Positions 1 through 64,000 of a stretch of 64,000 nucleotides of DNA are shown one piece after another. The notes below the pieces were generated by a model that saw only the letters and a list, made by a program, of their open reading frames with translations, ran no database searches and was not told where the DNA came from. Positions within the stretch are counted from its first letter, which is position 1; every line of letters begins with the position of its first letter. The stretch covers positions 1-64,000 of the forward strand of contig NZ_JAHKSH010000005.1 of assembly GCF_019720895.1 (NCBI RefSeq), given 5' to 3'. The translations under genes were made by a program, and so were the position numbers. The stretch comes from Microbacterium salitolerans. Lineage in GTDB: Bacteria > Actinomycetota > Actinomycetes > Actinomycetales > Microbacteriaceae.

Positions 1-225
1 GCTGTCAAATCCGACACGCCGTAGCTCCCGAAGAAGCCATCCGACCGTGCCGAGATCTTCACGAACTCGAAACGAGGAAGACAAGCCACAAACCTACAGA
101 CCCGAACCTGAGTCCCAACTGGAAGCCGGGGATCCGAACTGAAGAACTTGTGATTTGTGTCACACGGCCTGGGGTGGGGAGTCTTCCGACTCAACCTCAC
201 CGCTTGGCGGCGACAAGGGATTACA
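1..225. other. Intergenic stretch at the window edge, no gene seen
   Basis: I see no convincing gene here. Short frames exist on both strands but none has a good ribosome site or recognisable protein. A weak hairpin, GAGTC-TTCC-GACTC near 180, lies downstream of the membrane-protein gene on the minus strand and might take part in termination. No tRNA or rRNA signature is visible. Confidence 0.5.
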
Positions 226-951
226 TTACGCGGATCCCGGGGTGGCCACAAACGAGGCCGCGTCCGGGCGTGTCGCGTCAAGGTCTTCGATAACGGTCCC
301 GGTCGCGTCCGCTCCCCCGTCTGCCAGCGCGTCCAGCAGCGCGACACCGCCGATCAGGACGCCGATGAGCACCAGGAGCGCGACTACGGAGCCGACCACG
401 AGTCCGACGCCCGCCCGGTTCTCGAGCGAGCTGCGCGCAGGCCCGGTCGAGAGAAGCTTCTCGATCGCCTCGCGCCGCTCGGCGAGGGACCCGTACCTGT
501 CAGACGCACGCAGGGTGAGGTCGCCCGTGAGCTCGCTCACGTACTGGCTCATCACCTGAGCGCGTCCCTCCGGCGTGCGGAGCGCCTTCGAGGCCTCGAG
601 CAGCCGCTCGGCCTCTTCGTCATGCACCCCGTACCGGTCCGCGAGCCCACCCGAGACGTGCACACCCAGTTCGCGAAGCGCCTCACCGCGCCCCTCGGTC
701 GTCGCGAGGCTCTGCGATTCCTCGACGATCTGCGCGGCAGCGGGATCGAGGCCGACTCGTTCGGCGGCTTTCCGCACCCCGGTCTCGCTGTGCTCCGCGA
801 GCTGCTGCTGCGCGATCCCCCGCAGAGCGCTCTCGCGTGCCGCAGGATCCATCTCTGCGATATCCGTCGCCTGCTCGGCGACCGCACTGACGTCGGTCCA
901 GGGCATCGTCATCGATCGACGCTGCGGACTGCTCAGGTGCTGATCACTCAT
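226..951 (-). CDS. Unrecognised protein with a C-terminal membrane anchor
   Basis: I do not recognise this 241-residue protein. Residues 1-175 are hydrophilic and look mostly alpha-helical, with many Glu, Arg and Ala; one transmembrane helix spans about 182-207 and a short acidic tail follows. The layout suggests a cytoplasmic domain held by a single C-terminal helix. The start at 951 is chosen because GGAGGGG lies 7 bases upstream; the longer frame to 1029 has no such site. A second ATG 13 codons in (MTMPW) is possible. It lies downstream of the tyrS terminator, so it is probably transcribed separately. Confidence 0.6.
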   Translation of the reverse strand: MSDQHLSSPQRRSMTMPWTDVSAVAEQATDIAEMDPAARESALRGIAQQQLAEHSETGVRKAAERVGLDPAAAQIVEESQSLATTEGRGEALRELGVHVSGGLADRYGVHDEEAERLLEASKALRTPEGRAQVMSQYVSELTGDLTLRASDRYGSLAERREAIEKLLSTGPARSSLENRAGVGLVVGSVVALLVLIGVLIGGVALLDALADGGADATGTVIEDLDATRPDAASFVATPGSA

Positions 952-1017
952 CGAGATTCCCCTCCGATCTGAGGCTATCCGTTCGGAGGCCCAGATCCCA
1001 GGCATCCGCTGACACAA

Positions 1018-1053
1018 CGGCGCCCTCACACCGAGATGGGTGCGAGGGCGCCG
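1018..1053 (-). terminator. Terminator after tyrS
   Basis: CGGCGCCCTC and GAGGGCGCCG pair perfectly, and inner CACC/GGTG extends the stem past one mismatch. It begins 15 bases after the tyrS stop. No strong U run follows, as is usual in high-GC actinobacteria. Confidence 0.7.
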
Positions 1054-1067
1054 TCGATGCGCGCCGT

Positions 1068-2366
1068 TCAGCGGAGGAAGACTCCCGCGAGCGACTTCTT
1101 GCCGCGACGGATCACGGAGACGCCGCCGGGCAGGGATCCGGTGATCTTCTCGTCGTCGGAGGCGACCTTCGCCCCGTCCACCGAGACGCCGCCCTGCGTG
1201 ATGGCGCGGCGCGCTTCTGATGCGGAGCTGACCAGCTCGGTCGCCACGAGCGCGTCGATGACGGACGTGCCCGTTGCGAGCGTCGCGTTCGGCAGCTCGC
1301 CCAGCGCCGCCTGCAGTGTTGCGGCGTCGAGCGCTGCCAGATCGCCCTTGCCGAAGAGCGCTTCAGAGGCCGCGATCGCCTTGTTGGTGGCGTCGATTCC
1401 ATGCGCCGTGGCCGTCACCTCGAAGGCGAGGCGCTTCTGCGCCGCGCGCCGGAAGGGCTCGTCGCGCACGAGGCGCTCGTACTCGCTGATCTCGTCGCGT
1501 GTGAGGAACGTGAACACCTTCAGGCGCTCGGCGACGTCGCGATCGTCGGTGTTGAGCCAGAACTGGTAGAACGCGTACGGGCTGCACATCGCGGGATCGA
1601 GCCAGATCGCGTTGCCCTCGCTCTTGCCGAACTTCGTGCCGTCGCTGTTCGTGATCAGCGGCGTGCCGAATGCATGCACGGACACGCCCTCGACGCGGTG
1701 GATGAGATCCGTGCCGCTCGTGAGGTTCCCCCACTGGTCGGATCCGCCGGTCTGAAGGACGCAGTCGTAGCGTCGGTACTGCTCGAGGAAGTCCATCCCC
1801 TGCAGCAGCTGGTAGCTGAACTCGGTGTAGCTGATGCCGGCGTCGGAGTTGAGTCGCGCGCTCACCGCGTCCTTCTTGAGCATCGTGCCGACGCGGTAGT
1901 GCTTGCCGACGTCGCGCAGGAAGTCGATCGCGCTCAGCCCCGACGTCCAGTCGAGGTTGTTCGTCATGCGCGCGGCGTTGTCGCCCTCGAAGCTCAGGAA
2001 GCGCTCGATCTGACCGCGCAGCTCGGCGACCCACTCCGCGACGGTCTCCTTCGTCTGCATCATGCGCTCGGACGTCGGACGCGGGTCGCCGATCAGCCCC
2101 GTCGCGCCGCCGACGAGCCCCAGCGGTCGGTGCCCGGCGAGCTGCATGCGCCGCATCGTCAGCAGCTGGACGAGGTGGCCGAGGTGCAGACTCGGCGCCG
2201 TCGGGTCGAACCCGCAGTAATACACGATCGGATCCCCATCGAGCAGCTCGCGCAGCGCGCCTTCGTCGGTCGATACGTGGATCAGGCCGCGCCAGACGAG
2301 TTCATCCCAGAGCGTCTCGAAACTGGGGTCGTTCGCCTGCACGGCCGTTTCTGCAGGTGCGGTCAT
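1068..2366 (-). CDS. tyrS: Tyrosyl-tRNA synthetase
   Basis: Class I aminoacyl-tRNA synthetase that charges tRNA-Tyr in the cytoplasm. The 432-residue protein has the HIGH-type motif HLGH at 61-64, the TyrS-specific YCGFDPTAPSLH stretch before it, and the KMSKS-type loop KFGKS at 245-249. A C-terminal S4-like RNA-binding domain covers about 365-432. Length is normal for bacterial TyrS. The ATG at 2366 is 11 bases after the argH stop, and TAGGAT-N8-ATG upstream could be its own -10 element. The gene closes the arginine cluster and ends at a clear hairpin. Confidence 0.96.
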   Translation of the reverse strand: MTAPAETAVQANDPSFETLWDELVWRGLIHVSTDEGALRELLDGDPIVYYCGFDPTAPSLHLGHLVQLLTMRRMQLAGHRPLGLVGGATGLIGDPRPTSERMMQTKETVAEWVAELRGQIERFLSFEGDNAARMTNNLDWTSGLSAIDFLRDVGKHYRVGTMLKKDAVSARLNSDAGISYTEFSYQLLQGMDFLEQYRRYDCVLQTGGSDQWGNLTSGTDLIHRVEGVSVHAFGTPLITNSDGTKFGKSEGNAIWLDPAMCSPYAFYQFWLNTDDRDVAERLKVFTFLTRDEISEYERLVRDEPFRRAAQKRLAFEVTATAHGIDATNKAIAASEALFGKGDLAALDAATLQAALGELPNATLATGTSVIDALVATELVSSASEARRAITQGGVSVDGAKVASDDEKITGSLPGGVSVIRRGKKSLAGVFLR

Positions 2367-2377
2367 GACTGTCGATC

Positions 2378-3832
<1,455 letters not shown>

Positions 3833-4945
3833 CTATCGGGGAGTGGGAGCCGGTCCCGGCACCGCCGCCCGCGCGGCCCCCGCGATCGCCGCCTCGAGCG
3901 GTCCGCGCCCGAGGAGTGCGGCCCAGACGGAGCACGCGACGATCGTGCCGATCGCGAGGGGCCAGAACGGATCCGCCTCCTGGAAGTCGTACAGGCGGCT
4001 CACGGCGGAGCCATCGTTCTCCGCGACCCAGATCCAGATGCTCCACGCGACGAGCTGGGCCGTGTAGGCCGTGAGCGGCATGGAGCCCACCGCGCGGATC
4101 GGCCAGAGGAGCCATCGCGCGGGCGTCCGCCCGACCAGCACGCACACGCAGATGACCACGACGGCGAGACCACCGGACCCGACGATCTCTCCCATCCCCG
4201 TCGAATGGGGCTCAGCAGACAGCGCCGATTCGGGAGACGCCCCCGCGCCGATGATGCCGAAGCCGACGTACGAGACCGCGGCTCCGATCGCCCCCGCGAT
4301 CGCCGCGCGGGCAGGTCCCACTCCCCCCGCGCGGACGAGCGCGAGCCCGGTCAGAACGAACGCAATCCATGCAAGGAACGGGTAGTGCCACCCGAACAGA
4401 GCGGCGACGACGCGGCCCGATTCCGACGTCCAGAATGACCACCCGTCCACGCGCTGGACGAGGAACGGCGACACCGCAGCCACGCCCGCGGCGAGGGCGA
4501 GGAGCGGCAGCGGTCGCCAGCGCAGCAGGGGCAGCGCGATGACGAAGAGGATCGCATAGGCGGGAAGGATCACGTACACCGGCGCCGGGAGAAGCCACAG
4601 GACGACGCCGATCACCAAGATGAGCGCCGCGCGGATCGCGATCCGCTGCCGCGCGGTTCGCAGCCGGGCTCCCGCGATCGGTTCGGATCCGCCCGTCACG
4701 AGCGCGAGCGAGACGCCCGCGAGCGTCGCGAACAGGATCGACGAATTGCCGTGGACGGCCGCGAGCCACGTCGAGGGATCCGCCCCGCGGAACGCGTCGG
4801 GCGTCACGACGACGTGCGCCGCGAACATGCCGAAGACCGCGAGCCCGCGCGCCAGATCGACGCCGGGCTCGCGGCCGGGTTCGTCGAGCCGCGCCCGACG
4901 AGAAGACGAGTCGGCGCTTACGCCGCCTGCTGCCGCAGCAGCCAC
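3833..4945 (-). CDS. DUF418 / heparan-glucosaminide acetyltransferase-like membrane protein
   Basis: Multi-pass membrane protein of about 370 residues with some ten hydrophobic segments. The opening stretch GVDLARGLAVFGMFAAHV and the late PLTAYTAQLV motif match the actinobacterial DUF418/DUF1624 acyltransferase-like family; substrate unknown. No ATG exists near the N-terminus. I chose GTG at 4945, which has AGAAGG eight bases upstream, so the gene overlaps the end of argF by 28 bases in another frame. It sits between argF and argH in the same orientation and is probably co-transcribed, but nothing shows a role in arginine metabolism. The start is uncertain. Confidence 0.75.
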   Translation of the reverse strand: MAAAAAGGVSADSSSRRARLDEPGREPGVDLARGLAVFGMFAAHVVVTPDAFRGADPSTWLAAVHGNSSILFATLAGVSLALVTGGSEPIAGARLRTARQRIAIRAALILVIGVVLWLLPAPVYVILPAYAILFVIALPLLRWRPLPLLALAAGVAAVSPFLVQRVDGWSFWTSESGRVVAALFGWHYPFLAWIAFVLTGLALVRAGGVGPARAAIAGAIGAAVSYVGFGIIGAGASPESALSAEPHSTGMGEIVGSGGLAVVVICVCVLVGRTPARWLLWPIRAVGSMPLTAYTAQLVAWSIWIWVAENDGSAVSRLYDFQEADPFWPLAIGTIVACSVWAALLGRGPLEAAIAGAARAAVPGPAPTPR

Positions 4946-5847
4946 ACCAGCAGCGCCTTCTGCGCGTGGAGACGGTTCTCGGCCTCGTCCCAGATCACAC
5001 TCTGCGGGCCGTCGATGACCTCGGCGTCGACCTCGAAGCCGCGATCCGCGGGGAGGCAGTGGATGAAGATCGCGTCGCTCTTCGCGAGCCCCATCACCTC
5101 GGTCGTCACCTTGTACTCGCCGAGGTCGCGGAGGCGCTCGAGCTTCTCCTCCTCCTTGCCCATCGACACCCACGTGTCTGTGACCATGACGTCGGCGCCC
5201 GCAGCGGCCTCGAACGGGTCGGTCATCAGGGTGAGGGATCCACCCGTCTCCGCGGCGATGCGGGCCGCGTCGTCGACGATGTCGGCGCGCGGCGCATACG
5301 CCTCGGGGCTCGCGACGCGCACGTGCATTCCGGCCATGACGCCCGAGAGGACGTACGAGTGCGCCATGTTGCTGCGTCCGTCGCCGTAGAACGACATCGT
5401 CAGACCCTGCGTGGCGCCCTTGTGCTCGCGGATCGTGAGGATGTCGGCGAGCAGCTGGCAGGGGTGGAAGTCATCGCTCAGCGCGTTGACGACCGGGACG
5501 GTCGTGCCCTCGGCCATCTGCTCGAGCCCCTCCTGCGCATAGGTGCGCCAGACGATCGCCGAGACCTGGCGCTCGAGAACGCGCGCCGTGTCGGCCGGTG
5601 TCTCCTTGCCGCCGAGCTGGCTGTTCGCCGTCGAGATGATGAGGGGGGATCCGCCGAGGTCGGCGATGCCGACTGCGAACGACACCCGGGTGCGCGTCGA
5701 CGACTTATCGAAGATGACGGCGACCGTCTGCGGGCCCTCGAGCGACTTGTCCTTCCAGCGATCGGCCTTGAGCTCGGCCGCGAGATCGAGGATCTCGGAC
5801 TGCTCGGCAGGCGTGATGCTGTCGTCGCGCAGGAAGTGACGGGTCAT
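4918..5847 (-). CDS. argF: Ornithine carbamoyltransferase
   Basis: Transfers the carbamoyl group from carbamoyl phosphate to ornithine, giving citrulline. The 309-residue protein has the carbamoyl-phosphate loop STRTR at 50-54, the HPCQ motif at 128-131 and the ornithine-site HCLP at 263-266, all intact. The start overlaps the argD stop in ATGA, so the two are translationally coupled. Length is typical of anabolic OTCases. Confidence 0.96.
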   Translation of the reverse strand: MTRHFLRDDSITPAEQSEILDLAAELKADRWKDKSLEGPQTVAVIFDKSSTRTRVSFAVGIADLGGSPLIISTANSQLGGKETPADTARVLERQVSAIVWRTYAQEGLEQMAEGTTVPVVNALSDDFHPCQLLADILTIREHKGATQGLTMSFYGDGRSNMAHSYVLSGVMAGMHVRVASPEAYAPRADIVDDAARIAAETGGSLTLMTDPFEAAAGADVMVTDTWVSMGKEEEKLERLRDLGEYKVTTEVMGLAKSDAIFIHCLPADRGFEVDAEVIDGPQSVIWDEAENRLHAQKALLVWLLRQQAA

Positions 5848-7049
5848 GCGGTGGCCTCCACAGTCTGGTTCTCGGCGACGGCGGCGAGCGCCTGGCCGAA
5901 GAGGTCGAGGAACTCGGTGATCTCGGGCTCGCCGATCGTGTATGCCGGCGCGATGCGGATGACGTCCGCGGTCGGGGCGTTGATGATGAGGCCGCGCGAC
6001 ATCGCCTCGCGTGCGACGTCGGCCGCCACCGGATGCGCCAGCTCGATGCCGATGAGGAGGCCCGCTCCGCGCGTGCCCGACACGAGCGGGAGCGCGCTGA
6101 CGCCCTCGCGCAGCTCGGCGCCGCGGCGCGTGACGTTCGCGAGGAGGTCCCCTCGCTCGATGTGATCGAGCACCGCGTTCGCGACAGCGCTCGCGAGCGG
6201 GTTGCCGCCGAACGTCGAGTTGTGCGTGCCGGGCGAGAACAGCTCGCTCGCCTCGCCGAACGTGATGAGGGCGCCGACAGGGAAGCCGCCCGCCACCCCC
6301 TTCGCCAGCGTGATCGCGTCCGGCGTGATCCCCTCGCGCTGGAAGCCGAACCACTCCCCCGTCCGACCGGACCCCGTCTGGACCTCGTCGATGATGAGGA
6401 GGGATCCGTGGTGCTCCGTGAGTGCGCGGGCCCGAGCGACGAAGCCCTCTGGCAGCTCGACGACACCGGCCTCGCCCTGGATGGGCTCGAGGAACATCGC
6501 GGCGATGTCGCCCGCGTCGAAAGCGGCCTCGAGGGCCTCGATCGTCGGAGCGATCGCCCGCACGCCCGGCATCAGCGGGGCGAAGGGATCCTGGTAGGCC
6601 GCCTTCGGCGTGATCGCGAGCGCGCCCGTCGAGCGCCCGTGGAACGCGCCCTCGAGGCAGAGGATCGTACCGGCGCCCGTCTTCTTCGCGTGCAGCCGCG
6701 CGAGTTTGATCGCCGTCTCGTTGGCCTCGGTTCCCGAGTTCGCGAGGAACACCCGCCCCGACTCTCCCGTGCCGGCGAGTCGCTTGAGACGCGCCGCGAG
6801 CTCCAGCTGCTGCGGCGTCGCGAAGTAGTTGGACACGTGCGCGAGCACGCCCGCCTGCTGCTCGACGGCGCGCACGAACGCGGGGTGCGCGTGGCCCAGG
6901 CAGTTGACGGCGATGCCGCCCAGGAAGTCGAGGTAGCGGGTGCCCTCATCGTCCCAGACGTGAGATCCCTCGCCCCGTACGAGATTCGCGAGACGTCCGC
7001 CGACGCTCATCAGGTCGCGCGTCGCCGCGTCGTTCCAGTCGCTCGTCAT
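5844..7049 (-). CDS. argD: Acetylornithine aminotransferase
   Basis: PLP enzyme that makes N-acetylornithine from N-acetylglutamate semialdehyde; in many bacteria it also serves the diaminopimelate pathway. The 401-residue class-III aminotransferase shows [13 protein letters not shown] around the PLP-binding Asp, and [14 protein letters not shown], which contains the Schiff-base lysine. Overlaps argB upstream and argF downstream by four bases each, indicating a tightly coupled operon. Confidence 0.95.
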
Positions 7050-7954
7050 GCTGCCACGACCTCCGTTCCGATTCCGTTGCTGGTGAACAGTTCGACGAGC
7101 ACCGAGTGCGGCACGCGACCGTCGATGATCGATGCCTTCTGGACGCCGCCGTCGACGGCATCCAGGCAGGCCTGCATCTTGGGGATCATGCCCGACTCGA
7201 GCTTCGGCATGAGCTCGCGCAGCTCGGACGATGTGAGGTGCGAGACGAGCGAATCGCGATTGGGCCAGTCGGCGTAGAGGCCGGGCACGTCGGTGAGGAC
7301 GACGAGCTTCTTCGCCCCCAGGGAGCGAGCGAGAGCGCTGGCCGCGGCGTCCGCGTTGATGTTGAGCGTGTGCCCTGGGTTGTCGAGGTCGGGTGCGACG
7401 CCCGCGATCACCGGAATCCTGTCCGCGCGCAGGTGATCGAGGACCGGAGTCGGATCCACCTTCTCGACGTTGCCGACGCGCCCGAGGCTCTCTTCGACGC
7501 CATCGATCATGACTCCGCGACGGCGGCCGCCGAAGAGCGCGGCGTCCTCTCCGGAGAGACCGACCGCGAAGGGGCCGTGCGAGTTGATCTTGGCGACGAG
7601 CTGCGGATTGATCTGGCCCGTCAGGACCATGCGCACGACGCTGATCGCCTCGGTCGACGTGACGCGGTACCCGCCCTTGAACTCGCTCGGGATCGCGAGG
7701 CGATCGAGCATGTTCGAGATCTGCGGGCCGCCGCCGTGCACGACGACCGGCTTGATGCCGACGTAGCGGAGGTAGGCGATGTCCTCGGCGAAGGCGTCCT
7801 GCAGCTCCTCCGAGATCATCGCGTTGCCGCCGTACTTCACGACGACGATCTGGTCGCGGTACTGCTTCAGCCAGGGCAGCGATTCGATGAGCGTGGAGGC
7901 CTTGAACTCGGCCTCCTCTGCGCTCGTCTGCTGCAAGTCGATAGGAGGTGTCAT
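7046..7954 (-). CDS. argB: Acetylglutamate kinase
   Basis: Phosphorylates N-acetylglutamate, the second step of the pathway and in many cyclic-pathway organisms the arginine-inhibited one. The 302-residue amino-acid kinase fold shows VVKYGGNAM near the N-terminus and the HGGGPQI substrate loop. The extended N-terminal helix (about the first 35 residues) resembles the one that mediates arginine-sensitive hexamers, so feedback control is plausible. It overlaps argJ and argD by ATGA-type junctions. Confidence 0.95.
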
Positions 7955-9108
7955 GAGGAGTATGCGCTGTTCTCGTGAACGTAGGCGTGCGTGAGGTCGT
8001 TGGTCATGATCGTCGCCGTCGCCTCGCCCTGAAGCAGGTCGATGACCACGTGGGTGTCGCGCGGGGCGAGGTCCACCTCTTCGCGCGGACGGTCGGGTCC
8101 GCCCTTCGTGCAGACACGCACGCCGTTCATCGTCACGTCGACGTCGTACGGATCGAACTGCGCGGATGTCGTGCCGATGGCCGCCAGCACGCGCCCCCAG
8201 TTGGGGTCGTTCCCGAAGATCGCGGTCTTGAAGAGATTGTTTCGCGCGACGGAGCGGCCGACCTCGAGGGCCTCCTCCTCGGTCGCGGCGTGGAGGACCT
8301 CGATGCGGATGTCGTGACTCGCTCCCTCGGCGTCGCGCATGAGCTGCGCGGCGAGGTCGAGGCAGAGCTCCGTGAGCTCGTGCTCGAACTCGGCCGCGTC
8401 GGGGACGATTCCCGACGCCCCGCTCGCGAGGAGCGTGACCTGATCGTTCGTCGACATCGCACCATCGGAGTCGAGGCGGTCGAAGCTCATGCGCGTCGCC
8501 GCGCGAAGGTGTGCGTCGGCCTGATCGGGGCTCAGCTCGGCGTCGGTCGTGACGACGACGAGCATCGTCGCGAGGCCGGGCGCGAGCATTCCCGCGCCCT
8601 TCGCGATGCCGCCGATCGTCCAGCCGCTCCGCGAGCGGACCGCGGTCTTCGGGACCGAGTCGGTCGTCATGATCGCGGCGGCCGCGTCGTCGCCGCCCTC
8701 GGCCGACAGCGCGCCGATCGCGTCTTCCGTGCCGCTCAGCACCTTCTGGCGGAACACATCGTCGCCGATGCCGATGAGTCCCGTCGAGCAGACGATGACG
8801 TCGACGGCGCTCACGTCGAGCAGCTCGGCCGCTCGCTCAGCCGTCGCGTGCGCCGTCTGGAATCCGAAGGATCCCGTGAAGCAGTTCGCTCCGCCGGAGT
8901 TGAGCACGACGGCCTCGACGCGGCCGTCCGCAATCACCTGCTCGGACCACATGATCGGGTTGGCCTTCGCGCGGTTCGACGTGAAGACGGCGGCACCTGC
9001 CTTGTGCGGTCCACGGTTGACGACGACGGCCACGTCGGGCCGGCCGGTGCTCTTGAGGCCCGCAGCGACGCCCGCCGCCTCGAAGCCCTTCGGTGCGGTC
9101 ACGCTCAC
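7951..9108 (-). CDS. argJ: Bifunctional glutamate N-acetyltransferase / amino-acid acetyltransferase
   Basis: ArgJ recycles the acetyl group from N-acetylornithine to glutamate, making the pathway cyclic. The 385-residue precursor has the self-cleavage site in [14 protein letters not shown]: cleavage is expected between Ala180 and Thr181, the new N-terminal Thr becoming the nucleophile. Whether it also uses acetyl-CoA (bifunctional type) cannot be told from sequence alone. Coupled to argC and argB by four-base overlaps. Confidence 0.95.
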
Positions 9109-10148
9109 GGCGCCACTCCATTCACGGTCAGCGCGCGGTCCTCAGGAAGACCGAGCGCGATGTTCATCGATTGGACGGCCGCCCCGGCCGTGCCCTTCGC
9201 GAGATTGTCGACAGCCGTCACGACGACGACGCGGTTCGCGGCGCGATCGATCGCCAGACCGATGAGTGCGGTGTTGGCCCCCAGGACGTCCGCCGTGCGC
9301 GGCATCTGCCCTTCTGGCAGCAGCTGCACGAACGTCTCGTCGCCGTAGGCGGACTCCCACGCCTCTCGGATCTCGGAATCGGACGCATCGCCGGCGATCG
9401 GCGCGGACGTCGTCGCGAGGATCCCGCGCGCCATCGGCACGAGCACAGGCGTGAACGAGATGCGCGGATCCGACGCGCCTGCCTGGCGCAGGGCCTGCTG
9501 GATCTCGGGGATGTGACGGTGCGTCCCGCCGACTGCGTATGGGGACGCCGTTCCCATGAGCTCCGCCCCGAGCAGATGGGTTTTGAGAGCCTTGCCTGCG
9601 CCGGAAGGCCCCACCGCGAGGACGCTGACGACATCGGACGCGTCGATGACGCCCGCCGCGACGCCGGGCGCCATGCTGAGCGACACCGTCGAGGCGTTGC
9701 AGCCCGGCGCAGCGATGCGCGTCGCACCGACGAGGCGGTCGCGTTGCCGGCCCGTCGCCGTGATCAGCTCGGGGACCCCGTACGTCCACGGCTCGTGGAA
9801 GGATCCGCCGTAGAACGCGTTCCAGTCGGCCTCGCTGGTGAGGCGGTGGTCGGCGCCCGCGTCGATCACGAGGCTCGCGTCGCCGAGCGCGTCGGTGTAC
9901 TGGCCCGACTGGCCGTGCGGCAGCGCCAGAACCACGATGTCGTGCCCCGCGAGGACCTCGGGCGTCGTGGGCTGGAGGACGAGGTCGCGCAGCGACCGCA
10001 GGTGGGGCTGATGCGCGATGAGCGGATCGCCCGCACTCGAGTGCGCGGTGACCGTGCGGATCTCGATATCGGGATGCCCGGCGAGCAGGCGGAGGACCTC
10101 GCCGCCCGCATAGCCGGAGGCACCGGAGACGGCGACCGAATACGTCAT
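9105..10148 (-). CDS. argC: N-acetyl-gamma-glutamyl-phosphate reductase
   Basis: NADPH-dependent reduction of N-acetylglutamyl phosphate to the semialdehyde. The 347-residue protein has the Rossmann motif GASGYAGGE at 9-17 and the catalytic cysteine in APGCNAS (Cys150). It is the first enzyme gene of the operon. Its ATG at 10148 follows AAGG at a normal distance and is preceded by a structured 60-base stretch and an Arg-rich leader ORF (listed separately). I saw no convincing ArgR box upstream. Confidence 0.96.
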
Positions 10149-10168
10149 GACTTCTACCTTATTGACTC

Positions 10169-10208
10169 GTGAACGGCTTCCGGGACGGCGGGCCGCTCAC
10201 GCGCCGTC
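10169..10208 (-). promoter_or_regulatory. Candidate argC attenuator: two mutually exclusive hairpins
   Basis: On the transcript, segment A (GACGGCG, 10208-10202) can pair with A' (CGCCGTC, 10190-10184). Segment B (GTGAGCGGC, 10200-10192) can pair with B' (GCCGTTCAC, 10177-10169) over nine bases with one G-U. The order A-B-A'-B' is interleaved, so only one can form. A starts inside the leader-peptide stop codon, so ribosome position would decide between them. No U run follows B', so control of argC translation or Rho-type termination is as likely as intrinsic termination. Confidence 0.45.
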
Positions 10209-10308
10209 AGGCACGCAGGCTGCAGCGACCCGCCGAGAGTCGGCGGACGCGCAGGCGCAGCACGGAGACGCTCGGAGCGAGCGTCGAATCCATCGCAGGC
10301 GCGGTCAT
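10207..10308 (-). CDS. Putative 33-residue Arg-rich leader peptide of the arg operon
   Basis: A 33-codon frame ending in RLRVRRLSAGRCSLRA, with six Arg codons (CGC, CGC, CGC, CGA, CGC, CGT) in the last sixteen. The ATG is exactly six bases after TACGCT, the arrangement of a leaderless actinobacterial transcript; an in-frame ATG follows at codon 6. It ends 58 bases before argC, and its stop codon is part of the first of two alternative hairpins. I know of no family it belongs to. Role inferred: sensing charged tRNA-Arg. Confidence 0.5.
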   Translation of the reverse strand: MTAPAMDSTLAPSVSVLRLRVRRLSAGRCSLRA

Positions 10309-10314
10309 GCCGCG

Positions 10315-10335
10315 AGCGTAGCACGACGCGACGAC
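10315..10335 (-). promoter_or_regulatory. Leaderless promoter of the arg leader/argC
   Basis: TACGCT at 10320-10315 fits the actinobacterial -10 consensus TANNNT and sits six bases before the leader ATG. A weak -35 (TTCGAC) lies 15 bases further upstream. That part is inside the inverted repeat that terminates pheT transcription. Confidence 0.5.
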
Positions 10336-10391
10336 GTCGAACCCGACGTGGCGCGCCGAATGCGGCGCCCCTCGTCGGGTTCGACGTCGTC
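10329..10391 (-). terminator. Terminator after pheST
   Basis: A perfect 20-base inverted repeat (10372-10391 with 10329-10348; core GACGTCGAACCCGACG) with a 23-base loop that itself contains GGCGC/GCGCC. It starts 10 bases after the pheT stop. It is one of the longest stems in the window and reaches into the arg promoter region. Confidence 0.8.
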
Positions 10392-10401
10392 GATCGGATC
10401 G

Positions 10402-12906
10402 TCAGTCGCGGATCTTCGCGCCGAAGCGCCGCTCGGCGACCTGGACGCCCGCCATCTTCGCCTCGGTGGCCTCGGCCGCGGTCAGCGTGCGGTCGTCCGC
10501 GCGGAAGCGCAGCGCGAACGTCAGCGACTTCGCCCCGTCCTCGATGCCCGTGCCGCGGTAGTCGTCGACGAGGCGCGTGGTCTCGAGGAGCACCCCTGCC
10601 CCCTCGACCAGCGCTGCGCGCACGTCGCCTGCCGGGACGTCTGCGGACAGCACGAGCGACACGTCCTGCGTCGCAGCCGGGAATGTCGCGAGCGACGAGA
10701 CCGTCACGCGATCGCTGGCGAGGGCTACGACGCGGTCGAGGTCGAGCTCGGCGACCGTGACGCGACCGGTGAGATCGGCCTCGGACGACACCTCGGGGTG
10801 CAGCTCCCCGACGTAGCCCACCGGCTCGCCTGCAATGGTCAGCACGCCCGTGCGCCCCGGGTGGAGAGCGGCGCGCTCGCCCTGGACGACGTCGATGCGG
10901 ACGCCCGCGGCGCCGCCGACCACGCGGATCGCGTCGAGAGCGGTCTCGAGCCCCGCCGGCTCTGCCGGGCGACCGGGTTGCTTCGGCGCGACATCGCCCG
11001 CGAACAGCATCGCGACGTGGCGGGGCTGCGGCGGGATCGCGGCGTCAAGCTGGGCCAGCACGTCGTCCGATGGCTTCTCGCCGCGCGGCGGATTGGCATC
11101 CGTGCCGTAGGTGACGCCCTCCTCCGGCAGGAACACGCTGCCCACCTCGAAGAGCGAGAGATCGGTGGATCCGCGCGACAGGTTGCGGTGCGCGGCCTTC
11201 ATGAGCCCCGGCACGAGCGTGCGACGGAGGAACGGCGTGCTGGCATCGAGCGCATTCGCGAGCTTCACGGCCGGCAGACGGAAGCCGGAAGCGGATCCGT
11301 GCAGGTCGTTCTGCTGCTCGGTCGCGAAGGGGAACGAGATGATCTCGACGAGGCCGGACGCGGCGAGCGCATTCGAGACCCGACGGCGCGCCTGCTGCGC
11401 GGGCGTGTAGCCGCGCCCCGACGGCGGGTTCGGCAGAATCGACGGCACCTTGTCGAGGCCGTCGACGCGCGCGACCTCCTCGGCGAGGGTCCACTTGTCG
11501 GTGAGGTCGGGGCGCCAGGACGGCGTCTCGACCGAGAATCCGGGTACCGTCGCCGCGACCGCGCAGCCGATGAGCGTGAGCGCCTCGGCGATGCGCTCCG
11601 GCGGGTAGTCGACGCCGATGAGACCCGGCACGAAGCCGGCGGGCAGCTCGATGCGCACGGACTCGTGCACGTGCCCGAGCGACGCCCCCGCCTCCCCCGC
11701 CGATCCGCCGGCGAGCTCGACCATCAGGTCGACGACGCGCTGTGCGGCGGCGAAGGGGATCTGCGGATCCACCCCGCGCTCGTAGCGCTTCGACGCCTCG
11801 CTCGGCAGCCGGTGCCGGCGTGCCGTGCGCGCGATCGACACCGGGTCGAACACCGCCGCTTCGACGACGACGTTCGTCGTGTCGCCGCCGAGCTCCGTCG
11901 TCTGGCCGCCCATGACACCCGCGAGACCGATGGGCCCCGAGTCGTCGGTGATGAGGAGGTCCTCGTCGCTCAGGGTGCGCTCGACACCGTCGAGTGTCGT
12001 GAGCTTCTCGCCCGTGTCCGCGCGTCGCACGGTGATGCCGCCGGCGAGACGGTCGGCGTCGTAGCCGTGGATCGGATTCCCGAGCTCGAGCATCACGTAG
12101 TTCGTGATGTCGATCAGGAGGCCCAGCGGGCGGATGCCAGCGAGCTGCAGGCGCGCGGTCATCCAGGCCGGCGTCGGACGCGAGGGGTCGACGCCGTTCA
12201 CCGTGCGCACGACGAACTCGGTGACGCCCGCATTGCCGCGGATCGGGTTGTCGTCGACGACGGCGAGCGGGAATCCCGTGCCCGACTCGATGTCGCCGGC
12301 CTGACGGCCCGCCGGATCCGTGAACGCCGCGCCGGTCGCGAGCGCGTACTCCCGGGCGAGGCCGCGGATCGACAGTGCGTAGCCGCGGTCTGGTGTGACG
12401 TTGACGTCGACCGCGACGTCGTCGAGGCAGAGGAGATCGATCGCGTCGGCGCCGACGGCCGGGTCGAGGCCCCACTCCGCCAGGCGGATGATGCCGTCGT
12501 GGTCGTCGCCGAGCCCGAGCTCCTTCGCCGACGCGATCATGCCGTCGGAGACGTGCCCATAGGTCTGACGCGCCGAGATGGGGAACGGCCCCGGCAGCAC
12601 CGCGCCGGGCAGGGACACGACGACCTTGTCGCCCGGATGGAAGTTCTGGGCGCCGCAGATGATCCCGCGCACGCCGCCGTGCGCCTCGCCGACGTCGACC
12701 TGACACCAGCGGATGTTCTTGCCGTTCTTCTGCGGCTCGATCTCGAACGAGAGCACCTGGCCGACGACGACGGGCCCCGTCACGTCGAAGCCGAGGGCCT
12801 CCTCCTCCTCGAATCCGACCGACACGAGCGACGCGAAGACGTCATCGGTCGTCGCATCCGCAGGAACCTCGACGAACTCACGCAGCCACGAAAGCGGGAC
12901 GCGCAT
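10402..12906 (-). CDS. pheT: Phenylalanyl-tRNA synthetase beta subunit
   Basis: Beta chain of the alpha2-beta2 enzyme that charges tRNA-Phe. The 834-residue protein starts with MRVPLSWLREFV, typical of PheT. It continues through a tRNA-binding EMAP-like domain (about 40-155), B3/B4 editing region, B5 domain and a C-terminal ferredoxin-fold anticodon-binding domain (about 740-834). Its ATG shares one base with the pheS stop (TGATG), so the subunits are coupled. Length is normal. Confidence 0.95.
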   Translation of the reverse strand: MRVPLSWLREFVEVPADATTDDVFASLVSVGFEEEEALGFDVTGPVVVGQVLSFEIEPQKNGKNIRWCQVDVGEAHGGVRGIICGAQNFHPGDKVVVSLPGAVLPGPFPISARQTYGHVSDGMIASAKELGLGDDHDGIIRLAEWGLDPAVGADAIDLLCLDDVAVDVNVTPDRGYALSIRGLAREYALATGAAFTDPAGRQAGDIESGTGFPLAVVDDNPIRGNAGVTEFVVRTVNGVDPSRPTPAWMTARLQLAGIRPLGLLIDITNYVMLELGNPIHGYDADRLAGGITVRRADTGEKLTTLDGVERTLSDEDLLITDDSGPIGLAGVMGGQTTELGGDTTNVVVEAAVFDPVSIARTARRHRLPSEASKRYERGVDPQIPFAAAQRVVDLMVELAGGSAGEAGASLGHVHESVRIELPAGFVPGLIGVDYPPERIAEALTLIGCAVAATVPGFSVETPSWRPDLTDKWTLAEEVARVDGLDKVPSILPNPPSGRGYTPAQQARRRVSNALAASGLVEIISFPFATEQQNDLHGSASGFRLPAVKLANALDASTPFLRRTLVPGLMKAAHRNLSRGSTDLSLFEVGSVFLPEEGVTYGTDANPPRGEKPSDDVLAQLDAAIPPQPRHVAMLFAGDVAPKQPGRPAEPAGLETALDAIRVVGGAAGVRIDVVQGERAALHPGRTGVLTIAGEPVGYVGELHPEVSSEADLTGRVTVAELDLDRVVALASDRVTVSSLATFPAATQDVSLVLSADVPAGDVRAALVEGAGVLLETTRLVDDYRGTGIEDGAKSLTFALRFRADDRTLTAAEATEAKMAGVQVAERRFGAKIRD

Positions 12907-13946
12907 CACACCACCATCCCGAACTGCTCGCTGAAGCGGACATCGCCCTCGGCCATGTCGCGCATGTCCTGTACATCGCTGCGGAACATCAGTGCCCGCT
13001 CGATCCCGATTCCGAAGGCGAATCCGCTGTACACCTCGGGATCGATCCCCGCCGCCCGCAGCACGTTGGGATTGACCATGCCGCAGCCGCCCCACTCGAT
13101 CCAGCGTGCGCCGCCCGTGAATGTCGGGTGCCAGAGATCGAATTCAGCGCTCGGCTCGGTGAACGGAAAGTAGTTCACGCGCATGCGCGTCTCGGCTTCG
13201 GCGCCGAAGAGCTGGCGCGCGATGTGGTCGAGCGTGCCCTTCAGGTGCGCCATCGTGATGCCCTTGTCGACGACGAGCCCCTCGGCCTGCGTGAAGACGG
13301 GCAGATGCGTGGCATCGAACTCGTCCGTGCGGGCGACCTTGCCCGGCGCGAGGATGTAGATCGGCAGCTCGCGGTCGAGCATCGAACGCATCTGCACGGG
13401 GCTGGTCTGCGTGCGCATCACGAGATGGCGTTCGACGGGATCCACGAAGAACGTGTCCTGGAGCTGGCGCGCCGGGTGATCCTCATCGAGGTTGAGCGCG
13501 TCGAAGTTGAACCACTCGTGCTCGAGCTCCGGCCCCTCGGCGATCTCCCACCCCATGCCGACGAACACATCGCTGATGTGCTCCTGCATCAGGTTGATGG
13601 GATGGCGCGCGCCCGTGCGTGTGCGGCTCGCGACAGCGGTGATGTCGACGCGCTCGGACTCGAGCCGCCGCGCGACCTCGGCGGCCGCGAGCTCCTCCTC
13701 GCGCGTGGCGAACGCCGCATTCACGCGCCCGCGCGCCTGTCCGATGAGCTTGCCGAACTCGGCCTTGCGCTCCTTCGGCACATGGCGCATCTGCGCGTTG
13801 TACGCGGCGAGCGGGCTGCCCTCGCCCTGGTGCGCGGCGCGCGCCTTCTTCAGGCCGGCGGTATCGGGGGCTGCGGCGGCCGCGGCAAGCGCATCCGCGA
13901 CAGCGGCCTCCACCCCCTGGGGAGTGATCTCGGGAACGTCAGACAC
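12906..13946 (-). CDS. pheS: Phenylalanyl-tRNA synthetase alpha subunit
   Basis: Catalytic alpha chain, 346 residues. An N-terminal coiled-coil region (about 10-95) precedes the class II catalytic core, which shows motif 2 (around VMRTQTSPVQMRSML) and motif 3 (GFAFGIGIERALML-like stretch GFAFGIGIERALMF). Translation starts at GTG 13946. TAAGAT lies eight bases upstream, so the transcript is probably leaderless and independent of the transporter operon in front. Confidence 0.95.
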   Translation of the reverse strand: MSDVPEITPQGVEAAVADALAAAAAAPDTAGLKKARAAHQGEGSPLAAYNAQMRHVPKERKAEFGKLIGQARGRVNAAFATREEELAAAEVARRLESERVDITAVASRTRTGARHPINLMQEHISDVFVGMGWEIAEGPELEHEWFNFDALNLDEDHPARQLQDTFFVDPVERHLVMRTQTSPVQMRSMLDRELPIYILAPGKVARTDEFDATHLPVFTQAEGLVVDKGITMAHLKGTLDHIARQLFGAEAETRMRVNYFPFTEPSAEFDLWHPTFTGGARWIEWGGCGMVNPNVLRAAGIDPEVYSGFAFGIGIERALMFRSDVQDMRDMAEGDVRFSEQFGMVV

Positions 13947-13961
13947 GAAAGATCATCTTAC

Positions 13962-13987
13962 GGGGCGCGGCCGGCGCGCCGCGCCCT
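13962..13987 (-). terminator. Terminator of the amino-acid transporter operon
   Basis: GGGCGCGG/CCGCGCCC, an eight-base perfect stem with an eight-base loop, directly after the gluD stop and before the pheS promoter. Confidence 0.5.
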
Positions 13988-14910
13988 CAGTGCGGGCCGG
14001 GCGCGTGGCCGGGGTCGAACTTCCCCGCCCCCTTCTGCGCCGCAAGAGTCTCCGTGACCGTGCCGTCATGGGCCCGCGGGTCGTCGACGATCGCGCGCGA
14101 CTTCGGCGACGCGTACGTGCGCTTCTCGACCATGCGGACGACGGCCGAGAGGATCAGACAGAGCGCGATGTAGATGCCGCCGATGACGATCGCCGCGGGG
14201 ATGTACGGACGCCCCGTCTGCAGGTTGCCGCCGATGAGCTTCGCGACGTACAGCAGCTCGTCGTACGTGATGAGGGATCCGAGTGCCGTGTCCTTCAGTG
14301 TCACGACCAGCTGCGCGAGAATCACCGGCAGCATGACGCGCACGGCCTGCGGCATCAGCACGAACGTCATGACTCCCGACTTGCGCAGCCCGATCGCGTA
14401 GGCGGCTTCGCTCTGTCCAGTGGGAAGCGACGCGACGCCGGCGCGGATCGCCTCGGCGATGACCGAACCGTTGTAAGCGATCAGCGCGAGCACGACCGCC
14501 CAGTAGGCGTCCATCGTCACGCCGACCGACGGCAGGCCGTAGTAGAGGATCATCATGAAGATGAGCACGGGGATCGCCCGGAAGACCTCGGTGACGGCCA
14601 TGAACGGCACGCGCACCCACACATGATCGGAGAGCCGGCCCACGGCGAGCACGAACGCGAACACGATCGAACCGATCGCGGCAGTGAGAAAGGCGCCGAG
14701 GGTCTTTCCGAGCGCCGGCAGGATCTGGTCGGTCCAGAGGTAGCTGTAGCTGAACGCCGACCACTTCTCCGCCGTGAGCTGACCTGTGTCGATGAAGCGC
14801 CACAGCAGCCAGCCGAACAGCGCCAGGAGGACGAGGACCGTGAGGACGCCGACCAGGCGATTGCGTGCGACGGCCTTGGGGCCCGGGACGTCGTAGAGAA
14901 CCGAGGTCAT
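13987..14910 (-). CDS. gluD: Amino-acid ABC transporter permease (GluD type)
   Basis: Inner-membrane permease of a polar amino-acid importer, 307 residues, with an N-terminal membrane helix (about 18-40) followed by a five-helix His/Glu/Gln-permease core. The EAA loop reads EAAYAIGLRKSGVMTFVLMP, the contact site for the ATPase. A charged tail of about 40 residues at the C-terminus is typical of corynebacterial GluD. The ATG at 14910 overlaps the gluC stop (ATGA). Confidence 0.9.
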   Translation of the reverse strand: MTSVLYDVPGPKAVARNRLVGVLTVLVLLALFGWLLWRFIDTGQLTAEKWSAFSYSYLWTDQILPALGKTLGAFLTAAIGSIVFAFVLAVGRLSDHVWVRVPFMAVTEVFRAIPVLIFMMILYYGLPSVGVTMDAYWAVVLALIAYNGSVIAEAIRAGVASLPTGQSEAAYAIGLRKSGVMTFVLMPQAVRVMLPVILAQLVVTLKDTALGSLITYDELLYVAKLIGGNLQTGRPYIPAAIVIGGIYIALCLILSAVVRMVEKRTYASPKSRAIVDDPRAHDGTVTETLAAQKGAGKFDPGHAPGPH

Positions 14911-15554
14911 CGGTACACCTTCCATCGCGTCTCGAGGGTGCGCTGGAGCCAGCTGAGCAGCAGCACGAGCGCCACGAAGAACGCCGCGATCCACAGCAGG
15001 ACGGCCATGGCCGGCTCGCCGCGCTCGGAGAGGTTCGCGCGCATCGACCCCAGCTCGACGACGGAGAAGCCTGCCGCGATCGTCGTGTTCTTCAGGAGGG
15101 CGATCAGCACGCTCATCATGGGCGGCACGATCGAGCGGAATGCCTGCGGCAGGACGATGAAGCCCATCACCTGGCCGAACGGCAGTCCGATCGCACGGGC
15201 CGCCTCGGCCTGGCCCACGGGAACCGTGTTGATGCCGGCGCGCAGCGCTTCGGCGACGTAGGTCGCCGTGTAGAAGCCGAGGGCCAGGATCGCGAGCGTC
15301 GTGAAGTCGAGGCTGACGATGGCAAGCGACGGGAAGCCGAACGCGAAGAAGAAGAAGATCAGCGTCAGCGGCGTGTTGCGCACGAGGTTGACATAGGCCG
15401 TGCCGACCGCGCGCGCGATCGGTACGGGCGAGACGCGCATGGCGCCGACGATCGCACCGAGCACGAGGGCCATCGCCGCGCTCGCGAAGAACAGCACAAC
15501 CGTGCGCCCCAGAGCAGGGATCCACAGATCGAGGTTGTCGATCAGGGTGTCCAC
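14907..15554 (-). CDS. gluC: Amino-acid ABC transporter permease (GluC type)
   Basis: Second permease, 215 residues, five membrane helices. The EAA loop is EAARAIGLPFGQVMGFIVLP. The start is GTG at 15554 because GGAGG lies six bases upstream; a longer frame to 15608 has no site. It follows the binding-protein gene after an 81-base gap containing a stable hairpin, and is coupled to gluD. Confidence 0.9.
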   Translation of the reverse strand: MDTLIDNLDLWIPALGRTVVLFFASAAMALVLGAIVGAMRVSPVPIARAVGTAYVNLVRNTPLTLIFFFFAFGFPSLAIVSLDFTTLAILALGFYTATYVAEALRAGINTVPVGQAEAARAIGLPFGQVMGFIVLPQAFRSIVPPMMSVLIALLKNTTIAAGFSVVELGSMRANLSERGEPAMAVLLWIAAFFVALVLLLSWLQRTLETRWKVYR

Positions 15555-15581
15555 GTCGCCTCCTTCAGGAGTGGTGTGAGG

Positions 15582-15611
15582 GCGGTGGCCGGCCGGGAGA
15601 CCGGCCACCGC
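15582..15611 (-). repeat. Stem-loop between the binding-protein and permease genes
   Basis: GCGGTGGCCGG (15582-15592) pairs with CCGGCCACCGC (15601-15611), an 11-base stem with an 8-base loop and no U run. Such hairpins behind binding-protein genes often stabilise the upstream mRNA or attenuate the permeases; inferred here. Confidence 0.65.
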
Positions 15612-15635
15612 ATCAGGATCCGACGGATCCGTCGA

Positions 15636-16514
15636 TCAGTAGCGGTCGACCTCGGGCTGCTCGGCCGCGACGCCCGCGTCGCCGAGCTCCTGCTCGAAGA
15701 TCTCGGTCCAGGTGTCGCCGCCCTCTTCGAGGGTGTCGTTGAAGAACCCGCGAAGCGCGTCGTCGCCCTTCGGCACGCCGATGCCGTAGTTCTCGACCGA
15801 GAACGGCTCGCCGACGATCTTCGTCTGGTCAGGATAGGCCGCCGCGTATCCGATGAGGATCAGCTCGTCGGTCGTGACCGCGTCGACCGTGCCCGCGAGG
15901 AGCGCGTCGACGCACGCCGTGTAGGTGTCGAACTCTCGGGTCTCCGCGTCGTAGTTCTCGCGGATGTTCTGGATCGGCGTCGAGCCGGTCGCCGAGCACA
16001 CGGTGACGTCGCTGGTGAGGTCGGCGTCGGACTCGATCTCCGAGTCGGCGCCGACGAGCAGGCCCTGGCCCGTCGAGAAGTACGGTCCGGCGAAGTCGAT
16101 CTGCTCCTTGCGCTCGTCCGTGATCGAGTAGGTGCCGACGTAGAAGTCGATGTCGCCGTTGACGAGCGCCTGCTCGCGGTTCGCCGACGGAATCGCCTGC
16201 CAGTCGATGTCGTCCTCGGCGAAGCCGAGCTCGGCAGCCATCCAGCGCGCGATCTCGACATCGAAGCCGGTGCGGTCACCCGTCGTGGCGTCGAAGTAGC
16301 CGAGACCCGGCTGGTCCTCCTTCACGCCGATCGTGATCGTGCCGGCTTCCGCGGCGGCGTCATAGGTGGGGCTGCCCTCGAGTGCGACGTCCTCGGCGAC
16401 GTCCTGTTCGGGTGCATCGCCGCCGCCGCCCGGCGTGCCGCTGTTGCAGGCGGTGAGGGCGAACAGCGCTCCGGCGGCGAGACCGGCCGCCGCGATGTTG
16501 CGGAACTTTCGCAT
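15636..16514 (-). CDS. gluB: Glutamate-type ABC transporter substrate-binding lipoprotein (GluB type)
   Basis: Lipid-anchored family-3 solute-binding protein, 292 residues. The signal peptide ends in the lipobox LTAC with Cys23. A Gly/Asp-rich linker follows, then the two-lobe binding fold. KEDQPGLGYFD, CSATGSTPIQNI and GEPFSVENYGIGVPKGDD closely resemble C. glutamicum GluB as I remember it, supporting glutamate or a related acidic/amide amino acid. Start fixed by AGGAGG eight bases upstream of ATG 16514. It is the second gene of the operon. Confidence 0.9.
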   Translation of the reverse strand: MRKFRNIAAAGLAAGALFALTACNSGTPGGGGDAPEQDVAEDVALEGSPTYDAAAEAGTITIGVKEDQPGLGYFDATTGDRTGFDVEIARWMAAELGFAEDDIDWQAIPSANREQALVNGDIDFYVGTYSITDERKEQIDFAGPYFSTGQGLLVGADSEIESDADLTSDVTVCSATGSTPIQNIRENYDAETREFDTYTACVDALLAGTVDAVTTDELILIGYAAAYPDQTKIVGEPFSVENYGIGVPKGDDALRGFFNDTLEEGGDTWTEIFEQELGDAGVAAEQPEVDRY

Positions 16515-16591
16515 GTGATTCCTCCTGGTGGGTGGTGGCGCCTGATGCTGTGTGGAATGGCGCCGTGATCGGTGTGCGGGCAGATCGCGCC

Positions 16592-17332
16592 TCAGTGCGT
16601 GATCAGCTTCGAGAGGAAGTCCTTCGCCCGGGCGGACTGCGGGTTCGTGAAGAACTCCTCGGGCGTGGCCTCCTCGACGATCTCGCCGTCGGCCATGAAG
16701 ACGACGCGGTCTGCGGCCTTGCGTGCGAAGCCCATCTCGTGGGTGACGACGACCATCGTCATGCCCTCCTTCGCGAGACCGACCATGACGTCGAGGACCT
16801 CGTTGATCATCTCGGGGTCGAGCGCACTGGTCGGCTCGTCGAAGAGCATGATCTTCGGGTGCATCGCGAGGGACCTGGCGATGGCGACGCGCTGCTGCTG
16901 GCCGCCGGACAGCTGCGCCGGCAGCTTGTCGGCCTGCTGGTCGATGCCGACGCGCTCGAGGAGCTGATGCGCCTGCTTCTCGGCGTCGGCCTTCTTGAGG
17001 CCGCGCACCTTGATCGGCCCGAGGGTGACGTTCTCGAGGATCGTCAGGTGGCTGAAGAGGTTGAACGACTGGAACACCATGCCGACATCGGCGCGGAGCG
17101 ACGCGAGGGCCCTGCCCTCCTTCGGAAGCTCTTTGCCGTCGATCGTGATGGATCCGCTCGTGATCGTCTCGAGGCGGTTGATCGTGCGGCACAGGGTCGA
17201 CTTGCCGGAACCGGACGGACCGATCACGACGACGACCTCGCCCTTGCCGACCGTGAGGTCGATGTTCTTCAGTGCGTGAAAGTCACCGTAGTGCTTCTGC
17301 ACGTTGTCCATGACGACGAGGGGCTCTGCCAT
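16592..17332 (-). CDS. gluA: Amino-acid ABC transporter ATPase (GluA type)
   Basis: Cytoplasmic ATPase powering the importer, 246 residues, normal for the family. Walker A GPSGSGKS is at 38-45, the Q-loop in VFQSFNLF, the signature LSGGQ at 141-145, Walker B IMLFDEP at 161-167 and the H-loop in [10 protein letters not shown]. First gene of the gluABCD operon; TAGGCT seven bases before the ATG indicates a leaderless start. Confidence 0.95.
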
Positions 17333-17399
17333 AGGGGTCAGCCTAGACGGAACATCAGCATTCCTGCGATCGACCCGTCACCGGTTACGCAGTCGTAAC
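17333..17399 (-). promoter_or_regulatory. gluA promoter and possible operator
   Basis: TAGGCT at 17345-17340 ends seven bases before the gluA ATG. About 40 bases upstream is a perfect palindrome GTTACG-CAGT-CGTAAC (17384-17399). It also lies 7 bases before the stop end of the methylase gene, so it could instead be a small terminator for that gene. Confidence 0.4.
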
Positions 17400-17405
17400 G
17401 CGGCG

Positions 17406-18233
17406 TCAGACCGAGCGCTGAGCGAAGGCCGTCTCGTAGAGGCAGACGCTGGCCGCGGTCGCAAGGTTGAGTGACTCGGCGTGGCCGTAGATCGGCAGCC
17501 GCAGCGCGCGATCGCACAGACGGAGCGCGTCGTCGGGCAGGCCGCGGGCCTCGTTCCCGAACACCCACGCGGTCGGCCGCTCGAGCGTGCCGTTCGAACG
17601 CGCGGCGAGCAGGTCGTCGCCCTTCACATCGGCCGCGAGCACCTGCATCCCCGCGCTGCGTGCGCGCCCCGTGACGTCGGCGAGATCTGCGTCGACGGCG
17701 AACGGCAGGTGGAAGAGGGATCCGGTCGTCGAGCGGACGACCTTCGGATTGAACGGATCCACCGTGCGTCCCGTCAGGACGACCGCATCGGCGCCCGCGG
17801 CGTCGGCGGCGCGCAGGATCGTCCCGAGATTGCCCGGATCCCGGACCTCCTCGCAGATGACGACGAGCCGAGGAGTCTCGCCACCGGCCGGGAAGATGTC
17901 CTTCAGCGCGGTCGGGTTCTGTCGCGCCACCGCGACGAAGCCCTGCGGGGTGACCGTGTCGGACATCGCTGCGACGACGTCCTCATCGGCGTAGTCCCAC
18001 TCGAGGTCGGGGTTCTCCGCGCGCGCGTCATCGATGAGGGCGCGCATGTCCCCGTGCTTCTCGAGACCTGTCGGCGTGGCATAGAGCTGCTCGACCAGAT
18101 CCGGACGATAGGTGAGCGCCTCGCGCACAGCCTGCGGCCCCTCCAGGAGGAAGCGGCCTGTCTCGCGGCGGCTGCTGCGCTGGCCGAGCTTGCGGATCGT
18201 GCGGACGCGAGCGGCGCGGGGGTTCTCGAGCAT
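17406..18233 (-). CDS. TrmH-family RNA 2'-O-methyltransferase
   Basis: SPOUT-class methylase, 275 residues, of the 23S rRNA (guanosine-2'-O)/TrmH group. An N-terminal SpoU substrate-binding domain (about 25-105) is followed by the knotted SAM domain with the three SPOUT motifs: EEVRDPGNLGTILRAADA, WVFGNEARGL and LPIYGHAESLNLATAASVCLYE. ATG 18233 is seven bases after TAGACT, so probably leaderless; an upstream GTG two codons earlier is less likely. It follows rplT in the same orientation, beyond a strong terminator. The exact target nucleotide cannot be told. Confidence 0.9.
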   Translation of the reverse strand: MLENPRAARVRTIRKLGQRSSRRETGRFLLEGPQAVREALTYRPDLVEQLYATPTGLEKHGDMRALIDDARAENPDLEWDYADEDVVAAMSDTVTPQGFVAVARQNPTALKDIFPAGGETPRLVVICEEVRDPGNLGTILRAADAAGADAVVLTGRTVDPFNPKVVRSTTGSLFHLPFAVDADLADVTGRARSAGMQVLAADVKGDDLLAARSNGTLERPTAWVFGNEARGLPDDALRLCDRALRLPIYGHAESLNLATAASVCLYETAFAQRSV

Positions 18234-18328
18234 GGACACGAGTCTATGGATCCGACCTGAGCCCGCGGCGTGATGCCCGGGGCGATCTGCTCGATCCGGC
18301 GGCGCGGCGCCCGCGGGAAGAGATGCCA

Positions 18329-18360
18329 AAGAGGGGCATCTCTCGCGAGATGCCCCTCTT
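18329..18360 (-). terminator. Terminator of infC-rpmI-rplT
   Basis: AAGAGGGGCATCTC/GAGATGCCCCTCTT, a perfect 14-base stem with a four-base loop, 17 bases after the rplT stop. Confidence 0.85.
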
Positions 18361-18377
18361 CAACGTCGATCGCGTGT

Positions 18378-18761
18378 TTACGCAGCCTTCGCGGCGTTGA
18401 CGTCGCCGGGCAGAGCGCCCTTCGCGACCTCGATGAGCGTCGCGAACGTGGCGGGCTCGTTGACCGCGAGCTCCGCGAGCATGCGACGGTCGACCTCGAC
18501 GCCCGCCAGGTTCAGGCCCTGGATGAAGCGGTTGTAGGTGAGGCCGTTGGCGCGGGCGCCGGCGTTGATGCGCTGGATCCACAGGCGGCGGAAGTCGCCC
18601 TTGCGCTTGCGGCGGTCGCGGTATGCGTAGACGAGGGAGTGAGTGACCTGCTCCTTCGCCTTGCGGTACAGGCGCGAACGCTGGCCACGGTAACCCGAGG
18701 CGCGCTCGAGGATGACGCGACGCTTCTTGTGCGCGTTGACTGCGCGCTTGACTCTAGCCAT
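18378..18761 (-). CDS. rplT: 50S ribosomal protein L20
   Basis: Large-subunit protein that binds 23S rRNA early in assembly; 127 residues. [24 protein letters not shown]-type start and the [13 protein letters not shown] motif are diagnostic. Third gene of the infC operon. In several bacteria L20 represses this operon by binding its leader; no L20-site mimic was identified here. Confidence 0.97.
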
Positions 18762-18799
18762 GAGTGAATTTCCTTATCGAGTAACGAGTTTCGAGCCGC

Positions 18800-18994
18800 T
18801 CAGCGACCGAGGAGCTTCTTGACGGTCTTGACGTCGTTGCCCGAGATGATCTGGTCCTGGTTCAGACGACGCGTGCGACGGCTCGACTTGTGCTCGAGGT
18901 TGTGGCGCATGTTCGCCTGCTGCTTCTTGATCTTGCCGCTGCCGGTGATCTTGAAGCGCTTCTTGGCACCCGAGTGGGTCTTCTGCTTCGGCAT
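18800..18994 (-). CDS. rpmI: 50S ribosomal protein L35
   Basis: Small basic large-subunit protein, 64 residues, starting [15 protein letters not shown] with the usual [21 protein letters not shown] core. Lies between infC and rplT, 38 bases before rplT. Confidence 0.97.
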
Positions 18995-19078
18995 TCTTCG
19001 TGACTTTCCTTGACGTGAGCGCCCGGGTGGGCGACGTGGGTGCTGCCCGCTCCGGAGAGCGGGAAGGCGATGTGGTGA

Positions 19079-19684
19079 CTACTCGCCTGCGGGAGCCTTG
19101 TGCGCGTGCTTCGCATCGCGCGCGGCCTTCTTGTTGGCCGCACGCTGGGCGTTCTGCTCCGCCTTGGCCTCGGACTTGTTCTTGGCCGGCGCGATGATCA
19201 TGACCATGTTGCGGCCATCGATCTTCGGGCGGGACTCGACGGATCCGAGTTCCGAGACCTCTTCAGCGAACTTCATCAGCAGGCGCACGCCCATCTCGGG
19301 GCGCTGCTGCTCTCGACCGCGGAACAGGATCATGGCCTTGACCTTGTCGCCGGCCTTGAGGAAGCCCTCGGCACGCTTGCGCTTCGTGTCGTAGTCATGC
19401 TGGTCGATCTTCAGGCGGAAGCGGACCTCCTTGAGAACCGTGTTCGCCTGATTGCGACGTGCTTCCTTGGCCTTCTGCGCGGTCTCGTACTTGAACTTCC
19501 CGTAGTCCATGATCTTGGCGACGGGAGGACGCGACTCGGGAGCCACCTCGACGAGGTCGAGGTCGGCCTCCTGCGCGAGGCGGAGCGCCACCTCGCTGCG
19601 GACGACGCCGATCTGTTCGCCTCCCGGGCCGATGAGTCGAACCTCGGGAACGCGAATGCGCTCGTTGATGCGGGGATCGCTGAT
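19079..19684 (-). CDS. infC: Translation initiation factor IF-3, ATC start
   Basis: Binds the 30S subunit and checks the start codon. The 201-residue protein begins [19 protein letters not shown]; the N-domain (to about 80), Lys-rich linker and C-domain (about 90-170, [16 protein letters not shown]) are intact, followed by a Lys/Ala-rich tail common in actinobacteria. I place the start at ATC 19684 because GAGGAG lies seven bases upstream and homology begins there. The same frame runs open another 39 codons to an ATG/GTG near 19801, but that extension is unlike IF-3. Rare start codons on infC are a known autoregulation device, since IF-3 rejects them. Confidence 0.93.
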
Positions 19685-19959
19685 GCGGAACTCCTCAGTG
19701 CAGTAGTGAATGAGCCACCGCGGTGCGAGGATCGCGCCACGGGCGGGAGAGAGATCAGCATCCACCCGTGCGTCGCGCCGACTTCTCGCGCACACCATCA
19801 CCCTGTGAGCAGTTCACGCATGAACCGCTCCTACCCACCTCACGGTGAGCGGAGTGCCAAGTGACCCGGTAGCCTGGAACGGCAAGCGCGGGTGGGATGA
19901 AGATCCTCTTTCGTCCGAAACAATATCGGAGCCCGGACAAGTCTACCAGAAGGCAGCAC
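19685..19959 (-). promoter_or_regulatory. infC leader region, shared with the divergent DUF1844 promoter
   Basis: A 275-base divergent region. On the infC side a seven-residue frame, MRELLTG (19821-19798), has an AGGAG site six bases upstream, and its stop overlaps an ATG in TGATG that runs in frame with infC. This may be a leader peptide or chance. I did not identify a convincing -10 element or a known L20/IF-3 leader fold. The DUF1844 side holds AGAAGG before its ATG. Confidence 0.35.
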
Positions 19960-20382
19960 ATGAGCACCATCCCCGGCGATCAGGCCGCGCACGCCCACAG
20001 CTTCGACTCCTCCCGCGTCGATCGCTGGGACGAGCAGGAGAAGGCCGCGTCGGCCATCGATGCCACGCGCGACCTCGCCGATGTTCCCGCCGTCGAGGTC
20101 ATCGCGTCGACCTGCGTCCATCTCATGAGCGCCGCCGCGGTCAAGCTGGGACTGGGCGAAGAGGACGGCGCAGAGGACCTCATCGACCTCGACGAGGCCC
20201 GCAAGGTCATCAACGCGCTCGCCGGCCTCGTCACCGGCGCCGCTCCCGAGATCAGCGACAGCCACGCCCGCCCGATCCGCGACGGCCTGCGATCCCTGCA
20301 GCTGCGGTTCCGCGAGATCTCATCGATCCCCGACGTCCCGGGACAGGGCCCCGGGGAGAAGTTCACCGGGCCGGTCATCTGA
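19960..20382 (+). CDS. DUF1844 family protein
   Basis: Predicted cytoplasmic, mostly helical, acidic protein of 140 residues. The core, around VIASTCVHLMSAAAVKLGL and DLDEARKVINALAGL, matches DUF1844, which is commonly found beside infC in actinobacteria. Function unknown; the association hints at a link to translation. ATG 19960 is chosen for AGAAGG six bases upstream; an in-frame ATG at 19897 lacks a site. Confidence 0.85.
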   Translation: MSTIPGDQAAHAHSFDSSRVDRWDEQEKAASAIDATRDLADVPAVEVIASTCVHLMSAAAVKLGLGEEDGAEDLIDLDEARKVINALAGLVTGAAPEISDSHARPIRDGLRSLQLRFREISSIPDVPGQGPGEKFTGPVI

Positions 20383-20393
20383 CCACACTCCAT

Positions 20394-20430
20394 GATGCGG
20401 GGCGACGTCGTTTCGGCGTCGCCCCGCATC
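20394..20430 (+). terminator. Terminator after the DUF1844 gene
   Basis: GATGCGGGGCGACG/CGTCGCCCCGCATC, a perfect 14-base stem with a 9-base loop, 11 bases past the stop codon. Confidence 0.8.
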
Positions 20431-20525
20431 GTGCGCGCGGACCGCTCCACCCCCCCTCCCCGCGACGGTCGCCGCTCCCCGACAGGCGCATCACCGCGCG
20501 GTCGATATCGTTTTCCATCTCCCCC

Positions 20526-20555
20526 TTGCGTCATCGCTCCCCTGTCCCATACCTT
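20526..20555 (+). promoter_or_regulatory. Candidate promoter of the xylanase gene
   Basis: TTGCGT (20526-20531) and TACCTT (20550-20555) are separated by 18 bases, giving a start near 20562 and an 80-base leader. The leader contains an imperfect palindrome, GTTG-N7-CAAC, that might be an operator. This stretch is lower in GC than its surroundings. Confidence 0.35.
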
Positions 20556-20644
20556 TCGTTTTGTTGGCTGACACAACTTAAGGGCGCACCGCGGCGCCCG
20601 ATCCCACGACGTCGACGACGCCGTCGACCACGGAAAGGTTGACC

Positions 20645-21826
20645 ATGACCAGACGCACACTCCTGGCCGCCCTCGGCGGCACGGCCGCTCTCGCCCTGCT
20701 CGCGACCGCGGCACCCGCGGCCGCCGCTCCCCCGACTTCGCCGCCCGGCCTCGCCGCGCTCGACGGCCTCGACGCCGCCGCGCCGAACGACCTCGTCGTC
20801 GGCGGAGCCGCGGCCGGAGGCGGCCACCATGGCGATGCCGCCTATCCCGACCCGTTCACCTTCGACGAGGACTACCGGAACCTGCTCGCGGGCGAGTTCG
20901 GCTCGCTCACACCCGAGAACCAGATGAAGTGGGACCACCTGCGCCCCGCGCAGGACGAGTTCGCGTTCGCCGATGCCGACGCGATCGTCGAGTTCGCCGA
21001 CGACGCGGGGATCGCGGTGCGCGGGCACACCCTGCTCTGGCACAGCCAGAACCCCGACTGGCTCGAGAACGGCGACTTCACCGACGCCGAGCTGCGTGAC
21101 ATCTTGCACGAGCACATCACGACCGTCGTCGAACGGTATGCCGGCCGGATCATGCACTGGGAGGTCGCGAACGAGATCTTCGACGAGCAGGGCGACCTGC
21201 GCAGCGAGGAGAACATCTGGATCCGCGAGCTCGGCCCCGAGATCATCGCCGATGCGTTCCGCTGGGCGCACGAGGCCGACCCGGAGGCCGTGCTGTTCTT
21301 CAACGACTACAACGTCGAGGGGATGAACGTGAAAGCGGACGCCTACTACGACCTCGCGCGCGAGCTCCTCGCCGACGGCGTCCCCGTCGGCGGGATGGGG
21401 CTGCAGTCGCACCTCGGCACGATGTACGGCTACGACACGACCCTGCCGGACAACCTCGCCCGGTTCGGCGCTCTCGGGCTCGAGACCGCCATCACCGAGC
21501 TCGATGTGCGCATGACCATGCCCGAAGACGGCGAGCCGACAGCCGAGATGGTCGCCCAGCAGGACGAGTTCTACGACTTCGTGCTGAACGCGTGCCTCGC
21601 CGAGTCGAGCTGCGGGTCGTTCACGCTGTGGGGCGCATCCGACGCGTACTCGTGGGTGCCCGTCACGTTCGACGGACAGGGATCCGCGACGCCGTGGACG
21701 GCCGAACTCGAGCGCAAGTCGTCGTACTGCGTGCTGCAGGAGACGCTCGTGACGGCGAACCCGGGAGGCGCGGCCCGCTTCGCCCACCACCCCGCCTACG
21801 AGGAGTGCCGGACGGCTCTACTCTGA
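20645..21826 (+). CDS. Secreted GH10 endo-1,4-beta-xylanase
   Basis: Extracellular hydrolase of xylan main chains, 393 residues. MTRRTLLAALGG and a long Ala-rich hydrophobic stretch form a signal peptide (Tat-like twin Arg, cleavage near AAAAP). The single GH10 TIM-barrel shows the early TPENQMKWDHLRP, GHTLLWHSQNPDWL, the acid/base in WEVANE (Glu177) and the nucleophile in ITELDVRM (Glu285). No carbohydrate-binding or dockerin domain. Start at ATG 20645 with GGAAAGG upstream. Its end overlaps the SseB-like gene by nine bases, tail to tail. Isolated from other sugar genes, so possibly acquired. Confidence 0.93.
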   Translation: MTRRTLLAALGGTAALALLATAAPAAAAPPTSPPGLAALDGLDAAAPNDLVVGGAAAGGGHHGDAAYPDPFTFDEDYRNLLAGEFGSLTPENQMKWDHLRPAQDEFAFADADAIVEFADDAGIAVRGHTLLWHSQNPDWLENGDFTDAELRDILHEHITTVVERYAGRIMHWEVANEIFDEQGDLRSEENIWIRELGPEIIADAFRWAHEADPEAVLFFNDYNVEGMNVKADAYYDLARELLADGVPVGGMGLQSHLGTMYGYDTTLPDNLARFGALGLETAITELDVRMTMPEDGEPTAEMVAQQDEFYDFVLNACLAESSCGSFTLWGASDAYSWVPVTFDGQGSATPWTAELERKSSYCVLQETLVTANPGGAARFAHHPAYEECRTALL

Positions 21827-22645
21827 CCGCAGAGCGATCTGCAGCGAGTCGACGAGCACGGCGATGCGGTCGTCGGCCGACCATCGCTGTGCCAGGCGGC
21901 CCAGCACCGTGTCGAGCTCGGCACGATCGAGACCCTGCATGAGGGTCAGCACGACGGTGACCTCGGGGCCGCGCAGGCGCGCCTCGGGGTCACCGGGCTC
22001 CACGGCCAGATCGAGCACGGCCAGCTCGGAGCCGATCGACTCGTGGAAGGCGCGGACGACCTCGTCGCTGCGCCAGGCAGGGGCCCATGGCTGCGACTGC
22101 GCGATCGCCCACACGGCCGGTCGCCGGACGACGAACTCGGTCGGGCTCGTCGGATCGAGCACGATGAGATCCGTGTCCTCTCCCGCCGCGGCGAGAGCCG
22201 CTCGGGTGCCCGCCACGGGGATCGGGCGCGCCTCCGCGTTCCACGCGCGCATCGTGTCGACGCACGTGAACGCCGGCAGCACCTTGCGCCCGTCGGGCGC
22301 CGCGACCGTGACGATCGACAGCTCCTGCGTCTTGTCGACGACGAGACCCGTCGGTCCGACGCCCTCGTCGCCCTTCTCCGCAATGAGCGGCACGAGGACG
22401 CGCGCCTCGCGCATCGCATCGACGACCTGATCCGGGGCTCCCTCACCCGCTCGGAATCGCGTCAGCGCTTCCCAGAGTGCAGGATCCGCGGATCCGTCGT
22501 CTCCGGCCGCGGGGTTCGGCTGGAACGTGCGGCCCTCCCACGCCCGGCCGGCCGAATCGGCCGTGTTGCCGGCGAGATGCGCCAGGTGACTCGGGGTCTC
22601 CGAGGAGACTCCCGAGCCTCGACCCTCGTCAGACGGTCGCGACAT
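21818..22645 (-). CDS. SseB-family protein
   Basis: Predicted cytoplasmic protein of 275 residues whose central part (about 55-160, with [17 protein letters not shown] and [13 protein letters not shown]) fits the SseB N-terminal domain; the C-terminal part resembles the SseB C-domain. Function in actinobacteria is not known. It overlaps the end of priA by 17 bases and so is the last gene of the his cluster transcript, a recurrent arrangement in related genomes as I recall. Confidence 0.75.
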
Positions 22646-23375
22646 CCAGTGCCTCGGCCAGCGTGAAGGCCTCCGAGTAGAGCGCCTTGCCGACGATCGC
22701 CCCTTCGACGCCGTGCGGCACGAGCTCGCGGAGCGCGGCGATGTCGTCGAGGCTCGAGATGCCGCCCGACGCCACGACCGGCTTGTCGGTGCGCTCGGTC
22801 ATCTGACGCAGCAGCTCGATATTCGGCCCGCGCAGCGTGCCGTCCTTCGTGACGTCGGTGACGACGTAGCGGGCACAGCCCGCCTGCTCGAGCCGCTCGA
22901 GCACCTGCCAGAGGTCGCCGCCCTCCTGCGTCCACCCGCGCGCCGCGAGCGTGGTGCCGCGCACATCGAGGCCGACCGCGATCGCCTCGCCGTAGCGGGC
23001 GATGACCGCCTCGGTCCAGTCGGGGTTCTCGAGCGCCGCGGTGCCGAGGTTCACGCGCTGCGCACCGGAGGCGAGCGCGGCCTCGAGCGACGCGTCGTCG
23101 CGGATCCCACCAGAGATCTCGACGTTGACGCCGCGCATGTGCTTGATCACCTTGCGCAGCACGGCGGTGTTGCTGCCACGGCCGAATGCCGCGTCGAGGT
23201 CGACCAGGTGCAGCCACTCGGCGCCCTGGGCCTTCCACTGCTCTGCAGCCTCGACCGGGTCGCCATAGCTCGTCTCAGAACCCGCCTCGCCCTGGGTCAG
23301 GCGCACGGCCTTGCCACCCGCGACGTCGACAGCGGGCAGAAGGATCAGACCGGGTGTGGACGCGAAATCGTTCAT
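22629..23375 (-). CDS. priA: Phosphoribosyl isomerase A (HisA/TrpF dual enzyme)
   Basis: Isomerises ProFAR in histidine synthesis and, in actinobacteria, often phosphoribosylanthranilate in tryptophan synthesis. The 248-residue TIM-barrel has [18 protein letters not shown] with the first catalytic Asp, [28 protein letters not shown] (the PriA loop) and [14 protein letters not shown] with the second Asp. Start at ATG 23375 with GAGGAGAG just upstream. A TAGCCT about 60 bases upstream could be an internal promoter. Confidence 0.93.
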
Positions 23376-23492
23376 CTCTCCTCGAGGCCCGCCGGACTCT
23401 CCCGCGTGACGCACAAGCGATAAGGCTAGACCCCTCGAACCGATCCGGCCAATCGGCGCGTCGCGTGCCCTCGGACCGAGGTGCGCACGTCG

Positions 23493-24137
23493 TCAGCGGG
23501 GCAGCGTGTCGATCCAGTTGCGCAGGAGGGCGATGCCCGCCTCGCCCGACTTCTCGGGGTGGAACTGCGTCGCCGTCAGCGGACCGTTCTCGACCGCCGC
23601 AAGAAAGCGGGAGCCGTGCGTCGCCCACGTCACGGCGGGCTGAGGAAACGGGGGCAGGACGTCGAGCGTCCACTCCTGCGCCGCGTACGAGTGGACGAAA
23701 TAGAAGCGCTCGTTCTCGAGACCCGCGAACAGCCTCGACCCTTTGCCTGCCTCGACCGTGCTCCATCCCATATGCGGCACGACGGGCGCCTCGAGCCTGC
23801 TCACGACGCCGGCCCACTCCCCGAGACCCTCCGTGTCGGCCCCGCGCTCGATGCCGCGCTCGAACATCACCTGCATGCCGACGCAGATACCCATGACCGG
23901 GAGCCCGCCCGCCAGACGACGCTCGATGAGCTCGGCGCCGCGGATGGCATTCAGCTGCTCCATCACCGCACTGAACGCCCCGACGCCGGGCACGAGAAGC
24001 CCCTGAGCGCTCATCACCTCCTGGCGGTCGCGCGTGAGCCGCACGTCGGCACCCGCGGCCTCGAGCGCCTTGACCGCCGAGTGGACGTTGCCGGAGCCGT
24101 AGTCGAGGACCGCGATGAGGGGCGCGCTCTGCGCCAT
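23493..24137 (-). CDS. hisH: Imidazole glycerol phosphate synthase, glutaminase subunit
   Basis: Class-I glutamine amidotransferase, 214 residues, supplying ammonia to HisF. The nucleophile is in GICVGMQ and the His/Glu pair in [10 protein letters not shown]. Its ATG shares one base with the hisB stop (TGATG). hisF is not in the window. Confidence 0.95.
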
Positions 24138-24742
24138 CAGAGGGCGCCCTTGGTCGACGGGATGCCCTTCACGAGCGGGTCACGCGCCTTCGCCTGGCGG
24201 AACGCGCGAGCGAGCGCCTTGTACTCGGCCTCGGCGATGTGGTGCGGGTCGCGGCCTCCGAGCACGCGCACGTGCATCGTCAGCCCGGCGTGGAACGCGA
24301 TCGCCTCGAACGTGTGACGCACCATCGAGCCGGTGAAGTGACCGCCGATGAGGTGCATCTCGAACCCGTCGGGCTCGCCCGTGTGCACGAGGAACGGACG
24401 CCCCGAGATGTCGACGACGGCCTGCGCGAGCGCCTCGTCGAGCGGGACCAGGGCGTCGCCGTAGCGAGAGATCCCCGCCTTGTCGCCGAGCGCCTCGCGG
24501 ATCGCCTCGCCCAGCACGATCGCCGTGTCCTCCACCGTGTGGTGGACATCGATGTGCGTGTCGCCCTTCGCCGTGATGCGGAGGTCTGTCAGCGAGTGCT
24601 TCGCGAACGCCGTGAGCATGTGATCGAAGAACGGCACAGACGTGTCGATGCTGCTGGTGCCGGTGCCATCGAGGTCGAGCTCGAGCTCGATCGACGACTC
24701 GCTGGTCGTGCGGGTGCGGCTCGCGGTGCGCGCGTTCGTCAT
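24137..24742 (-). CDS. hisB: Imidazoleglycerol-phosphate dehydratase
   Basis: Monofunctional HisB, 201 residues, dehydrating IGP to imidazole acetol phosphate. Both metal-binding repeats are present: [16 protein letters not shown] and [16 protein letters not shown]. No phosphatase domain is fused. TAGGAT six bases before the ATG suggests an internal leaderless promoter in addition to read-through from hisC 28 bases upstream. Confidence 0.96.
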
Positions 24743-24770
24743 AGCAGGATCCTATTCGGGCGTGGCTCAG

Positions 24771-25850
24771 TCAGTCGCGGATGGCCGCGAGGGCGTCGAG
24801 GAAGGTGCTGGTCTCGTCTTCGGTTCCCGCCGAGACCCGGAGGTGCCCGGGGATGCCGATGTCGCGCACGAGGACGCCGCGGTCGTACAGGCGGGTCCAC
24901 GTCTCGTGCGGGTCGTCGACGCCGCCGAAGAGAACGAAGTTGCTCCAGGTGGGGTACGGGTCGTAGCCCAGGGCCTCGAGGGTGGCCGAGATGCGCTCGC
25001 GCTGCTGGACGATGTCGTCGACCATGCGGAGCATCTCGCCGCTGTGCTTCAGCGCAGCTGTGGCCGCGGCCTGCGTGACGGCGCTCAGGTGATAGGGCAG
25101 GCGGACCAGTCGCAGCGCGTCGATGACGGCGGGGTCGGCCGCGAGGTAGCCGACGCGGGCTCCGGCGAACGCGAAGGCCTTGCTCATCGTGCGCGACACC
25201 ACGAGGCGCTCGCGACCGGGCAGCAGCGTGAGCGCCGATGTCGCCTCCGCGGGCGCGAACTCGAAGTACGCCTCATCGACGATCACGATGCCGCGCGAAG
25301 CCTCGTAGACGGCCTCGACGACCTCGATCGACAGAGGGGTTCCCGTGGGGTTGTTCGGCGCACAGAGGAACACGACGTCGGGATCCGCCTCGCGCACCTG
25401 ACGGGCCGCGTCTTCCGCAGTGATCTCGTAGCGCGGACCGCGGGTCCCCGCGATCCACTCGGATCCGACGCCTCGGACGAGGAGCGAGTACATCGAGTAC
25501 GTCGGAGCGAACCCGAATCCCGTGCGGCCCGGACCCCCGAACGCCTGCAGCAGGTGCTGAAGGACCTCGTTCGACCCGTTCGCCGCCCAGATCTGGTCGG
25601 GGCTCAGCCCGTGGCCGAGGTAGGACGCGAATGCCTCACGCAGCTCGGTGAACTCGCGATCCGGGTAGCGGTTGAGGCCCGAGATGCTCTTCGCGACCGC
25701 GTCGGCGATGTCGTCGGCGACGGCGCCGGGAATCGGATGCGTGTTCTCGTTGACATTCAAAGCGATCGGAAGCGGCACCTGAGGCGCACCGTAGGGCTTC
25801 TGCCCACGCAGATCGTCTCGGAGGGGGAGGTCGTCGAGTGTCACCGTCAC
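24771..25850 (-). CDS. hisC: Histidinol-phosphate aminotransferase
   Basis: PLP-dependent class I/II aminotransferase, 359 residues. It has NVNENTHPIP at the N-terminus, the PLP Asp in IVIVDEAYFEF and the Schiff-base lysine in SRTMSKAFAFAGARVGYL. Translation starts at GTG 25850, seven bases after TAGCAT, so the his transcript probably begins leaderless here. hisD and hisG are elsewhere. Confidence 0.94.
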   Translation of the reverse strand: MTVTLDDLPLRDDLRGQKPYGAPQVPLPIALNVNENTHPIPGAVADDIADAVAKSISGLNRYPDREFTELREAFASYLGHGLSPDQIWAANGSNEVLQHLLQAFGGPGRTGFGFAPTYSMYSLLVRGVGSEWIAGTRGPRYEITAEDAARQVREADPDVVFLCAPNNPTGTPLSIEVVEAVYEASRGIVIVDEAYFEFAPAEATSALTLLPGRERLVVSRTMSKAFAFAGARVGYLAADPAVIDALRLVRLPYHLSAVTQAAATAALKHSGEMLRMVDDIVQQRERISATLEALGYDPYPTWSNFVLFGGVDDPHETWTRLYDRGVLVRDIGIPGHLRVSAGTEDETSTFLDALAAIRD

Positions 25851-25879
25851 CCTGACAATGCTACGGCGAACCCGTCAGG

Positions 25880-26245
25880 TCAGCGCCCGCCGGAGTAGAC
25901 GGCCGGCAGGGCGAGGGTCTGCCCCGCCTCGACCAGCGCGCCGGGAAGCTGATTGAGGGCGACGATCTCGTCGACGACGTCGCGCGGGTCGACGCCGGGA
26001 GCCACGCGCTCGGCGACGCTCCAGAGCGATTCACCGGACATGACCGTGACGGAGCCGAACGTGCCGGCGGGTGCGCCCGGCTCGTCGGAGCCGATCGCGC
26101 TGCCGCCGCCGAGGACTGCCGCCGCGATGCCGACAGCGAGGGGCATCGCGGCGAGGGACGCGAGGACGCGGCGACCGCGGCGGGTGATGCGCAGGCGGGT
26201 CGACGTCATTCGTACCGCAGGTGCGGTGAGTGCGACGGTGCTCAT
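25880..26245 (-). CDS. Membrane-anchored LysM protein, likely SOS cell-division suppressor
   Basis: A 121-residue protein: basic N-terminus (RLRITRRGRRV), one membrane helix at about 28-48, a short linker and one LysM domain at about 66-114 (VMSGESLWSVAERV ... LNQL ... GQTLALP), placed outside the cell to hold peptidoglycan. Divergent from lexA across a region with LexA-like palindromes. This size, topology and position match the SOS-induced division inhibitors YneA (Bacillus), ChiZ/Rv2719c (Mycobacterium) and DivS (Corynebacterium). Role inferred from that parallel. ATG 26245 has GAGAAGG upstream. Confidence 0.75.
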   Translation of the reverse strand: MSTVALTAPAVRMTSTRLRITRRGRRVLASLAAMPLAVGIAAAVLGGGSAIGSDEPGAPAGTFGSVTVMSGESLWSVAERVAPGVDPRDVVDEIVALNQLPGALVEAGQTLALPAVYSGGR

Positions 26246-26273
26246 CTGCTGACCTTCTCTCGTATCGATGTAC

Positions 26274-26322
26274 CGAACTTATCTTCGAATATTCGAACGC
26301 GTCAACCCTTTCTTCGAAGAAA
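26274..26322. promoter_or_regulatory. LexA-type operator cluster between lexA and the LysM gene
   Basis: CGAACTTATCTTCG (26274-26287) matches the actinobacterial SOS box CGAAC-N4-GTTCG with one change. It runs into the perfect palindrome TTCGAATATTCGAA (26284-26297), and another, TTTCTTCGAAGAAA, lies at 26309-26322. The first is the best LexA site; the other two have different half-site spacing. Confidence 0.6.
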
Positions 26323-26444
26323 TTCGTCGACATGAGCACGACACACTCGAACAAATCTCCCGAAGATCGCATCGCCTCGGGTAGCGTCTCGGGTGACGCA
26401 GATCACGACACCAGGAACCCCTGACATTCGAAGAGGAGCAGCGG

Positions 26445-27128
26445 ATGAGCGCCGCCGACAAGCAGCAGGCCCCCCGTGGACGCCGCCGCAAGAATCTGAG
26501 CGAGAAGCAGCTGGCCATCCTCGAGGTGATCCAGCAGTCGATCCAAGTCAACGGGTACCCGCCGAGCATGCGCGAGATCGGCGACGCCGTCGGGCTCAAG
26601 TCGCTGTCGAGCGTCACCCATCAGCTCGGCCAGCTCGAGCTCAGCGGCTATCTGCGTCGAGACCCCGGCAAGACGCGCGCAATGGAGGTTCTCATCGACC
26701 TCCCCGGCACGTCCGCGACCGAGAACCCCGCCGACATCGCTCCCGCGGTCGGTGACGCCGCGATGGTGCCGCTCGTCGGCCAGATCGCCGCGGGCGTGCC
26801 GATCACCGCCGAGCAGCAGGTCGAGGAGGTCTTCCCCCTCCCGCGTCAGCTCGTCGGCGGCGGCGAGCTGTTCATGCTCAAGGTGTCGGGCGACTCGATG
26901 ATCGACGCGGCCATCTGCGACGGCGACTGGGTCGTGATCCGTGCGCAGAACGACGCTGAGAACGGCGAGATCGTCGCGGCGATGCTCGACGGCGAGGCGA
27001 CCGTGAAGACCTTCCGCCGTCGCGACGGCCATGTATGGCTCCTCCCCCGCAACTCCGCCTTCGAGCCGATCCTCGGCGACGAGGCGGTCGTCCTCGGCCG
27101 CGTCGTCGCCGTGATGCGGGCCGTCTGA
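26445..27128 (+). CDS. lexA: SOS repressor LexA
   Basis: Represses SOS genes until RecA filaments trigger self-cleavage. The 227-residue protein has an N-terminal winged helix (about 15-80, with [16 protein letters not shown] and [11 protein letters not shown]). The cleavage site is Ala116-Gly117 in QIAAGVPI, and the Ser/Lys dyad is Ser151 (VSGDSM) and Lys188 (TVKTF). AGAGGAG precedes the ATG. Autoregulation is expected from the operators at 26274-26322. Confidence 0.96.
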
Positions 27129-27263
27129 CCGCACGCGCGACCACGACGACGCGGCGCGATCACGCACCATCCCGCGATGCGACGCCCGTCGACGGCAGAT
27201 CATCTCGCGCGCCGTGGCATGCCGTCGCGTGACGCCGTGACGGCCGTGCCATAGCGTGGAGCC

Positions 27264-29243
27264 ATGGCCCACACCGACCAGCTCGCCTTTGGAACCTGGC
27301 CGTCGCCGATCCGACCCGAGGACATGCCCACGGGCTCGCTGCGTCTCGGGCGCGCGCGCTACGTCGGCGACGAAGTGTGGTGGGCGGAATCCGTGCCGTC
27401 GGAGCGCGGGCGCACGGCGATCTTCCGCTCGCAGGAGGGCACGCCCGTCCTCCCGGCTCCATGGAGCGCGCGATCGCGCGTGCACGAGTACGGCGGCGGC
27501 GCGTGGACCGTCACCGGCGACGAGCGCGTGGCGTTCGTGCACCAGGCCGATCAGCGCATCTACAGTCTCGTGCTCGGCGAGGGTCCCGCTCCCCTGACTC
27601 CCGCGGACTCGCGGTTCGTGTTCGGCGACCTCGTCTTCGCGGAGGATGCACTGTGGGCCGTCCGAGAGACGCACGAGGTGCCGCACGAGACGCCTCTGCG
27701 AGAGATCGTGCGCATTCCGCTGGACGGAGCGGGCGCCACGGATCCCGAGGCGATCGTCTCCGTCGTCGGCGGCAGCGACTTCGTCGCCTACCCCGCCCCG
27801 CGCGCGGGTCGGCTCGCCTGGATCGCCTGGGACCATCCCGACATGCCCTGGGACGCCGCCGAGCTGCGGGTCGGGACCCTCGACGCCGACGGACGCGTCT
27901 CGTCCTGGATCCGCGCAGCGGGTGGCCGGGGTGTCGCCGACGGGAAGAACGTCTCGGCGCTCCAGCCCGAGTGGACGGGCGACGAGGAGCTGATGTTCCT
28001 CGCGGATCCGCCGATCGCCACGGGAGAGCCGGATGCGCCCGCGCGCTGGAACCTGTACTGGCTGCGCTTCGACGAGGGGCTCGCCGTCGCGGGCCCGGAT
28101 CCCATCTTCCCGGTCGACGCCGACACGGGCGGCGCGCTGTGGAGCCTCGGCTCGCGCTGGTACGCGGCGCTCGCCGACGGCCGCGTCGTCGCGGTGGTGA
28201 CGAATGGGCGCTCGGAGCTCCTCATCGTGGATCCGACGGGCGGCGCCGTGACGGAGCTCGAGACGCCCCTGACGGGCGACGTGCAGATCCACGATGTGCG
28301 CGGTGAGCGCGTGCTCCTCACCGGTGCGGGGGCCGATGTTCCGGGCGGGCTGTGGCAGCTCGACGTCGACGCGCGCTCTCTCGAGGCGCTGCGGGGCGGA
28401 GAAATCGACGACGTCCCCGGGCTGCGCTCCGTCGCCGAGCCCCTGACGTTCTCCGGACCCAACGGTCCGGTGCACGCCTTCTACTACCCGCCGAGCCACC
28501 CCGTCGTCACGGCGCCCGACGGCGAGCTCCCGCCCGTCCTGGTCCTCGTGCACGGCGGCCCCACGGGCCATGTCTCCGGGGATCTGTCGCAGGGCACGGC
28601 GTTCTTCACCAGCCGCGGGATCGGTGTGCTCGATGTCAACTACGGCGGGTCATCTGGCTACGGCCGCGCCTACCGGGAGCGACTCAACGGAGGCTGGGGG
28701 GTGTCGGACGTGCAGGACGTCGCCGCGGCGGCGCAGGGCCTCGTGAACGCGGGGCTCGCGGATCCGCGCCGCCTCGCCATCAAGGGCGGCTCGGCGGGCG
28801 GGTGGACGGTGCTGTGCGCGCTGGCGGACACCGACGTGTTCTCCGCGGGGATCAGCCGCTACGGCGTCGCCGACCTGCGCCTGCTCCTCGCCGAGACGCA
28901 CGACTTCGAGGCGCGATACGTCGACAGCCTCGTGGGCCCGTGGCCTGAGGCCGAGCAGGAGTACATCGACCGCTCTCCCCTGTCGCGCCCCGAGTCGCTG
29001 ACGACCCCGCTGCTGATCCTCCAGGGCACCGCTGATCCGGTCGTGCCGCCCTCGCAGTCGGAGGCGCTGCGCGACGCGCTCGCGGCGAACGACGTGCCGT
29101 ATGCATACATCCTGTTCGACGGGGAAAGCCACGGGTTCCGGCAGGCGGAGACGATCGTGAAGTGCTTCGCGTCCGAGCTCGCCTTCCTCGGCGAGGTCCT
29201 CGGGTTCGAGACGCCGGGCGTGGATCCGCTCACGCTGTCCTGA
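27264..29243 (+). CDS. S9-family prolyl-oligopeptidase-type peptidase
   Basis: Predicted cytoplasmic serine peptidase (no signal peptide), 659 residues. An N-terminal beta-propeller-like region (about 1-400) is followed by an alpha/beta hydrolase domain with the HGGPTGH oxyanion loop, nucleophile Ser510 in GGSAGG, Asp591 in GTADPVVPP and His623 in GESHGF. The family removes short peptides or acyl-amino acids; the substrate is unknown. ATG follows TAGCGT by six bases (leaderless); the same six bases include GGAG. Confidence 0.92.
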   Translation: MAHTDQLAFGTWPSPIRPEDMPTGSLRLGRARYVGDEVWWAESVPSERGRTAIFRSQEGTPVLPAPWSARSRVHEYGGGAWTVTGDERVAFVHQADQRIYSLVLGEGPAPLTPADSRFVFGDLVFAEDALWAVRETHEVPHETPLREIVRIPLDGAGATDPEAIVSVVGGSDFVAYPAPRAGRLAWIAWDHPDMPWDAAELRVGTLDADGRVSSWIRAAGGRGVADGKNVSALQPEWTGDEELMFLADPPIATGEPDAPARWNLYWLRFDEGLAVAGPDPIFPVDADTGGALWSLGSRWYAALADGRVVAVVTNGRSELLIVDPTGGAVTELETPLTGDVQIHDVRGERVLLTGAGADVPGGLWQLDVDARSLEALRGGEIDDVPGLRSVAEPLTFSGPNGPVHAFYYPPSHPVVTAPDGELPPVLVLVHGGPTGHVSGDLSQGTAFFTSRGIGVLDVNYGGSSGYGRAYRERLNGGWGVSDVQDVAAAAQGLVNAGLADPRRLAIKGGSAGGWTVLCALADTDVFSAGISRYGVADLRLLLAETHDFEARYVDSLVGPWPEAEQEYIDRSPLSRPESLTTPLLILQGTADPVVPPSQSEALRDALAANDVPYAYILFDGESHGFRQAETIVKCFASELAFLGEVLGFETPGVDPLTLS

Positions 29244-29563
29244 CTCTCGCGAACGACGCGGGGAGGTGGGAGCGGATCGGGCATCCGCGTGCGGGGGCGC
29301 CGGCGAGGCGCTCGTCGCCTGGAGCGGGGCCGAACTCGACGGAGAGCCCCGCGAGCACGCGGTCGTCCGGTCCCAGAGGCACATCCGACAGAAACGTGCG
29401 CGCCTCCGCGTCGACCTACGGCCTGCCCGCACAGCCGTGCCCCCGGTCGCCGGACCAGGGCGATGAGCTCGCCGCAGCTCAGGGCTCATCTGCCATCCTC
29501 GAGCACCGACGCGTCCAGGTGTCGGTGGGCGGTCTCCCGCAGGATGTCGATCAGCGTGCGCTC
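29229..29563 (-). pseudogene. Decayed fragment of a Pls/PosA-type NRPS-like adenylation gene
   Basis: On the minus strand, 29563-29489 reads ERTLIDILRETAHRHLDASV... LEDGR, then an in-frame stop, then ALSCGELIALV in the same frame. From 29415 another frame reads VDAEARTFLSDVPLGPDD followed by RVLAGLSVEFG. Both pieces resemble, from memory, the N-terminus and the middle of the adenylation domain in Pls/PosA-family synthetases, with the several hundred residues between them missing. A stop, a frame change and a large deletion make it a remnant. It fills most of the 410-base gap between two plus-strand genes. Confidence 0.6.
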
Positions 29564-29653
29564 TGGCGGCGCCCGTGCGCGTCGCCGCCTCCCCGCGACG
29601 CACCCGGCGGCGGCGCGCCTCGTTTGTCGGGGGTTGGCCGTACCGTCATGGGT

Positions 29654-30436
29654 ATGGAGATCGCAGGACTCATCCTCGGCACGATCGGCGCCGTCGACCT
29701 CGTGCGCGCCGCGCGCGGGCCCTCGCCGTCGAGTCGCCGCGCGAGCCTCATCGGGATCATTGCGATCCTCCTGTCCAGTGCCGCCGTGGGCGTCGCCCTG
29801 CAGGGGTTCACCGTCTCCGGCGTCGTGCTCGCACTCATCGCGCCCGCGTTCGCTCTCCTCTGGGCGGCGACCATGCACGACGACGACGCGCGCGCCGGCT
29901 TCGTCCCCGTCCTGCTCGTCGGGGTCGCCGTCGCCGTCAGCGCCGTCATCATCCCGACGAGGTCCGACACGATCGAGCTCGCCGCCGGGTCCGTCCCCCT
30001 GCCGCTCGTCGTGCTATGTGTGGGCTCGGGGCTCTTCCTGGTCCAGTCGTCCAACCTCATCGTGCGCACGGCTCTGCGACGCGAAGCGGTCGACCTGCCG
30101 GATGACCCGCCCCGCGGCCGGTGGCTCTGGCCGTTCGCCAGTCGCCCGGCCGACCCGCCGGCCGACGTCGCTCCGCCGCGGCCGACGCTGCGCGGCGGTC
30201 GCATGATCGGCCCGCTCGAACGCCTCCTGATCGCGGGGCTGGTGATCGCGCAGGGCTACCACCTGATCGCAGCCCTCGTGGCGGCCAAGGGCATCGTGCG
30301 CTTCCCCGAGATCTCGCGCGATCGCGACCGCGGCACGATGGCCGAGTACTTCCTCGTCGGCAGCATGGTCAGCTGGGCGCTGAGCCTCGCCGTGGCGCTG
30401 CTGATCTGGTTCGGCTTCGAGACCTACGCGGTCTGA
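29654..30436 (+). CDS. Unrecognised multi-pass membrane protein
   Basis: A 260-residue protein I cannot assign. About five hydrophobic segments lie in residues 1-135, then a charged Pro/Arg-rich cytoplasmic-like loop (about 140-180), then two more helices around 185-210 and 232-256. The C-terminal third (MIGPLERLLIAGLVIAQGYH, then a stretch around AAKGIVRFPEISRD, then MAEYFLVGS) looks like a separate conserved module. ATG 29654 is seven bases after TACCGT; an ATG two codons earlier (29648) is possible. Its end is four bases from hflX, tail to tail. Confidence 0.6.
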   Translation: MEIAGLILGTIGAVDLVRAARGPSPSSRRASLIGIIAILLSSAAVGVALQGFTVSGVVLALIAPAFALLWAATMHDDDARAGFVPVLLVGVAVAVSAVIIPTRSDTIELAAGSVPLPLVVLCVGSGLFLVQSSNLIVRTALRREAVDLPDDPPRGRWLWPFASRPADPPADVAPPRPTLRGGRMIGPLERLLIAGLVIAQGYHLIAALVAAKGIVRFPEISRDRDRGTMAEYFLVGSMVSWALSLAVALLIWFGFETYAV

Positions 30437-30440
30437 CGCC

Positions 30441-31967
30441 CTACGCGGCGTACGGCGCGAGGTCGGCGGCGAGTCGGGCGTCGACCCGCGCGTGCACAAG
30501 GGTGCCGCTGGCCTCGTGGGTCTGGGCGAGGAACTGCCCCGTCTCGTGGATCGCCGAGATGAGGTCACCCCGCTCGTACGGCACGAGGGCGCGCACTTCG
30601 ACCTCGGGAACCGGCAGTGCGGCTTCGACGGTGCGGCGCAGCTCCTCGATGCCCTCGCCCGTGTGCGAGGACACGAACACGGCGCCGGGTGCGAGACCGC
30701 TCAAGACGAGCCGCTCGGAGTCATCGACGAGATCCATCTTGTTGAACACGACGATCTCGGGCACATCTCGCGCGCCCACGTCGGCCAGGACCTCTCGCAC
30801 CGTCGCCAGCTGACCGCCCGGATCGGGGTGGCTGCCGTCGACGACGTGCACGATGACGTCGGACTGCCCGACCTCCTCGAGCGTCGATCGGAAGGCCTCG
30901 ACGAGCTGGTGCGGGAGGTTGCGCACGAACCCGACCGTGTCGGCGAGCGTGAACACACGGCCGTCGGCCGTCTCGGTGCGCCGCACCGTCGCATCCAGCG
31001 TCGCGAAGAGCGCGTTCTCGACGAGCACTCCCGCGTGCGTGAGGCGGTTGAGCAGGCTCGACTTGCCGGCGTTGGTGTAGCCCGCGATCGCGACCGACGG
31101 GATCGTGTGGCGCTTGCGCTCCGTGCGCTTCGCCTCGCGCGCGGGCGCGAAATCGCGGATCTGGCGACGGAGGATGGCCATGCGGGTGCGGATGCGACGG
31201 CGATCGAGCTCGATCTTCGTCTCACCGGGGCCGCGAGAGCCCATTCCGGCCCCGCCGGCGCCGACCTGGCCACCGGCCTGACGGCTCATGGAGTCACCCC
31301 AGCCGCGCAGGCGCGGCAGGAGGTACTCGAGCTGGGCGAGTTCGACCTGCGCCTTGCCCTCTCGCGTCTTGGCGTGCTGCGCGAAGATGTCGAGGATCAC
31401 CGCCGTGCGGTCGATCACCTTCACCTTGATGACGTCCTCGAGCGCGCGGCGCTGGCTCGGCGCCAGCTCGGCATCGGCGATGACCGTGTCGGCGCCCTCG
31501 GCCTTGACGATGTCGCGCAGCTCTTCGGCCTTGCCGCGCCCGACGTAGGTCGCGGGGTCGGGATGCGGGCGGCGCTGCAACACGCCGTCGAGGATCACGG
31601 ATCCGGCCGTCTCGGCGAGGGCGGAGAGCTCGCGCAGCGAGTTCTCCGCGTCGACGAGGGAGCCCTGGGAGTACACGCCGACGAGCACGACGTTCTCCAT
31701 GCGTACCTGGCGGTACTCGACCTCGGTGACGTCTTCGAGCTCGGTCGAGAGCCCGGGAACGCGGCGCAGCGCGTGGCGTGCCTCGAGATCCCACTGCTCG
31801 CCGTCTCCGGTGCCGCCGCGCGCCGTCGCGTCGTCCTGCAGCGCCTGCGCGGCGCCGAACACCCGGGCCGAGGAGCGCGTCTCGTCGCGCGAGAGGATGC
31901 GGTCGAGGGTCGCGTCGTCGCGATCGCCGTCGACGGGCGCATCGCCGGTGTGGGTGGTGTCGGTCAA
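30441..31967 (-). CDS. hflX: GTPase HflX
   Basis: Ribosome-associated GTPase that splits or rescues stalled ribosomes. The 508-residue protein has the HflX N-domain (DPATYVGRGKAEEL), the coiled linker with GAGGAGMGSRGPGETKIELDRR, then the G domain with G1 GYTNAGKSS, G3 DTVGF and G4 NKMD. Start is TTG 31967, chosen because GGAGAGG lies six bases upstream; no ATG fits. The N-terminal 60 residues are poorly conserved acidic sequence. Confidence 0.94.
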   Translation of the reverse strand: MTDTTHTGDAPVDGDRDDATLDRILSRDETRSSARVFGAAQALQDDATARGGTGDGEQWDLEARHALRRVPGLSTELEDVTEVEYRQVRMENVVLVGVYSQGSLVDAENSLRELSALAETAGSVILDGVLQRRPHPDPATYVGRGKAEELRDIVKAEGADTVIADAELAPSQRRALEDVIKVKVIDRTAVILDIFAQHAKTREGKAQVELAQLEYLLPRLRGWGDSMSRQAGGQVGAGGAGMGSRGPGETKIELDRRRIRTRMAILRRQIRDFAPAREAKRTERKRHTIPSVAIAGYTNAGKSSLLNRLTHAGVLVENALFATLDATVRRTETADGRVFTLADTVGFVRNLPHQLVEAFRSTLEEVGQSDVIVHVVDGSHPDPGGQLATVREVLADVGARDVPEIVVFNKMDLVDDSERLVLSGLAPGAVFVSSHTGEGIEELRRTVEAALPVPEVEVRALVPYERGDLISAIHETGQFLAQTHEASGTLVHARVDARLAADLAPYAA

Positions 31968-32079
31968 GTGGTGCCTCTCCTGGGGTGGTCTCAAGCCCTC
32001 CAGGATACCGCGGATCCGGCGCGCGCGGCAGGTCACCGCTCTTTCCCCGTGCGGCGCCCCTCGGGTAGAGTCGCGCGCT

Positions 32080-32718
32080 ATGGGGGAACACTACTTCAGT
32101 GCCGCGCCCTCGAGTCCGGAGCAACTCCGCCGTCTTCCTGTCACCCTCGCTGGACGAGATGTCGAGGTCACGACTGCGCGTGGGATCTTCAGCCCCGAAC
32201 GACTCGACAAGGGCACATCGGTGCTTCTCGCGAACTCACCCGAGGCCCCCGCGGGTGGTGACTTCCTCGATCTCGGATGCGGCTGGGGCCCCATCGCTCT
32301 GACGCTCGCGATGGAGGCGCCGCACGCGCGGGTGTGGGCACTCGACGTCAACGAGCGCGCTCTCGACCTCGTGCGTCGCAACGCCGAGGCGCTCGGGCTC
32401 GACAACGTCCACCCCGTCACCGCCGATCAGATCCCCGACGACGTCGTGTTCCGCACGATCCGCTCGAATCCGCCGATCCGCGTGGGCAAGGAGGTCCTGC
32501 ACGAGCTCCTCGAGACGTGGATCCCCCGCCTCGATCACCACAGCGACGGATACTTCGTCGTGCAGCGCAACCTCGGCAGCGACTCGCTCCAGCGCTGGAT
32601 GGACGCCACGTTCGTGGACGGCTTCTCGACGCGCCGCCATGCCACCGCCAAGGGATTCCGGGTGCTCAAAGTGCGCCACCACGGGGATCCCGCCACGGGC
32701 CCGCTGCCGATCGCCTGA
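32080..32718 (+). CDS. RsmC-like class I methyltransferase
   Basis: SAM-dependent methylase of 212 residues corresponding to the catalytic half of the RsmC/RlmG family (rRNA guanine-N2). DLGCGWGP binds SAM, and SNPPIRVGKEVLHELL is the NPP catalytic motif region. The N-terminal duplicated domain of E. coli RsmC is absent, as usual in actinobacteria. TAGAGT lies eight bases before the ATG. The precise substrate is not determinable. Confidence 0.88.
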   Translation: MGEHYFSAAPSSPEQLRRLPVTLAGRDVEVTTARGIFSPERLDKGTSVLLANSPEAPAGGDFLDLGCGWGPIALTLAMEAPHARVWALDVNERALDLVRRNAEALGLDNVHPVTADQIPDDVVFRTIRSNPPIRVGKEVLHELLETWIPRLDHHSDGYFVVQRNLGSDSLQRWMDATFVDGFSTRRHATAKGFRVLKVRHHGDPATGPLPIA

Positions 32719-32724
32719 CCCGCG

Positions 32725-33615
32725 TCACTCCGCCTGAGCGAGCGCGAGGCGCGCGTGCCCGACGACGGACTCGCGGATCGCCGTGAGCACGGGCGAGGCG
32801 ATGTTCCACTGCTGCCAGTAGAGCGGATCGGTGAGCGCCGGCGCCCCCAACTCGCGCAGCGTCCCGAGGTCGATCGACGCGGCCGCCTGCGCGGGCGGGA
32901 GCATGCCCCACCCCATGCCGAGCCGCACGGCGGCCGCATAGTCTTCGGACGCCGGCACGTAGTGACGCGGCGGGACCAGAGGATCCACTCCGTGTGCCCG
33001 CAGCCACTCCGACTGCACGTCATCTGAGCGATCGAAATCGATCACGGGCGTCACCGCGAGCGCTTCGGCCGTCACGCCGTGCGGCAGCCAGCGGGCGATG
33101 AAGGCCGGCGTCGCGACGGCGGTGTACGTCGTGGCGCCGAGCGGAGTCACCGAACAGCCGGCCACCGGCGAGCCCTGCGAGGTGATGGCGGCGAGCGCCG
33201 CACCGGACTCGAGCAGCGCACCGGTGCGGTCCTCGTCCTCGCGCAGAAGCTCGAAGGTGACCTCGTGCTGGTGCGTGACCGCTTCGAAGGCGGGAAGCAG
33301 CCACACGGCGAGCGAGTCGGCGTTGACGGCGATCGGCACGTGCACGAGCCCGCCGCGGTCGAGGCCCAGCTCGACGGACGCCTCGTGGCCGATGAGTGCG
33401 TACTGGCGCGCGACCCGGAGCACGACGGCGCCTGCGTCGGTCACGTGGACCGGTCGCGAGCGCACCAGGAGCACGCGGCCGAGCTGCGTCTCGAGCGCAC
33501 GCAGGCGCTGACTCACCGCGGACGGCGAGATGCGCAGGCGCCGCGCGGCCGCGTCGAACGATCCCTCGTCGACGATCGCCGCGACCGTCTCGGCCAGGTC
33601 GGGAGCAATCCACAT
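32725..33615 (-). CDS. lysG: LysR-type regulator, LysG/ArgP group
   Basis: Transcription factor of 296 residues: N-terminal winged helix-turn-helix (about 3-62, GSFDAAARRLRISPSAVSQRLRALE) and a LysR effector domain. It is divergent from the LysE-type exporter across 75 bases, the arrangement of lysG-lysE and argP-argO, in which the regulator senses lysine or arginine and turns on export. The effector here is inferred. Confidence 0.88.
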   Translation of the reverse strand: MWIAPDLAETVAAIVDEGSFDAAARRLRISPSAVSQRLRALETQLGRVLLVRSRPVHVTDAGAVVLRVARQYALIGHEASVELGLDRGGLVHVPIAVNADSLAVWLLPAFEAVTHQHEVTFELLREDEDRTGALLESGAALAAITSQGSPVAGCSVTPLGATTYTAVATPAFIARWLPHGVTAEALAVTPVIDFDRSDDVQSEWLRAHGVDPLVPPRHYVPASEDYAAAVRLGMGWGMLPPAQAAASIDLGTLRELGAPALTDPLYWQQWNIASPVLTAIRESVVGHARLALAQAE

Positions 33616-33690
33616 AAGCGCTGCTTCACCATCTTTCGGATCGACACATCTGCTTTTGATTCTCGCAGGTTCCCGCGTTCGATGGGATCC

Positions 33691-34380
33691 ATGCTCACCG
33701 CTCTGCTCGCCGGTTTCGGCCTATGCCTGTCGCTCATCGTCGCACCCGGCGCGCAGAACGTTTTCCTCCTCCGCGAGGGGATCCGCCATGCGCGCGAGGG
33801 ACGCCGCCACGCGATCATCCTCGCTGCCGTCTGCCTGGCGAGCGACGTCATCCTCATCTCGGTCGGCGTCGCCGGATTCGGCGTCATCGTCGAGCACGCG
33901 CCGTGGGTGCTGCCGGCGGCGAAATGGGCCGGCGTCGCCTTCCTCGCCGGCTACGGGCTCTTCGCCGCGTGGCGCACGATCCGCCCGAAGGGCGAGGCGA
34001 TCGAGATCCCGCGGGAGCGCGACACGGAGCCGGCTCCTGAGCCCCTCGGCGGCGGGACGACGACGCTCACGAAAACCCGTCGGCGCCCGGCATCCGCGAC
34101 GCTGCCCGCCGTCCTCACCGTCCTGGCGATCACCTGGCTCAACCCGCACACGTACCTCGACACGGCGCTGATGCTCGGGTCGGTCTCCACGGCCTACGGC
34201 GACGACCGGTGGCTCTTCGCGATCGGCGGGATCCTCGGCAGCGCCACCTGGTTCGTGTTCCTCACCTTCGCGGCGCGCTTCGCCGCCCGCTGGCTCCGCT
34301 CGCCGCGCTCCTGGCGAATCCTCGACGGCCTCATCGCCGTCGTCATGCTCGGAGTCGCCTCGGCCCTCGCCCTGGGGTGA
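33691..34380 (+). CDS. lysE: LysE/ArgO-family basic amino-acid exporter
   Basis: Inner-membrane exporter, 229 residues, with about six hydrophobic segments. The hallmark VAPGAQNVFLLREGI follows the first helix and TWLNPHTYLDT is the second conserved motif. The loop between helices 3 and 4 is about 45 residues long and rich in Glu, Pro, Thr and Arg. ATG 33691 is preferred; an ATG three codons upstream (33682) is possible. Expression is presumably controlled by the divergent LysR gene. Export of arginine and/or lysine is inferred from the family. Confidence 0.9.
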   Translation: MLTALLAGFGLCLSLIVAPGAQNVFLLREGIRHAREGRRHAIILAAVCLASDVILISVGVAGFGVIVEHAPWVLPAAKWAGVAFLAGYGLFAAWRTIRPKGEAIEIPRERDTEPAPEPLGGGTTTLTKTRRRPASATLPAVLTVLAITWLNPHTYLDTALMLGSVSTAYGDDRWLFAIGGILGSATWFVFLTFAARFAARWLRSPRSWRILDGLIAVVMLGVASALALG

Positions 34381-34383
34381 CGC

Positions 34384-35262
34384 TCAGGCGAGGGCGACCG
34401 TGCCCGAGAACACCAGCGTCGCGGGCCCCGAGAGGGCGACGTGCTCGCCTTCCTCTGTCGGGAACATGCGCACCCCCAGCGTTCCTCCCGGCACCTCGAC
34501 ACGCCAATTGTTCGGCGCCTGCGCGCCCGCCCAGGACCGGACCGCAAGCGCCGCCGCCACCGTCCCGGTTCCGCACGACAGCGTCTCCCCGACGCCGCGC
34601 TCGAACACTCGCATGCGGATGCGCCCGACGCCGTCCTTGACGAGCGGATCGCTCGGCACGACGAACTCGACGTTCGCGCCGCTCGCGGGCGCCGGATCGA
34701 TGATGGGCAGGACCGTGAGATCGAGCGCTTCGAGCTCCTCTTCGCTCGCGAGCGCGACCACCACGTGGGGGTTGCCGAGATCCACGTTCATCCCGGGGCG
34801 CGCGACGTCGATGCCCTTGGCGCGCACCAGCGGATCCTCACCGTCGGTGCGCCAGCGCCCCAGATCCGCCTGGAAGCCGGTCTCGCTCCGCGTGACGTCC
34901 TTCACCCCCCCGCGCGTGCCGACCGGCAGGGTGGAGCCGGGGTCGAGCGACGCCAGACCCGTGTCGAGGAGGTAGCGCGCGAACACACGCACGCCGTTGC
35001 CGCACATCTCGGCGATGGAGCCGTCGGCGTTGCGATAGTCCATGAACCACTCCGCCGCCGGCTCCTCGGCGAGCGCGGCCCGACCGGCGTCGATCGCGCG
35101 CGAGCGGACGACGCGCAGCAGCCCGTCGCCCCCGATGCCGAAGCGTCGGTCGCACAGCGCGGCGACCTGCTCGGGTGAGAGGTCGAGCTCCCCGTCGGGG
35201 TCGGCCACGATCACGAAGTCGTTGCCGGTGCCGTGGCCTTTGGTGAAGGGGATCTCGGGCAT
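34384..35262 (-). CDS. dapF: Diaminopimelate epimerase
   Basis: Converts L,L- to meso-diaminopimelate for lysine and peptidoglycan; 292 residues. The two catalytic cysteines are in EMCGNG (Cys87) and LSCGTG (Cys230), with the expected KGHGTGNDF start. TAGACT six bases before the ATG indicates a leaderless transcript. Convergent with the exporter gene, three bases apart. Confidence 0.96.
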
Positions 35263-35372
35263 GACCCCAGTCTAGGGACCCGTACCCCGTCATACCCCGG
35301 TATGACGGGTGACTCCCGAGGATCCGTCCCTCCTCCGATGTGCCGGCGCACGCGCTCTCGAAGAATGGAGGC

Positions 35373-36290
35373 ATGATCACAGCAGAGAACCTCACGAAGC
35401 GCTTCGGCGCGCACACGGCCGTCGATGACGTGTCGTTCACCGTGAAGCCCGGACAGGTGACGGGCTTCCTCGGACCGAACGGCGCCGGCAAGTCGACCAC
35501 GATGCGCGCGATCATGGGGCTCGACCGCCCCACGAGCGGGTCGACGACCGTCAACGGACGCCCCTTCCCCGAGCACGCCGACCCCCTGCATCAGGCCGGC
35601 GCCCTGCTCGACGCGAAGGCCGTGCATCCGGGGCGGCGCGCCGTCGACCACCTGCGGCTCCTCGCCGCCACCAACGGCATCCCCCGCCGCCGCGTCGACG
35701 ACGTCATGGAGCTCACGGGCATCACCGCGGTGCAGAAGCGCCGCGTCGGCGGATTCTCGCTCGGCATGCACCAGCGGCTCGGAATCGCCGCGACGATGCT
35801 CGGCGACCCGCAGGTCCTCATGTTCGACGAGCCCGTCAACGGCCTCGACCCCGAGGGTGTGCACTGGGTGCGAGGCTTCGCGAAGGCACGCGCCGCCGAG
35901 GGCCGCACCGTCTTCATCTCGTCGCACCTCATGAGCGAGATGGCGCAGATGGCCGACCACATCATCGTCCTCGGCCGCGGACGCGTACTCGCGGACGCCC
36001 CGATCGGCGACTTCCTGCGAGCCGCCGACCAGACGACGACGCGTGTGAAGGTCTCCGACGCCACGGTGCTCGCTTCCCTCCTCTCCGCCGACGGCGTGAC
36101 GATCCTGCAGACGGCGGCGGACGAGATGGAGGTGACGGGGATCCCCGCACATCGCATCGCGCGCACCGCCGCCCTCGAGAACCTCGACCTCCACGAGCTC
36201 ACCCCCGTCTCCGCCTCGCTCGAAGAGGCCTACCTCGCTCTCACGGGCGACGCCGTCGAGTACCGCAGCGACGCGTCGGCCGCGGCCTGA
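35373..36290 (+). CDS. ABC transporter ATPase (BcrA/antibiotic-resistance type)
   Basis: ATPase of 305 residues. Walker A is GPNGAGKST, the signature FSLGMHQRL, Walker B VLMFDEPVNGLDPEG; the C-terminal 80 residues form the extension usual in bacitracin/lantibiotic-type exporters. It heads a run of ATPase, permease, sensor kinase and response regulator. ATG 35373 lies one base after GGAGG and six after AAGAAT, so initiation is probably leaderless rather than SD-driven. The substrate is unknown. Confidence 0.9.
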   Translation: MITAENLTKRFGAHTAVDDVSFTVKPGQVTGFLGPNGAGKSTTMRAIMGLDRPTSGSTTVNGRPFPEHADPLHQAGALLDAKAVHPGRRAVDHLRLLAATNGIPRRRVDDVMELTGITAVQKRRVGGFSLGMHQRLGIAATMLGDPQVLMFDEPVNGLDPEGVHWVRGFAKARAAEGRTVFISSHLMSEMAQMADHIIVLGRGRVLADAPIGDFLRAADQTTTRVKVSDATVLASLLSADGVTILQTAADEMEVTGIPAHRIARTAALENLDLHELTPVSASLEEAYLALTGDAVEYRSDASAAA

Positions 36291-36310
36291 CGCACGAAAG
36301 GCACCGCATC

Positions 36311-37162
36311 ATGTCCACGACTCTGACCACCCCCGCCGCCGCTCCCGCCGCGGCGCCCGCACCGACCGCTTCTCGCGTCACCTTCGGCACGCTTCTGCGC
36401 GCCGAATGGATCAGCCTCTCGAGCCTGCGCGGGAACATCGTCTCGCTCTTCATCGGGATCGCCCTGGTCGTCCTTCCCGCTGCCGCCTTCGCCACGCTCT
36501 GGGCGTATGACTTCTCCAGCTCCGGCGGCGACACGGCCATGCTCGAGTGGATCCCGCCCGTACCCGCGATCGCCCTGAACGGCTCCATCTTCGCGATCGC
36601 CGTCGCGGTGATCGTCGGCGCCGCCGCCTACGCGAAGGAGCACGCGACCGGCTCTCTCCGCTCCCAGCTCGCCGCGTCGCCGCGCCGCGTGCCGATGCTC
36701 CTCGCGAAGGCCGCGGTCGTCGGGGCCGCCGTCTTCGTCGCCACGATCATCGCCTTCGCCCTGGCGTACGCCGTCAGCTCCGTCGTCTATTCGATCGCCG
36801 GGCTCCCTCTCGGCATCTCGGACCCCGTGTTCGACGTCATCGTGCCGATCCTCGGCGGGGCGCTGGCCGCAACCGCCGTCGCGATCTTCGCACTCGGCAT
36901 CGCGAGCCTCCTGCGTTCAGAGACCTGGGCCGTCACGCTCACGCTGGTCTTCCTGTTCATCATCCCGATGCTGCTCCTGCAGGTGCCCTGGGAGTGGGGC
37001 CCTCAGGTGTCCGAGCTGCTCCTCGGATCCACCCTGCAGACCCTCGCGAGCGGGATCGCCGAGTTCACGGGGATGTATGTGCGCGATCTCGCACTGACGC
37101 TCGGCTGGGCGGCCGCCGCCTTCCTCGGCGGTGCGATCGTCGTGTCGCGCCGCGACGCGTAG
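36311..37162 (+). CDS. ABC-2 type permease
   Basis: Membrane partner of the preceding ATPase, 283 residues. An Ala/Pro-rich cytoplasmic N-terminus of about 30 residues is followed by six hydrophobic helices (about 42-66, 88-107, 130-157, 172-197, 212-230 and 258-278). GAAAYAKEHATGSLRSQLAASPRR is typical of ABC-2 permeases of the BcrB kind. GAAAGG precedes the ATG; 20 bases separate it from the ATPase gene. Confidence 0.88.
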   Translation: MSTTLTTPAAAPAAAPAPTASRVTFGTLLRAEWISLSSLRGNIVSLFIGIALVVLPAAAFATLWAYDFSSSGGDTAMLEWIPPVPAIALNGSIFAIAVAVIVGAAAYAKEHATGSLRSQLAASPRRVPMLLAKAAVVGAAVFVATIIAFALAYAVSSVVYSIAGLPLGISDPVFDVIVPILGGALAATAVAIFALGIASLLRSETWAVTLTLVFLFIIPMLLLQVPWEWGPQVSELLLGSTLQTLASGIAEFTGMYVRDLALTLGWAAAAFLGGAIVVSRRDA

Positions 37163-37173
37163 ATTCGCTCTCG

Positions 37174-38448
37174 ATGAGCTCTTCGACGCACACCTCGCCC
37201 GGCTCCGCACAGGGGCCGGGCGAGGCCGCGTCCGTCGAGCTGCCGAAGCCCCCTGGGTTCCTGCGGAGATGGGTCGATTCCCACCCGCGGACGATCGACG
37301 GCGTCATCGCCTTCTTCCTCGTCATCGCACCGCACGTGCTCGTCGTGATCTCGCTCGGGCTCACCGTGGACGACCCGACCCGCATCATCGTCGTCTCGGC
37401 GGTCGCGATCGTCGTGCTCACGGCCGGCGTGATGCTGCGGCGGCGCTGGCCCTTCCTCCTGCTCGGGCTCTCTCTGCTCATCTCGGCTCTCAGCTCGGGG
37501 AACGAAGGAGCCGCCAGCGGTGCCGCGATGTGGGTGGCGCTGTACTCACTCGGCGTGTTCGCCGGCGTGCGGCGCGCGTGGCTCGGATTCGGCCTCGCCG
37601 CCGCCGTGTCGTTCGTCCTCCTGCAGTTCGACGCCGACCGCATGGTGGGACCGTGGTGGGCCCTCGTGCTCGCCGATCTCCTCCAGGTCGGGGCGGGCCT
37701 GATCATCCCGACGCTCGTCGGGCTCTGGATCGGCGGGCGCCGGCGGTACGAGCAGGCGCTCATCGCCCGTGCGCAGGACCTCGTCCGCGAGCGCGACCAG
37801 CGCGCGCAGCTGGCGGTCTCGAACGAGCGCACACGCATCGCGCGCGAGATGCATGACATCGTCTCGCACAGCCTTACGGTCATGATCACCCTGTCCGAGG
37901 GCGCCGCCGCACAGGCCGAGGCCGGCTCCGACAGCGCGCCCGACGCCATGCGCCGCGTGGCCGAGACGGGGCGCGAGTCGCTCGCGGAGATGCGACGTCT
38001 GCTCGCCGTCCTGCGTGCGCCGGATTCCGACGCGGAGCTCGCGCCCCAGCCCGGAGCGAACGGCATCGGCGTCCTCGTCGCACAGTTCCGCGACGCGGGA
38101 CTGCCGGTCGCGTGGCAGCGAGAAGGGGCGGAGCTGCCGCCGGGCGGACTCGCGCTCACGACCTACCGCATCGTGCAGGAATCGCTGACGAACGCCCTGC
38201 GACACGCGCCGGGCGCACGCCAGGTCGTCGTGCGCACCCGAGTGGATCCCGATCGCGTGACGATCACGATCGACAACGACATCACGCGCGACCCGCAGCC
38301 GTCCGACGGCGCGGGGCGCGGACTCATCGGCATGACGGAGCGCGCGGCGCTGCACGGCGGATCCGTCGACGTCGGTCCCCGCTCCGACGGGCACTGGCGG
38401 GTCGAAGCGGTGCTCTTCACGGACACGTCACGAGAGGACCCCGCATGA
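37174..38448 (+). CDS. Sensor histidine kinase (HisKA_3 type)
   Basis: NarL/LiaS-class kinase, 424 residues. Membrane helices cover about 42-62, 70-88, 92-106, 115-150 and 160-186 with very short external loops, so it likely senses events in the membrane. A coiled linker follows, then the phosphorylated His227 in REMHDIVSHSL, and an HATPase with QESLTNALRHA and GRGLIGMTERA. The permease stop is part of TAGATT, eight bases before this ATG, so a second promoter may serve the two regulators. Confidence 0.92.
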   Translation: MSSSTHTSPGSAQGPGEAASVELPKPPGFLRRWVDSHPRTIDGVIAFFLVIAPHVLVVISLGLTVDDPTRIIVVSAVAIVVLTAGVMLRRRWPFLLLGLSLLISALSSGNEGAASGAAMWVALYSLGVFAGVRRAWLGFGLAAAVSFVLLQFDADRMVGPWWALVLADLLQVGAGLIIPTLVGLWIGGRRRYEQALIARAQDLVRERDQRAQLAVSNERTRIAREMHDIVSHSLTVMITLSEGAAAQAEAGSDSAPDAMRRVAETGRESLAEMRRLLAVLRAPDSDAELAPQPGANGIGVLVAQFRDAGLPVAWQREGAELPPGGLALTTYRIVQESLTNALRHAPGARQVVVRTRVDPDRVTITIDNDITRDPQPSDGAGRGLIGMTERAALHGGSVDVGPRSDGHWRVEAVLFTDTSREDPA

Positions 38449-39110
38449 CCGCCGATTCCATCCGCGTCGCGATCGTCGACGACCAGGAGCTCGTGCGCAT
38501 GGGACTGCGCATGATGCTCGACGCCCAGCCCGACATCGAGGTCGTCGCCGAGGCGCCCGACGGAGACGCGGCGATCGCTCTCGCGGCGCGCCGCGAGGCC
38601 GACGTGCTGCTCATGGACGTACGGATGCCGGGGACCGACGGCATCACCGCGACGGAGCGGATCACCGCCGAAGACGACGCGCCGCGCGTGCTCGTGCTCA
38701 CGACGTTCGACCTCGACGAGTACGCCTTCGCGGCTCTGCGCGCCGGCGCGAGCGGCTTCCTTCTGAAGGACGCACGACCTCCCGAGCTCCTGCGCGCGAT
38801 CCGCGCCGTCCACGCCGGCGACGCGGCGCTCGCGCCGCGCGTGACGGCCCGGATGATCGAGCGGTTCGTCGAGGCGCCCGCCCCCCAGCAGGCCGTGACG
38901 GATCCAAGACTCGCCTCGCTCACGCCGCGTGAGCGCGAGATCCTCGTCGCCATCGGCGAAGGACTCACCAACGACGAGCTGGCGTCGCGCTTCTTCCTGT
39001 CGATCTCGACGGTGAAGACGCACATCAGCCGACTGCTGCAGAAGCTCGAGGCGCGCGATCGCGTGCAGCTCGTCATCCTCGCGTACACCTGGGGGCTCGT
39101 CGCTCGCTGA
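38445..39110 (+). CDS. NarL/LuxR-type response regulator
   Basis: DNA-binding partner of the kinase, 221 residues. The receiver has acidic pair Asp12-Asp13, phosphoacceptor Asp58 in LLMDVRMPG and the conserved Lys in FLLKDA; the C-terminal LuxR helix-turn-helix reads LTPREREILVAIGEGLTNDELA. Its ATG overlaps the kinase stop (ATGA). Probably controls the adjacent ABC transporter. Confidence 0.93.
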   Translation: MTADSIRVAIVDDQELVRMGLRMMLDAQPDIEVVAEAPDGDAAIALAARREADVLLMDVRMPGTDGITATERITAEDDAPRVLVLTTFDLDEYAFAALRAGASGFLLKDARPPELLRAIRAVHAGDAALAPRVTARMIERFVEAPAPQQAVTDPRLASLTPREREILVAIGEGLTNDELASRFFLSISTVKTHISRLLQKLEARDRVQLVILAYTWGLVAR

Positions 39111-39149
39111 GAGCCGCCCTCTCCACGAGGAGTAACGTGGCTCGCCGGA

Positions 39150-40373
39150 ATGAGCGACGACAGCGGATGGCAGGGACACCGGCACGGTGATGCGGCGTTC
39201 CGCCGCGTCCTCCTCGCGCTCTTCGCCGCGGGGTTCGCGACGTTCGCGCAGGTGTTCGACGCGCAGGCTGTGCTGCCCGCGATGTCCGCCGAGCTCGGCA
39301 TCGCGCCGTCGACCGCCTCGCTGAGTCTGTCGTTCGCGACCCTCGGCATGGCCGCGTCGGTGCTGCCGTGGGCGTCCGTCGCGGATCGCTTCGGGCGCGT
39401 GCCCACGATGAAGGTCGCGCTCGTCGTCTCGGGCGTCGTCGGCGTGCTGACGCCGCTCATGCCGACATTCGAGCTGTTCCTCGCGATGCGCGCGATCATG
39501 GGCGCCGCGCTCGGCGCCGTGCCGGCCGTCGCGATGGCGTACCTCGCCGAGGAGATCCATTCGGGGCACATCGCACGAGCGGCGTCCATCTACATCTCGG
39601 GCAACACCATCGGCGGGATCGTCGGTCGACTCGTCGCCGGACAGCTCGCCGAAGCGACGTCCTGGCGCGTCGGAATCGAAGCCGTGTCGCTGCTCGCCGT
39701 CGCGGCCGGCGTCGCGTTCCTCCTGACCGCGCCCCGTCCGCGCGGGTACCGCCCGCAGCGCGTCCGCCTCCGGGTCACTCTGCGCAGCATCGCGTTCAAC
39801 CTGCGCGATCCGCTGACGCTGTCGCTGTACGCGATCGGCTTCCTGCACATGGGGGCGTTCGCGGGGCTGTACAACTACCTCGGCTACCGCCTGCAGGATC
39901 CGCCGTTCTCGGTCCCCGCGACCGTCGTCAACCTGTTCTTCCTCGCCTACCTCATCGGCGCCGCGTGCTCTCAGCTCTCACCGCGACTCGTACCGCGATG
40001 GGGCATCGTCCAGACGATGACCGTGGGGTTCGCGCTCGAGATCATCGGCGTCGCCCTCACCCTGCCGTCCTCGATCACGACCTCGGTCGTGGGCCTCGCG
40101 CTCTTCACGGCCGGGTGGGGGTTCATCCATCCGATCGTCAGCGGGCAGTCCGGCTCGCGCGCCCAGGTCGGCCGTGCGCAGTCGACGGCGCTGTTCCAGC
40201 TGTCGTGGCTCGTCGGCACGGCGCTCTTCGGGTGGCTCATCGGCCTGGCGCTCGAGCGGGCCGCCTGGCCGGGCGCGGCCGGAACGATCGCCGCGCTCGT
40301 CGTGGCGAGCTGCACCGCCGCCTGGGTCGGCATGCACGCGCTCGCGCGGCACCGCCCCACGCCGCCCGCGTGA
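39150..40373 (+). CDS. MFS transporter (YnfM-like)
   Basis: Twelve-helix major facilitator, 407 residues. The loop 2-3 motif is SVADRFGRVPTMK and FATFAQVFDAQAVLP in helix 1 is typical of the YnfM/arabinose-efflux group. The substrate cannot be told. TAACGT lies 11 bases before the ATG, so it probably has its own promoter behind the two-component genes. It is tail to tail with miaA. Confidence 0.85.
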   Translation: MSDDSGWQGHRHGDAAFRRVLLALFAAGFATFAQVFDAQAVLPAMSAELGIAPSTASLSLSFATLGMAASVLPWASVADRFGRVPTMKVALVVSGVVGVLTPLMPTFELFLAMRAIMGAALGAVPAVAMAYLAEEIHSGHIARAASIYISGNTIGGIVGRLVAGQLAEATSWRVGIEAVSLLAVAAGVAFLLTAPRPRGYRPQRVRLRVTLRSIAFNLRDPLTLSLYAIGFLHMGAFAGLYNYLGYRLQDPPFSVPATVVNLFFLAYLIGAACSQLSPRLVPRWGIVQTMTVGFALEIIGVALTLPSSITTSVVGLALFTAGWGFIHPIVSGQSGSRAQVGRAQSTALFQLSWLVGTALFGWLIGLALERAAWPGAAGTIAALVVASCTAAWVGMHALARHRPTPPA

Positions 40374-40383
40374 CCGGTGACGG

Positions 40384-41295
40384 TCAGGAATCGATCCAGC
40401 GGACCCCGTCGTAGCGCCGGAACCAGCTGACCTGTCGGCGCGCGTAGCGTCGGGTGAGAGCCTGCGTCTCGGCGATCGCCTCCGACTCGGTCTTCTCGCC
40501 CGTGAGCTGCGCGAGCGCCTGCGCGTATCCGATCGCGCGGCTCGCCGTCTTCCCGCTCTCCAGGTCGTGGGCGCGCAGTGCTGCCGTCTCGTCGGCCATC
40601 CCCTGCCGCCACATCCGCTCGACGCGACGGTCGAGCCGCTCGACGAGCGCCGCACGCTCCGTCCTCAGCCCGAGGACGGTCGCCTCCCGCCACATCGTCG
40701 GCGCCGCCGGCAGCGCGGCCCCGTGTCCTTCGCCGCCCTGCTCGAGCACTTCGAGGGCCCGGACGAGACGTCGGGTGTTGCGCGGATCCACGCGGTCGGC
40801 CGTCGTCGGATCCTTCTGCCGCAGCTCGTCGTAGAGGGCTCCGGCGCCTTCATGGGCGAGCCGTTCCTCGAGACGCGCACGCAGCGCGTCGTCGCGTGGC
40901 GGGAAGCGGAAGTCGAACAGCACGCTCGAGACGTAGAGGCCGGATCCGCCGACCAGGATCGCATGGCGTCCCCCGGCGATCACGCGATCGATGGCCCGTC
41001 GCGCGTCGGCCTGGTAGGCCGCGACCGCCGCTTCCTCGGTGACCTCGAGCACGTCGAAGAGGTGGTGCGGGATCCCCCGGCGCTCGTCCGGAGCGAGCTT
41101 CGCCGTGCCGATGTCCATCCCGCGATACAGCTGCATCGCGTCGGCGTTCACGACCTCTGCGTGCTCACCGCGCGCCGCCAGCGCCTCGGCGAGGTCGAGC
41201 GAGAGGTCGCTCTTGCCCGTTCCCGTCGCCCCGACGACCGCCCACAGCTGCGGGCCACGCACGCCGCCCGGAACGTCGGGCGGGAGCAGCGTCAC
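40384..41295 (-). CDS. miaA: tRNA dimethylallyltransferase
   Basis: Adds the isopentenyl group to A37 of tRNAs reading UNN codons, the substrate step before MiaB. The 303-residue protein has the P-loop [12 protein letters not shown], the substrate Asp in [19 protein letters not shown] and [11 protein letters not shown] near the end. Starts at GTG 41295, overlapping the miaB stop (GTGA), so the two tRNA-modifying enzymes are made together. Confidence 0.95.
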
Positions 41296-42839
41296 GCGCC
41301 GAGACGAATGGTCGGAAGCCCGAGCGTCACAGAGCCGTTCGCGACCTGGCCGCTCGGCGTCGGGACGCCGCAGGAGTCGGCCTGCGCACGATCGTGCGCG
41401 TCGCCGGCCCGTGTGCGCCGGATCGTGAGAGGTGCGCCGTCGCGGCTGTCGGCGAGCAGATGGGACGGCGCCGCGTGCGTGACCGTTACGGTCACGACAT
41501 CTCCCGGGCGCGGGATCTCCGACCCCTCCGGCACCTCGAAGTGCACGAGCCGGTTGTCCTCTGCACGGCCCGTGAGGCGATGCGTCGACGCGTCCTTCTT
41601 GCCCTCACCCTTCGACACGAGCAGATCGATCGTGCGGCCGAGCTGCTTCTCGTTCTCTTCCAGCGTGATGCGCTGCTGGAGGGCCAGGAGGCGGTCGTAA
41701 CGTTCCTGCACGACCTCCTTGGGCACCTGATCCGTCATCGTCGCGGCAGGTGTGCCCTCGCGAATCGAGTACTGGAACGTGAACGCACTCGAGAACCGGG
41801 CCTCCTCGACGACCCGCATCGTCTCCGCGAAGTCCTCGTCGGTCTCGCCGGGGAAGCCGACGATGATGTCGGTCGTGATCGCCGCGTGCGGGATCCGCTC
41901 GCGCACGCGGTCCAGGATGCCGAGGAACTTCTTCGCACGGTAGGAACGGCGCATGTCCTTCAGCACCTTGTCGCTGCCGGACTGGAGCGGCATGTGCAGC
42001 TGGGGCATCGCGTTCGGGGTCTCGGCCATCGCGTCGATCACGTCGTCGGTGAAGGCCGCCGGGTGCGGGCTCGTGAAGCGCACGCGCTCGAGTCCCTCGA
42101 TCTCGCCGCAGGCGCGCAGCAGCTTGCCGAACGCCTGACGGTCGCCGAACTCGACGCCGTACGTGTTCACGTTCTGCCCGAGGAGCGTGACCTCGATCGC
42201 CCCGTCATCGACCAGGAGCTTGATCTCCTCGAGGATGTCGCCGGGGCGGCGGTCCTTCTCCTTGCCGCGCAGGCTCGGAACGATGCAGAACGTGCACGTG
42301 TTGTTGCAGCCGACCGAGATCGAGACCCAGCCCGAGTAGGTCGAGTCGCGCTTGGTCGGAAGCGTCGACGGGAAGACCTCGAGCGACTCGAGGATCTCGA
42401 GCTCGGCATCGCCGTTGTGACGCGATCGCTCGAGAAGCTGCGGGAGCGAGCCCATGTTGTGGGTGCCGAAGACGACGTCGACCCACGGGGCCTTCTCGAC
42501 GACGGCGTCCTTGTCCATCTGCGCGAGGCACCCGCCGACGGCGATCTGCATGCCGTCGTGCTCGTCCTTCTTGGACTTCAGATGTCCGAGCGTGCCGTAG
42601 AGCTTGCCGGCGGCGTTCTCTCGTACCGCGCAGGTGTTGATGATGACGACGTCGGCATCTTCGCCCTCGGCCGCCTGCACGTACCCCGCACTGTCGAGGG
42701 AGCCCGAGAGGCGCTCGGAGTCGTGCACGTTCATCTGACATCCGAATGTGCGCACCTCGTACGAGCGAGGCCTGCCGGAGGCGTCGAACGCGGCGGGCGA
42801 GGGCTCGATGAGTGTGGGGGCACTGGAAGGCGTGGTCAT
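41292..42839 (-). CDS. miaB: tRNA-2-methylthio-N6-dimethylallyladenosine synthase
   Basis: Radical-SAM methylthiotransferase, 515 residues. An N-terminal UPF0004 domain carries the auxiliary-cluster cysteines ([20 protein letters not shown]), the radical-SAM triad is CNNTCTFC and a TRAM domain lies around 400-470. About 45 extra residues follow the TRAM domain. TAGAAT sits ten bases upstream of ATG 42839. The start is supported by the conserved [11 protein letters not shown] beginning near residue 27. Confidence 0.94.
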
Positions 42840-42889
42840 AACGCGAGCAATTCTACGTTCTGTCGGGCGGGCGCGCGTGTGAGGAAGCC

Positions 42890-43615
42890 CTATTGGAACC
42901 GCACGCCCCGCGCTCCCCCGGTCTCCTCGTCGAGAGCCTGATTCGCGACGTTCATCGCGAGGGACCCGCCATACCCACGTCGTGAGAGCTGCCCGATGAG
43001 CCGCCGGAGACCGGTGTCGCGATCGTAGCGCGCAAGAGCGCGTGCCTTGCCGCGCGCGTACTCGAGCGCGCGCTCGTAGTCGTCGTCGGGCAGATCGGCG
43101 AGAGCGGCATCGACCGATTCGCGCGAGATGCCGCGCTTCGCGAGGCTCTGGGCCACCGCACGGCGCCCCTGGTTCTTGCGCGTGACGCCCGTGTGGACGA
43201 GCTGCTCGGCGAGACGGTCGTCGTCGAGCGCCCCGACGCGCAGCAGTCGATCGACGATGTCGTCGATGGCGTGTGCCTCGACACCCTCTCGACGCAGTCG
43301 GTCTCGGGCTTCGCGTTCCGACAGCCCCCGAGAGGCGAGCGAACGCGTCAGGCGCACCTCGGCGGCTTCTGCGAAGTCGTCGACCTCCGACTCGGGTTCG
43401 ACGTCGAGGGGTGCCTCTTCGGAGCTCGCCGGCGCGGCGGCGCGGGCGGATGCGCGCGGCTCGGGGCGCGATGCCGCACCCTGCCACGTCGTGTGCCAGT
43501 CATCGTGTCCGGTCTCGGGCGGATCGGTGCGCGCGGGCGGCGCCGCGGGTACCGATCCGCCGAAGAGGGGCACGACGGGGGCGAGGTCGTCGCCCCCGTT
43601 CTCGTGCGGTGACAT
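42890..43615 (-). CDS. recX: Regulatory protein RecX
   Basis: Inhibits RecA filament growth. The 241-residue protein has a disordered acidic/Ala-rich N-terminal extension of about 85 residues, then the three-helix repeats of RecX ([22 protein letters not shown], and [20 protein letters not shown]). It starts eight bases after recA, the usual coupling that keeps RecX in step with RecA. Confidence 0.92.
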
Positions 43616-43623
43616 GAGAGAGA

Positions 43624-44691
43624 TCAGGCTGTTCGGAGTTCGGCGACGTCGGCGACCGGGACGTCGACGCCGTCTTCCGAGACCGCGTCGGGGTCGTCGA
43701 GGAGACCGAGCTTGACCTTGATCTTGTTCTCGATCTCGAGCGCGACGTCGGCGTGCTCGATGAGGAACCGACGCGCGTTCTCCTTGCCCTGGCCGAGCTG
43801 GTCGCCGTCGTAGGTGTACCAGGATCCCGACTTCTTGACGATGCCGTGCTCCACACCGAAATCGATGAGCGAGCCTTCTCGCGAGATTCCGGTGCCGTAG
43901 AGGATGTCGAACTCGGCCTGCTTGAACGGCGGGGCCATCTTGTTCTTCACGACCTTGACGCGGGTGCGGTTTCCGACCGCCTCGCCGCCGTCCTTCATCG
44001 TCTCGATGCGGCGGATGTCGAGGCGCACCGACGCGTAGAACTTGAGCGCCTTTCCACCCGCTGTCGTCTCCGGAGATCCGAAGAAGACGCCGACCTTCTC
44101 GCGCAGCTGGTTGATGAAGATCGCCGTGGTCTTCGTCTGGCTGAGACCGCCCGTGATCTTTCGCAGAGCCTGCGACATCAGGCGCGCCTGGAGACCCACA
44201 TGGGCGTCGCCCATCTCCCCCTCGATCTCGGCGCGGGGCACGAGCGCCGCCACGGAGTCGATCACGACGACGTCGATGGCACCCGAGCGGATCAGCATGT
44301 CGGCGATCTCGAGCGCCTGCTCTCCCGTGTCGGGCTGGGAGACGAGCAGCTGGTCGATGTCGACGCCGAGCTTCCTCGCGTATTCGGGGTCGAGAGCGTG
44401 CTCTGCGTCGACGAATGCGGCGATGCCGCCGGCCGCCTGGACGTTGGCGATCGCATGGAGGGTGAGCGTCGTCTTACCCGACGACTCAGGACCGTAGATC
44501 TCGACGACGCGCCCACGCGGGAGCCCGCCGACGCCAAGGGCCACGTCGAGTGCGATCGACCCGGTGGGGATCACCTCGACCGGTGCGCGCTCCTCGCTTC
44601 CGAGGCGCATGACCGTTCCCTTGCCGAACTGACGATCGATCTGCGCGAGTGCCGTCTCGAGGACCTTCTCGCGATCTGCCGCTGCTGCCAT
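43624..44691 (-). CDS. recA: Recombinase RecA
   Basis: DNA strand exchange and co-protease for LexA, 355 residues. Walker A is GPESSGKT, the LexA-contact and DNA loops (L1 around [13 protein letters not shown]2 around [10 protein letters not shown]) are intact, and the acidic C-terminus is normal. No intein. Start at ATG 44691 with AAGGAG upstream. A 5' leader of about 180 bases separates it from a promoter overlapped by a perfect SOS box. Confidence 0.97.
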
Positions 44692-44874
44692 GGTGAGCTC
44701 CTTGTCTGCTCGTCTACCGCCGCCCATAGGCTGTCGTGATCCGCCGCCGGTGGACGGATTCTTCGACAGGGCGCGTGGCCTGTGTGCCGCTCGTCACGTT
44801 ACGGAGAACCCCTGACAAACGAAGCCCGGACCCCCGAGATGTGAAGAACTTCTGCACATTCCACGTTGGGGACG

Positions 44875-44902
44875 AGCCTACGCCCGAGCGAACAGATGTT
44901 CG
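44875..44902 (-). promoter_or_regulatory. recA promoter with perfect SOS box
   Basis: CGAACAGATGTTCG (44889-44902) is an exact CGAAC-N4-GTTCG LexA site. Eight bases downstream is TAGGCT (44880-44875), a good -10, so bound LexA would cover the spacer and -35. A further TTCGAA half-pair lies at 44931. Confidence 0.85.
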
Positions 44903-44951
44903 AACGCGACGCGCCGAAAGACGCATCCCGTTCGAACACGGAGGACGGCAG

Positions 44952-45173
44952 TCAGTCGCCGCGAGGATCCCTCAGACCCACGCCGTAGCGCGCCGAGGAG
45001 GGAAGGTCGGTCTCATCGCACAGCGCGCGCCAGATATCGCGCGGAGCGATTCCCGCGTCGAGCGCATCCGACGCCGTGCGATCGAAGCCGGGCAGCACAA
45101 GATCGTCGATGATCCAGTTCGCACGCGGACCGAACTGCTGGTCGACAGCACGCAGGAACTCGCTGCGCCTCAT
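44952..45173 (-). CDS. DUF3046 protein
   Basis: Small protein of 73 residues, MRRSEFLRAVDQQFG start and GIAPRDIWRALCDETDLP core, matching DUF3046, usually found between recA and the clgR/cinA genes in actinobacteria. Function unknown. It follows clgR by ten bases and is probably co-transcribed with it. Confidence 0.85.
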   Translation of the reverse strand: MRRSEFLRAVDQQFGPRANWIIDDLVLPGFDRTASDALDAGIAPRDIWRALCDETDLPSSARYGVGLRDPRGD

Positions 45174-45183
45174 GTGCGCGCGC

Positions 45184-45495
45184 TCAATGCAGGGAGAGCT
45201 CGGGCTCGACCTCGGCGACCAGATCGTCGGGAACGACGTCGGGGAAAGCACTGTCGATGCCCTCGAGCACGGCGAGGCGGTCGCCGACGCGACGCATCAC
45301 GGCGGACATCGGCACCTCGAGCGCGTCCGTCACGGCCGCGAGGATCTCGCTCGAGACCTCCTTCTGGCCGCGCTCGACCTCGCTGAGGTAGCCGAGCGCC
45401 ACACTCGCCTTGCTGGCGACCTGGCGCAGCGTCTGACCTCGCTGCTGACGGAAGTCGCGAAGCACGTCGCCGATCTCTTGACGTACCAGGATCAT
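45184..45495 (-). CDS. clgR: ClgR-type helix-turn-helix regulator
   Basis: Small XRE-family activator, 103 residues. The helix-turn-helix is at about 8-62 (LRQVASKASVALGYLSEVERGQKE). This sequence and the recA/cinA/pgsA context match ClgR, which activates clp protease genes in Streptomyces, Corynebacterium and Mycobacterium. The C-terminal 35 residues are acidic. ClgR is itself often degraded by Clp; its last residues here (LSLH) are not the classic Ala-Ala degron. Confidence 0.88.
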   Translation of the reverse strand: MILVRQEIGDVLRDFRQQRGQTLRQVASKASVALGYLSEVERGQKEVSSEILAAVTDALEVPMSAVMRRVGDRLAVLEGIDSAFPDVVPDDLVAEVEPELSLH

Positions 45496-45613
45496 GACGC
45501 CCCTCCCTCGTCTCTCGCGTTCGTCGATGCGGTCTGCAGGTATTGCACCCTAACAGCTGCCTGATACCAGGCTAAGGCCAGATGGCTGGGCTGCGGCCGC
45601 ACATCGTCAATGG

Positions 45614-46159
45614 TTACGCCGGGGAAACGTCTCCGTCGGCCGATTCATTCCCCGAAGCAGCTCCCCCGTCACGGATCACGTCGAGCGCGAGGAGGAGCGC
45701 CGCATCGGCTGCCGTGCTCCGGATCTCCGCACGGTCTCCCGAGAAGAGGAATCGCTCGACGCGATCCCCCGCCGGCGAGGAGACGCCGACGAAGACCGTC
45801 CCGACCCTCTGTCCATCAGGAGAGTCGGGCCCCGCGATCCCTGTCGTCGACAGGCCCACGTCAGCGTCCGCCGCTTCGACGCGAAGAGCACGTCGGACCC
45901 CCTGCGCCATCTGTCGCGCGACGTCGGCGTGCACGGGACCGTGTGCGGAGAGGAGGTCGGCATCGACGCCGAGCAGCGCGTGCTTGACGCGTGAGTCGTA
46001 GGCGACCACGCCGCCGCGCATGCTGTCGGACGCGCCGGGAACGTCGATGATGCGCGACGCGACGAGACCGCCCGTGAGCGACTCCGCGGCGCCGACGGAC
46101 CACCCGCGCCTGCGCAGCTCATCGAGCAGCGCCGCCGCCGCGCGCGCAGGCGCGGTCAC
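45614..46159 (-). CDS. cinA: CinA C-terminal-domain protein (NMN amidohydrolase type)
   Basis: A 181-residue protein equal to the PncC/CinA C-terminal domain only, which deamidates nicotinamide mononucleotide. VGAAESLTGGLVASRI, GVVAYDSRVKHALLGV and GLSTTGIAGPDSPDGQRVGTVFVG are the conserved blocks. The GTG at 46159 overlaps the pgsA stop (GTGA). The stand-alone form is normal in actinobacteria. 118 bases with no visible feature separate its end from clgR. Confidence 0.9.
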   Translation of the reverse strand: MTAPARAAAALLDELRRRGWSVGAAESLTGGLVASRIIDVPGASDSMRGGVVAYDSRVKHALLGVDADLLSAHGPVHADVARQMAQGVRRALRVEAADADVGLSTTGIAGPDSPDGQRVGTVFVGVSSPAGDRVERFLFSGDRAEIRSTAADAALLLALDVIRDGGAASGNESADGDVSPA

Positions 46160-46731
46160 GACGACGCCCTGGCTCCCCGCGCCTGCGCGACGACGTAGTC
46201 GATCCCGCTCGCGATCGTGAGGATGACGACGATCCACATGAGCACGGCCGTGATCACGAGCCACGGCAGGAAGCCCACCACGACGTCCATGGGAAGGAGC
46301 GCCCATGACAGAGCGACCCCCTGGACCGCCGTCTTGACCTTGCCCATCCACGCGGCGGCGACGACGTGTTCGCGACGCACGATGAGCCTGTGCAGCGTGA
46401 TGCCCCATTCGCGCACCAGGATGACGACGACCATCCACCACGGAATCTCGCCCAGGATGGCGAGGCCGACGAACGCGGACCCGGTGAGCAGCTTGTCGGC
46501 GATCGGATCCCACAGCTTGCCGAAGTCGCTGACGATGCCGTGCTTGCGGGCGAGGTAGCCGTCGACCCAGTCGGTCGAGATCGCGATGATGAACAGGATC
46601 GCTGCCGCGAGCCGGACGCCCAGGTGCGGGTCGCCGAACGACCCGCCGACGAGGAGCAGCACGAAGAACACGACCGCGAGCGGGATGCGCGCGACGGTGA
46701 TCGCGTTGGGCAGCTGTGGGTGGATCGCCAT
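46156..46731 (-). CDS. pgsA: CDP-diacylglycerol-glycerol-3-phosphate 3-phosphatidyltransferase
   Basis: Integral membrane enzyme of phosphatidylglycerol synthesis, 191 residues, with about five membrane helices. The CDP-alcohol motif is complete: DGYLARKHGIVSDFG followed by KLWDPIADK. GACACT six bases before the ATG may be a weak -10. Located between ftsK and cinA, the standard actinobacterial order. Confidence 0.93.
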   Translation of the reverse strand: MAIHPQLPNAITVARIPLAVVFFVLLLVGGSFGDPHLGVRLAAAILFIIAISTDWVDGYLARKHGIVSDFGKLWDPIADKLLTGSAFVGLAILGEIPWWMVVVILVREWGITLHRLIVRREHVVAAAWMGKVKTAVQGVALSWALLPMDVVVGFLPWLVITAVLMWIVVILTIASGIDYVVAQARGARASS

Positions 46732-46755
46732 GAGGTCAGTGTCGCATCGCGCGCG

Positions 46756-49614
46756 TCAGTCGTCGCGGCCCGTGAGCTGCCACGCGTCTTCACCCTCGGA
46801 CTCGTCGACCACCGGCCTGCCCGCGAACTGCTGTTCGATGGGATCGGTGTCGTAGCGGTCGTCGGAGAGGGGAGCAGCCTGCGGCACGTCGGTCGGCGCC
46901 GTCGTCGCCTCGGCGCGGTCCGCCGCCGCCGGAGTCGCCTCGCGAGCGGCCGCGGGCGGCTCCTGGCCCTTGAGCTTGGCGAGAACCGCCGCCAGCTGCT
47001 CGGGCGCCACGAGCACGTCGCGTGCCTTCGACCCCTCGGAGGGGCCGACGATCTCGCGTGACTCGAGCAGGTCCATGAGCCGGCCGGCCTTCGCGAATCC
47101 GACGCGCAGCTTCCGCTGGAGCATCGACGTCGAGCCGAACTGACTCGACACGATCAGCTCGGTCGCCGCGAGGAGCACCTCGAGGTCGTCTCCGATGTCC
47201 TCGTCGATCTCCTTCTTCTTCGTCTCGATCGCCTCGGCGACATCGGAACGGTACTCGGGCCTGGCCTGCCCGGTGACGTGCCGGACGACCGAATCGATCT
47301 CGGCTTCCGTGACCCAGGCGCCCTGCAGGCGGAAGGGCTTCGAAGATCCCATCGGCGAGAACAGCGCGTCGCCCTGGCCGATGAGCTTGTCGGCGCCCGG
47401 TCCATCGAGGATGACGCGGGAGTCGGTCACGCTCGTGACCGCGAAGGCGAGGCGCGACGGCACATTCGCCTTGATCAGACCCGTGACGACGTCGACGGAC
47501 GGGCGCTGAGTCGCCAGCACGAGGTGGATGCCCGAGGCGCGCGCGAGCTGGGTGATGCGCACGATCGAATCCTCGACGTCGCGCGGAGCGACCATCATGA
47601 GATCGGCGAGCTCGTCGACGACCACGAGCAGGTACGGGTAGGGCTTGAGTACGCGCTCTGATCCGACCGGAAGCTGGATCTCATCGTTCACGACAGCCCG
47701 GTTGAAGTCGTCGATGTGGCGGAACCCGAACGACGCGAGGTCGTCGTACCGCATGTCCATCTCCTTCACGACCCACTGCAGCGCCTCGGCGGCCTTCTTG
47801 GGGTTCGTGATGATGGGCGTGATGAGGTGCGGCACACCCGCGTAGCTCGTGAGCTCGACGCGCTTCGGGTCGACGAGCACCATGCGCACGTCGCTCGGCT
47901 TGGCGTGCATCAGCAGGCTCGTGATCATCGAGTTCACGAAGCTCGACTTGCCGGACCCGGTCGAGCCCGCGACCAGCAGGTGGGGCATCTTCGCGAGGTT
48001 CGCGACGACGAAGCCGCCCGAGACGTCTTTGCCGACGCCGATCGTGAGGGGGTGCGTCGACTTCTGCGCCGCCGGCGAGCGCAGGACGTCGCCCAGCGCG
48101 ACCGTCTCGCGGTCGGTGTTCGGGATCTCGATGCCGATTGCGCTTTTGCCCGGAATCGGCGCGAGGATGCGCACATCGTTCGACGCGACGGCGTACGAGA
48201 TGGTGCTGGACAGCTGCGTGATCTTCTCGACCTTGACGCCCGGACCGAGCTCGACCTCGTACTGGGTGACGGTCGGACCGCGTGAGAAGCCCGAGACCTT
48301 CGCGTCGATCTTGAACTCCGCGAAGACCTTCTCGATCTGCGCGACGATGTGATCGTTCGCGTCGGAGCTGACGACCGCGGGGGGTCCTGCCGCGAGCGCT
48401 GCCGCCGACGGCAGGATATAGGGCGCCTCGGGAGGCTGCGGACCGCGCACCCCGGGGCCGTCGGTGCCGAAGCCCGAGATGCCGCCGAGCTCCTCGTCGT
48501 CGCCCTCGCCGTCTCCCATGAGCCCGAGTCGCGCGTCGCTGAGGTCACCCGACGCGCGCAGGTTCCGCAGCGCGGGATCGTTCAGCACCTCGGTCGCGGC
48601 AGCCGCCGGATCCGGTGTCGGTGTCGTGTCGAGGACGGGAGCCGGCTCGTCGCGCACGACCGCCTTGTCGTAGCCGCCGTCCTTCTGCTCCGACAGGAGG
48701 TCGGTGAGCTCCTGCGGATCGGTGACCGCTTCGACGTCGGTCTCGCGCCCGGACGCGTTGCGGCGCCACCAGGGCAGCTCGTCCGCGCCGTCGAAGAGCT
48801 CGGGATCGTCGCTCTTCTTCTTGCGCCCGCGACGTCCGCGCGCGGGCTTGTCGTCGTCGAGCACCTTCGTGGGCGCGTCGGAGTCGACAGGCTGCTCGTC
48901 GGGGCGCTCGGCGTCGAACATCCACGTGTACAGGTCGCCGAGCCGACGGCCGATGCGGTTCGGCGGCGTCTTGGTGATGATCAGAAGGCTCAGAGCGATG
49001 AGCACGCCGAGCACGATGTATCCGCCGATCGGCGTGATGAGGAGCGCGAGCGGTTCGCCGACCATCCAGCCGAACAGCCCGCCGGCCTCGCTCAGCGCGG
49101 GCATCCCCTGCACCGGCTCGGGGCGGCCGAGCGCGAGGTGGCAGATGCCGGCGACCGAGACCGTGAACAGGGCGAAGCCGATGCCGACGCGGCCGTTGTC
49201 ATTGACCGACGCGGGGTGACGGAACAGCCACCCGGCGAGGAAGAGCAGGAGCACCGGGAACACGAACGCCGTGCGACCGACGAGGAGGCCGAAGGTGTAG
49301 GCGCTGATCTGCGCCGCGATGTGGTCGCCGATGAAGAACCACTCGACGACGGCGCCGGCGACCGCGAGCAGGACGAGCAGCAGCGGGAAGCCGTCGCGAC
49401 GATCGTCGCGTTCGAGGCTCTCGGATCCGAAGGCGCGGAAGAGCCCGCCAACGGCATGCGCGATGCCGTTCCAGGCGCGCACAGGCACGGCCGGACGATC
49501 GACGTCGTCGATGTGCTTCTTGGGCGCAGCCGCAGACCGACGCGGTGCCCCCTTCGAGGAGGCGCCGCGACCGTTCTGCGCAGATTTCTTGGGCGCGGTG
49601 GACGAGCGAGCCAT
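46756..49614 (-). CDS. ftsK: DNA translocase FtsK/SpoIIIE
   Basis: Pumps chromosome ends through the closing septum. The 952-residue protein has a Lys/Ala-rich start, four or five membrane helices (about 75-245), a charged linker (about 250-420), then the motor with Walker [10 protein letters not shown] and Walker [14 protein letters not shown]. The C-terminal gamma winged helix ([20 protein letters not shown]) reads KOPS sites. TACCGT lies seven bases before ATG 49614 (leaderless); an ATG ten codons upstream is unlikely. Confidence 0.96.
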
Positions 49615-49658
49615 GAGATCAACGGTACGTCGGACCTCCGACAAACGAACGCAGGACG

Positions 49659-49708
49659 CGCACGGCCCGGGCGAATCCCCTGTTTCAGGGAGTCGCCAGG
49701 GCCGTACG
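49659..49708 (-). terminator. Nested hairpin between rnj and ftsK
   Basis: Outer pairing ACGGCCC/GGGCCGT and an inner GGCGA-A-TCCC/GGGA-G-TCGCC stem form a bulged structure just after the rnj stop; probable terminator before the ftsK promoter. Confidence 0.6.
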
Positions 49709-49716
49709 CGCGTGTT

Positions 49717-51393
49717 CTACGCCTCGATGACGAGCGGGACGATCATCGGGCGGCGGCGCAGCCGCTGGCTGACCCAGCGTCCGATCGTGCGGCGGACGAC
49801 CTGCGAGAGCGCGTGGTTGTCGCGCACGCCCTTCTGGGCGGCCTCCTCGAGGGCGCTGACGATCTTCGGCTTGACCTTGTCGAAGACCTTGTCGTCCTCC
49901 GCGATGCCTCGCGCGTGGATCTCGGGACCCGACACGATCTGGCCCGTCTTGGCGTCGACGACGATGATGACCGAGACGAAGCCCTCTTCGCCGAGCACCC
50001 GGCGGTCCTTGAGGTCGGCATCGGTGATCGCACCCACGGTCGACCCGTCGACGTATACGAAGCCGATGTCGAGCTGACCCGACACCCATGCCTCGCCGTC
50101 CTTGAGGTCGATCGAGGTGCCGTTCTCGGCGATGAATGTCTGGGACTCGGGGATCCCCGAGTCCTGCGCGACCTTCGCGTTCGCCATGAGGTGCCGGTAC
50201 TCGCCGTGCACGGGGAGGACGTTCTTGGGCTTCAGGATGTTGTAGCAGTAGAGCAGCTCGCCCGCCGACGCGTGGCCCGAGACGTGCACCTTCGCGTTGG
50301 CCTTGTGCACGACGTTCGCGCCCAGCTTCGTCAGCCCGTCGATCACGCGGTAGACCGCGTTCTCGTTGCCGGGGATGAGGCTCGACGCGAGGATGACGGT
50401 GTCGCCCTCTCCCGGTTCGATCGCGTGGTCGAGGTTGGCCATGCGGCTGAGCACCGCCATCGGCTCCCCCTGCGACCCTGTCGACATGTAGACGATCTCG
50501 TCGTCGGGGATGTCGCCGGACTTCTTGTAGTCGACGAGAGTCCCCTTGGGGACCTCGAGGTAGCCGAGCTGCTCGGCGATCGTCATGTTGCGCACCATCG
50601 AGCGGCCGAGGAGCGCGACGCGACGGCCGTTGATGTGCGCCGCATCGATGACCTGCTGCACGCGGTGCACGTGACTCGAGAAGCTCGCGACGATGACGCG
50701 GCCCGTCGTCTTCGACATCACCTGTTCGAGCACGGGGCCGATCTGGCGCTCGGTGGGCGTGAAGCCGGGCACCTCGGCGTTCGTCGAGTCGGGCAGGAAG
50801 AGGTCGACGCCCTCCTCGCCCAGCCGCGCGAACGCGCGCAGGTCGGTGAGGCGGCCGTCGAGCGGCAGCTGATCCATCTTGAAGTCGCCCGTGTGCAGCA
50901 CGAGGCCGGCCTCCGTGCGGATCGCGATCGCGAGAGCATCGGGGATCGAGTGGTTGACGGCGACGAACTCGAGTCCGAAGGGGCCGACCGAGATCTTCTC
51001 GCCCTCGCGGACGACCGTCGAGCGCGGGGTGATCCGGTGCTCCTTGAGCTTCGCGGCGGTGAGCGCGAGCGTGAGCTTGGATCCGTAGATCGGGATGTCC
51101 TCGCGGAGCCGCAGCAGGTACGGAACCGCACCGATGTGGTCTTCGTGGCCGTGCGTGAGCACGAGACCCACGACGTCGTCGAGGCGGCCGCGAAGCGCCT
51201 CCATGTCGGGGAGGATGAGGTCGACGCCCGGCTGGTGCTCTTCGGGGAAGAGCACACCGCAGTCGATGATGAGGATCTTGCCGTCGAACTCGTACATCGC
51301 CATGTTGCGGCCGACCTCGCCGAGGCCGCCGAGAGGCGTGACGCGCAGGGCGCCGGAGTCGAGTTCAGGCGGATCGAAGACAGGAGTGGACAT
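49717..51393 (-). CDS. rnj: Ribonuclease J
   Basis: Metallo-beta-lactamase nuclease with endo- and 5'-exonuclease activity in rRNA maturation and mRNA decay. The 558-residue protein shows HGHEDHIGA, HTGDFKMDQ, the beta-CASP block (VIVASFSSHVHRVQQ, STGSQGEPM) and VHVSGHAS. Length is normal. Follows dapA by 33 bases, probably the same transcript. Confidence 0.95.
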   Translation of the reverse strand: MSTPVFDPPELDSGALRVTPLGGLGEVGRNMAMYEFDGKILIIDCGVLFPEEHQPGVDLILPDMEALRGRLDDVVGLVLTHGHEDHIGAVPYLLRLREDIPIYGSKLTLALTAAKLKEHRITPRSTVVREGEKISVGPFGLEFVAVNHSIPDALAIAIRTEAGLVLHTGDFKMDQLPLDGRLTDLRAFARLGEEGVDLFLPDSTNAEVPGFTPTERQIGPVLEQVMSKTTGRVIVASFSSHVHRVQQVIDAAHINGRRVALLGRSMVRNMTIAEQLGYLEVPKGTLVDYKKSGDIPDDEIVYMSTGSQGEPMAVLSRMANLDHAIEPGEGDTVILASSLIPGNENAVYRVIDGLTKLGANVVHKANAKVHVSGHASAGELLYCYNILKPKNVLPVHGEYRHLMANAKVAQDSGIPESQTFIAENGTSIDLKDGEAWVSGQLDIGFVYVDGSTVGAITDADLKDRRVLGEEGFVSVIIVVDAKTGQIVSGPEIHARGIAEDDKVFDKVKPKIVSALEEAAQKGVRDNHALSQVVRRTIGRWVSQRLRRRPMIVPLVIEA

Positions 51394-51426
51394 TGTGCCT
51401 TTCCGCGCGGATGCGCAGGGTATTCG

Positions 51427-52404
51427 TCACCGAGTGGTGCCAGGCACCTTCGGCAGCGCGCCACCCGCGGCCGCGTTGCGGTCGGGGCGGAAGTTCGAGA
51501 AGTCCACGCCGTCGACGTCCTTCACGAGGGCGAGTTCGTCCTCGATGACGGCGGCCTCCCACTCCTCGGGACCGACGAGCGGCAGGCGCACGCGGGGGCT
51601 CGAGATGCGGCCGAGGCCGTGAAGGATGTACTTCGCGGAGACCGTGCCCGGCACGTGCGTCATGACGGCGCGTACGAGGGGCTCGAGCTTCCTGTGCTGT
51701 TCGGTGGCGGTGGTGAGGTCGCCGCGGTTGACCGCGTCGACGATGGTTCGATAAGGGCCTGCGGCGAGGTTCGCCGTGACGCCGATGAGACCCGAGGCGC
51801 CGATGGACAGGTGGGGCAGCGCATTGGCATCGTCGCCCGAGAAGTAGAGCAGGTCGGTCTGGTTCAGCACGCGGCTGACCTCGCTGAAATCGCCCTTGGC
51901 GTCTTTGACGGCGAGGATGTTCGGGTGCTTCGCGAGACGCAGAATCGTCTCGTACTGAATCGGGACGCCCGTGCGCCCCGGAATGTCGTAGAGGATGACC
52001 GGGAGGTCGGTCGAGTCGGCGATCAGGCGGAAGTGCGTGAGGATTCCCGCCTGGGTCGGCTTGTTGTAGTACGGGGTGACGATCATGATGCCGTCCGCGC
52101 CCAGCTTCTCGCTCTTCTGATAGAGCTCGATCGCATGTGCGGTCTCGTTGGATCCGCCGCCCGTGATGATCTTGGCGCGGCCCGCTGAGACGCTCTTGCC
52201 GACCTCGACGAGACGGAGCTTCTCGGGGTCGGTCAGCGTCGACGTCTCGCCCGTCGTTCCGGTCACCACGATGCCGTCCGCACCCGACGAGATGACGTCG
52301 TCGATGTGCTTCTCTGTCGCATCCCAGTCGACTTCGCCGTCGGCCGTCATCGGAGTGACGAGGGCGACGAGAACCTGTCCGAAGGGATTCGCGGCGTGAC
52401 TCAT
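51427..52404 (-). CDS. dapA: 4-hydroxy-tetrahydrodipicolinate synthase
   Basis: Condenses pyruvate with aspartate semialdehyde, first step of the DAP/lysine branch; 325 residues. The Schiff-base Lys167 is in AVKDAKGD, Tyr139 in LYDIPGRTG, and GTTGE at 49-53. TAACCT six bases before the ATG gives a leaderless start. The C-terminal 25 residues are a Pro/Ala/Gly-rich tail. Confidence 0.96.
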   Translation of the reverse strand: MSHAANPFGQVLVALVTPMTADGEVDWDATEKHIDDVISSGADGIVVTGTTGETSTLTDPEKLRLVEVGKSVSAGRAKIITGGGSNETAHAIELYQKSEKLGADGIMIVTPYYNKPTQAGILTHFRLIADSTDLPVILYDIPGRTGVPIQYETILRLAKHPNILAVKDAKGDFSEVSRVLNQTDLLYFSGDDANALPHLSIGASGLIGVTANLAAGPYRTIVDAVNRGDLTTATEQHRKLEPLVRAVMTHVPGTVSAKYILHGLGRISSPRVRLPLVGPEEWEAAVIEDELALVKDVDGVDFSNFRPDRNAAAGGALPKVPGTTR

Positions 52405-52413
52405 TCCCCCAGG

Positions 52414-52917
52414 TTATCGCCTGCGGCTGTATGTCAGGAACCGATACCGGAGCCCCGCGGCGCTCACGTGCCAGCCGGTCGCGGGATCAGCGCTCTCGAG
52501 CCGCCATTCGCCGCCGACCTCCGGAGCAGTCGTGTCGCCGTCGACGTCGAGATCGATCTCGGTGACCCACAGCTCATCGAGGACGCCCATCGCCTGCTCG
52601 TAGATCTGGCCTCCGCCGATGACCCATGCATCCTCCGACAGCTCGCGCGCACGTGCGATACCCGCGTCGAGAGAGGCGACGACCTCTCCCCCGGGTGCCG
52701 AATACGCCGCGTCCCTCGTCACGACGATGTTCGCGCGTCCGGGAAGGGGACGGAACCGATCGGGGAAGGACTCCCACGTGCGACGGCCCATCACGACCGG
52801 AGCGCCCGACGTCGCGCGCGCGAAGTGCGCGAGATCCTCCGGCAGGTGCCACGGCATGGACCCGGCGTCGCCGACGACCCGACCGCGGGCCTGCGCCCAG
52901 ATCGCTCGCAGCACCAT
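52414..52917 (-). CDS. folA: Dihydrofolate reductase
   Basis: NADPH-dependent reduction of dihydrofolate, renewing the cofactor used by ThyA. The 167-residue protein has AIWAQARGRVVGDAGSMPWHLPEDL (Trp-Pro-x-Leu plus the acidic residue), VMGRRTWESFP and VIGGGQIYEQA. Its ATG shares one base with the thyA stop, so enzyme and recycler are co-translated. Confidence 0.95.
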   Translation of the reverse strand: MVLRAIWAQARGRVVGDAGSMPWHLPEDLAHFARATSGAPVVMGRRTWESFPDRFRPLPGRANIVVTRDAAYSAPGGEVVASLDAGIARARELSEDAWVIGGGQIYEQAMGVLDELWVTEIDLDVDGDTTAPEVGGEWRLESADPATGWHVSAAGLRYRFLTYSRRR

Positions 52918-53723
52918 CAGACGGCCACGGCGCCGCGGATCGCGGGGTGGTGCTCGTAGCCCACCACCTCGAAGTCGTCGTAGTCGTACTCGAAGATGCT
53001 CGGCGCCTTCTTCATGCGCAGCGTCGGGTACGGATACGGATCCCGCGAGAGCTGCTCGTCGACCTGCGCGCGGTGGTTGTCGTAGATGTGACAGTCGCCG
53101 CCCGTCCACACGAACTCGCCCGGTTCGAGGCCCGCCTGCTGCGCCATCATCATCGTCAGCATCGCGTAGCTCGCGATGTTGAACGGCACCCCGAGGAACA
53201 GATCGGCGCTGCGCTGATACAGCTGGCAGCTCAGCCGCCCGTCTGCCACGTAGAACTGGAACATCGCGTGGCACGGCGGAAGCGCCATGTCGGAGACCTC
53301 GGACGGATTCCACGCCGAGACGATCATGCGGCGGGAGTCGGGGGTCTGCCGGATCTGGTCGAGAACCTGCGCGATCTGATCGATGTGGCCGCCGTCCGGC
53401 GTGGGCCACGACCGCCACTGCACGCCATACACCGGGCCGAGGTCGCCGTTCTCGTCGGCCCACTCATCCCAGATGGTGACGCCGCGCTCCTGCAGCCAGC
53501 GGATGTTCGAGTCGCCGCGCAGAAACCACAGCAGCTCGAGCGCGACCGACTTGACGTGCACGCGCTTGGTCGTGATGAGCGGGAACCCCTGCGAGAGGTC
53601 GTAGCGCATCTGCCGCCCGAAGACGCTCGTCGTCCCCGTCCCCGTGCGGTCGGACTTGCGGGTGCCGTTCGCGAGCACATCGCGCAGCAGGTCCTCGTAC
53701 GGGGTCGGGATCGCGTCCGTCAT
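52917..53723 (-). CDS. thyA: Thymidylate synthase
   Basis: Methylates dUMP with methylene-tetrahydrofolate; 268 residues. The nucleophile is Cys151 in [12 protein letters not shown], preceded by the Arg pair (DSRRM) and followed by [19 protein letters not shown] 53723 has TACCCT six bases upstream and GGAGG one base upstream, so it is probably leaderless; the longer frame to 53786 is unlikely. Confidence 0.97.
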
Positions 53724-53846
53724 GCCTCCAGGGTATGCGTTCGAGACCCCGATGCGACGCGCCGCGCACGCGACTGTTCCCCGCACGGCGTCTCGTGGCT
53801 AGGCTGGCGACGACCCGCTCACTTTCAACCCGCGAGGAGTCACAAC

Positions 53847-54269
53847 ATGTCTGTCACCAGCGAAGCGACGGCCACCTGGTCCGGAACCCTCTTCGAGGGA
53901 TCCGGATCCGTGACGCCCGCCTCGGGCATCGGAACCTTCCCCGTCAACTGGAAGGCTCGCAGCGAGGGCGCGGAGTCGACGACGACTCCGGAAGAGCTCA
54001 TCGCGGCGGCCCACTCATCGTGCTTCAACATGGCGCTGTCGAACGCGCTCGCGCAGGCCGGTTCGCCGGCGGAGAAGATCTCGACGACCGCGTCCGTGAC
54101 GTTCGTGCCCGGCACCGGCGTGACGGGCAGCCACCTCAACGTGGCCGCCACGGTTCCCGGGCTGAGCGAGGAGCAGTTCGAGGAGCTCGCCGAGAGCGCC
54201 AAGGCGGGATGCCCCATCTCGCAGGCGCTCGCCGGCATCGACATCACCATCGAGGCGACGCTCGACTGA
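53847..54269 (+). CDS. OsmC-family peroxiredoxin
   Basis: Cytoplasmic thiol peroxidase of the OsmC/Ohr family, 140 residues. The two redox cysteines are Cys59 (AAHSSCFNMAL) and Cys122 (AGCPISQAL), with the EELIAAAHSSC motif of the OsmC branch. GAGGAG precedes the ATG. Single-gene transcript ending at a strong terminator. Confidence 0.93.
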   Translation: MSVTSEATATWSGTLFEGSGSVTPASGIGTFPVNWKARSEGAESTTTPEELIAAAHSSCFNMALSNALAQAGSPAEKISTTASVTFVPGTGVTGSHLNVAATVPGLSEEQFEELAESAKAGCPISQALAGIDITIEATLD

Positions 54270-54284
54270 TCGCCCGATCATACG

Positions 54285-54320
54285 GAACGGGCCCGGATCG
54301 ATGACGATCCGGGCCCGTTC
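54285..54320 (+). terminator. Terminator after the OsmC gene
   Basis: GAACGGGCCCGGATCG/CGATCCGGGCCCGTTC, a perfect 16-base stem with a four-base loop; can also serve the minus-strand gene ending at 54386. Confidence 0.85.
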
Positions 54321-54385
54321 TGCGTCTGAGAGGGGCGGCATCAGCCCGAGCGCGATACGGTCGCCGCGCGCGAAGCCGGGCTCAT

Positions 54386-54829
54386 CTAGCCTCCCGACTT
54401 CGACAGACGGATCGCCGTGCGGACGGCCGCCCGTGCCCGCTTGCGGTCGCCCGCCGCGTCGTACGCGACGCTGAGCCGGAACCACGCGCGCCAGCTGTCG
54501 GGATCGCTCTCGACCTCGGCCTGATAGGTGGGGAAGACGGCATCGGCGTCTGCGCGCACGACGCGGCCCGACGGCGTGAGAGCGACCTCGTCGTCGGGCA
54601 GGGCGCCCTCGGCGTCGAGGCGCTTCGCGAGCGTGTCGGCCCGCCACCCGAACCACAGCTCGCGGCCGAGCGCCCACGCGCCGACGAACGGGAAGACGAG
54701 GATCGCCGTCCCCATGACGACGGCGACCGGATCGCCTGTGCCGATCAGCGCGATCCCACGGCCGCCGAGCAGCCAGATGTACAGCGCGAAGACCGCCGCC
54801 ATCGCGACGACGCCGATGCGAGTGCCCAC
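54386..54829 (-). CDS. Small membrane protein with a TPR-like tail
   Basis: A 147-residue protein I do not recognise by name. Two membrane helices (about 6-24 and 32-55) are followed by a charged region, and the last 40 residues (PDSWRAWFRLSVAYDAAGDR, then KRARAAVRTAIRL) look like a tetratricopeptide-type helix pair. Start is GTG 54829, two bases after the dapB stop; an ATG nine codons later is the alternative. Probably co-transcribed with dapB. Confidence 0.7.
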   Translation of the reverse strand: MGTRIGVVAMAAVFALYIWLLGGRGIALIGTGDPVAVVMGTAILVFPFVGAWALGRELWFGWRADTLAKRLDAEGALPDDEVALTPSGRVVRADADAVFPTYQAEVESDPDSWRAWFRLSVAYDAAGDRKRARAAVRTAIRLSKSGG

Positions 54830-54831
54830 GG

Positions 54832-55635
54832 TCAGGCGATCGTGGAGCGCGCGACCTGACCCGACACGCCGCCATCGTCGACGGGCTTCGTCGAGGCCTG
54901 CCGCGGGCCGCCGATGCCGATGTCGATGAAGCTCTCGAGCCCGACGACCACGCCGGCCGCGTCGACCGCGGCGTCGAGCGCGATGCGGATGCCCGGCGCA
55001 TATGCGGCCGCGGGATCCGCCGTGTCGTGGATGAGGGAGAGGCTCTCGCCGGGGCCGGAGAGGATCGTCTCCTGCCGTGCGACGACGCCGGGCCGTCGCA
55101 GGGAGTGGACCGGGATGCTCGCGACCTGCTGACCGCGGGCGCGCTGGTCGACGTGGGGCGCCTCGACCGGTGTGTCGCGCGCCGCCGCGATGAGCTCGGC
55201 TGTGCGGACGGCGGTGCCGCTGGGCGAGTCGACCTTCGTGTCGCGATGCGCCTCGACGATCTCGGCGAAGGAGAAGAACGGCGCGGCCGCGGCGGCGAGA
55301 GCCGAGCCGAGCACGGATCCCAGGGAGAAGTTGGGGATGAACACCACGCCCGTCCCCGCGGCTTCGATCTCGGGCCGCAGGCGAGCGATCCGCTCGGCCG
55401 ACCACCCGCTGGTTCCCACGAGCACGTTGATGCCGCGCTCGGTGGCGGCGCGGACCACGTCGGCGCTCACCTGCGGGTGGGTCGTGTCGACGACGAGATC
55501 GGCGCCGTCGATCTCGCTGAGGGCGCTCGCCGAGGTGAGCACGGCGTGCAGGTCGAAGCCCGGCTGCCCCTCGACGATGTCGCGGATGATGCTGCCGAGC
55601 CTGCCGGAGCCGCCGACGAGTGCCACACGTGTCAT
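54832..55635 (-). CDS. dapB: 4-hydroxy-tetrahydrodipicolinate reductase
   Basis: Second enzyme of the DAP branch, 267 residues, NAD(P)H-dependent. GGSGRLGS is the nucleotide-binding loop. The catalytic stretch EAHRDTKVDSPSGTA keeps the proton-donor His and the Lys, though the second His of the common EAHH is Arg. FIPNFSLGS is the dimer/tetramer loop. ATG 55635 has GGAG and TAGGAT upstream; the ATG at 55644 overlaps that -10 hexamer. Confidence 0.94.
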   Translation of the reverse strand: MTRVALVGGSGRLGSIIRDIVEGQPGFDLHAVLTSASALSEIDGADLVVDTTHPQVSADVVRAATERGINVLVGTSGWSAERIARLRPEIEAAGTGVVFIPNFSLGSVLGSALAAAAAPFFSFAEIVEAHRDTKVDSPSGTAVRTAELIAAARDTPVEAPHVDQRARGQQVASIPVHSLRRPGVVARQETILSGPGESLSLIHDTADPAAAYAPGIRIALDAAVDAAGVVVGLESFIDIGIGGPRQASTKPVDDGGVSGQVARSTIA

Positions 55636-55662
55636 GGGCTCCATCCTACGGACCGCCGACCG

Positions 55663-56265
55663 TCAGACGGGCGGCACCTCGGGAAGCCCCGTGCGCAGCT
55701 CGAACGGCAGGTGGGCGACGTCGTTGTGGCTCACGAGCGTCCAGGGTCTGCCCTGCTTCTGCGCCAGCACCGTGAGGCCGCAGTTGGCCTGGTTGAGCGT
55801 CATCCAGCGCCATTCCGCCGCGCCGAGGACCTCGCGCACGAACCAGGAGATGACGAAGTTGTGCGAGATGATCAAGTCGTGCGCGTCGCCCTGTTTGCGC
55901 ACGAGGAACTCGCCGATCGCGTCGGACATCTGCGCCGTGCCGGCCTCGATCTCGGCGTCGCTGATCCCCCCGAAGAACGGCTCGTACACGGACGGCGTCT
56001 CTTCCGTCATCCCCGTCGGGACGCAGTCGAACAGGAGCGCGTGCGGCTGCGGATCGATCGCCGGCATGCGCTCGGCGAGGATCTTCGCCGTCTCGGTCGC
56101 CCGGACGAGGGGAGAGTGCCAGACGGAGTCGAAGGGAACGCCGGACAGCCGATCGGCGAGCAGCGCAGCCTGGCGCACACCGCGCGGCGAGAGAGGGCCG
56201 TCTTCGAGCCCGTGCTCCGCGTGCTGATGCTCGCCGTGGCGGACAAGATAGATGTAGTGCGTCAC
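55663..56265 (-). CDS. Histidine-phosphatase-family protein
   Basis: Phosphoglycerate-mutase-like phosphatase, 200 residues. The phosphohistidine is in LVRHGEH, the Arg/Glu region is SPLVRATETA and the second His is in IISHNFVISW. The HGEHQHAEHG insertion just after the RHG motif is His-rich. Substrate unknown. Start GTG 56265. It lies 27 bases upstream of dapB. Confidence 0.88.
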   Translation of the reverse strand: MTHYIYLVRHGEHQHAEHGLEDGPLSPRGVRQAALLADRLSGVPFDSVWHSPLVRATETAKILAERMPAIDPQPHALLFDCVPTGMTEETPSVYEPFFGGISDAEIEAGTAQMSDAIGEFLVRKQGDAHDLIISHNFVISWFVREVLGAAEWRWMTLNQANCGLTVLAQKQGRPWTLVSHNDVAHLPFELRTGLPEVPPV

Positions 56266-56330
56266 AGCCGTTCGCTTCGTCGATTCGATTCGGGCGCAGC
56301 GGACCGTTCGGGCACCGTTGCTCCCCCACC

Positions 56331-57359
56331 CTACCGCGACGCGACGCGGTCGAGCCGCGACAGCTGCGCACGAGTGAGAAGCGTTCCCGCCCCCTGGGCC
56401 AGGTCGTCGATCTGGTGCGTCGCGAACGCGTCCACGACCGGTGCCACGACGCCCGGCTGCGCGAGCGACCAGGCGAATGCCGTCGCCGACGGCGTCAGCC
56501 CCGCTTCGTTCGCGACGTGCTCGAGCACGCGCAGAAGCCGCCCCCGACGCCGCAGGAGGCGGATCATGCCGCGCCGACCGGACGGCACATGGTCCCGGCG
56601 CAGGAAGCCGCGTGGAACCGTGCGCGACGGCATGACGGCGATCCGCTGCGGCAGCACGACGTCGCGGAGGTCCTCCTCGTATCCCGCGCGGTCGCCGAGG
56701 CTGTACGGAACGTCGAGGACGTCGATCCGCGGATACCCCGCGGACGCGAAGACGCGCGCCTCCAGGAGCTGGGCCGCGTCGAGACCGTGCGCGCCGAGCA
56801 CACGCACGACGCCGCTGCTGACGAGGCGCTCCGCCACGGCGAGCGCGTCCTCGAAGTGCGCGCGGGCCGATGGATCCGCCGACGCATCGAGCACGAGGAC
56901 GTCGATCCGATCGGTGGCGAGCCGCGTGAGCATCTCATCGACGGCCCGCGAGAGGCGATCGGCGTCGAGCCCCGGCTCGGCCGACGCGCCGACGCGAGCG
57001 GTCACAACCATGTCGTCGCGCACGCCGCGCGAGCGCATCCAGTCGCCGACGACCTGCGCAGATGCCGCCCCGGCGTCGTCCGACACGTGGATGGCGTTTC
57101 CGCCGACCTGCGCGTACCGGTCGAGGACGGCCGTGGCGACGCGGGACTCGGCGAGGGTCTCGAACTCGGCCGTGCCGAGGGCGAGCGGAAACACCTCGAT
57201 TCCCGTCCTCCCGAGCGGTGACCGCACCCCCGCGCCGATCGGCGGGCCCACTTCCGGCAGCGGAGCGGACGGATGAGGCGAGACGACTCCCGTCGCCTGC
57301 CCGCGAGTGATCTTCTGCGAGGCCTCGTCTGTTCGCGAAACCGGTACGTCGGTATCCAT
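56331..57359 (-). CDS. Aldo/keto-reductase-fold protein lacking the catalytic tetrad
   Basis: AKR-fold protein of 342 residues with a 45-residue disordered N-terminus. The framework is clear (RSPLGRTGIEVFPLALGTAEF, YAQVGGNAI, VVGDWMRSRG, GVVRVLGAHGLDAAQLLEA). The four catalytic residues are changed: His91 stands where Asp is expected, Asp95/Ala96 replace the Tyr region, Arg122 replaces Lys, and Asp158 replaces His. It is probably not a reductase; a binding or regulatory role is possible. ATG 57359 follows GGGGG. Divergent from the CNNM genes. Confidence 0.8.
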   Translation of the reverse strand: MDTDVPVSRTDEASQKITRGQATGVVSPHPSAPLPEVGPPIGAGVRSPLGRTGIEVFPLALGTAEFETLAESRVATAVLDRYAQVGGNAIHVSDDAGAASAQVVGDWMRSRGVRDDMVVTARVGASAEPGLDADRLSRAVDEMLTRLATDRIDVLVLDASADPSARAHFEDALAVAERLVSSGVVRVLGAHGLDAAQLLEARVFASAGYPRIDVLDVPYSLGDRAGYEEDLRDVVLPQRIAVMPSRTVPRGFLRRDHVPSGRRGMIRLLRRRGRLLRVLEHVANEAGLTPSATAFAWSLAQPGVVAPVVDAFATHQIDDLAQGAGTLLTRAQLSRLDRVASR

Positions 57360-57568
57360 GTGTCCCCCTGTGCTCAGTAGAACCCACGCGGGGGAACGAA
57401 CGGCGAAGACACGCGCACGATCCGATGACGAACAGCGGGCCGCCGGATGGTGTGAGCGACGCGCGACGCCCGCGATCCTTGCGGAACGCCACACGGCGTC
57501 CGCGCGGCACGGTCGGCTACGCTGATATCCCGCATCCCCCACCCCGAAACGGAGTGTGACAGCCGACG
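57360..57568. promoter_or_regulatory. Divergent promoter region between the AKR-like and CNNM genes
   Basis: On the plus strand TACGCT (57518-57523) is a good -10 and would start transcription near 57531. On the minus strand only the AKR ribosome site is visible. Nothing else was recognised in this stretch. Confidence 0.4.
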
Positions 57569-57676
57569 ATGGACTCGCCCGCGAGCCCGAGGCCGGTCTC
57601 AGAAGAGCCGCACCACCACCCCTTCGCGGTCGCCGCGGCCCGCGGCCGCCGCCTCGGCGAGGTGAGGCCCGCGTGA
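57569..57676 (+). CDS. Possible 35-residue upstream ORF coupled to the CNNM gene
   Basis: An ATG frame of 35 codons (MDSPASPRPVSEEPHHHPF, ending RGRRLGEVRPA) whose stop overlaps the GTG start of the next gene in GTGA. It lies about 38 bases after the likely transcription start. No strong ribosome site: CGGAG is 14 bases upstream. The His cluster could in principle sense metal or histidine. It may equally be untranslated leader. Confidence 0.3.
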   Translation: MDSPASPRPVSEEPHHHPFAVAAARGRRLGEVRPA

Positions 57677-59052
57677 TCATCGCGGCGCTCCTTCTTCTCG
57701 CAGGGATCCTCGCCGTCCTGGCGATCATCGCGGCCAACGGCTACTTCGTCGCCCAGGAATTCGCCTACATGTCGGTCGACCGGTCGCGACTTCGCGCCCT
57801 CGCCGAGTCGGGTGACGTGCGCGCCGAGCGCGCGCTGCGTGTCACGCGACGCACGTCGTTCATGCTGTCGGGTGCCCAGCTCGGCATCACCGTCACGGGA
57901 CTGCTCATCGGCTACGTCGCCGAACCGCTGATCGGAGAATCCCTGGGGAAGCTGCTCGGCGGCGCCGGCCTGCCCGCCGCGGTGAGCATCACCATCGGCA
58001 CCGTGGGCGCCCTCGTCCTCGCGACGATCGTGCAGATGATCTTCGGCGAGCTCTACCCGAAGAACCTCGCGCTCGCGAGCCCCGAGCCTCTGGCAAAGGC
58101 CCTGTCGCGGTCGACCCTGATCTACCTGACTGTGTTCGGCTGGCTCATCGCCGTGTTCGACCGGGCCGCGAACGGTCTTCTGCGGCTGCTCCGCATCGAG
58201 CCCGTGCACGACATCGCCCCGACGGCCTCGCCGGAGGAGCTGCGGCGCGCCGTCGCCGACTCTCGAGAGAGCGGGCACCTCCCCGCGGAGCTCTCTCTGC
58301 TCATCGACCGCGTGATCGAGTTCCCCGATCAGGACGTCGCCCACGCGATGGTCCCGCGATCGCGGGTCGACACCGTACGAGAACACGCGTCGGTGCGAGA
58401 GGTCCGCCGGCGGATGGCGGAGGGACACACGCGGTACCCCGTCCTGGATGTGGACGACATGCCCACGGGCGTCGTCGACATGGCGGCCGTGCTCCGCCTC
58501 GACCCCGCTCGCGGTGAGGACCCGGTGACAACCATCATGCGCACGCCGCTCATCATCCCGGAGCTGATGCCGCTTCCGGACGCGCTCACGCGGATGAGCG
58601 CCGAACGGCGCCAGCTCGCCTGCGTCATCGACGAATACGGCGGGTTCGCCGGCATCCTCACGATCGAGGACATCGCCGAGGAGATGGTCGGCGAGCTGAC
58701 GGACGAGCACGATGCGGAGAGACAGGAGGAGGCCGTGTCGATCGGCGACGACGTCTGGCACATGGACGGCGACGTCCACATCGACGAGGTGCGCCGCGCT
58801 GTCGGCCATTCGCTGCCGGACGGCGACTACGAGACCCTCGCCGGCCTCGTCATCGCGACCCGCGGAGCCCTCCCCGCGCCCGGCGAGCGCGTCGTGATCG
58901 ACCTGCCGCGCGACGCCGTCGACCTCGTCGCGGACGAGTCGGTGCGCCGCTCGATCGACGTCGAGATCCTCGAGGTGGAGAACCACGTGCCGAGCGAGCT
59001 GCGGATCCGACTCGTCGAGCACCCGGCGGACGACGATAGGGAGACGGCATGA
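57673..59052 (+). CDS. CNNM/CorC-type membrane protein with CBS pair (long paralogue)
   Basis: Hemolysin-C/CNNM family protein linked to Mg2+/Co2+ efflux, 459 residues. A DUF21 membrane domain (about 1-190, four helices, NGYFVAQEFAYMSVDRSRL and GELYPKNLAL), two CBS domains (about 210-330, VPRSRVDTVREHASV) and a C-terminal CorC domain (about 350-430, DDVWHMDGDVHIDEV). GTG 57673 is preferred, with GAGG upstream; an open 39-codon extension to GTG 57556 is hydrophilic and unlike the family. Confidence 0.9.
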   Translation: MIIAALLLLAGILAVLAIIAANGYFVAQEFAYMSVDRSRLRALAESGDVRAERALRVTRRTSFMLSGAQLGITVTGLLIGYVAEPLIGESLGKLLGGAGLPAAVSITIGTVGALVLATIVQMIFGELYPKNLALASPEPLAKALSRSTLIYLTVFGWLIAVFDRAANGLLRLLRIEPVHDIAPTASPEELRRAVADSRESGHLPAELSLLIDRVIEFPDQDVAHAMVPRSRVDTVREHASVREVRRRMAEGHTRYPVLDVDDMPTGVVDMAAVLRLDPARGEDPVTTIMRTPLIIPELMPLPDALTRMSAERRQLACVIDEYGGFAGILTIEDIAEEMVGELTDEHDAERQEEAVSIGDDVWHMDGDVHIDEVRRAVGHSLPDGDYETLAGLVIATRGALPAPGERVVIDLPRDAVDLVADESVRRSIDVEILEVENHVPSELRIRLVEHPADDDRETA

Positions 59053-60056
59053 TGCCCGTGGTCGTGGTCATCGTCACCGTCCTGCTCATCGGCGCGAGCG
59101 CGTTCTTCGTGGTCATCGAGTTCGCGCTGCTCGGCGCGCGCCGCACGCGCCTCGAACAGGACGCTCCGAACAGCGCCGCTGCGCGCGCCGCCCTCCGCGG
59201 CATGAACGAGCTCACGATGATGCTCGCCGTCGCCCAGCTCGGCATCACCGCCTGCACCTTCACGCTCGGCGCCGTCACCAAGCCGGCGGTCGATGCGTGG
59301 CTCGTCGTCCCGCTCGAGGCGACGGGACTCCCCTCGTGGCTCGCGGACGTCGTCGCGTTCGCGCTCGCGCTTCTCATCGTCACCTTCCTGCACCTCGTCG
59401 TGGGCGAGATGGCGCCGAAGTCGTGGGCGATCGCGCATCCCGAACGCAGCGCGAAGCTGGTCGCGCTCCCCGCACGCGCACTGGAATGGGCGCTGCGCCC
59501 GCTTCTCGTGTGGATCAACCGCATGGCGAACCGCCTGGTCGCCGCGAGCGGCGTGGAGCCCGTCGATCGCGCCGCCGTCGGCGGACAGGATGCCGAGACG
59601 ATCCGACAGCTGGTCGAGCAGTCGGCCGCCGCCGGCACGCTCGACGCCGGCTTCCGCGCCCAGCTCGACGAGATCCTGGGTCTGCAGAAGTCGTCGGTGC
59701 GCGACCTCGTCGCGCCCGACCACCTCCCGACGTCGGTGCCTGCCGGCACCACGGTCGGCGAGGTGCAGGAGGCCGCGGCACGATCGGGACACATGCGGAT
59801 CCTCGTCGTGCGCGACGATCGGCGAGACACCCGCGTCGTGCACGTGCGCGACACCCTGCTCGACGACCCATCCGATGCCGCCGCTCCGCATTCGCGGCCA
59901 GCGCTCGCCCTCGACGGCACCACCACCGCGGGCGAAGCTCTGCAGATCATGCGCGAGAGCGGAGAGCAGCTGGCCGTCCTCGTCGAGGACGGCCGCCTCG
60001 ACGGCGTCGTCACGGTGAGCGACGTCCTCGCCCACGTGCTCCCCCGCTCGCGCTGA
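59049..60056 (+). CDS. CNNM/CorC-type membrane protein (short paralogue)
   Basis: Second DUF21 protein, 335 residues, coupled to the first by ATGA; such pairs are common in actinobacteria. Membrane domain about 1-165 (FFVVIEFALLGARRTRL, VVGEMAPKSWAIAHPE) and a CBS pair about 195-330. It lacks the CorC C-terminal domain of its partner, so the two may form a heteromer. A second ATG is one codon on. Confidence 0.9.
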   Translation: MMPVVVVIVTVLLIGASAFFVVIEFALLGARRTRLEQDAPNSAAARAALRGMNELTMMLAVAQLGITACTFTLGAVTKPAVDAWLVVPLEATGLPSWLADVVAFALALLIVTFLHLVVGEMAPKSWAIAHPERSAKLVALPARALEWALRPLLVWINRMANRLVAASGVEPVDRAAVGGQDAETIRQLVEQSAAAGTLDAGFRAQLDEILGLQKSSVRDLVAPDHLPTSVPAGTTVGEVQEAAARSGHMRILVVRDDRRDTRVVHVRDTLLDDPSDAAAPHSRPALALDGTTTAGEALQIMRESGEQLAVLVEDGRLDGVVTVSDVLAHVLPRSR

Positions 60057-60071
60057 CACCGACGGAAGACG

Positions 60072-60113
60072 CGGAACGGCCCGACCGCTCGAGATGAGCG
60101 ATCGGGCCGTTCC
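60072..60113. terminator. Bidirectional terminator between CNNM pair and pnp
   Basis: CGGAACGGCCCGA and TCGGGCCGTTCCG pair perfectly, with CGCTC/GAGCG extending the stem. It lies between two tail-to-tail genes and can end both transcripts. Confidence 0.85.
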
Positions 60114-60128
60114 GTCTGGTGCGGAGGA

Positions 60129-62387
<2,259 letters not shown>

Positions 62388-62590
62388 GAGGTCTCTCCTT
62401 CTGTCGTGCCCGCGTCGTGCGGGCGCTGAAAGGAGCAGGAGCGAGGAGTGACGTGCTGGCCACCAGGAGAAATCCACCGGACGCGCCGGGAGACCACTTC
62501 TAGGGACCAGCTCCTGCGAGCCTGCTCCGCGGGTGTTGAATTGTGAATCCGTCAGACGGATCCCCCGTCAGCCTATCAGCGCGGCGCCGA
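62388..62590 (-). promoter_or_regulatory. pnp promoter and structured leader
   Basis: TAGGCT (62575-62570) suggests a start near 62563, giving a leader of about 175 bases. A 15-base palindrome ATCCGTCAGACGGAT (62547-62561) lies at the very start of the transcript and GCCCGC-GTCGT-GCGGGC (62408-62424) lies 20 bases before the TTG. Structured pnp leaders are cut and autoregulated in other bacteria; rpsO, the usual upstream neighbour, is absent here. Confidence 0.5.
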
Positions 62591-64000
62591 TCAGAGGGCG
62601 GGGGCTCCGTCGGACCCCTGACGCTCATCATCCCGCCGACGGCCGGGCACGATGACATAGTCGCCGTGCTTCGCGACCATGCCGTCGCCGGCCCGGCGGC
62701 CGTGGAGACGCCGCCAGATCCACGGGAGCGCGTGACCCGTGAGCCACGGGCGCCCGTCGCCATCGACGTCGGTGTGGAGCGCATCGTCGAGGTCGGCGAG
62801 GGCGACCGCATCCGGGATCCCGAGCACCTCCGCCGCTCGATACGACAGCAGTCGGTGTCCGCGCGACGCGAGATGGACCCGGTCCTCGGCGAACATCTCG
62901 AGCGCCGTCAACTCGGGCAGCGCCTCGACGTCGACGAGCATCGACTCCGTCTCACGGGCGACGCGGCGCAGTTCGTGAGCGAAGCGCGCGAAGCGTCCCT
63001 GCATCACGCGCACCGACCGCCGCCGCGGCAGGAAGGGCGTCACGAGAAGGACATCGGCGCCGGACTCCCGGAGCCGGACGACGCCCTGCTCGAGCTCGCG
63101 CGCGGTCCGCTCGGGATCCGCCATGTGTCCGATGAGGTCGTTGGAACCCATGAACACGGCCGCGAGGTCGGGCTTCAGGTCGAGGGCGGCGGGGATCTGA
63201 TCCTCGATGAGGTCGCGCACGCGCCGGCTGCGCACGGCGAGGTTGGCGTAGCGGAAGTCCTCTCCGGCGCTCTCGGCGAGCATCGTCGCCAGACGATCGG
63301 CCCAGCCGCGGTACTGCCCGCTCTCCATGCGCGAGGTGTCGCAGAGGCCCTCCGTCAGCGAATCGCCCAGCGCGACGAACTGACGCCAGCTGCGGCGCTC
63401 AACCGGGGCGACAGGTGCGAGGGGGCGCGTCGCGGATCGCACGACGAGGCTGTCGTCGAAGCCGCGCAGGCGCGTCGCCTCGACGTAGTGGCCGACCAGC
63501 TGCTCTGTGAGCGCGCCCCACGTGCGCGCGCGCACGCCCTCGCGCGCCGCCTCGCCGAACGAGCGGCGCTTCGCCTCGTCGCCCAGCAGGTCCTCGACGC
63601 GCGCGCGGAGATCCTCGAGATCGCCCGGCGTGTAGAGCCACCCGTCGATCGAGCTGCGCACGAGGTCGACGGGCCCCCCGGATCCCGTGGCGACGACCGG
63701 GACGCCGCTCGAGAGCGCCTCCTGCACCGTCTGACAGAAGGTCTCGGACTCGCCGGGATGCACGAAGACGTCGAAGCTCGCGACGGCGCGACCGAGGTCG
63801 TCGCCGAGGAAGCCCGTGAAGACGGCGTCCGGGAGCTCGCGCTCGAGGCGCGCCCGCTCCGGGCCGTCCCCGACGATGACGAGGCGCGTGCCCGGCAGAT
63901 CCGCGAGCACGCGCAGATCCTCCACCTGCTTCTCCGGGGCCAGGCGCCCCACGTATCCGACGATCCGCTCGCCGGGCGCGATCTGCGCACGCCAGTCGTC
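62591..64000 (-). CDS. Glycosyltransferase-SGNH hydrolase fusion, N-terminus beyond the window
   Basis: The frame is open to the window edge. The visible 470 residues begin inside the C-terminal lobe of a GT4-type glycosyltransferase (VGYVGRLAPEKQVEDLRVLA, LVIVGDGPER, and the E-x7-E motif in HPGESETFCQTVQEALSSG). A 30-residue linker then joins it to an SGNH/GDSL hydrolase: FVALGDSLTEG with the nucleophile near 63361, MGSNDLIG and DRVHLASRGH. Such domains are usually separate neighbouring genes in relatives as I recall. Predicted to glycosylate and de-/acylate a cell-envelope glycan; inferred. Confidence 0.85.
   Translation of the reverse strand, partial: DDWRAQIAPGERIVGYVGRLAPEKQVEDLRVLADLPGTRLVIVGDGPERARLERELPDAVFTGFLGDDLGRAVASFDVFVHPGESETFCQTVQEALSSGVPVVATGSGGPVDLVRSSIDGWLYTPGDLEDLRARVEDLLGDEAKRRSFGEAAREGVRARTWGALTEQLVGHYVEATRLRGFDDSLVVRSATRPLAPVAPVERRSWRQFVALGDSLTEGLCDTSRMESGQYRGWADRLATMLAESAGEDFRYANLAVRSRRVRDLIEDQIPAALDLKPDLAAVFMGSNDLIGHMADPERTARELEQGVVRLRESGADVLLVTPFLPRRRSVRVMQGRFARFAHELRRVARETESMLVDVEALPELTALEMFAEDRVHLASRGHRLLSYRAAEVLGIPDAVALADLDDALHTDVDGDGRPWLTGHALPWIWRRLHGRRAGDGMVAKHGDYVIVPGRRRDDERQGSDGAPAL

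Follow-up and report, generated by a model that had tools for sequence, protein, structure and literature searches.

A likely ribosome-mediated arginine attenuator encoded by a leaderless-type leader ORF upstream of argC in Microbacteriaceae, a family that seems to have lost ArgR

The argCJBDF operon of Microbacterium salitolerans is probably controlled by a ribosome-mediated arginine attenuator, which would act from a leaderless leader ORF and in place of ArgR, the usual regulator of arginine genes. The window that contains it is the whole stretch of DNA analysed, 64,000 nucleotides in length (contig NZ_JAHKSH010000005.1, positions 1 to 64,000). At the sequence level, comparison with relatives brings out the leader ORF, its Arg codons in a kept frame, a helix between two segments named A and A', a hairpin between segment 1 and A, and the absence of ArgR and of an ARG box. 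We infer the transcript start, the stalling of ribosomes, the direction of control and its output. The original prediction had already read this region as arginine attenuation; the leaderless-type Arg ORF, the Arg codons, the exclusive pairings and the missing ArgR speak for this reading, whereas the exact A arm and the generality of a further helix, B:B', did not stand.

All elements lie on the minus strand. The argC gene (9105..10148) is the first of argC-J-B-D-F, gene names that we take from sequence recognition and from the original prediction rather than from a family search, and an argC homologue was found in 190 of 199 family genomes. The spacer of 253 bases between argC and the end of its upstream neighbour pheT (10402) holds TACGCT (10315..10320), assigned as a -10 element by its sequence and its spacing in relatives, then six bases and the ATG (10308) of a leaderless-type leader ORF. 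This ORF (MTAPAMDSTLAPSVSVLRLRVRRLSAGRCSLRA, 10207..10308 including the stop codon) comprises 33 codons, with six Arg codons among the last 16; promoter and ORF are both present on this strand as first described. Segment 1 (CCGCCGA, 10240..10246), at the end of the Arg run, includes the CGA codon 10242-10240 and pairs with 10236-10230. Segment 2, or A (GGCGGGTCGCT, 10224..10234), lies within the ORF and pairs with segment 3, or A' (AGCGGCCCGCC, 10187..10197). B (GTGAGCGGC, 10192..10200) overlaps A' and forms a hairpin, seen in some relatives only, with segment 4, or B' (GCCGTTCAC, 10169..10177), which lies eight bases 5' of AAGG. Finally, TAAGGT (10156..10161), seven bases 5' of the argC ATG, is likely to carry in this AAGG the Shine-Dalgarno core of argC, and also fits a -10 box.

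No Rfam 15 family, T-box and riboswitches included, matched the window at its gathering score, and sub-threshold matches (e.g. guanidine-III, 25.1 against 36 bits) fell mainly on a hairpin behind pheT. There, 10329-10392 forms a near-perfect inverted repeat with long paired arms (-59.4 kcal/mol, z -8.7) and no terminator-like T-run, with sub-threshold matches to mir-598 and guanidine-III; it is probably the pheT terminator or a dispersed palindrome. A search for further copies of the leader in the genome found none, the next-best match of the model having an E-value of 2.56 against 2.5e-12 for the leader itself. No second Arg leader was recognised at argG among four short upstream ORFs, and the stretch upstream of argH was judged by eye only.

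Among named argC loci, those closest to the window's own belong to Microbacterium and Microbacteriaceae, at 85-86% identity at best, and we therefore call the family of the compared genomes Microbacteriaceae. The sample consists of 169 distinct argC upstream regions of this family, the window's own included: the 79 loci nearest to the window (80 minus L057, whose contig ends too soon), and 90 regions from other family genomes in 69 genera (30 loci from the search and 60 fetched, out of 190 genomes with argC). The 169 regions are not all independent, two of them (L002 and L032) looking like one genome, and tests were therefore run on non-redundant subsets (n=71, 41 or 29). Upstream of argC, the leader is found in 132 of the 169 regions (78 of the 79 nearest loci and 54 of the 90 others), after three false detections (L027, L111 and L126) were removed by hand from an automatic count of 135. 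It occurs in 40 of the 69 sampled genera, two of the 40 being mixed. Most relatives thus have the predicted ORF and its Arg codons, but 29 of the 69 genera do without them. A detector asking for TANNNT at a gap of 6 or 7 and at least four Arg in 16 residues was positive in 129 of the 169 family regions, in 0.4% of dinucleotide-shuffled family regions and in none of 61 argC regions of other families. A looser rule (gaps 5-9, at least three Arg) picked up one of these 61, which were drawn from 132 matching genomes of the order outside the family, the first 21 being the best-scoring loci, some with uncertain start codons. A further model, R1, matched 19 of 297 genomes of the order, all from the window's family; it missed G296, whose argC locus L202 carries the leader, and its count is therefore not a measure of prevalence.

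Among the 132 leader-bearing regions, TANNNT precedes the leader start at gap 6 in 111 and at gap 7 in 18, that is in 129 of 132, a promoter spacing that would be compatible with a leaderless start. The promoter also shows a conserved -35 element, GATTTGC (up to 1.15 bits), which is weaker in the 41-member family set.

In the leader peptides, 38% of the last 16 residues are Arg, against 8.5% of the rest, and the head of the peptide is not conserved. Summed over 71 non-redundant leaders, Arg codons in the tail number 425 in frame, compared with 153 and 203 in the other frames. Moreover, the phase from the start codon to the A motif is the same in 133 of 144 start/motif pairs, despite 30 different distances, in a test independent of the ORF, A being found by its motif alone and the start by the promoter pattern alone. 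The comparison of upstream regions that the original prediction had proposed does reveal conserved Arg codons: counting back from the codon that holds the first base of A, the second codon (10242-10240 in the window) encodes Arg in all 71 non-redundant regions and is CGA in 70 of them. CGA accounts for 26% of the Arg codons in leaders, compared with 2.1% in the argC genes of 80 loci and 4.8% across eight genes of the window. Selection on this CGA may concern either its decoding or its part in the 1:2 hairpin. The leaders thus carry codons of the pathway end product towards their downstream end, in a conserved frame, although the substitution test is weak: in 36 disjoint pairs, the codon differences in frame comprise 84 synonymous and 271 other ones, and those out of frame 63 and 281, and 79 and 271. 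This in-frame synonymous bias is only slight and counts against the attenuator reading. Three leader ORFs (L067, L079 and L080) contain a similar in-frame insert in mid-ORF (..RFLSERSE(T/S)K..), behind which the Arg run is still in frame; the insert looks like a dispersed repeat.

In the window, segment 1 and A form a hairpin of 7 bp (CCGCCGA:TCGGCGG, 10246-10230; -11.3 kcal/mol), as good as which none of 200 shuffles folded. The stretch from A to A' (10236-10187) reaches -33.5 kcal/mol (z -3.18, equalled by 2 of 200 shuffles). A (10234-10224) pairs there with A' (10197-10187), and can alternatively pair with the Arg-codon segment 10246-10240. Against shuffles, the mean z over 71 relatives is -1.78 for 1:2 and -3.80 for A..A', compared with -0.59 for a control at the start of the ORF. 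The A:A' helix also covaries. In an alignment of 50 regions, hand-picked from 69 (the 19 omitted being mostly long inserts or close kin, and including the divergent L132, L141 and L151), 85.1% of the cells are paired and seven of 11 pairs show changes on both sides. None of 500 alignment shuffles reached the covariation score or the percentage paired, and 21 of 500 reached seven pairs with both-side changes; the score is 0.246, against 0.053-0.125 for slid versions of the helix. Furthermore, an alignment-free test in which each A was paired with its own or with a swapped A' gave z -6.1 (n=41), -8.9 (n=71) and -4.7 (n=29). Among the comparison pairings, A with B' and the segment before A with A' gave values around zero (z 0.1 to -0.8), A' with the Arg run or with the segment upstream of that run gave slightly positive ones (z 0.8 to 1.8), and the Arg run with B' (z -2.2, -2.6) and segment 1 with A (z -1.8, -2.8) were mildly negative. 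The A arm originally proposed, GACGGCG at the stop codon, pairs no better than with swapped partners (z +2.0, in the 20 non-redundant regions, the window among them, that have their stop codon beyond A), and must give way to the conserved A inside the ORF.

The hairpin B:B' is present in the window as had been claimed (10200-10192 with 10177-10169; -17.1 kcal/mol, z -3.74, equalled by none of 200 shuffles). Across relatives, its partner swap gave z -5.0 (n=41) and -3.9 (n=71), but -0.5 in the strictest set (n=29), and z -1.8 (n=41) and -2.6 (n=71) when B was taken outside the A' core; the stability of the segment from A' to the Shine-Dalgarno in 71 relatives has a mean z of -0.67 or -0.74, depending on the span folded, against -0.59 for the control. 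As a family-wide partner helix, B:B' is therefore unsupported (z -0.5 in the strict set, mean z -0.67), and it is best taken as a local addition, strong in the window and not general. Compensatory changes, which had been expected in both stems, thus concern A:A' with the corrected A, and not B:B' in the strictest set. Mutually exclusive pairings do exist, but the alternation of A:A' with B:B' put forward at the outset is not the general switch. Since 1:2 and A:A' are stable family-wide and B:B' is not, the general switch would be segment 1 or A' competing for A. The two helices 1:2 and 2:3 share A and are hence mutually exclusive, and in the folding predictions a masking ribosome acts on them as in an attenuator.

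With ribosome footprints masked, the predicted probability of A:A' in 41 family representatives is 0.72 with no ribosome, 0.74 with a ribosome stalled at the first Arg codons, and 0.01 once the ribosome is at the stop codon; the corresponding values for the window are 0.00, 0.69 and 0.29. The contacts of B:B' rise in the representatives from 1.45 (stalled) to 4.97 (at stop), and in the window they amount to 13.66 without ribosome, 4.10 stalled and 4.82 at stop, the last two hardly differing. The energy needed to open the argC ribosome site differs on average by only 0.2-0.9 kcal/mol between states, and in the window it is the stop state that has the more open site. These model results fit a control in which starvation favours A:A' and A:A' means on.

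We propose that RNA polymerase would start at or next to the leader ATG, and that ribosomes would begin on the leaderless end. When charged tRNA-Arg is scarce, a ribosome would stall early in the Arg run and leave A (10234-10224) free to pair with A' (2:3), and argC would be expressed. With plentiful arginine, the ribosome would reach the stop codon and cover A, so that A' and the C-rich RNA behind it would stay free. In the window, the free A' region could then form B:B' immediately ahead of the ribosome site of argC, and in other family members the free C-rich RNA may be an entry site for Rho; in both cases argC expression would fall.

The attenuator would stand in a family that seems, from genome searches, to have lost ArgR. 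The ArgR C-terminal domain (PF02863) was found in none of 299 family genomes, with eight of 14 control genomes positive, and in 268 of the 297 genomes of the order; of the 29 order genomes without a match, all 20 among those listed belong to the window's family. PF01316 was not found in the window's own genome. Near the argC start of other families, a TGTATAGTTATGCA-like site with at most three mismatches occurs in 46 of 61 regions, and by eye it sits over a leaderless-type -10. The pattern was derived from these other families themselves, and we take it to be the ARG box by its likeness to the ArgR box. At the same tolerance it is found in none of the 169 family regions, 132 with and 37 without leader. 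The original prediction had seen no ARG box ahead of argC, and the search for a conserved ArgR box that would explain control likewise found none. Control of argC by ArgR is thus ruled out by the missing protein (0 of 299; no PF01316) and the missing site. Six genomes of the order outside the family (G349, G442, G468, G491, G504 and G514) gave no ArgR match and probably lack ArgR too; one of them, G349, is a 0.8-Mb genome without argC match.

Leader-less members of the family do not carry the ARG-box-like site, and 29 of 69 genera therefore manage with neither. Eleven of the leader-less regions (L027, L113, L116, L120, L123, L124, L129, L142, L148, L161 and L166) show a start of the leaderless type, in which TAGATT or TACATT is followed by argC after 6-7 bases, and have no ARG-box-like site. 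In two others (L111 and L130), an A' stretch resembling GGCGTCGCCG and TAGGGT precede argC, with no ORF and no A found, as if the leader had been deleted. In a tree of argC proteins with 90 family and 8 outgroup rows, the family forms one side of a branch (SH-aLRT 99), and leader-bearing rows occur on both of its large sides. A quick method counted at least 13 changes of the leader label, three of them forced by strong branches, in a tree with 40 of 95 inner branches unresolved. We read this as an early gain followed by many losses, noting that a count of changes cannot tell gain from loss.

Several alternatives bear on how the leader would act. The first concerns TAAGGT before argC, which suits a -10 box as well as a Shine-Dalgarno core, so that a second, leaderless argC mRNA is possible; the leader would then only add to a constitutive supply. 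We hold this to be slightly less than an even chance. TANNNT occurs at this site in 120 of the 132 leader-bearing regions, 126 of the 132 boxes lying 6 or 7 bases from the ATG, and at gaps 6-9 before argC in 26 of the 37 leader-less regions; L111 and L130 keep the A'-like stretch without the ORF, and other families have their ARG-box-like site over a leaderless-type -10 (by eye). However, no conserved -35 precedes the argC box, while the leader promoter has GATTTGC. Moreover, in the 12 exceptions to TANNNT, AAGG or GAGG is kept although T1 or T6 has changed, which speaks for TAAGGT acting as a Shine-Dalgarno sequence.

Within the attenuator reading, we consider two outputs, argC translation and Rho-type termination, to be about equally likely, each on its own somewhat improbable. 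If translation is the output, B:B' or another fold by the argC ribosome site would hinder initiation and stalling would relieve it, a tentative proposal. In the window, B:B' ends eight bases before AAGG and is very stable, and across relatives B and B' pair better with their own partners than with swapped ones (z -5.0, n=41; -3.9, n=71). A T-rich tract is missing in the 132 regions: no 8 bases hold more than five T, nor more than four in 130 of them, in keeping with the U run noted as absent from the start, and no terminator-like site was found in the leader. An intrinsic terminator, of the trp/his type with a 3:4 hairpin and U-run, is thereby rejected, B:B' moreover not being general. Against translation, the signal of B:B' is missing from the strictest set (n=29, z -0.5) and is weaker outside the A' core. 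Furthermore, compared with shuffles, the segment from the Shine-Dalgarno to argC+20 is a little more open (mean z +0.29), and the predicted openness of the ribosome site hardly changes and goes in the wrong direction in the window. Folding thus does not clearly predict argC translation as the output, which the original prediction had put forward.

Termination by Rho, for which our confidence is equally limited, would need only 1:2 and 2:3, the conserved helices. With arginine, A would be masked, and the RNA from there to the start of argC, long and C-rich, would be open to Rho; on stalling, A:A' would fold most of it away. Between A' and the Shine-Dalgarno, all 71 non-redundant regions have more C than G (median C/G 1.83), compared with 19 of 71 upstream of the leader promoter, and Rho has been proposed for Cys leaders of Actinobacteria in the available part of PMC1262725. 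However, C also exceeds G in other leader segments (in 46-55 of 71), and in a GC-rich genome such a bias is weak evidence.

That a GC-rich spacer merely holds an accidental Arg-rich ORF and hairpins is extremely improbable: the high GC, the unconserved leader head and the weak synonymous bias would suit chance, but this is refuted by comparison, with 0.4% detections in shuffles, 0 of 61 in other families, covariation of A:A' and a kept phase.

An arginine leader at argC in Microbacteriaceae was not reported among the matches listed in the literature searched. Leifsonia xyli is a member of this family. It is included in the genome list of a comparison of amino-acid leaders in Actinobacteria, which, in the part available, describes no conserved RNA structure upstream of arginine operons (PMC1262725). 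A close likeness is to Cys leaders. Mycobacterial poly-Cys short ORFs (Canestrari et al. 2020, by title) are leaderless, as the argC leader would be. Like the argC leader, Cys leaders have a run of their pathway's own codons near the stop and lie upstream of a biosynthetic operon (Canestrari et al. 2020, by title; PMC1262725, in part), and those of Actinobacteria are described without terminators, no conserved terminator hairpin being given (PMC1262725, same part). Unlike them, the argC leader has an Arg run and no Cys run, occurs in a different family and coincides with an absent repressor; in this comparison with the excerpted sources, it is for the argC leader that a covarying A:A' helix is shown.

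The trp/his attenuators and the ilvB1 attenuator of M. tuberculosis (PMC13236596, in excerpt) resemble the proposed argC attenuator in their regulatory codons and in that the position of the ribosome picks the helix, a ribosome at the stop codon masking segment 2. The argC leader differs from both in its leaderless-type start, in having no U-tract terminator and in a 3:4 helix that is not general. Moreover, unlike in trp, A:A' in the family dominates already without ribosome (0.72), the window's value being 0.00. In Salmonella orf34-speF, pausing at consecutive Arg codons of the leader changes downstream mRNA folding, as proposed here, and both Rho and sequestration of the ribosome site are involved, according to the part of PMC6386406 available. 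This system differs in serving a polyamine gene of gamma-proteobacteria and in sensing at Arg codons 12 and 13 of 34 (PMC6386406, same part), and its likeness to the argC leader is one of description.

Thus sensing by Arg codons in a leader, as at speF, and leaderless Cys leaders were already known, and an arginine leader at argC adds a variant, which would extend the leaderless-ORF attenuators from cysteine to a second amino acid. It also offers a direct test of how leaderless leaders work without an intrinsic terminator. We tentatively suggest, with rather less than even confidence, that the family swapped its arginine repressor for a cis-acting, leaderless, U-run-free attenuator, in which TAAGGT would be both the ribosome site of a regulated long mRNA and the -10 box of a basal leaderless argC mRNA. 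At the level of families, the repressor with its box and the attenuator are distributed in a complementary manner, which would make the arginine genes of Microbacteriaceae a clean natural case of regulatory replacement.
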